A DNA stretch of 64,000 nt from Buxus sempervirens (Eukaryota > Streptophyta > Magnoliopsida > Buxales > Buxaceae): NCBI GenBank assembly GCA_947561395.2, contig OX387189.1:25234329-25298328 (forward strand), given 5' to 3'. Position 1 is the stretch's first letter; each line of letters starts with the position of its first letter. Both the position numbers and the translations under genes were made by a program. Positions 1 to 64,000 of the stretch are shown piece after piece. The notes below the pieces were generated by a model, which was not told the DNA's origin, made no database searches, and worked only from the letters and a program-made list of their open reading frames with translations.

Positions 1-2263
1 GAAATAATAACACAGTGTGGATGTAAGAATAATGGTTCAAGAGATAGTAGCATATGTCCTACTCAGCTAAAGCCAAAAATATCCAATCTACAACAGAAAG
101 CATTCTCCATCATGATCTACTCCAGATGTTTACAACTATGAATTCTGCTTCAGGTTATCCTGATAACCACTGATATTCCAAATCCAAAGCTACAAATCAC
201 TTAACCCCAGATACAAACAATACTTTTTTTTTTTTTTTGATAGATAATGAGAAAATTCCATTAAACTGAATCAAAAAAGAGCATACAGCATATAGTAGTC
301 CACGAGGCTAACATAATACACAGCCCTAATAAGACCCTAAAAAAAACTCCAAAAGATATAAAAAAAACAAGTCTCAAAAATGAGAATCCACTGTAACACC
401 TTTTCCTCTAATTACTAAGCGCCTTCCAATCTAATCAGTGACCATATTCTGATCAGTCACAATCTTGATTGCCCATCCATCAATGTAGAATTAAACTGCA
501 CAGACCACTTCATTACTTCTGAAACATGTGTACCTCAAACTCAATTGTTCTCTCCGGCAAAGTTTAAAAAAGCAAAAAAGTTGTGGTTTCATTTCCTCAA
601 CCATCATTTCCATAAATGGGGAGGATTCTGATAGATAGATGAAATAATGAAAATATATGTCCTATAAATGTAATATTTGGGAATATATGGAAGGTAAAAA
701 AAAGAAAAACATTTCATGGTTGGTGCAAGCATGTCAGTTGATGTGTGGCATGTTGGGGTTAGATCATTCTAACTAAAGCTTACTTCAAGCACTACCTAAG
801 AATCAGTACCAAACTTTTGCAGGATAGTTTAATAAATCAAATATTCATGCTACAGGTATGGCTGTTAGAAATTCAAAAATATCATTTGTACCCCTAATAG
901 CATAAAATTGCAAGATTTTCAAATGACATTCATACTCAAGAAAATGGCTATATGAGGATTGCACTGAGTATACATTGTTGTGATTATGTAATTGTCTACA
1001 AGATTCCATATATATCAAAAATACACCTCAATTTATCCAAAGATGATATGATAACAAGATATATGATAAGATTTGTACTCAAACAGAATAAACAATTAGA
1101 TATAATATCCCAAGTCAAAGAGTTCAACCATACCATCTGTCACAAGGTTTTAAAACATTGGTTAGCCCTAAGTTATATATATAACCAGCTGCACCATATG
1201 GCATCCTAGAACAATGTTTTCTTTTGCCAGCAATTTATTAATTCCTTATGTGCCCTTATTCATAATCAGATCCTATTTCTCGGGCATCCATCTCTCGATC
1301 AAAACCTCTGCAGCATTAATTTCCAATCCCAATCAAGTGCACCTACCCTTTGCAGTTATAATCCAAACTGTGAATAGAAATATTGAAGCATAAATTAAAG
1401 CTTCGAATCTCAGTTTTTAAGGCATCATTGTTCACTTATCAACATATAGAAAATCATCTCAAGCAAGGTTTCCAAAAAACTTCAACTACATTTACTCTTA
1501 TCAACACACAAATTTATCTCAAGTAAGGTTTTCCAAGGTTTAACTTCAACTATGAAGTTATTCGTTCAGTCTCAGTGCAGTTTTTGGTATAAGAATATGA
1601 GAAATAAAGGGTTTTACAAAGACAATAAGTTCAAAAGCCCTTCAAATGAAAGCTTCTACACAAAAGTTAAAAACTATCCAATCCAAAAACAAATTATAAT
1701 AAAAGTAGTTAGAAACTGCTGTCCATTGTCGCATGGACTATTGTATGCTTTTACTACTTTTTTCTGCTATTTTTAATGAAATCTCTTATTATCCATAAAA
1801 AAAAGTAGTTAGAAACTGCTAGCTTCTCGCAACATCATAAGTTGCTGCAACTTAGGTTCTGAAAAATAAAATATCCTTATGAGATCTACCAACTCCACTT
1901 AGCTACCAAATACCTGAAGCAACAACCGATCCTAAATTCATCCTTCATCAGAAAACGACGACGACGACCCGAAGGCGTCGTCGAGGAAGAAGAAAAAATA
2001 AACTAAACCAAGCATTCGAACAAAAATATATATATATAAAATATTCGGCCTAAATCTCGATATAGGATCACCCATGACTGTCTAGATGCAAAAATAGATC
2101 TGATTCCATCGATTAACTACTTTACAAAACCATTAACAAAAGGGAAAGAACCAAAAAAGGTAACAAAAGTATATAAATCAACAATCTACACAGAACCGAA
2201 GAAAGAGAAAGAGAGACGGAGGGAGAGAGAGCGAGGAAAGGGAAATCAAGGCAATTTACATAC
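1..2263 (-). other. Probable first intron of the RABD2-type gene
   Basis: No coding frame resembling a GTPase appears here, so the sequence downstream of the 14-nt coding exon is best read as intron 1, at least 2.26 kb long. It holds a GA/CT-rich stretch next to the donor (about 2190-2240), a purine-rich block near 1950-2000 and otherwise AT-rich sequence without recognisable genes. Confidence 0.5.
222..560 (-). mobile_element. Possible LINE 3' end in the intron
   Basis: A run of T (about 224-238) is followed by a segment beginning GATAGATAATGAGAAAATT. That looks like the antisense 3' UTR and poly-A tail of a plant L1-type LINE. No reverse-transcriptase frame or clear target duplication was found, so the right boundary is approximate. 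Confidence 0.35.
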
Positions 2264-2277
2264 TACTCGGGATTCAT
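2264..2277 (-). CDS. RABD2: First coding exon of a Rab1/RABD2-type small GTPase (partial gene)
   Basis: On the minus strand the ATG at 2277 opens the codons M-N-P-E plus the first two bases of a Y codon. A consensus splice donor (GTATGTAAAT) follows at 2263. MNPEY is the conserved N-terminus of plant Rab1/RABD2 (ARA5-type) GTPases, and plant RABD2 genes interrupt the coding sequence at this place. Rab1 proteins are prenylated GTPases that drive ER-to-Golgi vesicle transport. A pyrimidine-rich tract ending in CCCACAG lies just upstream (2287-2305), so the short leader ATCTTCGTC may itself be preceded by a 5'UTR intron. The P-loop and remaining exons must lie left of the window. The call rests on five residues and two splice-site contexts, so it is probable rather than certain. 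Confidence 0.62.
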
Positions 2278-2560
2278 GACGAAGATCTGTGGGAGAAAAG
2301 CAGAAAAATTCGAACTCCAATTGATTATTCGATCTGGTTTACGAAACCCTAGGTCTCGTTCTCAGGAATCAGGAAAAATTTTTAAAAATAGAAAGAAAGA
2401 AACAGAGATAACAGCTTCGAATTCAGAGATCACCGAGAGACATATAAATGGATTGAAAATTGAAACACGTTTTTAAGGCCGAGAAGCTTTCAATCCACCT
2501 GGAACGCTACGTCACCGCATCATTTAACGTGTGAGAGAGAACAGAAAAAGGGTGGGTAGG
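2278..2560 (-). promoter_or_regulatory. 5' leader and promoter of the RABD2-type gene
   Basis: This stretch lies upstream of the RABD2 start on the minus strand. It includes a CCCTAG/AGGGTTT motif (minus strand, near 2345) of the kind found in plant translation and housekeeping promoters, the pyrimidine tract ending CCCACAG at 2287, and an A/T element TTTATATG (minus, about 2441-2451) that could act as a TATA box. The transcription start is not determined. Confidence 0.4.
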
Positions 2561-2953
2561 TTTCATTGTCAGCATGTCACTAATTCTTTTTTTGTTGAAT
2601 TTTTCATTGTCAGCATTTCACTTTCTTTTTTTTTTCTTTTTTTTTTTGTTTATTTTTTAATCTCTTATACTTTATTACCAAATATTAAATCTTGCCATGT
2701 TAGTTTAATTCTATATCATTGTGATGATGGTAAATTGGATTTCAAATTCACCCATATTGTAAAAATCAATTAATCAACCTAGAAATAATATGAGATTTCA
2801 AGTGACATCGTTTTATTTGGTTTCAAGTTAACTTGCATATGACCCTAAAAAATTCAGATTTAGGACCCTTTTTTCGTGTAATTAAAATTCCAATGATGCC
2901 AAATGATTGGGGGTGACATTTTATAAACAATTTGGTTTTGCAACTATTTTAGT
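2561..2953. other. Spacer, no gene seen
   Basis: AT-rich intergenic sequence with T-runs around 2620-2655. No coding or structural element is recognised. Confidence 0.5.
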
Positions 2954-2962
2954 TTGATATTA

Positions 2963-3374
2963 GGGTAAATTACACTTACCTCCCTTGAGGTATGACATAA
3001 TTACACTTACCTCTTTTGGGGTTTCTGATATAACACTGTCACCCCTTGACGTTTATGTGTGGGTCACAATAACACCCCTCACTACACTTTCCGTCAAAAA
3101 AATAACGGCAGATCATTAAAATATAAATAACTTTTGAATGTATGACTAAAAATTAATTTAGTCATACATTTTTGGAAAATTAATTTTTAGTCATACATTC
3201 AAAAGTTATTTATTTTTTAATGATCTGCCGTTATTTTTTTGACGGAAAGTGTAGTGAGGGGGTGTTATTGTGATCCACACATAAACGTCAAGGGGTGATA
3301 GTGTTATATCAGAAACCCCAAGGGAGGTAAGTGTAATTATGTCATACCTCAAGGGAGGTAAGTGTAATTTGCCC
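2963..3374. mobile_element. MULE-type foldback MITE, 412 bp
   Basis: The two halves are inverted copies meeting near 3165. The termini are GGGTAAATTACAC and GTGTAATTTGCCC. The element is flanked by a perfect 9-bp duplication TTGATATTA (2954-2962 and 3375-3383), the size made by Mutator-like transposases. Arms of about 200 bp and absence of coding sequence fit a non-autonomous foldback element. High arm similarity suggests a fairly recent insertion. Confidence 0.88.
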
Positions 3375-3641
3375 TTGATATTATTGAAAAATCTATTTTA
3401 TCACATGGATACACAATCTAGCCATTCCAGATTATTTTGTTGATGGGAGATCATTTGAAACAGCTTGACACAAAATAGCTTAACCTATGAAGCCCCGATA
3501 TATAGGATTCCTTACATGTATAATGGTTGTCCAAGTTCTTTTAATGTTTTGTAAGTTTTCTATAAGGAAAATAATTTTAGTTGAGCCCTTGATTTAGCCT
3601 GAATAAGTTGTTTAGGTATTTAATTCTGAAACATACTCTAA

Positions 3642-4560
3642 GGCTCCGTTTGGTAAAGCTTTTGCATTCTTGCTTTCAAAAGCAAGAAAGCTAAAAAGTA
3701 ATTTTATGTTTTTCAGAAGATCTTTTGTTGAAGCAAAACTATTTGGTAAACTTTTGCTTTGCTGCTAAGAAGCAAAAAATCATGTTTGGTAACTACAGTA
3801 GCATATAAATTGCTTTTATGCTATCATATAAAATTACTATAAACAGTTGATGCATTCTACTTAAAAATATACTTGACGTATATTCCAACAGCAGTTTTTT
3901 GTAGACCTAGCAATGGGTCGGGTTCGGGCGGGCCATAATCAGATTGAGCAATAATCAAGTCGGTTCAGGTTGAGCCCCATTTATTGGCAAGTTGGGAAAA
4001 CCCAAACCCACCCAACCAATAATCGGGTTCAACCCGCCAACCCGATTAATTTTTTTTATTTTTTAAATTACAAGAAGAAACACCAATAGAAAATAACGTG
4101 AATTAGTGATACAATTTAGGGTTAAATGGGTCATTTTCGGGTTAAATCAACTCATTTTCAAAATTACCTTTTATGTTCCCTTATTATTGGGCTAAATGGG
4201 TCATTATCGAGTTAGATTCGAGCTGACCCGAATACAAACGGGTTACTGTATCCCCAACCCGAAACCAGCCCAACTATTACATAGGTCAACCCAAACCCAT
4301 TTATTTGGTTTGAATTCAGGGGGGTTGGGTTGATTTTTGCCAGGTCTAGTTTTTTGTTGAGGGTTTTGGAAGCAAGAAAGTCATATATGGTAAAGTGAAA
4401 AGCAACATTTCTATGCTTCTCTTGAAAAGCAATGAAATTGCTTTTTTGCTTCCTATAAATTGTTTCATGTGTGCATAACCAAACAACACTTGCTTTCAAA
4501 AGCAATTTTTTGCTTTCAAAAGCACAAAAGCACTTCTGAAAAGTGTTACCAAACGGTACC
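3642..4560. mobile_element. Harbinger-type MITE interrupted by a hAT element
   Basis: Inverted termini GGCTCCGTTTGGTAA and TTACCAAACGGTACC are flanked by the 3-bp duplication TAA (3639-3641 and 4561-4563), as for PIF/Harbinger. The internal sequence repeats GCTTT..AAAGC motifs in both orientations. Removing the nested hAT element (3902-4348 plus one duplication) leaves about 460 bp. Confidence 0.75.
3902..4348. mobile_element. hAT-type MITE, 447 bp, nested
   Basis: Termini TAGACCTAGCAA and TTGCCAGGTCTA are inverted repeats, and the element is flanked by a perfect 8-bp duplication GTTTTTTG (3894-3901 and 4349-4356). The subterminal regions carry many short copies of GGGTTGGG / CCCAACCC, as in hAT transposase-binding arrays. 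No coding capacity. Confidence 0.88.
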
Positions 4561-4563
4561 TAA

Positions 4564-4875
4564 TTAATTAAGAAATTATTGACAAATATAAAAAAACAGT
4601 AACCACTATGTAGTAGCAAAGACCAAAATTATGAAATAATAAATATATAGAAGTAGAAAACTTATCAATGATTGAGACATGACAATGAATCCATTGTCCA
4701 TAAAGTTGATTTCATGTAGTTGAACGTATTCCTTATTATAGACTATTTATGGCAGTAGACCTTTAAGATACGATGTTTAGGGTTCCTTGGTATGCATCGA
4801 CAAAAGTATCTTTTCAAATTTATCTAATAGTCCCCAAAAAATTCTAGAAATTAAAGAATACATTGAAGAAAATAT
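4564..4875. other. Spacer, nothing recognised
   Basis: AT-rich sequence between the Harbinger-type MITE and the family X element. No gene, repeat or regulatory site could be supported. Confidence 0.5.
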
Positions 4876-5332
4876 TGTAGACACCCCAAATTGAACCATA
4901 TATTAAAATGGATAAAATTGAAGGATAAATGCAGGTATAATTCAGTAATGTATGGTAAATACACAATGGAGTTGAATTAAAACATATACGTGTTGTTTAT
5001 CGTGGGTATCTATCAGCCATTTATATAATGTTTGTTTACCGGTTTAAGTCAACGATTACAAGTAATAATATTGTATTAACGATATATGCTATCGGAACTC
5101 AACTGATGTGGCATCTCAGACATTCAGTTATTACGTCACATCATTAAAAGCACGTGCTTTCTAATAAAATGGGTTCCGATAATTATGATCGATAAAACAG
5201 TATATCTTTTGGTGCCATTATCGCTTATCGGCTACATTGTTTAGTTCTCTTTACCAATCTGAGCTAATGGTTCTATACAATATTGTTCAAATTGAAATAT
5301 CCTGCCGAGCTCCCTGTTTATTACCTTAAAAC

Positions 5333-6256
5333 TAGAGCTGTAAGTAGGATGGGCTAGGCTTGGTTTCTATGAGTTCAAGCTCAACCCAATCTAAAATTAT
5401 TTGGCCCAAACTTACCTTGACCCACCCTAAACCCAAACTTTGTAAGCCCAAACCCAATCCTAAAACTTTTTCTTGAGTTCGGACTGGGTTCGGGCCAACC
5501 CAAATTAAATATACACTCATGATTATTGTATTTTAAATCCTTTTATAGCAAAGTAAAATTACAAATTTATAAACTAAAATATTAGCTAAGATGCAATAGT
5601 GACAAAAAATTATTCAATAAATGTAAATCTAAAGAGATAAAATATAATTCATATGTTCCTATTAGTATCTTAAAAGGGAAAAACCAAAGATTACAATAGA
5701 TGAGGCATTTTCCTTAAAATCAATCGGTTCATATAAATATTTGTCTTTTCTATGTAAAAGTGAGGATACTCTATTTAATTAATTAACCTTGTAATTCTTA
5801 TGTGTGTAAGTGAGTATAGTCTACTTGATTAATTACCTTTGCATTCCTATGGTATACATTAATTTGTCCCTATAGACTATAGATTCCACTTCGACATGGT
5901 CAATAACATCTCTTCAAGTTTTCTAGAAGACTAATACAAACAAAGCAATAGTAGTGCAATTTTTCTCATGGAATGTTGGGTAAAAATAACTCAAATCCCT
6001 TCAAGTAATAATAGAGAAAAAGATGTTACGTAAAAGCTATGTTTGGATAAAAGTCATAGGTTTCTTCTTTAAATATAGTTATGTTCAGATATAACTCATG
6101 TGTTTATTTTTGAGTTCAGGCTTTTCAGTCCGTGAAACATGAACCCAAGCCCAACCCAAACTCGACTTCGGGCTTAAAATTAAAGTCTTAGTTCTGGTTG
6201 TTATTCGGGTTGGGTTGGGCAAGCTTCAGGCAGGCCGAGCAAAACTTATAGATTTA
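5333..6256. mobile_element. hAT-type element, 924 bp, inside family X copy 1
   Basis: The left end TAGAGCTGTAAGTAGG and the decayed right end AACTTATAGATTTA match the termini of the element at 45244-46962. The flanks are CTTAAAAC (5325-5332) and CTTAGAAC (6257-6264), an 8-bp duplication with one change. Both ends carry GGGTTGGG/CCCAACCC-type subterminal repeats. No transposase. Confidence 0.78.
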
Positions 6257-6663
6257 CTTAGAACCTCTCTCTCAGTGAATTGTTCTACCCAAATTAACCT
6301 CAAAAATTTACCCAATTCCCTCCAATTCAAGCCTTAGCCTTTAACTGGAAGAATTTAGATCATACTTGACCATTACCCAATGACTCTTCTACCCTCACTT
6401 GTGCCTATAATAATGAGGCTTCTCCTTCTTACAAAGAACTACAAATTCTGGAGAGGAAGCTCTTACTTGAAGAAGGGAAAATCTACCCTAGTGTCTACCT
6501 ACTTCCAATTGCTTATTTGGACCAACTAAAGGCTCTTCTATAGGTATATTTGTCTTTAAATTATGTAACCCTCCTTCAATTTCAGCAAACTCTTCTTCTA
6601 CTCCATTCTCTAGAATAGAGCTTGATTGTGTTTGTAGCCCCTATCTATATCTAAGTACCTTAA

Positions 6664-7167
6664 TGTTGGAGAAAATTAGCCGTAAATAATATGATAACGG
6701 AAAAATAAATAAATAAGTAAATATAGCAAACCACCGCAGAGAAAGATGACATCGATATTTTATGTGGTTCGGCAAAATTCTTGCCTATGTCCACGAGGTG
6801 TACTCCGATCACCTTCTTTACTATCGAGAAAAATTGAGTACAATGGTACAAGCTCTCCATTCTTCAAACTTGAGCTAATTTGACACTTTTTTCCTTACTC
6901 AATTTTCACCCCTCAATTGCACCGTGTTTCTTTGGTTGCAAAATCAATGATGAGGGAACAAAGGAACAAACATATTTATAAGCACTTTGGGTGGTTGGCA
7001 CACTAAATGTGTTGCCACCCCTTTTTGACTATTATGAAGCTTTAAATGTTCTTCGGTTTGTAAACTTTCTTACAACCAAACAATAGAATCACGAGACCAG
7101 ATTTTATTTGTCCGAGGGGTGCCAAATTCGTTGAATTTGAGCCACCTTTCTAAAGTGTGCTCCAACA
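6664..7167 (-). repeat. Copia 3' LTR
   Basis: 504 bp with TGTTGGA/TCCAACA ends. The same sequence occurs at 14557-15151 with many substitutions, and this copy lacks an ~80-bp A-rich segment present there. Confidence 0.9.
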
Positions 7168-7181
7168 AATCTCCACCTTGG
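7168..7181 (-). promoter_or_regulatory. Copia polypurine tract
   Basis: On the minus strand CCAAGGTGGAGATT abuts the 3' LTR. This is the purine-rich primer used for plus-strand DNA synthesis and a hallmark of plant Copia elements. Confidence 0.75.
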
Positions 7182-7199
7182 CAAGAATTCAACGACCTC

Positions 7200-8298
7200 C
7201 ACCTGAACACTAGGTCCGCATCATGACGGATGCCCATCCCTACGCCTTGGGATGCTCCACCAATCTAACAATGCGAAATATTGATTAAGTCTAAGCTTGA
7301 ACTTCAATGTTGTGACTGGCACTGTCATCAAATCAATTGCCTTATTGTTTGTATGAACTTTTATCAAATTCACCTTGCCTTCTTCCACCCACTCTCTAAA
7401 AGCATGATACTCATCAATGTGCTTTATCTTGGTATGGTAAACTTGATTCCATGCCAAATGAATTGCACTTTGGCTATCACAATACAGCTCTAAGTTTCCT
7501 TGCTTGAATCCCAATTCTTTGACCATACCTGTCAACCACAAGGCCTCCTTGGCAACGTCCACCATTGCCATATATTCTACCTCAGTTGTGGATAATGTAG
7601 GAGTTGATTGAAGTATAGTTTTCCAACTGATAGGTCATCCAGCAAGTATAAATATGTATCCAGTGGTAGACCTCCTTTTGTCTAGGTCACCTACATAGTC
7701 TGCATCAACATAGCCCATAACCTGTCCCATTTCATCTTGTCCTTGATATAAGATACCGAAATCCATTGTACCTTTCAAGTACCTGAATATCCATTCAACT
7801 GCATTACACTGCCCTTTGCCTAGATTATCCATGTACTTACTGACTTCATATGATATTTTAGGCTTACTGCAAACCATGACAGACATAAGACTTCCCACTG
7901 CACTAGCATACGACACATGAGCATTTCCTCCACTTCATTATTTGTAGGACATGATCTAATAGATAATTTAAAGTGGGTAGCTACAAGTGTACTGACCGAT
8001 TTGGAGTTACTCATGTTAAATTTCTCTAGAACCTTCTCAACGTACATCTTTTGTGACACCCATAGTTTGCCCTTTTCTCTGTCTCTTTGGATTTCCATTC
8101 CAAGGATCTTTTTAGTAACACCTAGATCCTTCATATCAAATTCTTCATGTAACCTAGACTTCAACGAGTTTAACTCATGCATATTGTTAGAAGTAATGAG
8201 CATATCATCAACATAAAGCATCAGAATAACAAAATAACCATTTCCAAGCATTTTAAAATAAACATAACTATTATAACTGCTTCGCATGTAGCGAATAT
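7200..8298 (-). pseudogene. Copia reverse transcriptase C-terminus and RNase H
   Basis: The minus-strand frames carry the RT catalytic box as LYVDDMLITSN (near 8180-8215), then a linker with YLKGT and GYVDADY motifs (about 7700-7790). The RNase H segment follows with LYCDSQSAIHLA and KHIDEYHAFREWV (7300-7490). RNase H degrades the RNA template during cDNA synthesis. The frame changes around 7880-7920 and 7570-7640, so no continuous product is possible. The upstream half of the RT lies beyond the inserted family X copy 2. Confidence 0.85.
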
Positions 8299-8303
8299 GT
8301 TCC

Positions 8304-10909
8304 TGTAGACACCCCAAATTGCACAAATATTTGAGAAAAATAATAAAAATATTTCAAAAGTTAGATATATGTAATATTCCATGTATCTTAACTTCAAATT
8401 GTTAAGAATCAGGGATACACCATATTTTAAATTAGGTGATGTTTGCATCATATGAAGGGTACGGTGGTTTCCATTTTGTTTTTCCTGTGTTTTCAATGCG
8501 GTGATCACCGAGTTTACAATACAGTGACCACTCATGCGTTCTCCGTGCGGCCAAGTGGCAGCTGAGGTGGCATCTAGAAGGATCGACGGTAGAAGGATCG
8601 ACGGTTGTGCCACGTCAGCTGCGCACATGGGGAGCTAACAGAACGCTTCACCACAACAATCATAGGGTGTGAGTCATTCTTGTTGACCACCATAAGAAAT
8701 ATACGGTATAAGTTTTATCGAATAAATATTACGGTGTTGCTCTGTTCTTGCATTTTTGAAAAAGCTCGAGATCTGAGCTCTATTTACCCTTTGACCTCTC
8801 CCTAGAAGATCTTATTTGCCCCATTTGCCCTCCAAAATTCCCTAAATTCCTTCAATCCATGCCTTTGGATTGGATTGAAACAATTTAGAATGGTTTTTGT
8901 GCATACCCTGGGTACTTTCTTGCCCTTCCTTGTGCCTATAAATACAAGATCTTCTCTCAAGCAAAGGATTGGAAATTTTGTGCTTTAGAACTCTTGAAGA
9001 AGAAGAGAAACTTTGCCCAATTCTCTACTCAAGGTCCAAGGCACTCAAAGTAATTCCCTAACTCTTCTCTTTACATTTCTTTACATTTCAAGCACTCTCT
9101 CATCTTTTACCTTTCTGTAGCATAAGGCTTGGGCGTGTTTGAAATCTCAAACCATGGTTTAAAGTACCTTAAGCTACCTTTCTAGCCGTAAAACGTGAAG
9201 AGAGAGCTAAGGGAAACAAATCATGGGATGGATCCTTAGGCTTGGAACCTTGATTGCCATGTTTTGTGATTAATTGTTGCTTGTGTGTGATTTTGCTTCA
9301 AAGTGAGAGTAATTTCATAGATCTATGCTGCTTTATAACATTTGATATCAATTCTCTCCCCAAATTTGATTTCCTATACACTTTTGTGCACACAATCACT
9401 TGTTTTCTTCAATTTAAGCATGAATCTTAGATCTACCATGCCCAATATGGTAGATTTGATATTAGAACATTAAATAAACATCTCAGGACTTTTTTATATT
9501 GATTTTAATGGTTTTAATCTTTTAGAGAAGATCTTATGGTCTAATATCCAAATTTGAGTTCATATCATGCATATATGGGCTGATTTGGCTCTTACTCTCC
9601 ATATGATGAGAGATTTGAGCCAAATCCATGCCCTAAATGCTTTTGGATCATTATTATGCTATTTCAAGGGTTTTCAAATCAGATCTAATGAACCAAGTGC
9701 GCACACCTATGGTTTTGGCTTGATTTCACTCAATTTTTACACATCTGGACATAACCTGTGCCCTGTATTGTTTCATTCATAACTTCATCATATGTATGAA
9801 TTTATCAATGATTCCAGTGGCATATGAAAGGTGAGGAAGGCTAATTTATTCTTGTAAATTTTGAGCAGTTTATAATGAGCCGTTTGCTCACACCATTTGA
9901 TTGAAGTTGATGAATTAGATTTACATAGTTCGTTGTATTCGTTAGTTTAATTGAGCACCAAAGGCTCATTTCAACTCTGATTTGAGTGATTTTAATTTTA
10001 AGTCTTCTTTTATGAGTCTACTTTCAAATACAATTGGTTTCATGATTTTATTAATCAAAATTGAAGTCTGTGTGCTTGTTGACCTTGTACTGCTTAGTAG
10101 CAGTTAACAGGGTCAATCTGTGACTGAGTTGCCATGTTTACAAGCACACATAGGTCTCATATGGATGAACTAAGGGCTAAAGCTTATGTCATTCAAAAGA
10201 TGGTACTTCATATTTCATCCACACTTAATTTCATGAATTTATATAGAGCTAATCTCCAGAAATAGGCTCTCAAAATTGGCTGGTCATTACTTTCATTGTG
10301 ATATATTAGCAATTTTGAGCAAGCATAACTCTCTTGTTTTAAATCGAATTTAATGATATTTTATAATCCATATAAACTTTCAAATGGCTTTGGTTTCGCT
10401 CAATTTGAATTTGAAATGAATGAGTTATGGTTAATCAAAAGTGCACAGCTCAAATAGCATATATTACACTGATTTTTCCAGATTTGGTTTTATCCACTTT
10501 TCTTCAATTTTTATCTTGATTTTTAATTGAATCATGAAGTCCTGAGGGTGATAAATCTACAGAGAGAGTCTAGAACTAATTGGACTACTCATGTAGAGAA
10601 TCACACATGTGTGCTTACTTTTGTTTATGTTTGAGTGATTTTTCGTATACAAGCAAATATGTAGCATGAATGAGTATGTGGCAACCATATTGTATGGATA
10701 AGTAAGGGTGTCTAACACCTTCCCTTACTCATAACCTAACCCCCTTACCCTATCTCCGGACTAGACCATGAATTTAAGCTACTTTGGCTCTATTTTACTC
10801 TTTTATGAACACTTTGGTGTCCATCCACACCAAGATTTTGGATAGTGATGACTCCATGTTCTTGATAAGTTCCGTGTGGTGTTTAGGAGGTCCCCTAAGT
10901 GATTTCCAT
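8304..10909 (+). mobile_element. Family X copy 2 (about 2.6 kb) inside the Copia RT
   Basis: It begins TGTAGACACCCCAAATTG like copy 1 and ends near GATTTCCAT. The flanks GTTCC (8299-8303) and GGTCC (10910-10914) form a 5-bp duplication with one change. Removing the insert rejoins the Copia RT frame between its LYGLKQ segment and its YNSYVYFK segment. A TATAAATA box lies at 8937-8944, consistent with an LTR promoter. No protein domain is present. This is the most complete copy of the family in the window. Confidence 0.8.
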
Positions 10910-10914
10910 GGTCC

Positions 10915-11300
10915 TATAGTTTCATAAATGAATTAAACTTCCTATACCACCGTCTAGGAGACTGTTTAAGCCCATAAAGAGCTCTTTTCAGCTTACACAC
11001 TACATGCTCTTTACCTTGCTACTTGAATCCTTCTGGTTGATCCATAAATATTTCCTCCTCCAATTCCCCCTGCAACTCAAGATCAAGCATGGTTACCATG
11101 GCTAACATAACACAAATTGAAGAAAGCTTAAAAACTGGAGAAAAAATTTGATTATAGTCAATTCCTTCCACTTGCCTATAACCTTTTGCAACAAGCTTTG
11201 CTTTAAAATTTTCTCCATTATTTTTTGTTGTTGGTTCCTTTTTCCGATATATCCAAACACCTTTCACCCCTTGGGATATTGACAGGTTCCCAAGTTTTGT
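10915..11300 (-). pseudogene. Copia reverse transcriptase N-terminal part
   Basis: The minus strand encodes AKLVAKGYRQVEGIDY, FSPVFKLSSI and the ELEEEIFMDQPEGF motif (11019-11267), then KLKRALYGLKQSPRRWY (about 10930-10990). These are the opening blocks of the Copia-type RVT_2 polymerase. Stop codons split the frame, including one directly before the family X copy 2 junction. Confidence 0.85.
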
Positions 11301-11924
11301 TCTTGTGTAGAGATTTTATCTCGTCCATCATTACTTAAATCCAATTTTCACTCTCTTTTCTTTTGATTGCTTCCTGAAAACAAGATGGATTTCCACTACT
11401 AACTCTTAGTGTGAAAGAAACCATGTCTTTGAAACCGTATCTGACTGGTGCCTTATGGGTCATTTTCTCCCTTCCAGCAGAGAGAGGAGTGGGTTCTTCT
11501 TGCTTGACATTATCGCTATATGTATCTTTTTGAGAGGATATTGGTGCATTAACCTCTCCATTTGGCCCCTGTGTCACTTTTGGCTCTACCTAGACTGAGA
11601 ATTTTTCCCCATGAGCCTCCACTTGTTTATCGGATTCATTTTTGTTTGAATCCAACATATTGTCTTCATTGAAGACAACATCCCCGCTAACAATAACTTT
11701 CTATGCAATTGGATCTCAAAGTTTATAACCCTTTACGCCTTTTTCATAACCGACAAAAATGCACTACTTTGACTTTGGGTCCAACTTAGATCGATGCTGC
11801 TCCTGCACATGAACATAAGCTGGACAATCAAATATTCTAAGGTTAGAATAATTACCGGTTTACCTATCCAAACTTCCTCTGGGATTTTAGCATTAATAGC
11901 CGATGATGGTGACCCATTAACAAT
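11301..11924 (-). pseudogene. Copia integrase C-terminal and linker region
   Basis: A segment with SPSSAINAKIPEEVWIGK (about 11840-11910) is the typical end of the Copia integrase core. After it come a frameshifted PAYVHVQ-like region and a charged linker that precedes RT. It continues the integrase frame interrupted by the insertion at 11930-12572. Confidence 0.75.
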
Positions 11925-11929
11925 ATAAC

Positions 11930-12572
11930 CGTGAGACATGGAAATCACCTCAATGATCTCCGAATCATCACACGGGGTTTGACAAAAATAAGGAGTCGCC
12001 ACCATTCAAGTTAAGGTGTGAATGGACACCAAAAGCATCATAAAAATGCCAAATAGAGCCAGAGTAGCTCTAATTCAAGGAAAAATCCAGAGATCAGGTA
12101 AAGGGAATTAGTTATGAGCAGGGGAAGGTGTTAGGTACCCCCACTCATCCGTATAAGACGGTTGCCAAATGCTTGCTCATGCTCAAGGATTGTCTGCTAA
12201 TCAAAATAGACAAAGAGTATTTGAAAGTAAGCAAAAATGTGTGTGATTATTCCATATGAGTAGTCCAATAGACTTGGACTCTCTTTATGGATATATCACT
12301 TCTAGAACTTCATGAGTGAATGAAAATCAAAGTAAAAAATTGAAGAGAAATCAAGCAAAGGCAAATCTGGAAAAATCAGGCCATAAGAGCTTGAAGACTT
12401 TAAACACTCATAAATCCTTCGATCCAAACCCAAATTAAATGAAATCAAAGCCATTAGCAAGCTGGTATGAAAAAGAATATTCAATAAAAAAATCAGCTCA
12501 AAGCTCAACCAAAACATTTAAAATTCATTTTAACTGCTTTCTCATATTGTGGTGCAATTTGGGGTGTTTACA
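11930..12572 (-). mobile_element. Family X copy 3, short version (643 bp), inside the Copia integrase
   Basis: Read on the minus strand it starts TGTAAACACCCCAAATTG and ends near GATTTCCATGTCTCACG. It shares only the two ends of the family with copy 2, the middle ~2 kb being absent. It is flanked by the perfect 5-bp duplication ATAAC (11925-11929 and 12573-12577). Excision restores the Copia codons for the ACY-IVN junction of integrase. Confidence 0.82.
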
Positions 12573-13100
12573 ATAACATGCCATGTTAATAGCCTCGGCA
12601 CAAAATGACTTTGGCAAAGTTACTTGTAGTCTTATACACGTAGCTTTTTCTAAAAGGGTTCTATACATTCTTTCCACGACACCATTTTGTTGTGGTCTAC
12701 CCGGTGTAGTGTAATGTCTAGAAATTCCTTGTCTCACAATACCTTTTAAATTCTTGAAATGTGTACTATATTTCGTTGTCTATCCGTAAGTACACATTTC
12801 CATGTCTGCTTTTCAACCTTTGCTTTCCATTGCTTGAATAGTTGAAGTACTTCATTTTTATGTTTCATGAAGTAGACCGATACTTTTTTGGAGAAGTCAT
12901 CAATAAAAGTCACGAAATATACATACCCAGCTTTGGACTGAACTAGGGAGGGTCCCCACATGTCAAAGTGTACATTTTCCGACACATCTTTGCTTGTATG
13001 TTGTCCAGTTTTGAAGCTAACCATGCATTGTTTTCCATACAAGCAATACTTGCAAAAATTAAGTTTACAAGTTTTTACCCCATTAAGCAGATTACGCCGG
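12573..13100 (-). pseudogene. Copia integrase core
   Basis: Minus-strand blocks include HFDMWGPS (first catalytic D), YFVTFIDDFSKKV, a decayed LTD block, and PQQNGVVERMYRTLLEKA (around the catalytic E). These are the DDE integrase landmarks in Copia order. The frame shifts near 12740-12760 where the second catalytic region has degraded. Confidence 0.85.
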
Positions 13101-13600
13101 TGAAGTTCCTATTGATCTTTTTCACTCATATGGCCAAGGTGTAAATGTCATAGTAGTATTATTAGAACTCAAACCCAACGGAGTGGTTATAGACGTACAG
13201 TTGCTCCACCTGTAACAGTACTTCTTGCCAGTGTATACAAAATTACAAATTACTTGACGTTTACCATTTATAACTGCCACGGCCCCTTTAACAACTTTAA
13301 GGACCCCATTAGTCATTGTGAACGTGAAACAGTTAGAATCAAGTGTACCCAAAGAAATTAAATTCTTTTTAAGTTCTGGGATATGACGTACATCATTTAG
13401 TGTTCTTACCATACCATCAAACATCCTTATTTTAATGGTCCCAATTCCAATGGTCCTAAAAGCTGAATCGTTTCCCATTAGAACTGTGCCTTTATTATAG
13501 GGTATATGTGTCAAACCATTCCCTATAAGGACACATGTGATAAGAACATTCAGAATCCAAAATCCACTTGTCAACAAGATAATTTTTACTTATGGTGACT
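13101..13600 (-). pseudogene. Copia protease / GAG-pre-integrase region
   Basis: The minus strand encodes a long frame with GTVLMGNDSAFRTIGIGTI, VRHIPELKKNLISLG and a C-terminal block similar to the GAG-pre-integrase domain. The aspartic protease active-site residues upstream are degraded. A frame change separates it from the integrase. Confidence 0.75.
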
Positions 13601-14540
13601 GACAGTAAATCACCATTTCTTTTGGAACTGTCTTGTGCAAATCCACTTGATCTGAATTAGGAGATTTTCCTTTTGCCTCCAGATCTCGTTTTCATTGATT
13701 ATTATCCCTTTTGAAGTGTCCCTCCTTATTGCAATAGTAACACTTTATTTTTTCGCCATTCTTCCCTCTTGATTTGGAGTGTGACCTTCCTCTATTTCCA
13801 GAGTTTCTTCGGTTGCTCCTTCTGCGCTGTTGACTTGAATCAACTTTTGCCACCAATCCTACTACTTGAAAGTTGTTACTTAGCTTTGGAATGCCTCAGT
13901 CTCTAGTAGAATAGCTGTCACGTCATCAACCCTGAGAGTGTCTTTTCCAACCAAAATTATAGTCACAAGTGCATCATAAGAGTGTAGAAGAAAAGCCAAA
14001 AAAAGAATGTCCCTATCCTCCTCTTCAATTTTTTAAATCAACATTTGACAATTGCATAACTATTTTATTAAAAAATTGAGATGATCTACCAAATTTGTTC
14101 CTTCTTCCATCCACAATTGATATAATTGTTTTTTTTAGAAACAATTTATTTGTGAGAGATTTTGACATATAAATCTTTTCTAATTTTTCCCACAATTTTG
14201 GAGCAGAAGTTTCAGTCAAAAAATTATATTTTACCTCTGGTGCGAGAGACAGGCAGATTTGGGTAGTCATCCCAAGTTACAGCTTTCATCTCAAGTTCCT
14301 CCAAGTACTCCCTTTTTGTGGACTCTGGTTTCCTGTTTTTCTCTAGTATTGATTGGGGCAATCCTTGTTGCACCAAAATGTCTTTAAAGGTACTTTGCCA
14401 CAAGCTAAAATTATTTTCTCGTCAAAGGGCTTCACCTCTAATTTGCCCATCAAGATGCCTTTTCTTGTCATCTTGTTCAACTATAGGAACTGAAGAACTA
14501 TACACACTTGTTCTCAATTCTGATCTATTCGAACAAACCT
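13601..14540 (-). pseudogene. Copia gag with zinc knuckle
   Basis: Near 14025-14270 the minus strand encodes LWEKLEKIYMSKSLTNKLFL, the UBN2-type capsid core of plant Copia gag. Near 13690-13740 a CCHC-like knuckle reads CYYCNKEGHFKRD followed by N, so the last Cys appears lost. Several stops interrupt the frame. Gag normally packages the element RNA in cytoplasmic particles. Confidence 0.75.
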
Positions 14541-14542
14541 GG

Positions 14543-14554
14543 GCTCTGATACCA
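14543..14554 (-). promoter_or_regulatory. Copia primer-binding site (initiator tRNA-Met)
   Basis: The minus strand reads TGGTATCAGAGC two bases after the 5' LTR. It is complementary to the 3' end of initiator tRNA-Met, the usual primer of plant Copia reverse transcription. Confidence 0.88.
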
Positions 14555-14556
14555 CT

Positions 14557-15151
14557 TGTTGGAGAAAATTAGCCATAAATAATATGATAATGGAAAATAA
14601 ATAATTAAATAAATATAGCAAACCACCACAGAGAAAGACGACGCCGATAGTTTATGTGGTTTGGCAAAATTCTTGCCTACGTCCATGACACATGCTCCGG
14701 TTACCTTCTTCACTATTGAGAAAACTGAGTACAATGGTACAAGCTCACCACTCTCCAAACCTGAGCTAATTTTACACTTTTTTCTTTACTCAATTCTCAT
14801 CCCTCAATAAATAAAGAAGAAAAAAAATTATAAAACTCTAAAAAAAAAACTCACAGTCCAATTGCACCGCACCTCTCCGATTACACCTCATTTCTTTGGT
14901 TGCAAAACCAATGATGAGGGAACAAAGGAACAAACCTATTTATAGGCACTTTTGGGTGGTTGGCACATTAAATGTGCTGCCACCCCTTTTTGAATATTAT
15001 GAAGCTGTAAATGCTCTTTAGTTCGCAAACTTTCTTATAACCACACAATAGCATCATGGCGGTGCATGCAACGGCACTGGATTTTATTTGTTGGGCCAGG
15101 TAGTACCAAATTCGTTAAATTTGAGCCACCTTTCTAGAATGTGCTCTAACA
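14557..15151 (-). repeat. Copia 5' LTR
   Basis: 595 bp, beginning TGTTGGA (plus strand) and ending TCTAACA with one change from the other LTR. It contains an extra A-rich segment (about 14806-14880) and a short GC-rich segment near 15055-15080 absent from the 3' LTR. Confidence 0.88.
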
Positions 15152-15864
15152 CTTAAACTCCTCTCTAGCTATAAAATGTGAACAGAGGGCTAGGGAAAAG
15201 GATAATGAGATGGAACCCAAACCTTCGTAGATACATTTACTTGTATTTGATTTGATCTCATCACTTTGATGTGTTGTTGCTTGAGTTTCCTTCGATTAGG
15301 AACAATTTGTGAAATCTAGATCAATAAATGATCTTAGATTTGAAATCTTTCCTATATAGATCTACATCATTTATATTTTACATGTATTTGTTTATACACT
15401 CATTCACACAAGTATTATGCATGATTTTCTTCAATGTTAGGCAAATTTTCAAATCTACCATGCTCAATATGACCAGATCTGAGAATCAGGCCTTATAATA
15501 ATGTTTTAGACCCTTTGATATCATTTTGAAAAGAATTGACCTTATGGAAAACGTCCTATGGCCTGATTTCTATAGATCTATAATTCCATATTGAGTTTGA
15601 AGTAAGATTTAGTTTATTCTTGCTTTGAGTAGATCTGAGCCAATCATGGTCCTATATATTTCCAAAGTTTTTAAACTTCATTTTGATTGCTTTGAGTTTG
15701 ATTTTTAAGGATCCATGCTCAGATCTTAGCAATTTTGTCAAATTTTCTTCAATTTGGAGTGTTCTTGAATCTAGAATTTAAGAATTCATATCTTCATCAT
15801 CCAGATGAATTTTTAAATAATTCTTGTACCATGTGGAGGATCATATCATGTTTTTTTTTAATTA

Positions 15865-15900
15865 CTAGTAAATATGCATGTGCGTTGCACGTGGGAATTT
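15865..15900 (-). repeat. Helitron 3' terminus with hairpin
   Basis: CTAG terminus with an imperfect 7-bp stem about 8 nt inside it, the rolling-circle termination structure of Helitrons. Confidence 0.75.
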
Positions 15901-16108
15901 TATTTACAGTAATAGTCAAAAACAATAAGCAAACAAGGTGAAAGATAACGATGATAAAAAAAGAAAAGCATGTACTGTTGAAATGAATTGCAGTAACTCA
16001 ATTCACTAATGTTAACCATGATGAGAGAAGATGAAATATTAAAAAGGCAAATAGTGTTTAATATGAATTACAGTATCACAGTTCAATAAATAAGTAGATA
16101 GTTTTTCC

Positions 16109-17935
16109 TTTTTTTTTGGTGGAAAAGCACAACAAAAATTTTATTCAACACTATTCATAGTTCTAACTGTGGTGCCCCCAACATAGTCCTCCAAGAGGGC
16201 TTGAGATAAAAAAAGTTGTGGGTCTAGAAATCCAAACGCATGAAAAACTATCTAAGGCAAAATTTGCAAGAACATCAGCCACTTTGTTGGCTTCTCTGTA
16301 CACGTGACTAACAGCAAAAAATTTGACCTCCCTGCTTAAACATTTAGCTTCTTCCAAAATACTATCCATATTCCATGGACTAAGAAGCTCAGACTCATTC
16401 ATAAATTGTAATATGGATCTAGAATCAGATTCCAATTCTACTCTAGCAATCCAAAGCCCTTTTGCCATTCTTAGACCATCTAGCACTCCAAAAGCTTCTA
16501 CAATTAGTGTTGAGGTGTTCTCAAGGTAGATGGCAGCTGCTGCTAGGGCTGCAACTCGATGCAGTTTGGTTCAGGTTGGCCCCAACCCAAGACCAAACCA
16601 AGGTTACTGATGGTCGACCCAAAACCGAACCGAACCGACCTTAGAACCGAAATACCCAAATCGAAAACCGAACCAATTATTTAAAGAAAACCCGTAACCC
16701 AACCCAAACCGAACCGAATTGCAAAATTCGGTTCGGTTCGGTTTGGGTCATTTTCCCATACTTAAAACCTATTATCAAGAGAGAGATTCCCACTTTTGCT
16801 CCAAAAAAAATTTTAAAGAATACACACAACAAATTTAAAGGATCATCACTTACATGCGGTCCAATCCCTTAAGTAGTTCACATGCACACATAAGATGGAG
16901 CAAAGAGCTTAGAATCCCAAGTCATATGTTAATTGTTTTGGATTGCACTTTTGAGCTCATGAATCAATTTAATAATTAACTCCAAAGATTTATAAGATAA
17001 TAATCTTATTCATTATTTTATAACTTATAATTTATAAGTTATATGTTATTATTACAACTTTATCTATTGTAAATTTTATATATATTATTATATTTTGATT
17101 TGGTTCGGTTCGATTTTACACTTAGGAAATTCGGTTTGGTTTTCAATTCGGTTCGGTTAACACGAGCCTTCAACCCAAAACCGAACCAAACAAATTCGGT
17201 TCTCTATTTTTAGAACCAAAACCTACCCAAAGACTATATAACCCAAACCAAACCAATCCAAAGTCGGGTTGGACCGATTCGGTTTCGGTTTTAACCGACC
17301 CAAGTTGCAGCCCTAGCTGCTGCTATAAACTCTCCTTGGCACCCTCTGATAATGACTCCACGTGACGTGTTTCCAAGACTTTCTTTGGAAGCTCCATCGG
17401 TATTGATCTTGAAATTTAATCCCCTTGGCCTGTTCCATCTTATGTTAATTTGCTCCTTGGCGGCCTTTGTTTCAGAAATCCTTATCAAACTTCTTGAGTC
17501 CTCCTGCAAATTTTAGAAACATAGAAATACAAGTGTTAGTGTTCTCCTTAATTCCTTCAAATGTTACCTTATTCCCTTCCTTCCAAATGACCCAACAATA
17601 ATTGGCCCAAGCAGCAGTCCTCTCTTCATCCATTGCATTCTCCATTAGTCTGTCTATCCACCATTCTTTGATGTTGGTTCTCCTTTCTTCTTAATTTAGT
17701 TTGCTCCCAGGTGTGGCAAACCACAATGCCCCCATGAATTGACATTCTGTGAACAAATGAAGGCTTGATTCCGATCTGTCCCTACATAACTCATAGTCAT
17801 GCAATTGGGCTCCCAATCTTTGATGAAACAACTCGCTTGTAGGCAGCCCTTCTCAAGTAGAAATTTTTTCCTTGCCCTTCTCAATTTTGATCCTTTTTTG
17901 TTGATGCATGGAAATTGAATCTTCACATTTGATGG
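16109..17935 (-). mobile_element. 5'-truncated L1-type LINE fragment, RNase H end
   Basis: A T-run at 16109-16117 marks the poly-A tail on the minus strand. Coding traces on the minus strand run from a zinc-binding zf-RVT region (17700-17800: C..C, HLF.EC motifs, frameshifted) through the RNase H domain start (KINTDGASKES, about 17390-17420). The remainder follows in 16163-16535 with LESDSRSILQF and VYREANKVADVLANFAL. RNase H is split by a hAT MITE at 16544-17315. The RT domain is absent, so this is a 5'-truncated copy. Target duplication not identified. Confidence 0.78.
16544..17315. mobile_element. hAT-type MITE, 772 bp, inside the LINE RNase H
   Basis: Termini TAGGGCTGCAACTCG and CAAGTTGCAGCCCTA, flanked by the 8-bp duplication GCTGCTGC (16536-16543, 17316-17323). 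The flanks are filled with tandem CCGAACC/GGTTCGG subterminal motifs. Removing it rejoins the alanine-rich codons of the LINE RNase H. Confidence 0.87.
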
Positions 17936-18022
17936 ACTTCATTTTCCCATCATTTGCATCCTTAATAATAGCAACAACAAATTTTCCTAGGGCATGATTA
18001 GTTTCGTTTCTTCTTTCCAATT

Positions 18023-20168
18023 TTATAAGGAAAAAGTAAATTTTCCCTTTACACTTGAGTAGCTTGTTGAAATAAACTCTTCTTGTACCATCCTAACATA
18101 ATATACATATATATTATTAATTTGAAGGAAGATGTATATGTAAATGTTTACAGAAATAATATGCGGGTAGGAATAGTCAAACCTCTTCCATTGACTTGAT
18201 GTAGTCTTCAACTAAGCATCCAATGAGTTTGATTGCTTCGTCAAATAATGTGAACAACGCTCTTTGGTCACCATCAGAAACAATAAGCTTCATTCTAAAT
18301 CTGCATGGAAATTGATTAAATGTGAATTCACCATTCAGTGTTAGGTGTTTGTAATTAAAACATAATTGATAAAATATTTGCAAATATTCTCTTAGAGAGA
18401 ACTCTACATTATTTTTGTTACACGCCCTGCACTCAGTAACATTATCTTTGATAATAACCATTTTCATACATGCTGTACATGAATTATACCAAGGCTCCTC
18501 CATGTTCTCAACATTAATCACAATTGCTTTGAAGCAAACAAATGTATTCTGTTTCATTTGGCGAACAATATAAACATATATCATTAACCAAAAACATAAT
18601 ATTTGATATATGTAAACTTCATATTAAACAATAAATTAAAAAATTTACCTTAAAAGATATAAAAGATTTCTCAATTATATCTTTTATTTGCATGTTGTTT
18701 AGTTCATTGAATCGTTTTTCCAAGATATTTGAATCCTTGTTCCACAGAAAATTTTCTAACTTCAACCTATTCATAACTTTAAGAATTAATAATAATAATT
18801 CATATATTAAAAAAAATCATTGAATTTTAAGTTTGTGCTTTTGGAATATAGCAATATATGCATTCATTAATATTAGTTATCAAATTTAAAATTTGAGGAT
18901 TAAAAGGATTACCCTGTTTTGATGTCCTTTGCTTGCGGGATTTTTGGATTAATTTGTATAGTGGAAACAGAAAGTGTTGACAGCGAGCAGGTTCTTGTTA
19001 CAAATTGAAGATGATTGTGTTATTAATAATAATAATAAATTATTTTCATCGTAAGGCCATTACTAAGTAATTGAGCAAGTATAGACATGCACAACACATA
19101 CCAGCAAATGACATACACACGCATTTAAACCATATTTATTCATATATGAATAGACATTATTGAAAACATATTACCATCGTAGGATGATGTTGTCACTGAT
19201 GATACATCAATTAATTGGTGTTGGGACTCAATATCTTTTAATTACTCACCTTCGCTTCGTGCCAAGTCTCCCCACAAGGTTAATGTATTTGTATTTGAAC
19301 TGTTGATTAGATGTATAAATATAAACAACAAAATGCATATTAAAATTCCAACTAAAATTCTTCTCTTAATTACATAAAAGACGAAATGCAAGCTTACTCC
19401 AAATCAGTTGCAATGATGTAACGTTTGAATGTCAACGGGGTCTTTTACTCTTTTAATTGGAATCAAAGGACCTGTGCTAACAACAATTCCCAATATATCT
19501 GCAACAAAATATAAAAAGAAAATTTGTAATTTATATAATATAAACTAATCAAATATTAGTAAATACTACCTTAATAATTTAAATTTTTGCATACCAATAA
19601 GAGAAGTACTATCTCCCATTCTTGTTGTAGCTTGAATCAAACTGAATTGATACTTCAAGTTGTCCAAACTAACTAAGTCCTCGGTGTCCTTAATGTCACT
19701 ATGAGTGAAAAAGGTGAGTTCTATCTTTTCATTGACATTATGATATCCGAGACTCACTTGTTTGACCAAACCATTTGAAAACATGTATGTCTTATTCTTG
19801 AATAGAGTGGTCTCAAACTTTGTGATAACATCATTGAAAAGTACCAGCTGTACTTTGTTCCCAAGTGAAATTATTAAAAATAATAATAATAATAAGTATT
19901 AAAGGAAAAATCATTAAGAAACTATTTATTGTTTAAATTTTTAAGAAAGAATGAAAACAATAAAAAATTTTTACCTCTTCATCCAATAAATTAATTTCCA
20001 AATCTTTCCAGATCCCTTTGCATTATTGTATGTATCAATAGACCCTCGTCGAAGAATCAGACATTTAATTGTCCAATTTCTATCAAATGGTTTAAGGGGA
20101 TTGATGCTAACAATTTTTTCCATGTGGTCATCCATCTGAAGGATTCGTCCTGAAAAATAAGAAGACAA
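18023..20168 (-). pseudogene. Helitron-encoded RPA70-like single-strand DNA-binding protein
   Basis: Three minus-strand blocks follow the order of replication protein A large-subunit domains. The first OB-fold (19971-20168) has the NWTIKCLILRR motif. The next block (19566-19784) has SNGLVKQVSLGYHNVNEKIE. The C-terminal zinc-ribbon OB-fold (18177-18584) has WYNSCTACMK, CRACNKNN, FRMKLIVSDGDQRALFTLFD and AIKLIG. AT-rich gaps with splice-like ends suggest introns. RPA binds single-stranded DNA, and plant Helitrons often carry such a gene 3' of the helicase. Stops between the blocks prevent a certain exon model. Confidence 0.72.
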
Positions 20169-20332
20169 AAAACCGAAGTTAGTTGTTTATAACTCGAAGA
20201 ATACAGGTCATTAAATATTATCACTTTATTTTTTGAGCAATAATTATTTGTTTCTAAATAATTAATAATATTATTATTAACAATGATAACATTATTTGAA
20301 ATAACCAGTGCAACTATAAAATGTAATCATAA

Positions 20333-21740
20333 TCATATATAATAGTTCTGAAATTGTTGAATAAAACTTATAAATATTAAATATTTTGCAATTCTATTTA
20401 TACCTTCCTCCTGCGAGGACTTCTTTATAGACGGCATTTTTTGTATATGTTCATTTCTTCTTAATAGACGGATCAATACTTTTGTCATAGACATTGAAAT
20501 TCCTCTAGATAGTGCTATATATAGTTGGCCATGTGAGAAAACATGCACTAGTAAGTAAATACCAACATTTTCTATAGTTTGCCCTTGTGCCTTATTTATT
20601 GTCATTACAAAGCAAAGACGTATTAGAAATTGCTTCCGCTTGAAATGAAATGTACATCCTTCATTTTCTGTAGGAGACATAGGTATTCTTGGAAGCAGCA
20701 CTTGTTTTCCATAGTGATGGCCTGTTGTTATTTCAACTTGGATGACATTTTAGCTGAAGCCCTTACAAACCATCGTTGTACCATTACTCAGACCATTTGC
20801 AGGATCTAAATTTCGTAGTAGCATAATGGGACAATTTACTTTGAGCATAAGCTTATGAGGGGGAAGTCCATTAATGAGTTAAAAAATTCTTCTTGATATG
20901 TGGTTTGTGAGTCATCAAAAGCTGAATCGAAACTTTAGTATGTAAGCACCTCACCAGGAAATTGTATGATCAGCTTTCATTCAACTTATCGACCAAATCA
21001 TTTTTAGTGGCCAGAATTGTGCGTTGAGTGATATAAGTTGATGAATTAGCATTCTGCTTCAGTGAAGGAAAGACACTTTCAATTAATAAACCTTTTGACT
21101 TTTCATCACCTTCATATTGGATCATCATTTCATCTAGAATTCGTATCATATCCCTATTAATCGTAGGCTCCTCACCATTGCCATATTTAAAAGAAACTTG
21201 TTGACATAGGGATCACAGCTTGCTCTCATATTTGTTGTCAAATATGGTTTTTCTATTTTCGACCATAGATATGAGCTCACCAATCTTGCATTAATTGTTT
21301 AAGCTCTTGTGCTACAAGGAACTCCTAGAAGTGCTTGACGAAAATCACCTCCAAAGACAATAAACTTTCTTCCAAAAGATCGATTATTGCCATTCATTTT
21401 GCCATTGGAGCCTCATCCCATATCATGAGCTTAGTATATAGCAATAACTTGGCAGTACCACTTTGTTTTGATATATTGCATAAGCTAGACTCCGTGAAAT
21501 TTATCGATATTTTAAATCTTGAGTGTGCAGTACGTCCTCCGAGCATAATTGCTGCTGCCACTCCTGATGTTGCTGTTGCTATAGCAATAAAAATTTGTGA
21601 TCTCAATGTGGCAAGCAACCCACAATATAAATAAGTCTTACCGGTCTCTCCTGGTCCATCAATGAAGAAGATCCCACTGCTATTTGATTTCACGCGATCT
21701 ATTATGATATTATATGCCACTTGTTGTTCTGGGTTCAACT
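20333..21740 (-). pseudogene. Helitron Pif1-type helicase, ATPase part
   Basis: The start of the helicase core has a Walker A motif reading GPGETGKT (21640-21665; usually GPGGTGKT, so one glycine is replaced by glutamate) and a Walker B region IWDEAPMAK (21394-21420). The C-terminal block 20333-20701 has FVMTINKAQGQT and VFSHGQLYIALSR, motifs V-VI of Pif1/RecD helicases. The linking part 20701-21390 is out of frame. The helicase unwinds DNA during Helitron rolling-circle transposition. It is interrupted at 21749 by a hAT element. Confidence 0.85.
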
Positions 21741-21748
21741 ATGACGAT

Positions 21749-22044
21749 TAGGGCTGCAACTCGGTCCGGGTAAACCCGAAACCAACCCGAACCAAACCGA
21801 CTTCGGTTCGGTTTTTAAAACTTCAGCTCGGTTTTGGTCCATAAAAACCTAACTCGACTTAAATCGGTTCAGTTTTGGGTTAGGTGTTTGGTTAAACCGA
21901 ACCAAACCGAATTAGGATATTTATCTAGACCGAACCGAATTATTATATATAATATTAAAATTTACAAGTTTACCTTTAAAGTTTAAAAAAATTACAAACC
22001 CACCACCTATCTCATTCACACCATTCGTTCATCAGTTCCGACAC

Positions 22045-22081
<37 letters not shown>

Positions 22082-23377
22082 TCTTTCTATGAAACATCTG
22101 AGAAGCATTTCTAGGGTTTCATCTTTCTTCTTCACACACCGAGGTTCTGTCGCCATTTGTCCACATCTCCCTTTTTCTTTCCTAAAAAATTTCGATGCTC
22201 TTCCTTGCAAACTTCACCAGTCTCTGCTTTTTTCTCTGTTCGAGATTTGAAGAAGCGATAACTATGGGACCTAGCTGAACAACAGTTGATTTACTTTTTG
22301 CTTTTTCTTTTTTAGTTTCATTTTTCCGTTGTTTCTTTCTTCAGTTATGCCGGTGGAGTTGAGGATTTGGAGTAGTGTTGTTTTTGGTGTGAAGTAGTTT
22401 TAAATGAAGGACTGTATCTTTGCTCTATTGGGCTTCTGAAAGACCAGAGCTTCGGTCGGAGTTAGACGAGCTTCTTTTGAGCTGGAGATCTGTTGGATGT
22501 TGAAAAGTCCAAGAAATCTCTAGTCGAGAAGGTTGAAGAGAAGTGGAACTCGGTTTATATTTTCTTTCGCTTCCTTCCCCCAAAGAGATCTTGATTAAGG
22601 TCGGCTGAAAGATAAAACTGTGTTTTTTTTTCCTTTATTTGAAATACAGCAAAAGATATGGGTTATTTTGGTTGAAAGTTCTGAAATCGACTTGCGTTTT
22701 GTTTAATTTTGAGCTCTTTTTGTTCTTGGCATCCACTCGGCTTTTAATTTTTTGATGTATTTCTGAAGAAATGCGAGGAATAAAAAGTCATTTTCATCTC
22801 GGTCTTGTGATTTCTTCAGCTTTCGAGAAATCCAGAAGAGATTTTTTATATTTTCTTCCACCATTCTGTCTACTGTATCTTCACTTTTTTTTTTCCTTTT
22901 TCCGTTATGTTTTCCTGTAAATAATTTTCAAGCCTCAATATTTTTACTTCCTTGATGATGTTTTGTTGGTGTTCTAGCACTGCTTCGGAAGAAACTCATC
23001 GGCTATGCATTGTCATCACAGATCTATGAACGCTTCCTCAATTCCTTGCGTTGGAAGGAAAGGAGCTTTGATCGGTGGAAGGAACCGCCGTGTCACTGTG
23101 GTCTGTGAGTACCAGTCTTGTGATCTGCTATGGTCTCCTGAAAGGTTGGTGGTCTCCCCCGATTTAACCCCATTTGAACCGAACCAATCTCATGTAATTC
23201 GGTTCGGTTTGGTTTGGGTTTCGGTTATTTCATTTAACTTCGGTTCGGTTTTCGGTTTTAGGGTTTTAGTTTAGAATTCGGTTCGGTTCGGTTCGGTTTT
23301 GGGTTGAATATATATAGTTTCAGTTTGGTCTTGGGTTGACATCAACCCGGACCGAACCAAACCGAGTTGCACCCCTA
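21749..23377. mobile_element. hAT-type element, 1629 bp, carrying gene-like sequence
   Basis: Termini TAGGGCTGCAACTCGG and CCGAGTTGCACCCCTA with a perfect 8-bp duplication ATGACGAT (21741-21748 and 23378-23385). Each end has about 150 bp of CCGAACC/GGTTCGG arrays. The middle (about 22000-23150) resembles a host gene 5' end: a CT-repeat leader (22047-22076), GT..AG-like boundaries and a short coding-like stretch at 23005-23110. No transposase was recognised, so this may be a gene-capturing non-autonomous element. Confidence 0.85.
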
Positions 23378-23385
23378 ATGACGAT

Positions 23386-24200
23386 ATCAAGTAATCTTCA
23401 TCGGAAACAATCATTCCCTTTTCATCGTCAATTTCTAGAGTATGAGCATATATATCGTTGCATGATTCTAGTTTCATCCCTGGCAAATCATATTCCGTTA
23501 TACTTTTCCCATACTCTCCATAAAGAAGTTGATACTTCGAAGTGTATTTGACACATAAGATTCAGAATCGCTGGCATTTGTCCTTCTAAAATCATCAGAC
23601 AAATCATTGAAATATTCATCCCATAATTTTCCAACATCAGATGGTTCACAGTGAATCATCAGGCAAATAAGCAACGAAGCTCGAACGGCATTTGAAATGA
23701 TGCAGCTTCTCATAAGCATTCTGATATACTCTCATCTGTTTTTGAGAGTCCACATTGCTGTGCTGACTCTTTGAATGATGTAGATCTCATACCATCAACT
23801 ATCAAAAGATATTCAAAAGATGTTGGTCCTCTAACATGATTCAATAAGAGTCTCAAGTAATATCTCTCCCTTTCAGATGGGTTTGCACTATTTAGATGTC
23901 CAATGACGTCTCTTGTTTCTCTTATCGTCCAACACTTTGATTGTTTATTCCAAACATAGCGTTCAGGAAACTCCCTATATAAGTATTGTCATGCATTACT
24001 ATCGAGGCAACACATGTGGAAGAACTCTGTTAGCATCGTCTTCTTGATATTATTTGTGTGGATCATACTTTCCACATTATGATTCTTCCAATAGTATACG
24101 CATTGTTTGTTAGGAAGATGCAATTGTAAGCTAATTACTATTGGCCAGATTTCATTCAAGCTGAATTCAAAAATTCTCCATATGGCTTCTTTAGAAGATA
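23386..24200 (-). pseudogene. Helitron helicase N-terminal region
   Basis: The minus-strand frames contain blocks typical of the region between Rep and Pif1 in plant Helitrons: a conserved YYWKNHNVESMIHTN-like stretch (about 24060-24105), ERYYLRLLLNHVRGPTSFE (about 23825-23880), and the CEPSDVGKLWDEYFNDLSDD block (23600-23660) ending at FFMESMGKV (23498-23530). The frame shifts several times. Confidence 0.78.
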
Positions 24201-24201
24201 C

Positions 24202-25884
24202 CTAGCGCCCATCTTGAAATTGTTGAATTTCATTAATTACATTAATCCCTTCAGATGGTGCAACATTTATAGTAATTTTATCATGACCCTTATATCTATA
24301 TATATATATACACACACACACACACTTATATAAGTATTTAATAGCTTTCAAACCAGAGCGAATCTCAACATTGATATAACAGTTGTATCTAGAAAGAAGA
24401 TAGGGATTATAGGGGACCACCCATCGATTACCCAACACAACATTACGAACAAATGCCTGTTTGCCATTGCATCTTCTTTTGTATATGGGATATGCATCTC
24501 TTCCTTGTAATGTATTGGATGAAAATTGGTGAATATAGTGATTCTAGCACATTCCATTTCTCATGCAAACATTTTTCTTATTGAAATTTCCACAAGGTCC
24601 GTGCATTATATGTTTGATAACCAATTCATAAAGTGTGCAATCTAATTTAGGATCTGAAATCTCAGCACATACAAATCTATCATATTGATTAGGACTAGTG
24701 ATCTTGTGTTCTGATTTTAAAATTACCAACATGTGTGCATGTAGTAATCCTTTTTTTTTTTTAAATTCAACTACATGAACTTGTGCTGCAACCTTCCCAA
24801 ATATATGTTTCTTGAACAATTGGTCTTCTAAATCTTGGAGCTTTGCTCTAAAAATTCTTGCAGTCAAATCCTGCTTATCTTGTGGAAACTGGCCAGCTCT
24901 AAGTTGCTATTGAATTTCGTCCCACTCAAGAGTACATGTCATAGTGATAAATAGATCAAGTTTGCCAAATTGTTGCACCAATGCTATCACATCAAGATAT
25001 CTCCGATGCAAGTCTCTTGGGCCACCAATAAAAGATGCAGGCAAAATTATTCTTTGACCTACTTTGATGCCCCGAATTTCCCCAGTTGACACCCTATCAA
25101 CTATCCCTTGATATAATTCAGCTCTGATCATTGACTGTCCCCTTCGATAGTAGTCTAATCGAGTAGTCTCAAGTTCTATATACATATCAACCACATACTG
25201 TTGTATTAGTTGCCCAACATACAACAATACATAATGTTCTAAATCTCTTATCTTTAGTTTGTAACAATAGTATTGACGACATGAAACCTTTTCTCTACTT
25301 CTATCATCTGCATCTATAGTTTTAATTATAATAAATATACATGAATTGAAGTATAAATTACTCACTAATAGAAGTTAAAAAATAACAATAATATTTAACT
25401 TAATTTTATATTTATAAGTAAATAATTAACTTAATAAAACATTTTATAAATACCTTCTTGTTCTTGGCTGAAAATATCAAATGTTGAATTCAATCTTGGT
25501 ACACTTGAATCATGATTGGCTTTGTCATTAAAATCTTCAACTCCCGCATACCTCTGAATATATATTTTGGGATGCCATCCTAATTCTCCTTTTGGTAACA
25601 ATAAGGGATATTGTAGAAGATTATAGCAACTATAGTAATGTTTCACCCTATGAATATATCCAAAATGTGCATGCACTATAATGTCTCTTTTATGAAGCAT
25701 ATTAGGATTATTTCCTTTAATCCATATAGCAGCAACTTGATTTGCTGAAAGTGCATTGTAAACCCTTTGATCAATCTTGAAATCACTTCTAATATGGATC
25801 TCATAATCCTCCAATGACTCTATGTGTCTCAAATTGCGAAGGAATTTAACATATGGATTTTCAGACAGTACAACCATTAGCTTG
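24202..25884 (-). pseudogene. Helitron Rep (HUH endonuclease) core
   Basis: Helitron_like_N blocks are visible at 25431-25879 (RVYNALSANQVAAIW, YYSCYNLLQYPLLLP) and 24907-25365 (ELYQGIVDRVSTGE, ILPASFIGGPRDLHRRY, FITMTCTLEWDEI). The HUH motif follows as GLLHAHMLVIL within 24544-24867. The tyrosine motif that normally reads KYLYKYIYKGHD appears at 24265-24345 as KYLYK plus a Cys/Val/Tyr/Ile-rich insert before KGHD, caused by a TA/CA microsatellite. Rep nicks and joins DNA strands. AT-rich gaps and stops inactivate the frame, and the N-terminal part continues at 34183-34490 beyond the composite insertion. Confidence 0.88.
24295..24326. repeat. (TA)n(CA)n microsatellite inside the Rep tyrosine motif
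   Basis: A run of TA repeats passes directly into CA repeats. On the minus strand it is read in frame as alternating Cys-Val and Ile-Tyr codons between the conserved KYLYK and KGHD residues. Confidence 0.85.
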
Positions 25885-26026
25885 TGTAACAACTCAACCC
25901 AGCGAGGTATTATCCACTTTGGGTCTTAACCTGCACGGTTTTGTCCTCAAAAGGCGCCTCTTGAGGGTAAAACCGTGTAGGCTTAGGCCCAAAGCGGACA
26001 ATACCTCACTGGGTTGGGTCGTTACA
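25885..26026. repeat. Palindromic left LTR of the composite
   Basis: The right half matches the last ~70 bp of the other two LTRs (ending GTTGGGTCGTTACA). The left half is the inverted copy of the same sequence (starting TGTAACAACTCAACCC), so the unit is a near-perfect ~142-bp palindrome centred on GGCGCC at about 25956. The normal first half of the LTR (TGTGAAATCCCGATCCC...) is missing. Confidence 0.88.
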
Positions 26027-26439
26027 AATGGTATCAAAGCTTGCCCCAACTAGAAAGTGTGGGGGTTCGGCCCAACATGAGGACGCGTTGTCCCATGGAG
26101 GGGAGTATGTGACATCCTTATTGTCTGAGTGGGCGGGTGAATGGATAATCTTACTGAGCGAGCTATCAGGCGAGGATGTGCATATGGTTGGGATCCCACA
26201 ACGCTTGGGGATGCTATAAGTAGTCATGTGATCCCTTACAAAGCAAGAGGCCTTTTAAGGCACAACCCGAGACTAAATCCCCTTGGAACCCTCAAGTTAA
26301 GCGTGCTAAGGTGAGAGCGGTGCTCAGATGGGTGACCACTGGGAAGTTTTCTTGTGTTATCCCTTGATAACAAATCCGTGAGGGCCCATTGGGCCCAGAG
26401 TGAACAATATTTTGATAGTTATGGGTTCGGGACATTACA
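26027..26439 (+). mobile_element. Cassandra-type TRIM segment: primer site, internal domain and 3' LTR
   Basis: A primer-binding site TGGTATCAAAGC (26029-26040) is followed by a ~65-bp internal stretch, a purine tract GGAGGGGAGTA ending at 26107, and an LTR of 332 bp (26108-26439) running TGTGACATCC...GACATTACA. The LTR contains a 5S rRNA-like stretch, the hallmark of Cassandra elements. Its own 5' LTR is absent. In its place stands the palindromic LTR of the surrounding element, joined at the primer-binding site. Confidence 0.75.
26287..26368 (+). ncRNA. 5S rRNA-derived sequence within the Cassandra LTR
   Basis: The 3' two-thirds of plant 5S rRNA is recognisable, including the A-box-like AAGTTAAGCGTGCT (26294-26307) and the C-box region GATGGGTGACC (26337-26347), followed by CTGGGAAGT. 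The 5' third is diverged. In Cassandra elements this region keeps the RNA polymerase III internal promoter. It is not a genuine 5S gene, since it lies between LTR ends and has no tandem neighbours. Confidence 0.75.
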
Positions 26440-27431
26440 AATAAAATTAATAGAAGTTTTCATTCTTTGGTGATACCATTCTTTGATTTTGGAACATTAT
26501 GTTCTTTTACTACTCTTGCATGTGTTGGGGGTGTCGGTTTGGTGCTTTCTTTATTTGAGCTTATTTTATGGTTGCATATCCCACCAGGAAAGACTAGTAG
26601 AGCCCCAAACGGTGTATAGGTACCATGATCATATTAGGTCAATTAGATTTGCCTAATGATTTGATATGTCTGAATTTTGGGGGAGTTTGAGGTAATTCAT
26701 GTGTGCGCACCTAATTTTGCACAATGAAGCGCATGCAGGATGCGTGCCTTGGGACTATCGCAGTCGCCACTGCCTGAGAAGTTCAGGCAGACACAATGGT
26801 GCCTAACCGGGTCTAATTTTACGTCCGGGAAAGTCCGAAGACACCCCAGCCCACTCTGTCAGTTTGACAGGTCCCTCGGGCCTCCCTGGTTTTGAGTCAT
26901 TTATCTCACCCTGTCCTAATCTAGCATACATACTTTATTTGGGCTGAGTGGGAACCGTTGAAGGTGTAGGTCCCCTTAAATTGATTTTATCTTTTTATCT
27001 TCTTTTGGTTAAGTGGGTCGGTATGGGCCCCGTTGGAAGGCCCATTGGAATCCAAGTTGGGGTTAAGCCCATGGCCCAGTCAGGGTTATTGGATAACCCT
27101 TATTAGATTTGATTGTTTTGGTTTTGGGGTTAATTAAACATACAAATTAAGTGGGTTTAAGTTTTTAAGGCCCAATGGGCTTGGAATTGGCCCATGAGCA
27201 ATTAACCAAATGGCCTTGAGCCCATTTATTGAAAACGGGCTTTAGTTTGGGCCGGATTGAATGTGGGCCCGTTGGAAGGCCCACAAAACCTTGGTGGGCC
27301 CAAATGGGCACAATGTCTCAAAATGGGTTTGGGTTGACCCAAGAGCCCAACTAGTTCAGCTTGCACTGAAATGGGTCGGGTTGGGTCCAACCGGGTCAAG
27401 GAAATTGATTTTTTAATTATCTACAAAATTT

Positions 27432-27540
27432 GACCGCATATATAATGTGGATTGGGCAGAACCGCAGATTAAATGCGGTTTTGGCTTGCCTGCATATGAA
27501 ATGCGGTCGGGCCCGAACCGCACTGAGTATGCGATTCGAC
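27432..27540 (-). repeat. Downstream hairpin array of the ~3.0-kb solo LTR
   Basis: Four imperfect inverted repeats built on ACCGCAT...ATGCGGT, lying about 0.73 kb from the LTR 3' end on the minus strand. Confidence 0.8.
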
Positions 27541-28141
27541 CTAATTCTTTGAAAATGACCAAAATTTTGGTCGGGATCCGTTCGCTGGTTCCCTTGGGAT
27601 GTCCTCCGGTCCCTGTAGGCATCAGAACACTCTTGTAGTGGCTCAAATGCTCACTTTGAGCTCAAACTCCACTCTTTCATCAAACCATTCACACATGCTT
27701 TGACTCAATCAATGAATCAATGAAAGAACTAAACATACGAGGGATATGAAACACTAAATAACAGTAAATGAAGTCAGGGATCTAAAGGATTAAACAAGTT
27801 TTGAAAAATAGTTTAAAAATCTTAGAAATAACTAAGAAATGTATTAATGCTCCTTAGGAAGATAAGGTTTTGAAACCTCATGCAAATATTTATAGTGAAT
27901 AGAAATCGGTTCAAACAAATCTACAACTTTACACATAAATATGTGTGTGCTTACATGATGTTTATTAACAAGAAACATTTATGAACATCGAAATTAGTGA
28001 TGAAAATATGCTTGATGAATATGTCTTTTATAAAGTAAAAAGGAAAGTAATCAAGTTAGATCTTAGTCTTAAAAAAACTTACCCATATATGTATACAAAA
28101 CTTGTTGAAATACCCAAAAGAATAATGTACAAAGCTATATA

Positions 28142-31100
28142 TGTAAGCACCTCATTTTTTGCGCCCCTGGAAGTGCCGGAAATGCAAACCCTAGCTGGAA
28201 AGTCAAACCCTAAAGAGGCAAAAGTTGACTTTTTGATTGAGTAATAATTGATCACCTTGCTTTATCTCAGTGGATAGAGTACCCCGACTCGATTCCAACG
28301 CAACCGAGCTTGCTGAAATCGGAGTCCGAATGAAGGATTTACAGGCGGGTCAAACTTGAAGGGGAGCAGAAATTGACTTTCAGTTAAACCCCAGAACAGC
28401 TACCCAACTTGTCCCAGTGGACAGGTCATCCTGACACGATTCCAACGCAACTGAGTTTGCTCAAATCGGAGTCCCGGATAATAAGTTATGAGCAAAACAA
28501 GAAACCCTAAAAACTGCCAACGTGGCAAAAAAGCAGAGAAAGGTGTTTGGGGCAAATTCGTAAATAATCAGAACATTCAAAAATATCTGAGGGCATATCT
28601 GTAATTGCTCAAGGATGAGTCTGTAAATATCAAAAGATCATAAAATATCTAAGGGCAAAACTGTAATTATCTGGGGATAAATATTTAAATATCAAAAAGA
28701 TCTAAAAATGTCTCAGGGACCAATCTGCAATTACCAAGAAAGTCACCCCCACATGCTTAATTCCCCACCACATCTTTCTCTCCCTCTCTCTCCTCCATAA
28801 CTCATCCCCCATTCCCCACCACATCTTTTTTTTTTCTCTCTCTCTCTCCTTCATAAATTCATGTTCCCTATGCATCCCCACATGCATCAAACACATCACC
28901 CCATGCATCATGCACACATCATGCATTAATTCTCTCTCTCTCTCTCTCTCTCTCTCCCCCCCCCCCCCCCCATGAGCATCTCACCATGCATGCATCTTTC
29001 CCCCTCTCTCACTCTCTCTCCCCCCATGGGCATCCTCCATGTCTCACCACAACTCCCATGCCCCCATGCATTACCCCATGATAAAACGACTCCAAGAGCT
29101 TCCACCTTTCTCCAAGCTTCCACCCTTCTTCCCCAAGGAGAAAACTCTCTTCACTTTCACCCTTTCTTCACCCATACACCTTCACCACCCCACCTTGAGG
29201 CCTTGTAACTCTTCTTTTCTTTCTTCCCCTTCTTCCTCATCCCATCAAAAGGAAGAAAACTTGCTGTTGGTGGTGAAGGAAGCTTCAGCAGCCGTCCAAG
29301 CTTTAAGGAGGCTTCACCCACATTCTATAAGGGTTTAAAACCCCAAGGTGAGCATTCTACCATGATTTTATTTAACATATATGAGCATGACATGATTTGG
29401 AGCATGTAAAAGTTTATGTGTATCTTGTATTTGCTGGGGGGGGGGGGGGGGGGGGGTTAGTTATTATGCTCTTCCTCTCCATCTCCATCACTTTCTCACA
29501 ACACCGCAAGGTGTTGTCCCTCCAAGGTAAGATGAGTATGTCGAATGCACCAAAGGGAGCATGAGTGTGGTGTTTTTTCACATGTCTCCATGGTTTTCAG
29601 TTGCTGTTGGGTTAGGTTTCCATCTCATTTATTTAAAGGAGGAGCCTGTTCCTTCTCAGTTTTCTTTCCACTCCAATGTACCCCCATTAATCTCCTCTTT
29701 TCCCTTCATCTTGGTTTACTTTTTCCATTCGATGAGTTGTTGCTTTGGCATGATTAGTGGTTGAGAAATATGTATGTTTACATGTGCTAGCATGTCCCCC
29801 TTTACCCCTTTGGTCGTGGCTGTCTCCAGCATGTTCAATCACCCCCATTCCCCTCTAGTTTAGTTCATTAGCACCATGCATGAAGGCCCCGCTTTCCCTA
29901 CACTTCTCATGTGGTTTTCACTCTCGTTATCATGCTTAGATCTGGCCAAAATCTCTCTTATTGGCTGTTGTTCTTGACATTTGCATCATGTGTTTGTTAT
30001 GTTAAGCTAGTATGCATGCATGGTTATTTAGACTCACTGGTTGTGTGCGCTAACGTGATCCTCTTCTCCCTTTCTCGCTTGCTGATTTTTACCCTCTAGC
30101 ATGCCTATTGGTGTGCCTCCTCTCCCCAAACACAGCCCAACAACCGTATGCATGCAAGCCATCCCCCATGCCCATTTGTGCTATCCCCATGCATGATTAA
30201 GCATGTTTTCTTTTCATGTATAGTTGCTGTCCCACTTCCCTACAACAATTTTTTTCTCTGTTTTGTTGTTCTATTCATGTCATGATTGGTTCTCTTTGTC
30301 GACACACCATGTACATGCACACACCCACAACTTAGCGGCATGTTAAGTTACTCTCCACCCCTAGGTCACCATCTCCCTTCACATGAATTTGAGCATGAGT
30401 ACCCTTGCCCACATGCATGGTATATATCAAGATGTGTTTGGTGATGATTTGGATTGGATCATACTCATACCCTTGCTTACTTGCACTTTCCTGGCTTTGT
30501 TTCGGTTGCTGTTTTGATGGAATCAAGTGACCAAAACATGGACACATTGGTCCCTGTTGGGCTGCGGTAGGTGGCTCAAGTGAAAGGAGGCAACCTCCCA
30601 TGCTCCTCCCCCCTTCCTTGTAGAACCCACCAAAGGAGACCAAAGATGAGGGGATTCCCCATCTCCAGAACCTGTGTGGGCCTTCCCAGGGGCCCACGAA
30701 ACTTTAGAACCTTCCTAAGAAGCCCAGGAGCCCAGCCCTATGGGAAAAATCCAAAATTTAGCTTTCTGTTAGCTGATCCGACAACTCAGGTCGGATCAGC
30801 TGAATCTGTTGTGTAGCCGGCCTTGAAAGCCGGCTACAAGGGTGATTATGTGTAGCCGACAACTCAGGTCGGCTACACTGTTGTTAATATTGTTTGGTGC
30901 CTTTCTTGATTGTTCACCACTTTAATGCCATTGTTAACTAAACTAATCAAGTCAATAGGGTTTCCGGGTCACCCGGAAACCCAAGATGGGACCTGGAAAC
31001 CCAAGATGGGACTTGGACCACTGGTCCAACCGAATACATAGTGGGCCTTCCAACGGGGCCCACCAAGCCCAATGAACCCCTTTTACATGTAAATAAGCAA

Positions 31101-31980
31101 GATAAGCAAATTAACCAACTAAACTGAGTGGGCCAAACCTGATGCGGCCCACCCAAAAGCCCACTTTGTAGCATGATGTAATAATTAGCATGGTTTGGCC
31201 GAGACCACGGACCAGGGCCTATCAGGCCCGCCAAGCCCACTAACCAACCAAGTAAGGGTTCAAACTCTAACTCCAAAACCTTGGGCTTTCCAATCCAAGT
31301 CTGAACTACGGGCCCCAAACCCAGTGTCCAGCCCACTTTGGAACATTAAATTAAAGATGAATTAAAATACTTGGCAATACTTGTGTGGCCCACCCAGGGA
31401 CCTGCAAACCAATGCAGACCCACTTTTTGCATAAAAATCACTTAAGTCCCTAATTTGAACAATTAAAATGAAAATCAATTCATTTAAACCAAAACCCAAA
31501 GGGCCTCCCAGGTTTAGATGGAGGCCCACCAGGGGATATGTGGGCTTAACCAAGCCCACCATGGACACCAGGGGCCTTCCCACGGGGCCCACCCACTCAG
31601 ACTCAGACCACTTAATTAAGCAAGATAAAATTAACTAAAGGGACCCCACACCACTCAGGTGGTCCCACCAGACTTAACTGAATTGCATGCTGGATTAGGA
31701 ATCGAGTGAGAAACCACAGTGAATTGACTCAAACCAGGGAACCCACGGGACTCGTCATCTGACGGGGTGGACTGGGGTGTCTACGGACTTCCCCGGACCG
31801 TAACCGAGACCTTGCTTAGAATCTCAAGTCGTAGACCAGCCTAATAGATAAACCTAAGCACCCAGGTGTCTGCCTGTACCCCATCAGGTAGTGGCGACTC
31901 CAACCTTCCCGAATTACCCTTTAGGTGGCACGCACGAGAATCCGTGCGCCCCGCCGTGCCGCGCTTTTGACGCGCGCACA
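28142..31980 (+). mobile_element. Solo LTR, 3839 bp, nested in the preceding one
   Basis: It starts TGTAAGCACCTCATTTTTTGC and ends TTTTGACGCGCGCACA, with the perfect 5-bp duplication ATATA (28137-28141 and 31981-31985). It shares with the solo LTRs at 26702-33544 and 39905-42260 the start motif, the two GATTCCAACGCAAC blocks, the ACTTCCCCGGA block, and the CTGCCTG hairpin near the 3' end. It contains CT tracts, 16 C (28956-28971) and 21 G (29436-29456). No protein domains. Confidence 0.88.
30771..30877 (+). repeat. Three consecutive perfect hairpins in the nested solo LTR
   Basis: Perfect inverted repeats at 30771-30801 (12-bp stem AGCTGATCCGAC), 30813-30837 (9-bp stem GTAGCCGGC) and 30851-30877 (10-bp stem TGTAGCCGAC). 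All have 7-nt loops, AACTCAG in the first and third. Confidence 0.9.
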
Positions 31981-32687
31981 ATATACATGTATATGCCTAA
32001 TGGTATAATCATGTATATGTATGGGAAAGATATAGGAAAGCAACCGAATGAAATAATGAATCATTCATTCTACTTGAAAGGGAATAGGGGAAAGGAAATT
32101 ATGGGGTAGATGAGACAATGAAAGAGGACAAACCCCTCTTCAAATAGAGAGCAAATGAGTAAACTAAGTGATTTCCCGGAGTGGCTTAAGCCTTCCTTTT
32201 ACCTTATTTCCAATTGTCTCTTCCCAATATCACTTATGAGAGAGTCCCCGTGTCATGGGGACTCTCATAGTATGCAAGATGAGAATAAAAGAGGTTAGAG
32301 ATAAACAGTAAACACCAAGTATTTTAAGAGACAAGCTTACAATAATCTTATTTCATGGAATCTTAAAAGAAAGCCACCAAAACCTTTACCTTGGTGTTAC
32401 TTTTGTTCTTGAATATGTGGTGATCACCAAGTTGATGAGGACAGTAGCCTAAGAGGTCTCTTTTGCTCTGAAAATGACTTCCTCTTTGTCTTCCAATGGT
32501 CACAAGAGGAGAAAAGGGTAGGCTAGGATAGTTTAAGGGGTAAAATGGAAAAGAAAATAAGACTTGAAGGTGAGAATGAGGTGGAAGTGTTTACTGGTCG
32601 TGAGAAGCAGAGTGGGGATGAAGAGGGGGGCCAGCAACCTTGAGCAATCATGGCTGGGACCCCCTTTTATAGACAAAAATTCCGAAA

Positions 32688-32876
32688 CTGCACTTCGACT
32701 AAACCGCATTTCAAGTGCGGTTTAGCCTTGACCGCATTTGAAATGCGGTTGAGCCGCCCATGTCCGCAAATCTTCGCAAATCTGCCAGTTGTGGCCGAAA
32801 ATAAGATTTCAACCGCATTTGAAGTGCAGTTTGGTTTCAAGTGCAGTTTAGGCCAAACTGCACTTCAAATGCGGAC
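32688..32876 (-). repeat. Upstream hairpin array of the ~3.0-kb solo LTR
   Basis: Five or six inverted repeats of the form AACCGCATTTGAAATGCGGT (for example 32701-32723 and 32731-32750; diverged copies at 32811-32831 and 32855-32874). On the minus strand they end about 20 bp before the TATAAAAG box. Confidence 0.85.
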
Positions 32877-33709
32877 ACGCATGTTTTTAAAATGTGTCAT
32901 TTCAAACCACTTTTCCAATTTGATTTATAATTTGGATTCTGTCTAATTTTTTCAAAATTTTGATTATTTTAATATAAAAATCAAGATATTTTTTATAAAA
33001 ATATTATTTAATTCCGGATATTTATTTGCTGCTCCTTTTTCTGCTCTTTTGCCACCTGGGTAGTTTTCTGAAACTTTGATCGGCCATAAATTTTCCGTCC
33101 GATGTCCGATTTTAGCAAACTTAGTGGCATTGGAATCAGGTTGGAATTCCCTATCCACTGAGCTAAAGTTTGGTAGCAAATTCAGGCTTTTTAGCAGAAG
33201 TGCAAAACTGCTCCCCATAATCTCAGTTGCGTTGGAATCGTTGGAATCGTATTGGGATCCTCTATCCAATGGGATCAAGTTAGGCAACTGAATTGGGCTT
33301 GAGCAAAAAGTTAATTTCTACTCCCCACAAGTTTGACCAGCTCGTAACTTCTTCACCCGGACTCCGATTTCTGCAAACTCAGTTGCATCGGAATCGTACC
33401 GAAATTCTCTTTTCAATAAGAAGAAGTTTGATGGTCAATTCTCATCGGATCAAAAAGTCAATTTTTTAACCCTTCCGGGTTTGACTTTTCAATTTGAATT
33501 TTTATTTTCTGTATTTTTTGGGGTGCAAAAATCAGGTGTCTACATCATGGAATAGATTGGCTCTTAAGAACAAGTATTACTATACATGGGAGATCAAGGT
33601 AGAGATGAAGAAGAAGTATTCGGATTTGGTTATCACATCATGAAGTGGTAGCACGTAGGTGGTAACATGATGTGAATTTCGAGGACGAAATGATTTTTTA
33701 GGGGGAGAT

Positions 33710-33863
33710 TGTGAAATCCCGATCCCACATTGGAAACGGATGAATACCTGGTATGGTATAAGAGTCAGGGACAACACTTTAACTAGCGAGGCGCCTTTTG
33801 AGGATAAAACCGTGCGGGCTTAGGCCCAAAGCAGACAATACCTCGCTGGGTTGGGTCATTACA
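33710..33863 (+). repeat. Middle LTR of the small-LTR composite
   Basis: 154 bp, TGTGAAATCCCGATCCC...GGGTCATTACA, preceded by the polypurine tract TAGGGGGAGAT and followed by the tRNA-Met site TGGTATCAGAGC (33866-33877). Confidence 0.88.
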
Positions 33864-34023
33864 AATGGTATCAGAGCTGGATTCTGGTCCAGTAGTCCAT
33901 GACTCGTGTGGGTCCTGGCATTACCTGTAGGAAGTGGTTGGATTGATGAAGGCGAGCCCATGAGGGGCTAGCAGGCTTCTAGGTGGCCACTACACGGGGA
34001 CGTGCAGCCTTGTAGGGGGAGAT

Positions 34024-34177
34024 TGTGAAATCTCGATCCCACATTAGAAACGGATGAATACCCGGTATGGTATAAGAGTCAAGGAGAACACTCTAACTAG
34101 CAAGGCGCCTTTTGAGGATAAAACCGTGTGGGCTTAGGCCCAAAGCGGACAATACCTCACTGGGTTGGGTCGTTACA
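34024..34177 (+). repeat. Right LTR of the small-LTR composite
   Basis: 154 bp, TGTGAAATCTCGATCCC...GGGTCGTTACA, same length as the middle LTR and highly similar. It is preceded by TAGGGGGAGAT and followed by the GCTTG target duplication. Confidence 0.9.
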
Positions 34178-34182
34178 GCTTG

Positions 34183-34490
34183 GTCACGATTTCCTCTTGT
34201 AGATCCACATCTTGTAATATACTCATTATGTTTCGCAATTCATGGTATGTGTTATAGAAATATAACTGAAAATAACAGGGAGTTCTCTCTCCCGGTACAA
34301 ATGCAGGTAGATCATGGTATATCTTCCCTTGTGCACGGAAATTGTATACACCATTTCTTGAGTTTGCTAAATCCTTGTCCAATTTAACTCCAAATGATGT
34401 AAAAGAAAAAAATGCTATTATATGCTCGTATATGCCTTCAAAATACAAATGCATCACTTTCTTGAGAAGTAAATAAGTTATATAACTCAA
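34183..34490 (-). pseudogene. Helitron Rep N-terminal domain, part separated by the insertion
   Basis: The minus-strand frame has FTSFGVKLDKDLANSRNGVY, FRAQGKIYHDLP and YFQLYFYNTYHELRNI, signature blocks of the Helitron N-terminal domain. They sit directly upstream of the block that resumes at 25879, so the composite element split one reading frame at the GCTTG duplication. The frame upstream (about 34500-36100) is decayed. Confidence 0.85.
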
Positions 34491-34983
34491 ATGGAACTCT
34501 CTTTGTTGCTAATTTGATTTGCCCATTATAGCAACAAAAGGTAGGAGGTTCGTATTCAAACTTTTTTGCTCCATAGTAAGTACAAAATGGAACTCTCTTG
34601 AGGATATGTGTGACAGAACAAACTGGTTCATATAATAGTTCACCTATAAATAAAATAGCAAATATAAATTCATCAATGTATAGTTTACCTATGAAACAAT
34701 TAGTATGCCATGTATCTACTATTTGTTATAAGGCTAACCTGCAATTTCTTTACAAATTAACTGAGCATTGAGTAACCATCGCATTTGCCTATTGTCGCTA
34801 GATTCCGCAACATTATGTTCATTTAGGTCAAAGCTAATATGGTTCACTCTCCTTTTTCTATAGTCAATAACCCCTCGAATGTATTGTTTGCGGCCTTCTT
34901 CTGATAGGCGGGCGTATCGATTTCTTCTATAGATTCATTGTTGCGCATGTATTCTGTCTGGAACTCACATTTTATAAATATAA

Positions 34984-35052
34984 AGGCTATATGCATAAAT
35001 GTATGTGTGTGTGTTTTTTTGTTTGTGTGTGTGTGTATGTGTGTGTGTGTAT
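34984..35052. repeat. TG-rich microsatellite
   Basis: Interrupted TG/TATG repeats with a T-run in the middle; alternating purine-pyrimidine DNA. Confidence 0.8.
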
Positions 35053-35832
35053 AATATTTTGAATTAAATATATATAGTACGGGAAACAAAAAAAAATTTA
35101 AATCATTAATTAAATAACATCATAGAAGAAAATGAAGCACACCTTGATTAAAGGCCATCTGTGAAATTCTTTGTTACGAAAATATTCAAAAGTGTGACAT
35201 GTAATAGCAATTGCAACCATTAAACAAATAATTTTTATGTATTTATGATATTTTTTTCCTAAGCAATTAAAATACGAATTAAGTATTATTGTCTAAATCT
35301 TACTATATCCAAAATAAATAGTGTAATTAATATCATATTATTCTTATTTTAAGATGAAGTTAAAATGGAAACGATGGCATATTCTTAATAATTCACTAAA
35401 ACAAATTATAATAATGGGCATTATTACCATAATTGACTATTTGATTTGAAGTATAAATAAAAGAGAACATATCATTCTCACTTAAGTTAATAGGAAATTG
35501 AAAGTGCTCTATGAAAATCGCCAAATAAGATTCCCAGCTATATCATCACCCATCAAAAAATATTATAATCATAACAATAAGATTAAAAGAAATTATCAAT
35601 CTACAAATAATCAATCATATACTGGCAAAATAATATTTCTCATAGGAGGAATATTAGTAGTCATAACGTATGTTTTCTTTACAGGGGCAATTATATAAGA
35701 ATTTATTTGTCATTTGTTCATTGATTGTCTGACATCTTTACATTTATTGGAGAACTCAAAAAACTAAAGATAACCTCTTGGATCTTGCCAACATGAAGGT
35801 ACCTTCAATGATGTATGCCCATTAATCCATGT

Positions 35833-36111
35833 AATGCATTTCGATATTCAATAGCAGTCAATCCCTGTTTCTTCTAGTTTTTGGAACTTATGGGGCTCTC
35901 TAAAACTGAAAAATTATCTTCTACTTGGTCCTAGAAATGATCACCATCTTCGCACCTCATTTGTTTACGTAATGCACTTCGATATTCAATAGCAGTAAGC
36001 CTCTGCCTCTTCTGGTTTTTGGAACATTTGGGGGGTCTCTAAAATTGAAACATTATCCTCCACTTTTTCTTCGAAATGATCACCATCTTCTTGCATCATT
36101 TGTCTATTGCA
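35833..36111 (-). repeat. Tandem duplication of a Helitron N-terminal coding block
   Basis: Two copies (35833-35970 and 35971-36111), about 138 bp apart, each reading on the minus strand as a basic block followed by LTAIEYRNALHG-like residues. This motif lies near the N-terminus of plant Helitron proteins. The copies differ by many substitutions, so the duplication is old. Confidence 0.75.
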
Positions 36112-37024
36112 GCTCCTTTGTCCAACGCTTTTATTTGAAGCCACAATGAGTAATTTCATCCCAAAAGAAAGAATTAATAATTAATTAGATATTATGATTA
36201 TATTGTATTATTATTAAAACTCATATATTCTATTATTTCACTTTGTTAGTTCTCTGCTCCTTTGTGACTCAAGGCCTCTACATTTTATTCTATGTTTTTC
36301 ATTAGTAATCAATTATCAATTTGATGAAAAATTGTCGTCACTTTTTTCGTACTCTCATATGCAAAATATACTACAATCAATTAGAGCTTTGAACTTAGAA
36401 GGGCCTTTCTGAAAATTAACTATCAATCATATAGTTAAGCATTAATGATAAAAGATGAAAGGAAAAAAAAAACAAATATATAGTGTTTAATATGAATTTA
36501 AATATGTCTTAGATTGGTTATAAAATCATTTGAGACTCAATTATATTCTTCTCACTTAAGTTTGTTATGCATTTTTAATTTATGCTTCAAAACATTTTCT
36601 TTTATCTAAACCACTGCATATGGCCGTCATTTTTTATTTGCCTTAGAACGTCTCTTTAAAATTTTTAAATACTTCATTGCCTCCTTATGTAAATATTTAT
36701 GTCTTGTGCTTTTATGTCATTATGTATGTATAACATTGTACATGTCACCCATATATATATTTAAACTTGTTACAAAGTGAAAAATAATTAAGAAGACTAT
36801 ATACTACGTTATGTCGTTTCTGCAGAGATTGTAAAGTTTATTTATGATGCACGAGGAGCACCAGCATTGATGCTCTCAAAGCATCAAATATATTTTCCAA
36901 ATACTTTGTACTTCACAGACTCAGGCTGGAATTTCTGTTCTGAGAAGAAATTCATGATGAGAGAATATGAAATATTAAAAATTGCTTAACAAACATTAGA
37001 AGAGAACCGTTTCATTGTTTCACC

Positions 37025-37065
<41 letters not shown>

Positions 37066-37265
37066 ACCTTAAGTTTATAGTTGTCTTGGTTCAGATGCTT
37101 TATATTTCTATTCATGTATATTTATTTTTTATTGTACATATATAGTTCATACCAAGAATCATGGTGCGAATTGAGAAAAGGAATGACAGCATTGGGATGT
37201 TTTGTCAATGATTTGATTTTCTTGCAATCTTCTCTTCACTCAATTATATTCTTTAGATACTATTT

Positions 37266-37638
37266 CACATTGACATTTATTTAGGATCATTCAATCGAAT
37301 GCATCACAAAAGGAGAAGAGCAGGATAACAATCAATGCTTCAGAAGTAACAGTCTTATTACTGTCTAAGGAAAGGTATTCACTCATTTGTAATCTTTCAC
37401 ATTGACATTTATTTAGTATCATTCAATCAAATGCATCACAAGAGGAGTAGAACAGGATAACAATTGATGCTTCAGAAGTAACTGTCTTCTTACTGTCTAA
37501 GGAAAGGTCTTCACTCATTTATACTCTTTCACATTGACATTTATTTAGGATCATTCAATCGAATGCATCACAAAAGGAGAAAAGCAGGATAACAATCGAT
37601 GCTTAAGAAGTAACAGTCTTCTTACTGTCTAAGGAAAG
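37266..37638. repeat. Three tandem copies of a 132-bp unit
   Basis: Units begin CACATTGACATTTATTTAG at 37266, 37398 and 37530, an exact 132-bp spacing. The third copy stops at CTGTCTAAGGAAAGG. They sit in the Helitron 5' region, with a CT tract at 37029-37062 nearby. Confidence 0.92.
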
Positions 37639-37934
37639 GACCTTATCAATTTATAAATATCACAATCCTCAGAATAAAGGACCTCTTAACCTTCTTTACA
37701 TTGAGGAAGATGGGGTAATTATTGTGGTTCGTCACTTCTGATTAAATCTAATGGAGTGATTTTTTTTTGTTTGACCCCTCACAAGATCACACGTTTGAGT
37801 TTATAAGGAAGGTTTCTGAATCATCTGAGTAAATACTAATGATATCTGATTGGTTTCTGTTTTAGGAATGCTGTTAACTTAGATATCCACCAACTATTTT
37901 AACCATATAGGACAGCCAAAACCCTAAGGATATT

Positions 37935-37954
37935 CCCCTATATAATAGTATAGA
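37935..37954 (-). repeat. Second Helitron-like 5' terminus
   Basis: The minus strand reads A then TCTATACTATTATATAGGGG, a canonical plant Helitron 5' start. It lies 881 bp inside the outer 5' start at 38835. Confidence 0.7.
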
Positions 37955-39124
37955 TAATTATAAACATTAATCTATAAATATTAATGAAATTAATGAGGTA
38001 TGGAGGAGTCACAGGTGACAAACTTCGATTAAGGCCATTGCTTTATGGGAAAATTTACCTTGAGACGAAGCCAATTACGTTGAACCCCAATTATGGACAC
38101 GTTTAGTGGTATTATGTCAGCATTACTCACATGATATCCATGGCATTAATGGACGTAATTCAATCGGGCTTGATTGGATTTTGTAGTCAAACAAAAATCA
38201 AGGGGAAGTAAACTAAGAGGCTGTTTCGTAACCATTTTGAAAACAGTTTTCCAATTTGGAAATATCTAGATATTTTGTACTGGTTTCACATAAAAGAGAC
38301 TATAAGAACGGAAAATAAAGATTTGAAAGAAACCAGATAAGAAGTGAAATAATTGTAGTGGAATAGTAAACGTCTAGATATATGTTTTCGTTCCAACTAA
38401 AGTAACATGATAAACATGGAAAACTTAACTTAAGATTCAGAAGAAGACAAAGGTAAATGGCAAAATTTATCGTTAAAGAAAGGAAAAAAACAAATAGTGC
38501 ATTCATTAGAGCAAGGAAACTCATAAGGTTGATCAATTTCTATCCAATATGGGATGATCTTTATCCAATTTGGGACGATGCAATGTGTCTGTCTAACAAT
38601 TTCCAAGCGAGTCTCTATCCAATCTCGACAAGGGTGTGTCTTACAATAGATAGTTTCACTTTCAGAAGTATATAGTTGTATTCAGAAGGAGATAATGGTT
38701 GGAAGAAGACAATGGTTAGGAAACGGTTGGGGATGCTGGGGGCATTAGAAGAAATACATAAATAGAGAAGGGTATTTTAGGGAAGTAAAAGTGGACAAAC
38801 ATTGAGGGCCTTCGTGCTTTTTATAGTAGTAAAGATAAATATTGTTTTAATTGGTAAGTTATGTATGCAAGCAACTGAAGAATGATGAAAAGCATGGAAA
38901 CCACCTTTGGGTGGATAAGTGGGGTGCCTAACACCTTCCCCTACTCATAACCTAACTCCTTACCTTGAAATCTAGTATAGACCTTAAGTTGAGCCAACTT
39001 TAGCTTATTTTTATGATCTTTGCACACTTTGATGACAATCCACATCAAGAATCCTTGGATGGTGATGATTCCAATTTTAATCTAAGTCTCGTGTGAGATG
39101 CATGGCAGTCCAAAGATCGCGTGG

Positions 39125-39505
39125 TTTTACAGGTGGTGGGCGGTGGTGGGCAATGATGATGGGGATGGTGGTGGTGGTGGTGGGATGGTTGTGGGCCATG
39201 ACGGGGTGGTAGCAATGGTGGCGTTAGTGGGCTAACGAGCAATGGCAGGTAGTGATGGTGTTGGGTAGTGGGGGTGTTGGTGGTGGTAGTGAGCATTGGT
39301 AGGGTGGTTGTGGTGTGTGATGGGGGCAGTCGGGGTGGTGGCAGGAGTGGCAGTGGTGACACAGTGGATTGTGGTAGTGGTGGGTGCTAGTAATGGTGGC
39401 ATTGGTGGGGGGATAGTAGTGGTGGTGGGTGGTTGTAGGAGTGGTAGTGTTGGGTTGTGGCGGTGGTGGGGTGGGTGGGGGTGTGAGTAGTGGTAAGTGA
39501 TGGTA
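39125..39505. repeat. G-rich GGTGGT/GTGGTAG minisatellite
   Basis: About 380 bp of irregular TGG/GTGGTG repeats. The end (GGGGTGGGTGGGGG near 39465-39480) could form quadruplexes. The proline/histidine-rich open frames on the opposite strand are by-products of this composition. Confidence 0.9.
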
Positions 39506-39899
39506 AAGTTTCTTTTCTTTCAAAAATCTCTACGTTTTTTGAGAGAATTTTTTACATTAGAGAGAAAGAGGAAGAGAAAATCTCACTTTCCTTCGTTTTA
39601 ACTAAACGAGAAAAAAGAAAATTTTAGTATTTTCTTTTCTTTTCTCCCCAAATGCAAGATTCCAAACACATCCATAATGAAGTTGAGTCAAACTGTTAAA
39701 AGAGACAAGTCATGGTCTGACTGGCTGGTCCAGTTTGCTTTATAAAACGTTGATTTCAATTACTTTGTGCCCTTTAGGCACTTAAAATATGGGGAGCCAT
39801 TCCTATAAGATATTTAGTCCTCCCATTGTAAACAGATGTATCCTTGAATATGTTTAGGAATTTTAAATTTAAGGGAATGTTTTCCAATTCAAGGATATG
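39506..39899. other. Spacer, nothing recognised
   Basis: Purine-rich then AT-rich sequence between the minisatellite and the third solo LTR, without a supported gene. Confidence 0.5.
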
Positions 39900-40448
39900 T
39901 GTACTGTTAGCACCTGATTTTTGCACCCCTAAAATGAAGAAAAATGAAAAGTCAAACCCTGAGGGGGTAAAAAAATTGACTTTTTGATTCAAGTGAATTT
40001 GGCCTTCAAACTTCATCTCATTGAAAAGAGCCCTTCGACACAATTCCAACGCAACTGAATTTACTAGAATTGGAGTCCGGATGAGGAAATTATGAACCGG
40101 TCAAACTTTTGGGGAGCGAAAGTTGACTTTTTGGTCGAGCCCAATGCAGCTGCCCAAATTGATCCCAGTGGATAGTGGGTTCCAAGCCGATTCCAACGAC
40201 ACCAAGTTTGTTGAAATCGAACACCGGATGAAAAAGTTATGAGCAGTTGAAATTTTAGAAAAACTGCCCATGTGGCAAAAACAGCTGCAAAAAGCCAAAT
40301 AAATTGATAAAATAAATAAAAAACATTTAATAAAAGATATTTTAATATTTTAATATAGTAATGATGAAGAATCTTAAGATTTTTTAATAAAATCTTTAAA
40401 TAAGTCAAATTTAACAAAAATTTTCAAATCCAACATTTTAAAAACGTG

Positions 40449-40615
40449 CTTGACCGTATTTACTATACGATCAAGGCTTCTAGAAGGGGACACGCGTCGC
40501 TGTACGGAGGGACACGCGTCCCGTACGGAGGATTCATACGGGATTCGCGCACGAAGGCGGCGCGACCGTATTTGAAGTATGGTCGTGCCTTGACCGTATT
40601 TAATATACGGTCACG
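40449..40615 (+). repeat. Upstream hairpin array of the third solo LTR
   Basis: Inverted repeats of the form GACCGTATTT...AATACGGTC at 40451-40473, 40563-40584 and 40591-40613. The last ends about 14 bp before the TATAAATA box. Confidence 0.88.
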
Positions 40616-40626
40616 GATTTTTTGCC

Positions 40627-40634
40627 TATAAATA
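40627..40634 (+). promoter_or_regulatory. TATA box of the third solo LTR
   Basis: TATAAATA directly downstream of the hairpin array; likely LTR core promoter. Confidence 0.6.
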
Positions 40635-41406
40635 GGAAGCTTGTCCCCTCCATTTCAACAACCTGGTCCCCCCATCCACTCTCTCTCTCCTTCTTTGTCA
40701 TCTCGACGCCCAAACTCTGCCCAAGTTCTGTCACTTTCAATACCAAACCCCGAAATACCCAAAATACCCTTGGATTGCACCATTCCCCTTTACATTTTCA
40801 TCCCTTTTCAACCCCGAAGTGAGGAATCCCTTTTCCATTCCATTTCCGGAACTTAACGGAAGTGCGAAAGCGCTGCCGAAATCACCAGGAGAACCGCTAC
40901 ACATCAAAAGTAGAAGGTAACAGCAAAAGTGTGCTCCTGGTAACATTGTGTTTGATATACATTAAATTTGACTTTTTATGATTTAATTTATTTACTACCT
41001 GTTCCTCACCTTATTTATTCTGTTTTGCATGGATTTGGTCTCCCCATAATGAGGGGGAGAACTTACTTGACGGGAGGAGAGTAAAATGAGGAAATACAAA
41101 ATGCAAATTAACATAGTCCTATAATACATTGGCTAAAGTCATTTCTTTCATCTATCAAGGAGGGGACTGTCCTCCCAAAATTTCTGATGTATCCCATGCT
41201 TTCCCCTCTTTAGATTGGCTGCAGGTGGTTAAAATAAAGCCTTCATTTTTTAAGAATGCCAAAGAGAAGAAAAGAGGCATTTTGAGCCAAATGAAGTAAA
41301 CATGACACTGTGAAGAAGCTGAGAACTCCAACAAAAGTCACCGAATCCCCTTAAGCAACTAGATGGAGCAATCCCGGTCGGAATTTTAGCAAAATTCAAA
41401 AATCAA

Positions 41407-41520
41407 ACAATGCACGTATTTGCTATACGGTCTAAGCATGCCCGTATTCGCTATACGGTCTGGTCTGAACCGTATTGCATTTATGGTCTAAACCAAACCG
41501 TATAGAAAATATGGTCATTT
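41407..41520 (+). repeat. Downstream hairpin array of the third solo LTR
   Basis: Four inverted repeats of the CCGTATT...ATACGGT type in about 110 bp, ending about 0.74 kb before the LTR end and using the same stem as the upstream array. Confidence 0.88.
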
Positions 41521-42160
41521 GATAAAATCACTTAAAAATGTAATTTTTTTGACCCGGTTGGACTCAATCCGACCCGAGCCAATTTGACCCGACCCAATAA
41601 AGTTATATGGGCTATTCTTAGCCCACTTATGGATCATGGGCCTAACCAGGCCCCCAAGGCATCCCGGACCCACATATGGGGCCCACACTTTGACCGGCCC
41701 AAATCAGGCCCGTTTTCAACAAACGGGCCCAAGGCCACTTGTTTAAATACTATTGGGCTAAATCCAAGCCCAGTAGGCTTTAATACTGTTTAATTGCTTA
41801 AATAAACAAAACAAACCAAAAAGGGTTACCCAATAACCCTACTGGGCCCAAGCCCAATCTTGGCACCTTGCAGGCCTTCCAACGGGGCCTGTACCCGACC
41901 CACCTCACTTAAATGAAAAGATAAAAAAAATGAAATAAAAGGGGCCCACACTTTCAGAGGACCCCGCCAGATCCAAGAAGAGGCATGCTGGTCTAGGAAA
42001 GGGTGAAATTTGACTCGAAAACCAGGGAGACCCAAGGGACCCGTCAAACCAATGAGGCAGGCCGGGGTGTCTTCGGACTTCCCCGAACGTAACTGAGGAC
42101 TTAGCTAGACCTCTAATAAGCCGCAGACTAGACTTAGACCCGGATAGGCAATTCCCGTGT

Positions 42161-42191
42161 CTGCCTGCACCTCTCAGGCAGTGGAGACTCC
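42161..42191 (+). repeat. Conserved CTGCCTG hairpin plus TGG(C/A)GACTCC box
   Basis: Stem CTGCCTG/CAGGCAG (42161-42167, 42175-42181) followed immediately by TGGAGACTCC. Equivalents occur at 31870-31901 (plus) and 26790-26760 (minus) in the other two solo LTRs. Confidence 0.85.
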
Positions 42192-42265
42192 GAAAGTCCC
42201 AAGGCACGCACGAACTCCCACGTGCGCCCCGTGTGCGATCTAGATTTTTAGGTGCGCACATGTAC

Positions 42266-44085
42266 CAGTTTCATTGGAGACTGATACAAGGAGAAGACTG
42301 AAAATCTGAGAGGACTTGGTTCCTAAAATATGCAAGTTTATGGTTCGCTATTAATTATATGAACTACATACTTAGTTTAACGTGACATGTTTTTAACAAG
42401 TCAGATTAATTAAAAATTTTAACACACATAACTAACCAAATTGAATGGAATGCGATCTATTTTAACATGAAGTTTATTTTAAAGTGGACCCTACAGTAGT
42501 TTTCTATGTGCGTAATGCGTGCAGTCCCCTAGTAGCAATGGTATTACGGGCATTAAGTTGCATAATTGAGTCAACGCTGGTCTTTTGTTAGTGTTTATGT
42601 GTGCACGCGCTTGTGGATATGTGCGTGTATGGGGGTGTGTGTACGCTTGTCGAGACCCTTTTTCATTTACAAGATGTTTGGTCAAAACCGGACCTGATGA
42701 AAGTCATCAAATTGTGAGTTTCATGCTCATAGTCCTGTTTATAAGTTACGAGGCCTAACGGGCCCATTGAGATGGGTTTTATGTTTTGAATAGCCTAGCA
42801 GGCCCATTGAGGTAGGTTTTGGATTTGAATAGTCCAATCAAAGTGTGTGCTCCAGAATGCTTCTACTTTATAACATGTAGCAAAATTCTGTTTTTCAAGG
42901 GAAAAAAGATTTTTTCTTTTCTTTTTCATAGTAACTTGTCCAAGATATCTAATCAATATTGAGTTTAATACTAATATATAAGCAAATAGAGGAGATTCGG
43001 GCTTGACATTCACTTCCCAAATTGCCCCCTAATAATATTTCTAATGACTACTCTCATTAAAGAGATACATACCTTGATAACTACCCATAAGGTGAGAAAG
43101 TTCAAATTCAAATGAAGTACACAGGACCTTCAAAACTACCTTCAAAATTTTAGATAGCTTAATATCAGTTTCTTTTTGGATTTGAGTGGGTTTTATCCTT
43201 TTCATTGCTTCATATCATTTTGGCTACCTTAATCTTTATATAATAATATTCCATTTTTTTAATTACAATAAAATTGTTTTCAGCACTTGCATAGCCTATG
43301 CTTTCTAGTTGAGTTTAATGGTAATAGGATTATAGGAAAGGTTTTGGCCAATCTAAGCCGATCTTAAAACCGATTTATCCCGTTATCAAGCCCAAACCCT
43401 TAGTGCATGCATGCGTGGGTGCATGCATGCGTGCGTGTGTGCGTGCGTGCCTGTGTGTGCATCTCTCTGTTTAATATATGTATGCATCTCTCTGTTTCCC
43501 TGTATCTATTACACACATGCAAGTGCTATGGGTGTTGAAGTTGGAAAACAAAAATTTTAAATTTTTGTCATAATAAGATTATATTAAAAATAAAATTATA
43601 AATCTATTATAAAGAGATAATGTATTTATTTTAATAAATATATATTTATATACTTATTTTTAATCGTGATAAAACCATAAAATAAAATATTTCAATAAAA
43701 TCATTCTATAATTAGAAAAATATTAGGATTTGAAAAAAAGATTATGAGCGAATGTGGTCTAGTTGTTAGTATAAGAAAGTCATTAATAAAATTTCATGAT
43801 TATTTATGAAAAATGAAAGTCAATCAATAATCTCAAGGTTTCTTTTTATAGTAATGTTAATATGTGTGTATATGTATATATATATGTATGCGCCCACGTG
43901 TATAATTGTATCTGAGAAAAAAATAAAAAATAAAAAGAAGGGGACAAACATGTTGAATGGTGGCGCACGGCTTGCGTTTCTTGGATACAGCTTGCAGGGG
44001 CAGGCAGCTTTCACACTCATTATCTTCTTTTTGACCAGATTCCCCCTTGGATGTAAAAGAATCTTCCTCGTGTCTGACTTCCACA
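42266..44085. other. Spacer with simple repeats
   Basis: No gene is supported. It holds an imperfect direct repeat near 42755-42832 (GGGCCCATTGAG and GGCCCATTGAGG units) and a GTGC/GCAT-rich alternating tract at 43403-43460. Confidence 0.55.
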
Positions 44086-44089
44086 ACCG

Positions 44090-44436
44090 CACGTGTAAAC
44101 GCTCGACACGCGGAATACAATGCTGATACGTATTGTAGACCATGCATGCAATACTGCACACGCGCGCGTGTCACGTGCTCCCACGTGTCACGTCCACTAG
44201 CCACCGCCCATTCACCACCTCCGCCTCGTGACAAGTGCAACTTCTGTTCCTGCACTCGTAAGATAGCACGTGCAACCGCCTCCTCCGGCACTTGCGAGTC
44301 GCGACGTCCCCGTTACGTTGGAGGAAAAATTACCATGCACAGGCTTCACATTAGATCTGATACAGCTCCATCCGTTTTGTTTACGTATGTCTCTGATGGA
44401 AGTATCTCTGAATGTCAACCGTCTGTTTATATAAAA
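44090..44436 (+). promoter_or_regulatory. G-box/ABRE-rich promoter-like block without a gene
   Basis: Four CACGTG hexamers (44090, 44172, 44182, 44277) lie in unusually GC-rich DNA, followed by TATATAAAA at 44428-44436. CACGTG/ACGTG elements bind bZIP and bHLH factors in ABA- and light-responsive promoters. No open frame resembling a known protein follows; instead a GGGCCCGTTTGCC MITE-like start (about 44498) and a TRIM occur. It may be the remains of a promoter separated from its gene. Confidence 0.4.
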
Positions 44437-44621
44437 CCGTAGGCACTTATGCATCAAATGGTAACGGTATGCGTTCGTTCCAATTCAAATAATTTGGGCC
44501 CGTTTGCCTGTAGTCGAATTTTGGTTCCGGATTTTTCATTGTTAAAAATTAGGTTTTGATTACTAATTCCAATAATCAAAATCTCACTTCAATTACTCAC
44601 TTTACGATAAATTAATAGCAA

Positions 44622-44933
44622 TGTTGAAATATCATATTTGGACCATCTTATATACATAGTTGTGATCTCTCCTATTAGCTTAAGATTTTAGGTACAACGG
44701 TTGTTTAACATGGTATTAGAGCAGGAGGTCTTGTATTCAACTCTACAGGGCGAGTTTGCCTTAGCATTTATTTGTATATAGGATGTTTATACCCTGTGTT
44801 TGTCCTCCTCACGTATGTTCTCGTGTGATGTCGCATATGCAAGGGAGTATTGAAATATCATATTTAAGCCCTCTTATACATAATGCGTCTTCACTTATTA
44901 GCTTAAGCTTTTAGGCGCAACGGTTGTTTAACA
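44622..44933 (+). mobile_element. TRIM-type miniature LTR element, 312 bp
   Basis: Two short LTRs, TGTTGAAATATC...TTTAACA (44622-44710) and its copy at 44848-44933, surround a tRNA-Met-type site TGGTATTAGAGC (44711-44722) and a purine stretch AAGGGAG before the second LTR. Sizes are typical of SMART/TRIM elements. The flanking 5 bp do not match convincingly. Confidence 0.75.
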
Positions 44934-44938
44934 AGAGA

Positions 44939-45235
44939 ATTAAACAATAACAAGTATGTGTATGGAGTAGATATGCACACATGCCATCACCATTAAATAG
45001 CCAATAGCCGCTTCAACCAATATGCACATATCAATTTGAAATCATCTGTTGCCTTTAATTGTAACTGTTATCAGTGCAGTTTGATTCAAATGTTAACATA
45101 TGGTGCATCTAACTATTATTTTCCAAAATGTGAATATATATATTAAAAAAAACAAACTGTGATATGCTTTACGTGACATCATCTCACTTATATTGCATAT
45201 ATCACAACAGTAAATAATGGCAGCCTATTTTATCT
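44939..45235. other. Spacer, nothing recognised
   Basis: AT-rich sequence between the TRIM and the hAT element. Confidence 0.5.
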
Positions 45236-45243
45236 AGTACTGA

Positions 45244-46962
45244 TAGAGCTGTAAGTAGGGCGGGCTGGGCTGGGTTTCAATGAGTTCGGGCTCAACACTA
45301 ACTAAAATTGGTGAACCAAAACTCTCCTCGGCCCGCCCTAACCCAAACTCTTTGAGCCCAAACCCAACCCTAAAATTATTTCTTAAGTTCGGGTTGGGTT
45401 CGGGCCAGCCCAAACTTTTTTTTCTACTTGATACAATGATACATTCACATATATAAGACCACAATATTTCGATATATATAATAAAGTTTATTGGCATACA
45501 TTGATTTGTTTGTGTATTAGGTTAAAAAATGATCTCTATAAGTCCAAACTTTTGATGTGTGTAAAGAGCCTTAGAACAAAATATTCACTAAGATATTTAT
45601 GAGTTTCACATGTCTTCCAATTTGATGCAACCATCCATCATAACGCATGGAATTAACAGCAATACAACAAATACAGTAGCAGAATTAATCCTAACAAGGC
45701 ATCCTCTATTCTCAAAGAAACAATAGATAGAAAATGATGACTTGATTAGCAAAGCATCTCTACATTTCCCACTCAATCACTGTTTCACAAAAATTGCAAT
45801 GTTGCATACAGGACCTACTCCATTTGAAATTCCAGAATTAGTTTCATTGCATTTTCACATTATTTAAGTATTCAAACTTTAATCTAAAAATAATACATTT
45901 TACAAAATCAATCAACTTTTGTAATTTTAAATAGACTTAATATTCATGTTTCCTATCTCTTCCAATCACTTTAGAATCTACGTTTTTTTTTTTTTTTTTT
46001 TTTTGCTGAGTTAGAATCTACATTTCAAATATTAGAACCACGAAATTACGTAAGAAACACATAACTCATTTGCATATGACCAAACAAGAACAATAAATCA
46101 AGATTTTAGGGGATATATATTGATGTTAAAAATAACATAAAATAAAATACTACTGAAGTAACAAGATTTTTTGTTTTGCTACCTTGTCGGAAATCAAATT
46201 TTAATGAAATTTTGCATCTAGTAGTAAAAGATTGGGGATTGAAATATCTGAACTAACTTTGTAGTCAAAGAGGGGTAAATAGTTTTAGATTATATGGTGC
46301 ATAGCCGAGGAAAAGAAACAAACCCTCCCAAGCACACATTCATGGATCTCATCCAGATCGAGTACTAGAAAAGAGAGGAATTAAACAATACCTGAAAGCA
46401 ATGAACAAATGGGGAAAGATGAGATGCCCGATTTGACAAAAATATCAATTGCAAATCCCTTGTGACTTGTGAGCGATGGAACTGTATCACAAATCCCTTG
46501 CTACTGGAACTATACCCCACTGTATTGACGGCGACGCCGACGGCAACTGTATTGCTAGCTCCTGCCGATCAAGCTCATTTGTTAGGGGTTTGTCTAGCTA
46601 GGTTGTCTTTGAGATGTGAGGTATTGATAATAGAAGAGAGGGACAGTAAATCACTAAGAGGGCGTGAGCAATTCCAACTTCCGTGGTAGAGATATGGGAG
46701 AAGACAAGAAACTTTTAAGTTTGCAGGAGACAATCATATGGAGGTTTGCAGGAGGGGATTTTAGTGGTATATATATTTCGGGTTATTCGGGTTTTTTCGG
46801 GTTGTATCTTGTGAGCCCAAGCCCAACCCGAACTCAACTTCGGGCTCAAGATTGAGTCCGGCCCAAACCCAAACCCAAACCCAAACCTATTTCTTAAATC
46901 AGGCTGTTATTTGGGCTGGGTTGGGCGGGCTTCGGGCGGTCCGGGCCAAACTTACAGCTCTA
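45244..46962. mobile_element. hAT-type element, 1719 bp, same family as 5333-6256
   Basis: Termini TAGAGCTGTAAGTAGG and CAAACTTACAGCTCTA with a perfect 8-bp duplication AGTACTGA (45236-45243 and 46963-46970). The ends carry GGGCTGGG/CCCAACCC arrays. The interior is AT-rich with a T-run (about 45980-46003) and a GC-richer block at 46440-46640 that could be captured host sequence. No transposase recognised. Confidence 0.87.
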
Positions 46963-46970
46963 AGTACTGA

Positions 46971-48260
46971 TCATTCATAACATCCCATCAAAACCAAGTT
47001 ATAAAATGATTATGTTATGTTATAAAACAATCTAACTCAACAATTAGCATATAATTGGGAATTGTATTCGGAAATCGCAAACAAAGAGACCCTTGTTTTG
47101 CAGAAGTGATGTAGCAACATCATCCATGATAGAACCGCGCTCCACCTTCCCATTAACCATAACTTTAATAGACAAGTAGGAAGTAGCAGAGAATAAAGCT
47201 AAGCAAGAGACAATAAGCATACAATGATATTAAAAATATAAGGGTCATGTGGGAGATGATTATGTGCAGTAAGTACGATCATATAATAATGGGCGAGGCG
47301 AACGTGGAGAAGGATTCATTACTGACAGTAAAACGATTACTTTAAGCCAGAGTTTGACCGTGGGACAAAGGCGCCATGAATTAAGACCACATTTAATTGT
47401 TTAGTGTGAGAGAGAATGAGAAGGAAAGAGCCAAACAATTTAAAACCAAACAAACTGCAGCACCGCCGATTTCTCCAACCTTTTTCCTACGACAGCTTGT
47501 TTTGTCTTCTTCCATGCTTTTCTTCCTTGATGGGAACTCTTTGTTAGAGTTCTCTTTGTAGGCTTATCCGGGTCCTGTGGCCTTTTTGCTTTCCCACTTT
47601 CAAATTATACGTCTCATATAGCCTTGTTAGGTCTTTAATTTGGTTATTTGGCTTGGTGTGGCGGAACCAATTATAAGAAACTCAAGACAAGGTTTGCACC
47701 AGCAGGGAAGGATGAGCAGGGGTTGATGGTTGAGCCAAGCTGATCAAATTGTGGTTGACATGATACATTTAGTAAGATGGATGTTTCTTTCACTTGCACA
47801 AGTTATTTTGTGATGTATTTATATTTGATATGAGATAGTATGGTTATTTAATTAAAAGCATATGTGTGATGATCTTACTTAAAAGCATATGTGTGATGAT
47901 CTTACTGGGATTCTATATCTTATTTATAGTATTTATAGAGATTGTGAAGATCTATTGAGGAGAGTATTCTTGTTCCTGAGTCAAACAATTAGTATGACTC
48001 TGAAGAGGAGGAGGTAAACGTCTATTCTACTCTTGGTGTCTCATATAGAATTTTATTTTGTTTAGCTCATCTCTCTTGGTTTATGTGTTGTTTTGTGAGA
48101 TTCCCTGAGTTTTATTTCATATCGAAGATTATGTATATATACTTCTTTACTATATTAATGGTTCAAATGTCAGTTTAGGTCTCAGTTGATATGTATATTT
48201 TGGGTTGATGTTTTCCCCTGGTTTTGGTTTTGCTCGCTTAATCTAATATTCAATGGAAAA
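46971..48260. other. Spacer, no gene seen
   Basis: Non-repetitive AT-rich DNA. A short direct repeat (TTAAAAGCATATGTGTGATGATC, two copies near 47854-47905) is the only structure noticed. Confidence 0.5.
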
Positions 48261-48608
48261 ATTGATTTTTAGTGATACTTTTTCAAAACAATTCAGATTC
48301 AGTAGTTCAATTTTAGGTAATTGAGAATTAGTGGTACTTTTTTAAAATAATTGAATGTCAATACCATTTTACTGTTCATAAACAATTTCTTCCGAAGATA
48401 CCCTCAAAAGACTTGCAAACTTCGCCCGTAACAAAATGAGTAAAAATGATTTCAAAGTCTTTTGAGGGTATTTTTGGAAAAAAATCTTTATGAACAATAA
48501 ATGACATTGATTCTCAATTATTTTTAAAAAAATACCACTAAATCTCAATTACCTAGAATTGGGCGACTGAATCTGAATTGTTTTGATAAAGTATTACTAA
48601 AAGCCAAT
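48261..48608. mobile_element. Foldback MITE, about 350 bp
   Basis: Long inverted arms start ATTGATTTTTAGTGATAC and end GTATTACTAAAAGCCAAT, extending more than 120 bp inward. A related half occurs at about 49818-49940. Target duplication not clear, so family not assigned. Confidence 0.75.
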
Positions 48609-50284
48609 ATGAATTGTCAGAATATCTATTTTATCAGGTGGTTTGGATGCAATTTGAGGCTAAGAGAGTTAGGATTTCATTTTATTTGTTTAAATTTGGG
48701 TTTGCTTGCCACTTGATGTATTAATTCTAATGGTTTTATGTTTGTAACCAATAAGATCGAGGTTACAATTGAATTGGTGCATGTCACAGGAATTACTTGT
48801 TAGATTTTTTTTTTCCTTTTATATGGGCTCACATGCATTAATTGTATTTTTGGTTTTATAAAAGTAGGTTAAATATATTGTCCGTGATGATATTACTAGT
48901 GACCAAATATTATGAGCGATCAATTTAATTGGGTTTGGTATACCTTATTCTGTATATTTGATACGTGATATAAGTCGTATATATGTAGGCCAGGAGACCA
49001 TATTGGATTAAGAGTCTCCATAGAATCCTACCTAGGATTGAAGTCTTTAATGGGAGGGCTATATATTGTGTTATAAATAAACTAGGTCCCCTCTCTTATC
49101 CTAGTGAATTGACAGAACATAACATATGTCTCCCATCTAACGGGGTCTAATAAAAAGAAGCAAGGAGAGAAAGAGCTAACCCTAACTAATATTGTTTTGC
49201 AGAAAATCAAAGTAAGAAATCAGCCATATCGTCCACAAATAAGTCCGAAAAAGTTTATTCTAGATCCTGAATAATATTGAAATCTAACATTACTTACATA
49301 CCCCAAAAAAAAGTTCTTGTTCATTTCCAATTTAGGACTCAATCTTTTCACAATAAACGAGAGAATATTTCTTTTCTTTATGTACGTCAAAGATTTGTGA
49401 GATTCTTCCCAAGTAATATTACATGCCAAAGCAGAAGAATCCAAGCTACCACAAAAACGAAAACACACCACATGCAATATAAACAAACCGGGTGACACGT
49501 GTTTACATCGGCTTAATCATTAGCGAGCACGTGTCATGTGCATGTGGATGGCATAAGCAGATCATGGTCTCTATCCATCTAAAATCTAATATCCCTAACC
49601 ACACTAAAGCGTAGTACTGCGGATATACCCTCTTTCCATCCTGTCCGCCTTTGCTCGCCATGACGGGCACGTACCAGCATTGAAGGACCGCTGGGCCCAC
49701 ACCCGAGCTGCTAACTGACATGATAATGTACAACACCACCCCACCACATTACTTTAATTCTCTCTCTGGCAGGGTTGGACAAATGTCACTTCAGTTAATT
49801 CTTGACTCCATTGCGCAAATTGGGTTTTAGTGATGTTTTAAAACATAATCATGATTTAGTCACTAAATTCTTGGATAATTAAGAAATAGTGAAACTTTTT
49901 GAAAAGAATTGTAAATCAGTGTTGTTTTATTGTTGACTTAGATGGAAGCTTGATCCGCACAGGTGCCATAAAAGCGGTCGGCAGGAAAGTTTTGTTAATT
50001 AACAACCCTATGGATTTAAGAAGCCCAACTCACATGAGATCTACGTACAATACATCACTTTGTACAAAGATTTCAAAGATTAGGTTTGTTGTCATTCGAG
50101 AAATCCTTCTTCGGCAAGACCCATATCGGATTATAACCTTTTCTATAAGAATATCAAATATTTGATGTGTCATTTGTCTACCTTTCTAGAACCCTGCTCT
50201 GGAAACATTATGTTTCTTATTCCCTTCAGTTAACGCATGTGTATATGAACCTCAATCCTAGCCCTTGAAACTATAGTTAGATGT
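48609..50284. other. Spacer with LTR-like promoter sequence and G-boxes
   Basis: A TATATATTGTG..TATAAATAAAC stretch near 49060-49085 looks like the promoter and leader of an old LTR, but ends were not found. Two CACGTG boxes lie at 49496 and 49528. No gene recognised. Confidence 0.4.
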
Positions 50285-50292
50285 GAGGAGAT

Positions 50293-50692
50293 TAGGGATG
50301 GCATGGGTTGTTTGGAAGTGGGTTTTGGCAAACCCTAACCCACCCCTATAAGGGTCTAGCCAATACATTAATACTAAACCCTAAACCACCCCGTACCGGG
50401 TTGATCACAGGGTGGGTCGGATTGACCTGATTGTATTGTGCAGTACAAAAACCAATATGTTTTCTTAAAACCTTTTGATTCGAAAGTATCTCTTCACAGT
50501 TCTAGCATAATATTTACTTGTTCTCTAGTATGATCCATCAACACCAAGCCGCCTCATCTTAAATATGATTCGTTAACTCATTTATAAGTAACTAAAGCGA
50601 TGCATTAATAGAATAAGCAGGTTGGGTTAAACCCTTATCTGTTCCTGATCCGATTGATATACCCATTTAACCCTACCTCATTGCCATCCCTA
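50293..50692. mobile_element. hAT-type MITE, 400 bp
   Basis: Termini TAGGGATGGCATGGG and CATTGCCATCCCTA, flanked by GAGGAGAT (50285-50292) and GATGAGAT (50693-50700), an 8-bp duplication with one change. Confidence 0.82.
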
Positions 50693-50700
50693 GATGAGAT

Positions 50701-51379
50701 ATATAGAAGGATCAGATATTAATAGTCTGTCAACTGACGAATCTTTTATGATTAACCGTTCAGATTAGATGCCTACCAGACTCCAGTATGCCCGAGAAGC
50801 ACAGCATCATCGATGTTTTACGATGCACCGCGGGAGCTCCGGGGCTTCCTCGCTCACGGTCAATCCACCAACCAGTCGCAGAGCAACGCGAACCCCACTT
50901 ACAAAAAGAATGCCACGTGGCAAACTTGATCCGTACGTTGGATGATTTCAAGCCTTGTTTACGGGTCCTCGTGTCTCCCCCTTTACGCACTTGCTTCCCC
51001 ACCGCAAGCAAACGCAGCATGCATAAGCCCTCCCCCCTCTCTCTCTCTCTCTCTTCTCTCTCTATCTCTTCTCTCTCGTGAGACCGCCCAGTCGTCCCAT
51101 GAAAAGCTTCCACTTGCAATCCTCTGCAAAGGGAGCCCTAATTTATTTTATTTTTAAAATTATTTTATCTTTTTTCAAATTTTCTTTTTCTTTCTATACC
51201 TCGATCGTCGTGCGGGTTCAAACCAGTCCCTTTCGCTACCTCTATATCTGTGTCTCTCTTCACCGCAGAGCCTCTTCATTGCCTTTCATAACTTGGGTTT
51301 TTAATTTCGATTTCATTTCATGTCTATCTTCCCTGCTCTTTCCCAAAATACCAATCTCTCTTTCACACGCTCCAACGAC
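50701..51379 (+). promoter_or_regulatory. Promoter and 5' leader of the AIL5-like gene
   Basis: It lies between a hAT MITE and the AIL5 start. A G-box CACGTG (50914-50919) and a CT tract (51037-51077), common in plant leaders, are visible. Upstream ATGs occur (for example at about 51099), so short upstream frames are possible if transcription starts before them. No certain TATA box. Confidence 0.5.
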
Positions 51380-53824
51380 ATGGATTCTTCTCCTCAGAAC
51401 TGGCTCGGCTTCTCCCTCTCCAACCACAACTCATCTGATTCTTCCCATCTCTATCTTTTCGAAGCTTTCAATACTAATAATCATGGTTAGTTGACTGGTT
51501 TACTAGAAACCCAATTTTTTTTTTCTTTCAGTTTTTCGTTTAATTGTTCTTACAGTTTGTGAAATCTTGTTTTAGGTGGCGTTGATAGAGTAGAAGAAGA
51601 TGGTGGAAGGGGTGCAACTGCAACAGATCTGTCGATGCTTAACGTCGGTCCGAAGCTTGAGGACTTCTTAGGTGGCCGTGGGAATAGCAGCACAGGTGCA
51701 GGAGCTGGAGCGTCGGTGGGTCATTTTTCCGGGGAGAGCCCGGCGAAGGGACCTGACATCGGGATTTATGATTCAGAGCTGAAGACCATTGCTGCTAGCT
51801 TCTTAAGCGGCTATTCGACGGAGCCGAAAAGCCAAACCGAGACGGAGAAGGCGATCGTGCCATTAGAGTCTGCGTCGAAGAAAGCTGCTGACACGTTTGG
51901 ACAAAGGACTTCGATTTATAGAGGGGTTACAAGGCACAGGTGGACGGGAAGATATGAAGCTCACTTGTGGGATAATAGTTGCAGAAGAGAAGGACAGAGC
52001 CGGAAAGGACGTCAAGGTAACTTTGTATACTTGTTTGAGCTTTTTTTTTTTTTTTTTAAGTTTTGAGCTAGTGTTGTGACAAAAGTAAACCGTGAGTGAT
52101 CTATGCCAGTCTGGGTCTGTGTTAAAGGCTGTGATGGGTGTTGTTGTGGCTGGAATAAATGGGTGTAAAACTGTAAAAGAATGCAATGTAATAGTTCAAA
52201 TCCCAAGAGGCATGGGCAGTCTCAGGTCTTATCCGGCGCCTCAGATTGTCTGGTCATGGCATATGAAAGAGAGAGAGAAAGAGTGAGAGAGAGAGATAGA
52301 TGATGTGGGGTTGTTTGTGAGTCTGGTTTGGTAGTTTTGATGCTTTAAGTGGCATTTATGCGAAGAATGATTGGTGCGACAATGGAAAGAATCTCATCAT
52401 GTTCTTGTATGTATCAGTTTATTTGGGTGGTTATGATAAGGAAGAGAAGGCAGCTAGAGCTTATGATCTTGCCGCTCTCAAGTACTGGGGTCCGACAACT
52501 ACTACAAACTTCCCGGTAAGTTGCTTCAGATTCCGGCGAGTAGAGGTTTTCTGTTTTTTTTTTTTTGGCTTCACAAATTATTATTATTATTAATTTTTTT
52601 GGGGACTTTAAAAACTTATTTGTAGATTGGGTTTTTGTGTTAAAGGTTTGTAACTATGAGAAGGAACTGGAGGAGATGAAGAACATGACCAGGCAGGAGT
52701 TTGTTGCTTCCCTTAGAAGGTAAACCATGTTCATCTCTTTGCACTCAAATTCTCATTCTTATGTGGACCGTGTGATGCATACAATGGGTTTATGAAGGTG
52801 GTATAGCTATTGACTTTGTTTATTGGTTTCTTTTACAGAAAAAGCAGTGGGTTTTCTAGAGGAGCTTCAATTTACAGAGGAGTCACCAGGTCTATTTTCA
52901 CTGAAATTATCTTCTTTTTCTCTGGTAGATATATATATATATATTTCTTCATCTTTATTGAAGCCAGTCAAATGGGTTTCTATTGTTTGTTCTTTTTTCT
53001 TCAGACACCATCAACATGGCAGATGGCAGGCAAGAATAGGAAGAGTTGCAGGCAACAAAGATCTGTATTTAGGCACCTTCAGTAAGTATTTCAGTTGCAT
53101 GCACTCTTTGCTTCTTTTTTTCTGTTTTGGTGGGTAAGATTTAACATGTGATTGTTCTCCGTGTTTTACAGGCACCCAAGAAGAAGCAGCAGAGGCTTAC
53201 GACATTGCTGCTATCAAGTTCAGAGGCTTAAACGCTGTAACAAACTTTGACATGAGTCGCTATGATGTTAAGAGCATTGCCAACAGCAATCTTCCCATTG
53301 GAGGAATCACTAGCAAATCCAAAGCTACATCTTCGGAATCAGTTTCAGAGAACAAGAGCTCAGACGACAACAGAGATTTCTCATCAGCCTCATCTGTGTC
53401 TTTTGCGTCACATCCTTCATCATCTACCCTCAGCTTTGCAATACCCATTAAGCCAGACCCATCAGATTACTGGTCCATGCTTGGATTCCAAACCCCATCT
53501 CTGAACAATGCCAAGACCACCACCCCTAGTGCAACAACACTTTTCCAATCTTCTTCAAATGGATCTGCCTTTCAGAGTACCTCAAACTTCAACTTGGATT
53601 TTTCTGCATCTGTTAATGAAACCAATGCTGGTTTCTTGAATGGAGGATTTGTTCAACAACATGGTAGTTCGATTCCTTTTGCCACACCCATAGCAGTAAC
53701 AAGTAGCACCAGCAGCTTTGATGGTTCTGGTTATGGGAGTTGGGTCTCACCATCTCTTCATGCATTTCAAACAGCAAAGCCAAATCTATCTTTATATCAG
53801 ACACCCATTTATGGGATGGAATGA
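51380..53824 (+). CDS. AIL5: AINTEGUMENTA-LIKE 5 (PLETHORA 5) transcription factor
   Basis: Seven coding exons can be placed with GT..AG borders and matching phases: 51380-51485, 51576-52016, 52418-52515, 52646-52719, 52839-52889, 53005-53081 and 53172-53824, giving 499 residues (Arabidopsis AIL5 is 558). The ATG at 51380 is chosen because it leads into WLGFSLS (residues 8-14), an euANT motif. Next come PKLEDFLGG (61-69) and [14 protein letters not shown] (99-112). AP2 repeat 1 is about 148-214, the linker about 215-249, and AP2 repeat 2 about 250-309. The C-terminus [17 protein letters not shown] closely follows the AIL5 end. Family members are nuclear DNA-binding activators controlling embryo, meristem and lateral-organ or root development. 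No stop or frameshift is seen. Orthology to AIL5 rather than AIL6/7 rests on motifs recalled, not on a tree. Confidence 0.93.
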
Positions 53825-54914
53825 TGGCATGAGAGGAGGAGAAAGAGAATCTAATGACATGAAGAGGAGGACAAATCTTGCTAATTTACGTAGCTTAAGC
53901 GAACATAGAACAGTTGAAATGAGATGAACTGACAAGCCTTTCGCAGTAGGAGCTCAGAGCTGACAGGAGACTAACAGAAATCTAAGTTTTACGCTCTTGT
54001 TCTTCTTTTTCCCTTTTTCTTTTACTTTTTCCTTTAACTGACATGATTTATATGGGTATAATCGGAAAGATATCCTTTTGTAACCTTTCATCTTGTTAGT
54101 ATCCATTACATGATAAATACTCTCTCTCTCTGCGCGGTGACAGACATTGAACAGGCCTACTCCTTAGAAGGATTCGAGTAGAAAAATGTTATTAATGTTA
54201 TGCCAATCGTACGTTTAATCTTCTTCCTGTCTGGCCAGGATTTGAAGTTACTTGAACCCATGCAAGGTTGGTTTGAAGTTACTGGTCTAACGCTGATATT
54301 AGATATTCCTCTTTAATTTGTTTGCCTTGCATGGTAATTAGGTTCCATCCTTCTCCCTTCTTCATTTAAAGATCATCTACTCGTAAGGGGAAAAAAAACC
54401 TCAAAAGGGTCAAAATTTATTAATGTTAGAAGATAAAAGGGAAATAATGATTCTTTTTTATTTTTTTTACAAACATCATTTAAGATTATAATAGGTATTC
54501 CAGCTGCGTTTTTGAGTTTTTCTTTTCGTTTATAAAATTAAATTAAAAATTATATTTCTAAGTTAATATTTGGTACTTGCATGATCACTTCAATGGGAGA
54601 TATGCAAGCTATTGGATCTAGTGAGTAATGGGATACAAATATCCCAAAATATCTAGTGTACTTCATTTTAATGCATCACCCACATCTTGGAAGCGCCCCC
54701 CTTGGAAAAATGCCACCCTTGGAAGCATGCCAAAAACCATGTCCTTTTTTTTTAATACATAATGTTCTTATAACTCATGGTTAAAAGTTCATTAATACAT
54801 AATATATGACTATCTTTTTATTTCTAATATATTTGAAGCTTCCCTGAATCTGAATAGTTACAAAAAAGTTCCCACTTATCTATGTAGTTGTCTAACTCCC
54901 TTCTCTTTTATATA
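53825..54914 (+). other. AIL5 3' UTR and downstream spacer
   Basis: The 3' UTR probably covers the first 250-300 bp; a GATAAATAC sequence near 54113 and T-rich stretches at 54000-54050 are compatible with polyadenylation. The rest is AT-rich with no gene. Confidence 0.5.
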
Positions 54915-55064
54915 ACTAAGGGCTGCACGCGCTACACCCATAAAAAACATGGGCCCACTTAGTAGGAGATTGTTTTGCTTAGGAAGGGCAGTGTTTGAAA
55001 AAAGAAAAGGGGGCTAGAATCTGGAGGGAATATTCCCCCCTCTATTCTTTATTAATAGTATAGA
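54915..55064 (-). mobile_element. Short Helitron-derived fragment
   Basis: The minus strand starts after A with TCTATACTATTAATAAAG (55064), a Helitron-type 5' end. On the other side is a GCGCGTGCAGCCCTTAGTT end reminiscent of Helitron 3' ends, although the terminal CTRR is not intact. About 150 bp, non-coding. Confidence 0.5.
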
Positions 55065-56885
55065 TATAGAAGCAATATAAAAGAGATAATGCAACTAAAC
55101 ACATCCCAGACAATACAATACGTATTGATAGAAAAAGTTCATTTGAATTAATTTTGGAACTTATGATACAGCGCTAAGTACATTGATTCTTCAGACCTAC
55201 TGAGCTATCCAAATCTTCATTATATAATTAATGAAGCCTACGTTAAGGAAGCCTCTCCCCATAATCAATCTTACACTTTGAGCCAAGTACACTTGTTGAA
55301 AGCAAACAAATTAACTCGTTTGATCACATGAGATTATTGTAGATGAAACGCGTTGCAATTACAAATCTGCTAAAAGGAGTACTAAAAAGGTTGCAAAAGG
55401 AAGGATCAAAGATTCAAAACACAAATGAATGTGAACCAACACGGCCATCCCTGTGTACACGACGTGTTACCAGTTCAAAAGGGTTCTCATTGCATTATTG
55501 TGAGAGGGAAACAGACATCAATCTTACATTGTTAATGAACTTTTTGGTCTCTTTCTGGGGACTAAAATTCAAAACGGGTCTTTTCTTGTTTTATCCCTGC
55601 TTGGATTATGGAGGGTCTTGTACCTTTCGGCGCTTATTACACTTACACAACCCCACCACCACCATTGCACTCTTGTTTTGACCACAATTTGACCTCAATT
55701 AAAAAAAAAATTTTAATCTCTCTCTTTTGGCCGTAGTAGAGTGATCTTATTCTTATTCTAGATGTTTATTTGTTTTACATATTAATTTTTCTCCTCTAAT
55801 ATCCTTGCACATCCTTCAGATCCATTCAAAGCATTTATTCAAAAAAATAAAAAAATACATTCAAGAAAAAAAAACAAAGAAGGAAGCAACATGATGCCTA
55901 CATGTAAATACCCTAGGGCTTATCTTTTTCCAATCAACACAATGTGGAATATAATATTACAAAGGAACAAGCTCACATCTAATATGCTTCATTCAAGAGA
56001 TCTAATGCCCTATAATGAGGTATATAGATCATTTTTCTTAATGGCCACATCCAAATAATCTGATCTCTTCACAATGAGATTACACTCAATGGGACACTTT
56101 AATACGATGATACTGATCCAATGAACACTTGCCATTTGTGTAAAAACTACAGTACTTAAGGACCCTTCTGCTCCAAACTCTATAATGTCCCCATATTATA
56201 TTTTATGCTCACCCCATAACAATAATTAGCATCTACCCAAATAAATTAATCTAGTTTAAAACTACAAGCAAGCTAAGCTCTTCCACATGCTATATCCTGC
56301 AAAGGCTACATTTTAAAATGGCCAGTGTAAAACCTTTTAGTCAAATGCAAGTAAGACTGTAAAAAAGATGTCTCCATTATTCTTTTTTATCTTTAGGCTT
56401 GTGGGGTGAGTCTCTTTTGTTTAAGCTTAGTCCCTATCAGTGTCTCTCTTTTGTTAGTTGATGTGGAAGAGATGTCGGCCACACCACCTGCCTCCCCACT
56501 CATTATATATATTGCCTCTCCACTTTTCTATTTTGTCTTTGTTGACATATTGCTTTGACTGAGGATTTCGAATTTCACTGTCTTATCATTCAAAGCTGCC
56601 ATTGTTTAATAATAGAAAGATTAGGGTTTGCCCTCTGGGAAGTGAACAAGAGATCGTGAATCAAGCACAAAAAAGGGTTTTCTTCAATGAGAGAATAGCT
56701 TGCTCTGTTTGTTTTCGTTATCTTTAAAACTATGTTATAATAATCATGTAGTAATGAGGCCGCACGTGCTTGCTGACCAACTCACTGAGGTGTTCGGCAT
56801 AACTTGCGCTTGAACGATTCCTCGTGCTATCTTTGGAAGGCATCCTTAAGTTGTACGGGAGCTGAAAAGGTACCACGACTACGGA
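55065..56885. other. Spacer, no gene seen
   Basis: AT-rich sequence with A-runs near 55840-55880. A 112-codon frame at 55343-55681 has no recognisable domain and is not called. Confidence 0.5.
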
Positions 56886-56887
56886 AT

Positions 56888-57075
56888 GACATCGTCTGCA
56901 GTGTTTCACTGCAGTGGCCGTGGGATGCTATCATGTGAGCATCTCACGGTTGTGTTTCTCATTGTTTTGCGTGGGCCACTTGAAAAAAAAAATACACGCC
57001 GTGAGATGTTTCACATGGCAGCATCTCACACCATTGCAGTAAACATTCTAGTGAAACACTACAGACGATTTCAGC
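56888..57075. mobile_element. Foldback MITE with GATGCTATCATGTGAGCATC core
   Basis: Outer arms ATCGTCTGCAGTGTTTCACT and AGTGAAACACTACAGACGAT are inverted repeats, and inner arms GGGATGCTATCATG / CATGGCAGCATCTC repeat the pattern. A relative lies at 59440-59580. Target duplication not determined. Confidence 0.65.
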
Positions 57076-57226
57076 AACGGGGAAGTTATATATATGCCTT
57101 TTGGATGAGAAGTATATTGAGAGGCTAACGGGGAATATAGAGAAGCTTGGGCCAACCCAAGCCCAACTTGATTTGGATTGGGCTGGGTCTGATCCATTTC
57201 TGTTAACTAGAAGTGGGTGTCAAAGT

Positions 57227-58954
57227 TAGGGATGTCAATGGTTCGATTTTGGTTCAGTTTTGATAAAAACCAAACCAGACCAATTGTATATACTCCAAAC
57301 CAAAACCGAACACCGGCAGACTCAGTTTTTTTAGGATAAAACTGAAACCGAACCAAAATTGATTTAATAGGTTTAGTTCGGTTCGGTCCATATAGTTGGT
57401 GTTGGTTGTCAACATTTTTAGATATGTAATCAATTTGGTTTGGTTCAGTTTAACCTTAAAATTGAAATTGAAAAATAAAACCGGATTGGAACACTATGGG
57501 AATATATGACTGAGCGCGTATGTTTACACCGCTATAGCTCGGCAAATGAGAAAGAACCACGTGGTATCCACACAGGCTAGTTTCACCAGTAAAGACACGT
57601 AAGCATACGCACGTGCCTAAGAAGGAAAACCATACCATACGTTGGGGGAGTGATGTCATCATCAACATGGGACTAACAACTAAGACCATCTTAACAAACA
57701 ACGGAAACAAGGAAATCATTTGTTGGGATCATGACAAGCGGTTGTTCTACCGGAATGAAGTGGAAAAGGTTGATAACTCCAGAAACCGACATGAAGATCA
57801 TACAAACATAGGACGTTAAGCAACTGTCAAAGCTCGGCTATAAAAGGCATAGTTGCGCCGCAACCATTTACTATGATTATAATCCCATCATCCGTGATCA
57901 CTATCTAGTCTCCTACACCCACATTATAGCAAAAATGGATAATTTAGGACTCCTCTCACTATTTCCTGTCACAGTGACACTTCAAGATCACTATTTACTC
58001 CGATCAAAGTGAAGAACCTGCTACCGACAAGGAAGTCAAGGCCGCCCCTGTTTCCTAATCTTATACTTCGATTACAGCTACAAGGTTACGAACAGCCGGT
58101 ACTGAAGCTATCTTTGGTCAAGCCAAGGGATTAGTAGAACATCAGCTAAATAGTATTCCTAGTTGAATCCCCGAATCAGCTTTACTAACAGACGCCCCCT
58201 ATATCCCTACCTTATAGTCTGATTACGACTATAAGGCCAAAGGAGGCCAATACTGCTAGCATTGATGATTTTTATTTGTTTTATTTCTTTTGAGTTATTT
58301 GGAGGCTTGTTGTAATCAACGATTGTGTCTTTGGTAACCGATATCTGAATATAATACTTTGTCATTGCTGTCTGTCATTTTCAAACACGAATAAGAATCC
58401 AAACGAAAACTACACCCCTAGTTTTTATTCTTTCGTCTGATTAGTTTTATTTTAGGTGACTTGCAGTACGACTAGACCGACTCCGGTTTAGATCCGGAGC
58501 ACGTACTCGGGATCAAGACCCGACCTGAATCGTGTATCAATAGATACTAGCACGCCTACAAATAGACACATCACCCCTATCGCCATGTGTCGAGCCAAGT
58601 CAAATTTGGGAGGAACAGCGTAGTAAAAGAATTAGAAACAAAGAATGTTACATGGACTATTAATTAATTATGATACACGTGACTTAATAAATTTGGGTGT
58701 TGGAATAAATTTAAAAAAATATGGAGGGCATTTTTTGTATAGAATGTCATGCCAAGGGGTTGGTTTTATAATAATATATAAAACCAAAGCTAAAACCAAA
58801 CTGAGACCAGTTAAGGACAACCTAAAACCAACACTAATACTTTATAATAATATAAAAAACCAAAACCAAACTGAGACCAATTAAGGGCAACCTAAAACCA
58901 ACACTAATAGGTTTGGTTTGGTTCTTGGTTTTAACCAAACCGTTGCTATCCCTA
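57227..58954. mobile_element. hAT-type element, 1728 bp
   Basis: Termini TAGGGATGTCAATGG and CCGTTGCTATCCCTA with a perfect 8-bp duplication GTCAAAGT (57219-57226 and 58955-58962). The ends carry arrays of GGTTTGGTT/AACCAAACC. A tandem repeat at about 58780-58915 duplicates the AACCAAACTGAGACCA unit. The interior 57480-58600 differs in composition from the ends and may be captured or nested DNA. No transposase recognised. Confidence 0.87.
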
Positions 58955-58962
58955 GTCAAAGT

Positions 58963-60499
58963 AAAAGTTAAGGCTGCATTCCGATATCAGGAATCTGCAT
59001 AGCGAGAAAGCATGAGAAATGACTCTTTCTCTCTCTCTCTCTATAGATGCAGATTCCTCCAATTCTCAAACAAACAAAACCTAATCCAAATGCCCACAAG
59101 TTGCAGGAAGAGGTCCTTTCCTACAGTCGTACGGTATACAAACAAAACCGAAGAGGAGTTATAAAAAATAAATCACTTTGGTTTCTAGAAGATGCCTATG
59201 TGTTTGTTTTCTCATTCTAGCTCTTTTCTAAAGGTTTATTGCATGCATGAAATATTAAAAACTAGCATAAAATGAGTATGGATAGAAATCACCTCTTCCA
59301 TTACTAGAATATTTTTTTTTTTTAAATTAAAAGTACGTATGAGCTACATCCTTCTTATGCTATGTTTAAGGGATGAAATCTTTTGCTATGTTTAAGGGAT
59401 GAAATCTTTTGCTATGTTTATCTGAATTGGTCCTGCTTTGGCCATGAGATGCTACCATGTAGAGCATCTAAAGGTCAATGTTTTTTATGTGAGCCTCACT
59501 TGAAATATTTACAACAATGAAAAACACTGATGGTGAAATGCTCCACATGATAGCATCTACCGCCAGTAAAAGTCCTCTTTTTTGTAGTGCAAGTGCCTAA
59601 TCAGTATAGACATTGCAGAAGATTTGGACCCAAAATATACACACGTGTGAAACAACTAGATTATTGGAAAAAAAATGAAAAAAGGATCATGGAGAAAGTG
59701 AAATTAATCAACAATAATAAATGCATTGATTTTTAGTAGCATAGACAACATATAAAAATCCAAGTTAGGTAATGTGATTAGGGGTTATAAGGCCCAAAAC
59801 AAAAATAAATAAGCCCATATAAGGCCCTGAAACTATAATTAAAGGGGTTAGTTGTGGGCTTCTGTTGCAAATTAGGAGCTGACTACCAAAAAAAAAATTA
59901 GGAGCTGATTTTCTTTGTGTGAGGACTTGGCATGAGTTCCAAAATTATGGTTTCACTCATGCTATGGTTACTCAATGCATCATCATCCTTATATCACATG
60001 GACTACGTAGCTTATGTTGTACCGTAAACCTGGGTTTGAAACATGGACCAGGACCATCTCATAGTATCCCCATGTCCCTGTAATGATCACATCATTTGCA
60101 TGAATGCGCATTCATTATGTATCCACGTAGGGACAATATCATGTCATTAATCTTTTCAACTTTAAGTACACCAAGGACAAGATTTTCCTCTTTTGGATGA
60201 ATTTAGGGTTTAATGCAATGATAGATATAGATGTGATGATACCCTTATTGGCCTCTACATTTAAGAGACTACTAAATTGTGATAGCTTTGTTGACTAGCT
60301 TCTACATTTTGGAGCCAACATTTTTTCATGAATCCTCATCACCTTGTCTCAAGCCTAATGGCTACTGACCATTAATATTAGGGTTTTTTTATATATATAC
60401 CCCTATATTATGATATATTTACATCTATATCTTCTTGTTTTTAGTATTTATATTTGTATCAATGCATAATCGTTGCATGTACCATCTAGTGTTAAATCT
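58963..60499. other. Spacer with a minor MITE
   Basis: No gene. A partial foldback relative of 56888-57075 lies at about 59440-59580 (GATGCTACCATG.. / ..CATGATAGCATC). A 24-bp unit (TGCTATGTTTAAGGGATGAAATCTT) is tandemly repeated near 59357-59420. Confidence 0.5.
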
Positions 60500-60739
60500 C
60501 ATTAAATTTTGTTGGTTATTTTTATTAAATGACTAAAATAACCTTTTATAAGGTAATATATATATGGGTAGGTTGAGTTTCATTACCTTTTATAAATCTC
60601 ATTACCTTTTATAAGGTAATATATATACAAGGAGATATATAAAAATATAAGATAGCATAGGAGGATAAATGCAAATTAGTTTTTATTTTATAGAAGGTTA
60701 TTTTAATTATTTAATAAAAATAAATAACAAAACTTAATG
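60500..60739. mobile_element. Foldback MITE, about 240 bp or more
   Basis: The arms CATTAAATTTTGTTGG..ATAACCTT (60500-60552) and AAGGTTATTTTAAT..AAAACTTAATG (60696-60739) are inverted copies. The middle repeats TTACCTTTTATAAGGTAATATATA. It lies about 230 bp upstream of the germin-like start. Confidence 0.75.
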
Positions 60740-60969
60740 GACCTTATTTTCGCAGTCCCCTTGTCCAGTCCCTGTGGACGGCAATTACAGATGGGAATTA
60801 CAATGATGGCCGGCCTCTGAATCTTCCAGTCAGTCCATCAAGAGGAAGGCACACTCTTCAACCATGAATGTACAAATATATCAATTGATCAAGTTAAGAC
60901 CAATATTCAACGCAAAGAAGCATCAGTTGTTCTTTAACCTTCTCAAAAATACAGTGCAATTTATCAACT
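60740..60969 (+). promoter_or_regulatory. Upstream region of the germin-like gene
   Basis: About 230 bp separate the foldback MITE from the ATG. No clear TATA box is seen close to the start; an in-leader ATG occurs at 60864. Confidence 0.35.
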
Positions 60970-61597
60970 ATGGCCCAGAATTTCCTCAAAACTGTTTTGT
61001 TCATTCTATCAGTTTTGATGGCCACCTCTTGGATTGCAAAAGCAAGTGATCCAGACATCATCTCTGACTTTATAGTCCCAGCAAACTCCAGTTTTGTTGA
61101 TGGAAATTTCTTCACCTTCACTGGAATGCATCAAATATTTAATTCCGGTGTACTCACAACCTTCAAGGTGACAAAGGCTACCTTGGTTGAGTTCCCAGCT
61201 CTCAATGGCCAGAGTATCTCCCTTGCAGCACTACAGTTCCCCGCGGGTGGCGTCAACCCCCCTCATACCCATCCTCGTGCAGCGGAACTTCTCTTCGTCG
61301 TTGATGGTAGCCTATGAGGTTGGTTTTATTGACACCACAAACAAACTTTACAATCAAACTCTCCAAATTGGAGACATGTTCATTTTCCCCAAGGGACTGG
61401 TTCACTATCAATACAATACAAACCAAGAAGATCAGGCCAAGGCTATTTCTGCGTTTGGAAGTGCAAATGCTGGAACTGTGTCTGTTCCAACCAGCGTTTT
61501 CGCCTCAAGGATTGATGATGGCATTCTTGCCAAGTCTTTCAAAATCGATGTTGCAACCATTCAAAACATCAAAGCAGGTCTTGCAGCCAAGGCCTAA
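60970..61597 (+). pseudogene. Germin-like protein (GLP9 type), one-base frameshift
   Basis: The ATG at 60970 begins a ~24-residue signal peptide (ending near IAKA) and a mature start SDPDIISDFIVP that matches the germin-like 9-3 subfamily, which lacks the usual N-terminal Cys pair. Germin box 1 (PPHTHPRAAELLFVVDG, two His and one Glu metal ligands) is intact. At 61313-61315 one extra T turns the next codons into a stop at 61315-61317. In the following frame VGFIDTTNKLYNQTL and box 2 (GDMFIFPKGLVHYQYN, with third His) continue to a stop at 61597. Without the extra base a 208-residue cupin, near the usual length, would result. Germin-like proteins are secreted, manganese-binding cell-wall cupins. 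It is either a young pseudogene or a base-call error. Confidence 0.9.
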
Positions 61598-62569
61598 TAG
61601 AATCTCCCTTCTATTGCTTGCCTCATGCACTCAATCCGTTTCTACCATTGTTATGATCTTTGGCTATACCTTCATTCAATTATTGTAATGTGACAGAATA
61701 AATTATGGCATGTCCGTGGCTTTGAATTTATAAGATCATTTACTAGTTGACTGAACTACTCTTTTGGTGCAGCCTCAAATTAATCATATATTTCTGGTGC
61801 ATTGATTCTTCTAATCTTAATTACCAAATTCATACAAATACCCACCAAAAAAAAATTCCAAAATTGATGAGAGATAGCAAGAGCAAGCAAGTCAAACAAG
61901 AGTTTTAGAATTGTCTTTATAAATTTTTTTGACACTGATTTCATCTTATAATTTATAATAAGATAATATTATCATTTCCTGTCCAAATTCATGGCTACTG
62001 TGTCTTGTTTTCTACCACTAATAAAGATGACTGAATGGTGTTCATTGCCCCTCAAGTTCCATTAATCTCTGGCTACTCTTGTCAAATCTCTATTGGAATG
62101 AATGAGGAACTGCCATCGTATATGGAAAAGACAGAGGTGAATGATCTCAATATTACATATCAAATTTATCTTTTGTTTACAAAGTCATCGACTGTCACGC
62201 CCAAAACGTTGCCAAATAAGCTGATTTTTGTTTGTAAAGAAGAGGAAGAAGAAGCCATATTGATTATTTTGAATATAATTCAGCCAATAAAAATATCTTA
62301 CTTGAAAGTATGGATTAACGTACTCTGTAGAGAAGCACCCCAAGCTCAACCCAAAAGCTCTGGTACCATGACAAAATCCAGATATCAAAATTCTATGTTT
62401 TATAGTTCATTCATGGTTATACACAAGTATGGTAACCCCAAGAAAAAAAAAAGGAGAATAAATAGGGGTATGAAAGAAAACAGGGATTTACATGAAGAAA
62501 ACATATGCACTTGATCATAACAGTATCTAAAGAATTTTAATATCAATTTGTGACAAAGAATACTTGTCT
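61598..62569. other. Downstream spacer, no certain gene
   Basis: It contains the probable 3' UTR of the germin-like gene (AATAAATT near 61698). A minus-strand TGGTACCAGAGC (62355-62366) resembles a tRNA-Met primer site but no LTR pair was found. A 159-codon frame at 62035-62514 is low-complexity and not called. Confidence 0.45.
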
Positions 62570-62793
62570 CCACTTTATATAGCATTAGAGCTGGTTGGCT
62601 TAAGTGGAGGGATGCTTCTACGATTTTGTGAGATAAGCATGTTCTAATTAAATTAACGGATAAGTTCTATAAGATAGCAATTAGACCAGCTATATTGTAT
62701 GGTGCAGAATGTTGGACGGCAAAGAATCAACATATTCAAAAGATAAGTGCTACTAAGATGAGGATACTAAGATGGAATTATGGGAAAACTAAG
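62570..62793 (+). pseudogene. LINE reverse-transcriptase C-terminal fragment
   Basis: The plus strand encodes RAGWLKWRDASTILCDK-like residues followed by KFYKIAIRPAILYGAECWTA and KMRILRW, the strongly conserved end of the RT region of plant non-LTR elements. It is cut at 62794 by a MITE-like end. Confidence 0.75.
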
Positions 62794-62990
62794 GGGGCGT
62801 TTGGTGAGCATTATAGAATCTGGATTCTAGTAGAATCCGATTCCATAATCCAAAAGGTGTGTTTGGTTGGGATTTTAAGTCCGGATTCTACCATCCGGTT
62901 GTATAATCAAGCCCAGAATCAGAATCTACTTTTTTGGTGATTATAGGGATTATGGACATTGGTGCTTATATTTCCAAAACCTGTGATTCT
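62794..62990. mobile_element. MITE-like end (GGGGGCGTTTGGTGAG)
   Basis: It begins with the GGCGTTTGG motif frequent at the ends of plant MITEs, followed by GAATCTGGATTCTAG-type short inverted repeats. It runs into the A/T block and its other end is outside the window. Confidence 0.5.
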
Positions 62991-64000
62991 AGAGATTATG
63001 TATAACATATTATAATAAATAATAACATTATAATATAATATATTCTGTTATATGATATATAATTGATAATACAATGTTAAGTTATATTACATGTTATATA
63101 AATATTATTATAATAATAGTATACATTATTATATTATATATAATAAATTAAAATTTCAATATAATGTACATTATAAATTATTATTATTATTATAATATAT
63201 TATTTTAATAACAACAAATTATAATATAACTTATATTACATTATAAATTTTATTATATTATTATTATTATATTATATTATATTATTATAATAAACATATT
63301 ATTACATCATAAAATATAATAAATTTAATATATTATAATATATTGTAATAATTTAATATTATAATATATATATATATATTATATTTAATATAATAATATT
63401 GTATAAATTATAATATAACTTTTATTAGAATTTATGTTATAATAAACATTAATTATATTGTAGTATTATTATAATAATATTATATTATTATATAATAATC
63501 TGAAACATATTAATATATTACATATTTTAAACAAATTAATATATTGATATTAATAGTATTATATTGTTACAATAAACATATTATAATAATATTATATACA
63601 TATATATTTAATATAATAATATTCAAATTTAATATATTATATTAATATTGACATAATTATATATATAAATATATTTAACAAATTTAATATTATAATATAT
63701 TAAATTTAGTGTCACAATAAATTTATTATAATATTATATATAATACACATAAAGTTTGAGTTATAATAAACATAAATTATATTATTATAAAATTATATAT
63801 TATAATAAGTTATAATATAATATACATAATATTTTATTATTATATTATTATAATATTATATTATAAATTATAATACTATTATAACTATTATATGTATTAT
63901 GTAATATTTACAAATTCATATGATATTATAATAATAATATATAATATTATAATATAATATATATTATTATAATATTATTAAAATAATAGTAGTGTTGTTG
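62991..64000. repeat. About 1 kb of nearly pure A/T (TATAATATTA-type)
   Basis: Almost no G or C in irregular TAATATA/TTATTATA repeats, continuing to the window edge. It is probably an AT-rich core expanded inside or beside the preceding MITE. Confidence 0.85.

Follow-up and report, generated by a model that had tools for sequence, protein, structure and literature searches.

Results

Three solo LTRs carry arrays of one dyad

The window, a stretch of 64,000 nucleotides from Buxus sempervirens, contains three solo LTRs of the Ty3/gypsy type (A, B and C, the last nested in B), each with TG...CA ends and a perfect 5-bp target site duplication (TSD); in related copies, a primer-binding site (PBS) adjoins the 5' LTR. 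A sequence-only reading of the window had noticed paired clusters of inverted repeats in A and B, hereafter U (upstream of the TATA box) and D (downstream of it), with stems ACCGCAT in B, GACCGTAT in A and GTAGCCGAC/GTAGCCGGC in C. The paired clusters proved to be real and stronger than claimed: the "hairpins" of all three LTRs are one 17-bp dyad, CCG-N11-CGG, repeated in regular arrays with a pitch of 28 bp in families A and B and 39 bp in family C. The features are as follows.

39905..42260, + strand: solo LTR A, TSD TGTAC (39900-39904 / 42261-42265), read from the sequence, with relatives found
40454..40470, + strand: distal U dyad of LTR A, CCG-N11-CGG with one CGG mutated, centre at LTR position 558
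40566..40610, + strand: proximal U array of LTR A, two dyads 28 bp apart, ending 16 bp before TATAAA (40627)
41414..41514, + strand: D array of LTR A, four dyads (8 half-sites) at 28-bp pitch, centres 41422, 41450, 41478 and 41506, partly decayed; the dyad at 41442 matches CCG-N11-CGG exactly
41710..41726, + strand: extra single dyad of LTR A, GGCCCGTTTTCAACAAACGGGCC, with the N11 spacing of the array dyads
26702..33544, - strand: solo LTR B, TSD TCATG (26697-26701 / 33545-33549), interrupted by LTR C, with relatives found
32704..32874, - strand: U array of LTR B; TATAAA begins at 32671
32704-32720 and 32732-32748, - strand: proximal U dyads of LTR B, 28-bp pitch
Centres ~32821 and ~32866, - strand: distal U dyads of LTR B, the 32866 dyad read from the sequence
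27434..27534, - strand: D array of LTR B, four dyads at 28-bp pitch, centres ~27526, 27498, 27470 and 27442, partly decayed; the dyad at 27462 matches CCG-N11-CGG exactly
27222..27238, - strand: extra single dyad of LTR B, counterpart of 41710-41726 in LTR A
28142..31980, + strand: solo LTR C, nested in LTR B, TSD ATATA (28137-28141 / 31981-31985), with relatives found
30778..30872, + strand: D array of LTR C, three dyads (30778, 30817, 30856) at 39-bp pitch, arms of ~10 bp, 7-nt centres

Dyad geometry and abundance

Dyad centres were scored on pairing across offsets 4-11 together with CCG/CGG identity, with a cut-off of at least 11 of 14. LTRs A, B and C hold 7, 8 and 3 such centres, against means of 0.30, 0.19 and 0.33 (maxima 3, 2 and 3) in 200 first-order Markov shuffles per LTR; LTR C on its own thus equals the shuffle maximum (3 vs 3). 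Two of the centres in A lie between dyads and one is the separate downstream dyad, leaving four array dyads, and the centres in B include one between dyads, one unrelated GGGCCCAC palindrome and the separate downstream dyad, leaving five. Across loci, window copies counted, CCG-Nk-CGG with k from 0 to 40 peaked at k = 11 (37 in A, 63 in B and 95 in C); the array harmonic k = 39 gave 19 in A and 40 in B, and the remaining values of k gave at most 12, 29 and 27 in A, B and C, respectively.

The geometry is abundant genome-wide. CCG-N11-CGG-N11-CCG occurs 57,177 times on both strands, vs 690 for the same-letter control CCG-N10-CGG-N12-CCG, while the versions read backwards occur 5,101 and 4,919 times, respectively. 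CCGCA-N7-TGCGG was found at 8,453 places (50 backwards) and CCGAC-N7-GTCGG at 8,623 (217 backwards). Intervals of 28 bp made up 24/45 in U and 31/43 in D of family A and 12/34 in U and 37/42 in D of family B, and 39-bp intervals made up 62/73 in D of family C. Half-sites alternate in orientation within the arrays, and CGG-N11-CCG is found between dyads in families A and B. Copies differ in how many dyads per LTR can be recognised, older ones having fewer.

In 83 dyads sampled on one contig (C1), pairing rose above every shuffle solely at offset 5 (0.71 vs 0.58), and pairing at offsets 1-4 did not exceed every shuffle. A control on the 3' flanks came out impure: 22 exact CCG-N11-CGG sites there also paired at 0.73 at offsets 4-5, perhaps from other LTRs lying in these flanks, and 164 sites with one mismatch allowed paired at 0.38-0.40. 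The columns of the B arrays were not unusually conserved (identity 0.86 vs 0.87 outside). CpG retention, considered as a sign of selection, was higher in the arms of C (0.79 vs 0.63 outside) but not in those of B (0.60 vs 0.64), and we did not use it as support.

Position of the two clusters

U usually ends ~15 bp before the TATA box. Both a last CGG and a TATAAA were found in 22 of 44 copies; they stand 13-17 bp apart in 16 of these and 21-33 bp apart in the other 6. The fullest copies have a U made up of a distal pair, a step of ~80-120 bp and at least two proximal dyads, and up to four dyads follow in D. The LTR of copy L110 (TATA at 883) has nine exact dyads, five in U and four in D. The distance from D to the LTR 3' end, put at about 0.73 kb by the sequence-only reading, is 746 bp in A and 732 bp in B, but ~1.1 kb in C. 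As that reading had noted, the window copy of LTR C has the D array alone, and a U cluster was not found in it. A C-type relative has both, with a common CCGAC half-site, a 39-bp pitch and a U that ends 15 bp before TATAAA. The U windows of seven copies were excluded from RNA folding, dyad scoring and the U/D state comparison: three hold another LTR or other sequence (L014, L018, L022), two hold no LTR sequence (L024, L033) and two have no recognisable U (L081, L089).

Concerted base difference between families A and B

The D arrays of A and B correspond site for site in copies with at least three D dyads (17/21 in A and 14/30 in B). In dyads 2-4, the outer bases agree at 9/10, 7/10 and 8/10 on the diagonal and at no more than 5 off it, whereas site identity was not shown by dyad 1 (2/10) nor by the centres. 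Offsets -5 and +5 each differ in 4/4 dyads and every other offset in 0-2/4, so that no position but ±5 separates the two families in every one of the four dyads, T:A vs C:G in 8/8 half-sites. U shares this difference, with T at -5 in 79% of A half-sites and C in 73% of B half-sites, frequencies that date from before the seven U windows were excluded.

The state at -5 in U and D of 33 copies was T/T in 16, C/C in 15 and mixed in 2. Relatedness among copies is ignored in these tests, and the contrast between families therefore amounts to something closer to one or two events than to 33. One A copy (L073) carries C at -5 in both U (6/6) and D (5/6). Within family A, a U/D correlation holds at -9 only (rho 0.61, n = 19, table 4/0/5/10), with 5/19 copies mixed, and within family B it is absent (rho -0.17 and -0.08, n = 14). 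Hence the earlier suggestion that the distant clusters change together stands between families, in part within A, and is undetectable within B.

Slippage or conversion could have spread the copies neutrally, with the C/T difference arising by cytosine deamination. Methylated repeats change most often from C:G to T:A, and the varying number of recognisable dyads would fit such turnover. However, the outer bases of dyads 2-4 keep site identity (dyad 1 does not) while offset 5 differs in every half-site, the mutable CCG is retained at 85-98% of half-sites per position (after a filter favouring CCG), and U and D lie ~0.9 kb apart in different contexts. We therefore regard the neutral account as highly unlikely.

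Covariation and RNA folding

Stem covariation was assessed in 28 C copies, where 88.1% of cells were paired vs 20-37% when slid, and two-sided cells numbered 28 vs 10.6 when shuffled (0/500 as high). Two of five measures were weaker: pairs with two-sided changes (13 vs 8.6; reached in 18/500) and further pair types (41 vs 37.4; 50/500).

As RNA, either strand of the arrays folds well (mean z -3 to -6), and sense-strand mean MFE z-scores range from -3.1 to -5.8 (12 copies per set). Such folding would suit transcript stem-loops that give rise to small RNAs or are detected by silencing, a role suggested for the Sirevirus palindromes of maize, which are small-RNA hotspots in the available portions of the literature (PMC5311732, PMC10760457). 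On the other hand, cells off Watson-Crick pairing are G.U in 127 cases and A.C in 180, with no bias to sense-RNA pairing, which speaks for DNA sites; the sites of one element share sequence beyond self-complementarity, and CCG-N11-CGG is fixed across families. In addition, symmetry in exact U dyads reaches offsets 1-2 (paired 0.84-0.93), which a hairpin loop could not use. RNA hairpins thus appear a rather improbable explanation, and the earlier idea of a structure that avoids sequence-based silencing found no support here.

The same lack of wobble bias weighs against a replication role, in which U and D, located in the 3' end and the 5' leader of the genomic RNA, respectively, would pair with each other or form dimers to serve circularisation, strand transfer or packaging. 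The half-sites common to U and D are in keeping with such a role, and a transcription start beyond the TATA box would place both clusters in genomic RNA. The exact 28- or 39-bp pitch and the 15-bp distance to the TATA box, though, have no obvious RNA reason, and we consider this role highly unlikely.

Carrier elements

A PBS, TGGCGACTCCRCTGGGGA, follows the LTR exactly in 4/14 copies and with 1-4 mismatches in 10/14; it is a candidate tRNA-Arg PBS of the Ogre/Tat kind. The gag of related copies matches PF03732, with a weak match to Ty3_capsid. The carriers share Retrotrans_gag, long non-coding regions and tandem repeats with Ty3/gypsy OTA elements (Ogre, Retand, Tat), and the available portions of the literature on OTA elements make no mention of palindromic LTR arrays (PMC6317226, PMC11963269). 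In contrast to OTA elements, pol was not seen in the pieces examined of two gag-bearing copies. In these pieces, the frames outside gag are short, no long one is open, and six that were scanned gave no Pfam match over the cut-off; the two copies look non-autonomous. A PF17919 search for RT/RNase H listed at least 150 places, which were not tied to the LTRs. The plant mobile domain is not supported as the factor: among the matches listed (at least 117), it lies within 25 kb of just 2 of 154 listed typed LTR positions.

Discussion

The observed geometry, pitch and TATA-adjacent position, the symmetric concerted base differences, and the half-site and pitch common to U and D are probably best read as DNA sites for a putative dimeric sequence-specific factor, whose specificity would differ among LTR families. 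Each dyad comprises two inverted half-sites, with a near-invariant CCG and family-specific bases flanking it on both sides. A dimeric DNA-binding protein probably occupies the arrays and controls the LTR promoter, either as an activator or by keeping the LTR open; D would be a second platform for the protein that binds U, and a change in the specificity of the factor may have driven the concerted base switch. The sequence-only reading had proposed paired recognition sites for an element-specific factor. This is partly supported: recognition sites fit best, given the fixed half-site geometry, the symmetric concerted changes and the same difference in U and D, and the factor may or may not be element-specific or element-encoded.

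That reading also knew of no described system that matches, which overlooked a close parallel in the palindromic RM boxes of Sireviruses. In the available portions of the report by Bousios et al. (2010, PMC2829016), RM boxes in these Ty1/copia LTRs are palindromic and element-specific, lie upstream of the TATA box, carry a CGG/CCG signature in 12/13 elements of its Table 3, and are specific to Sireviruses among the Ty1/copia elements compared. As far as that account goes, the arrays appear broadly alike in their many palindromic copies per LTR, clustering before the TATA box, element-specific sequence and CGG/CCG, and the GACCG/CGGTC half-sites of LTR A also occur in 3/13 Sireviruses. They differ as follows: First, Sireviruses are Ty1/copia elements with another PBS (TATCAGAGC) and PPT, and the PBS found here, TGGCGACTCCRCTGGGGA, sets the carriers apart from them. 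Second, RM-box half-sites, as described there, face the opposite way with a short centre (CGG-CCG), in contrast to CCG-N11-CGG with its near-invariant CCG. Third, the fixed N11 geometry and the 28- or 39-bp pitch are not reported for RM boxes in those portions. Fourth, Sireviruses are described with extra box copies before ENV, whereas here a second LTR cluster lies downstream of the promoter. On copy number the likeness is partial: RM boxes are defined by at least eight copies per element clustered upstream of the TATA box, and L110 has nine dyads in its LTR, of which five lie there and four in D. A further study on Sirevirus LTR motifs by Bousios et al. reportedly appeared in Genome Research in 2016. 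In the portions available of the literature on these palindromes, the choice between protein sites and hairpins is not settled. What is new here is the Ty3/gypsy setting, the fixed geometry, the second cluster and the coordinated switch.

The CCG core does not vary here and is found in the Sirevirus boxes too, and for this reason we think that the factor more likely comes from a host transcription-factor family than from the elements. Lateral-organ-boundaries proteins may be host-factor candidates; a literature search gave nothing usable on them.

VANDAL elements are DNA transposons. Their VANC anti-silencing system, in the available portions of its report, likewise relies on dense non-coding arrays of short motifs that are particular to each element and evolve in step from family to family (PMC5735166). 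The motif YAGTATTAY stands in one orientation and is not a dyad, whereas the present half-sites alternate, and the VANC protein is element-encoded and demonstrated (PMC5735166). No such protein was found here in the pieces examined of two gag-only copies. By analogy, and as a sub-case of the dimeric-factor reading that we consider unlikely, autonomous partners may encode a factor that co-evolves with the motif, unsilences its own LTR class and ignores others. The VANC precedent speaks for this, as does the constant layout of families that, within one genome, have different half-sites and pitches, and Ogre and Retand are described, in the portions available, as often having additional ORFs that encode a plant mobile domain or Transposase_28. 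Against it stand the shared CCG core, the short frames outside gag, six of them Pfam-negative, in the pieces examined of two apparently non-autonomous copies, and the listed plant mobile domain matches, which do not lie beside the LTRs. Taken to its full extent, which is a tentative proposal with a low chance of being right, each LTR family of the genome would be a recognition class, read through its two arrays of fixed architecture by its own dimeric element-encoded factor, which frees solely that class from silencing. This would be a VANC-like lock-and-key in Ty3/gypsy, in which a change of specificity rewrites all half-sites of both arrays symmetrically and gag-only elements are passengers that copy the key-hole.

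The strict geometry (one spacing and two pitches in thousands of copies), together with the concerted bases, makes sequence-specific recognition directly testable, and A, B, C and L073 are ready-made natural specificity variants. An element-encoded factor would join VANC as another instance of lock-and-key control among plant transposons; a host protein would put a name to what drives a very large LTR family.

The LTR families and their class

Each of the three solo LTRs after which families A, B and C are named begins with TG, ends with CA and is flanked by a perfect 5-bp target duplication, as read from the sequence:

39905-42260, solo LTR A
26702-33544, minus strand, solo LTR B
28142-31980, solo LTR C, inside B

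In the assembly holding the window (676.5 Mb), 14 of 68 LTR-related loci have common sequence from the LTR 3' end onwards, and TGGCGACTCCRCTGGGGA, which we took for the primer-binding site (PBS), adjoins the LTR in these 14 (exactly in 4, with 1-4 mismatches in 10). In one gag-bearing copy, the gag piece has a match to Retrotrans_gag (PF03732, E=3.8e-11) and a weak one, below the cut-off, to Ty3_capsid. Because of these gag matches and the putative PBS, A, B and C are Ty3/gypsy LTRs; from the PBS, they may belong to Tat/Ogre. Pol was not found in the examined pieces of two gag-bearing copies, both of which look non-autonomous; outside gag, the open frames in the examined pieces are short, and six of them have no Pfam match over the cut-off. 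The gag-only copies L070 and L111 carry tandem repeats between gag and the 3' LTR (unit judged ~169 bp, from repeated frames), resembling the variable 3' region known from Ogre elements.

Dyad geometry and array layout

All of the "hairpins" of the sequence-only reading have one common geometry, CCG-N11-CGG, a 17-bp dyad that occurs in one cluster before the TATA box (U) and another downstream of it, nearer the LTR 3' end (D). Counts of CCG-Nk-CGG were maximal at k=11: 37 cases in 8 loci related to A, 63 in 30 related to B and 95 in 30 related to C, window copies among them. At exact centres, where offsets 6-8 from the dyad centre are paired by construction, offsets 4 and 5 were paired at 0.66-0.97 in all five sets, and pairing in the C dyads exceeded 0.8 out to offset 13. 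The centres of the D dyads are not palindromic (0.04-0.31 at offsets 1-2) and those of the U dyads are (0.84-0.93). The 3'-flank control was mixed: 22 exact sites also paired at 0.73 at offsets 4-5, and 164 sites with one mismatch allowed paired at 0.38-0.40.

The dyads follow a 28-bp pitch in A (U, 24/45 intervals; D, 31/43) and B (U, 12/34, a set containing windows later dropped; D, 37/42) and a 39-bp pitch in C (62/73); the other U intervals are partly the step from the distal to the proximal sub-cluster. The plan is most clearly seen in L110, an LTR upstream of a well-kept gag that has an equal-score copy 11.7 kb away:

656, 684, then 794, 822, 850, U dyads
883, TATA
1665, 1693, 1720, 1747, D dyads (steps 28, 27, 27)
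2292, further pattern match

Of 44 copies, 22 showed both TATAAA and a final CGG ahead of it; in 16 of these the two are 13-17 bp apart. About 0.2 kb past D, LTRs A and B each have one extra dyad, also with N11 spacing:

41710-41726, LTR A, GGCCCGTTTTCAACAAACGGGCC
27222-27238, LTR B

In LTR A, TTCTAGAA, which resembles a heat-shock element, sits at window 40478-40485, after the distal U dyad and before the proximal ones; it is found in the U window of 12/19 A copies versus 1/25 B copies.

Abundance of the dyads

High-scoring centres (at least 11/14) numbered 7 (A), 8 (B) and 3 (C) versus a shuffled-LTR mean of 0.2-0.3 and maximum of 3. Taken alone, the C count equals that maximum; the strength of C is its perfect arms, exact 39-bp pitch and relatives. 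On both strands of the genome, CCG-N11-CGG-N11-CCG occurs 57,177 times (one array contributing several counts) versus 690 times for the same letters with N10/N12, and the backward patterns occur 5,101 (N11/N11) and 4,919 (N10/N12) times. The B-type dyad CCGCA-N7-TGCGG was counted 8,453 times versus 50 backward and C-type dyads 8,623 versus 217; exact patterns miss older copies. The first 100 places listed on contig C1 comprise 83 dyads in 37 clusters; of the 36 intervals separating adjacent clusters, 5 measure 827-959 bp and two 110-111 bp, which is the U/D layout.

Another class of four-dyad arrays has steps near 28 bp and its own half-sites (CCGTATTTCATTCACGG and others), with no partner cluster ~0.9 kb off among the places listed:

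C1:3398534-3398633, four-dyad array
C1:3409085-3409184, four-dyad array
C1:3436216-3436315, four-dyad array

Several plant mobile domain (PMD) matches, many equal-scoring, come as same-strand pairs separated by ~3.4 kb (such as C4:42315242 and 42318696; C9:33187484 and 33190929), probably another transposon family. Among the matches listed, LTR and PMD places fall only on contigs C1, C3, C4, C6, C8-C12, C14, C15, C19, C21 and C22, with none on C2, C5, C7, C13, C16-C18 and C20. AT-rich tandem and inverted repeats occupy the right end of the window (63102-63980).

Concerted change between clusters and families

The D arrays of A and B align site for site (copies with at least three dyads: 17/21 A, 14/30 B). 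Judged by outer bases, dyads 2-4 of one family correspond to dyads 2-4 of the other; neither dyad 1 nor the dyad centres are informative in this respect. At offsets -5 and +5 the two families differ in each of the four D dyads (T:A in A, C:G in B); at each remaining offset, 0-2 of the four differ. The U arrays show the same difference. Homogenisation of the dyads by conversion is unlikely, because dyads 2-4 have each retained their own outer bases.

The proposal that upstream and downstream stems change together holds across families: among 33 copies in which both arrays could be used, U and D both carry T at -5 in 16 and both carry C in 15, with 2 mixed. Within A, coupling at -9 is partial (A in both arrays in 4, C in both in 10, C in U with A in D in 5, the reverse in 0), and within B none was seen. 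One A copy, L073, has C at -5 in both U and D. Since the copies are related, these co-changes amount to few independent events. Both clusters are present in a C-type relative (C1:9.736-9.738 Mb). Its U has three dyads TGTATCCGACAT...ATGYCGGATACA with a 39-bp pitch, the last of them stopping 15 bp short of TATAAA, and what looks like a decayed distal pair; its D has CCGAC half-sites, also at 39-bp pitch. Half-site and pitch are therefore both common to U and D.

Covariation within stems, the other proposed check, is supported in the C D arrays, where 88.1% of cells are paired versus 20-37% when slid and two-sided changes number 28 versus 10.6 shuffled, by statistics that ignore kinship of copies; two further measures gave weaker results, with 18/500 and 50/500 shuffles reaching the observed value. 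This set comprised 28 D arrays (30 minus L066 and L068, which have no D array), some rows lacking the fourth dyad. The arrays may act as RNA hairpins, as they fold well on both strands, but such a role needs no sequence common to the sites and would tolerate G.U; the 127 G.U versus 180 A.C cells thus show no bias towards RNA pairing.

A putative dimeric reader and the Sirevirus motifs

The fixed spacing, constant CCG core, symmetric site-wide differences and TATA proximity lead us to infer that the arrays are putative binding sites, whose dyads would be read by a DNA-binding protein acting as a two-fold symmetric dimer. In appearance they resemble the repeated motifs of Sirevirus (Ty1/copia) LTRs, which Bousios et al. 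2010 (PMC2829016) describe as palindromic with a CGG-CCG core, present upstream of TATA in at least 8 copies per element, differing in sequence element by element, and Sirevirus-specific, being missing from the classic elements compared. Unlike the motifs so described, the Buxus arrays lie in Ty3/gypsy elements, have half-sites inverted at a constant 11-bp spacing, come in two pitches and include a second cluster. In the open-licence literature searched, judged from titles and abstract beginnings, no paper was recognised as describing arrays of this kind in LTRs of Ogre/Tat or other gypsy elements. The putative dyad-binding protein may belong to a host family, as the CCG core shared with the Sirevirus boxes would suggest, or it may be encoded by the elements as an evolving partner, which the class-specific dyad differences would favour.
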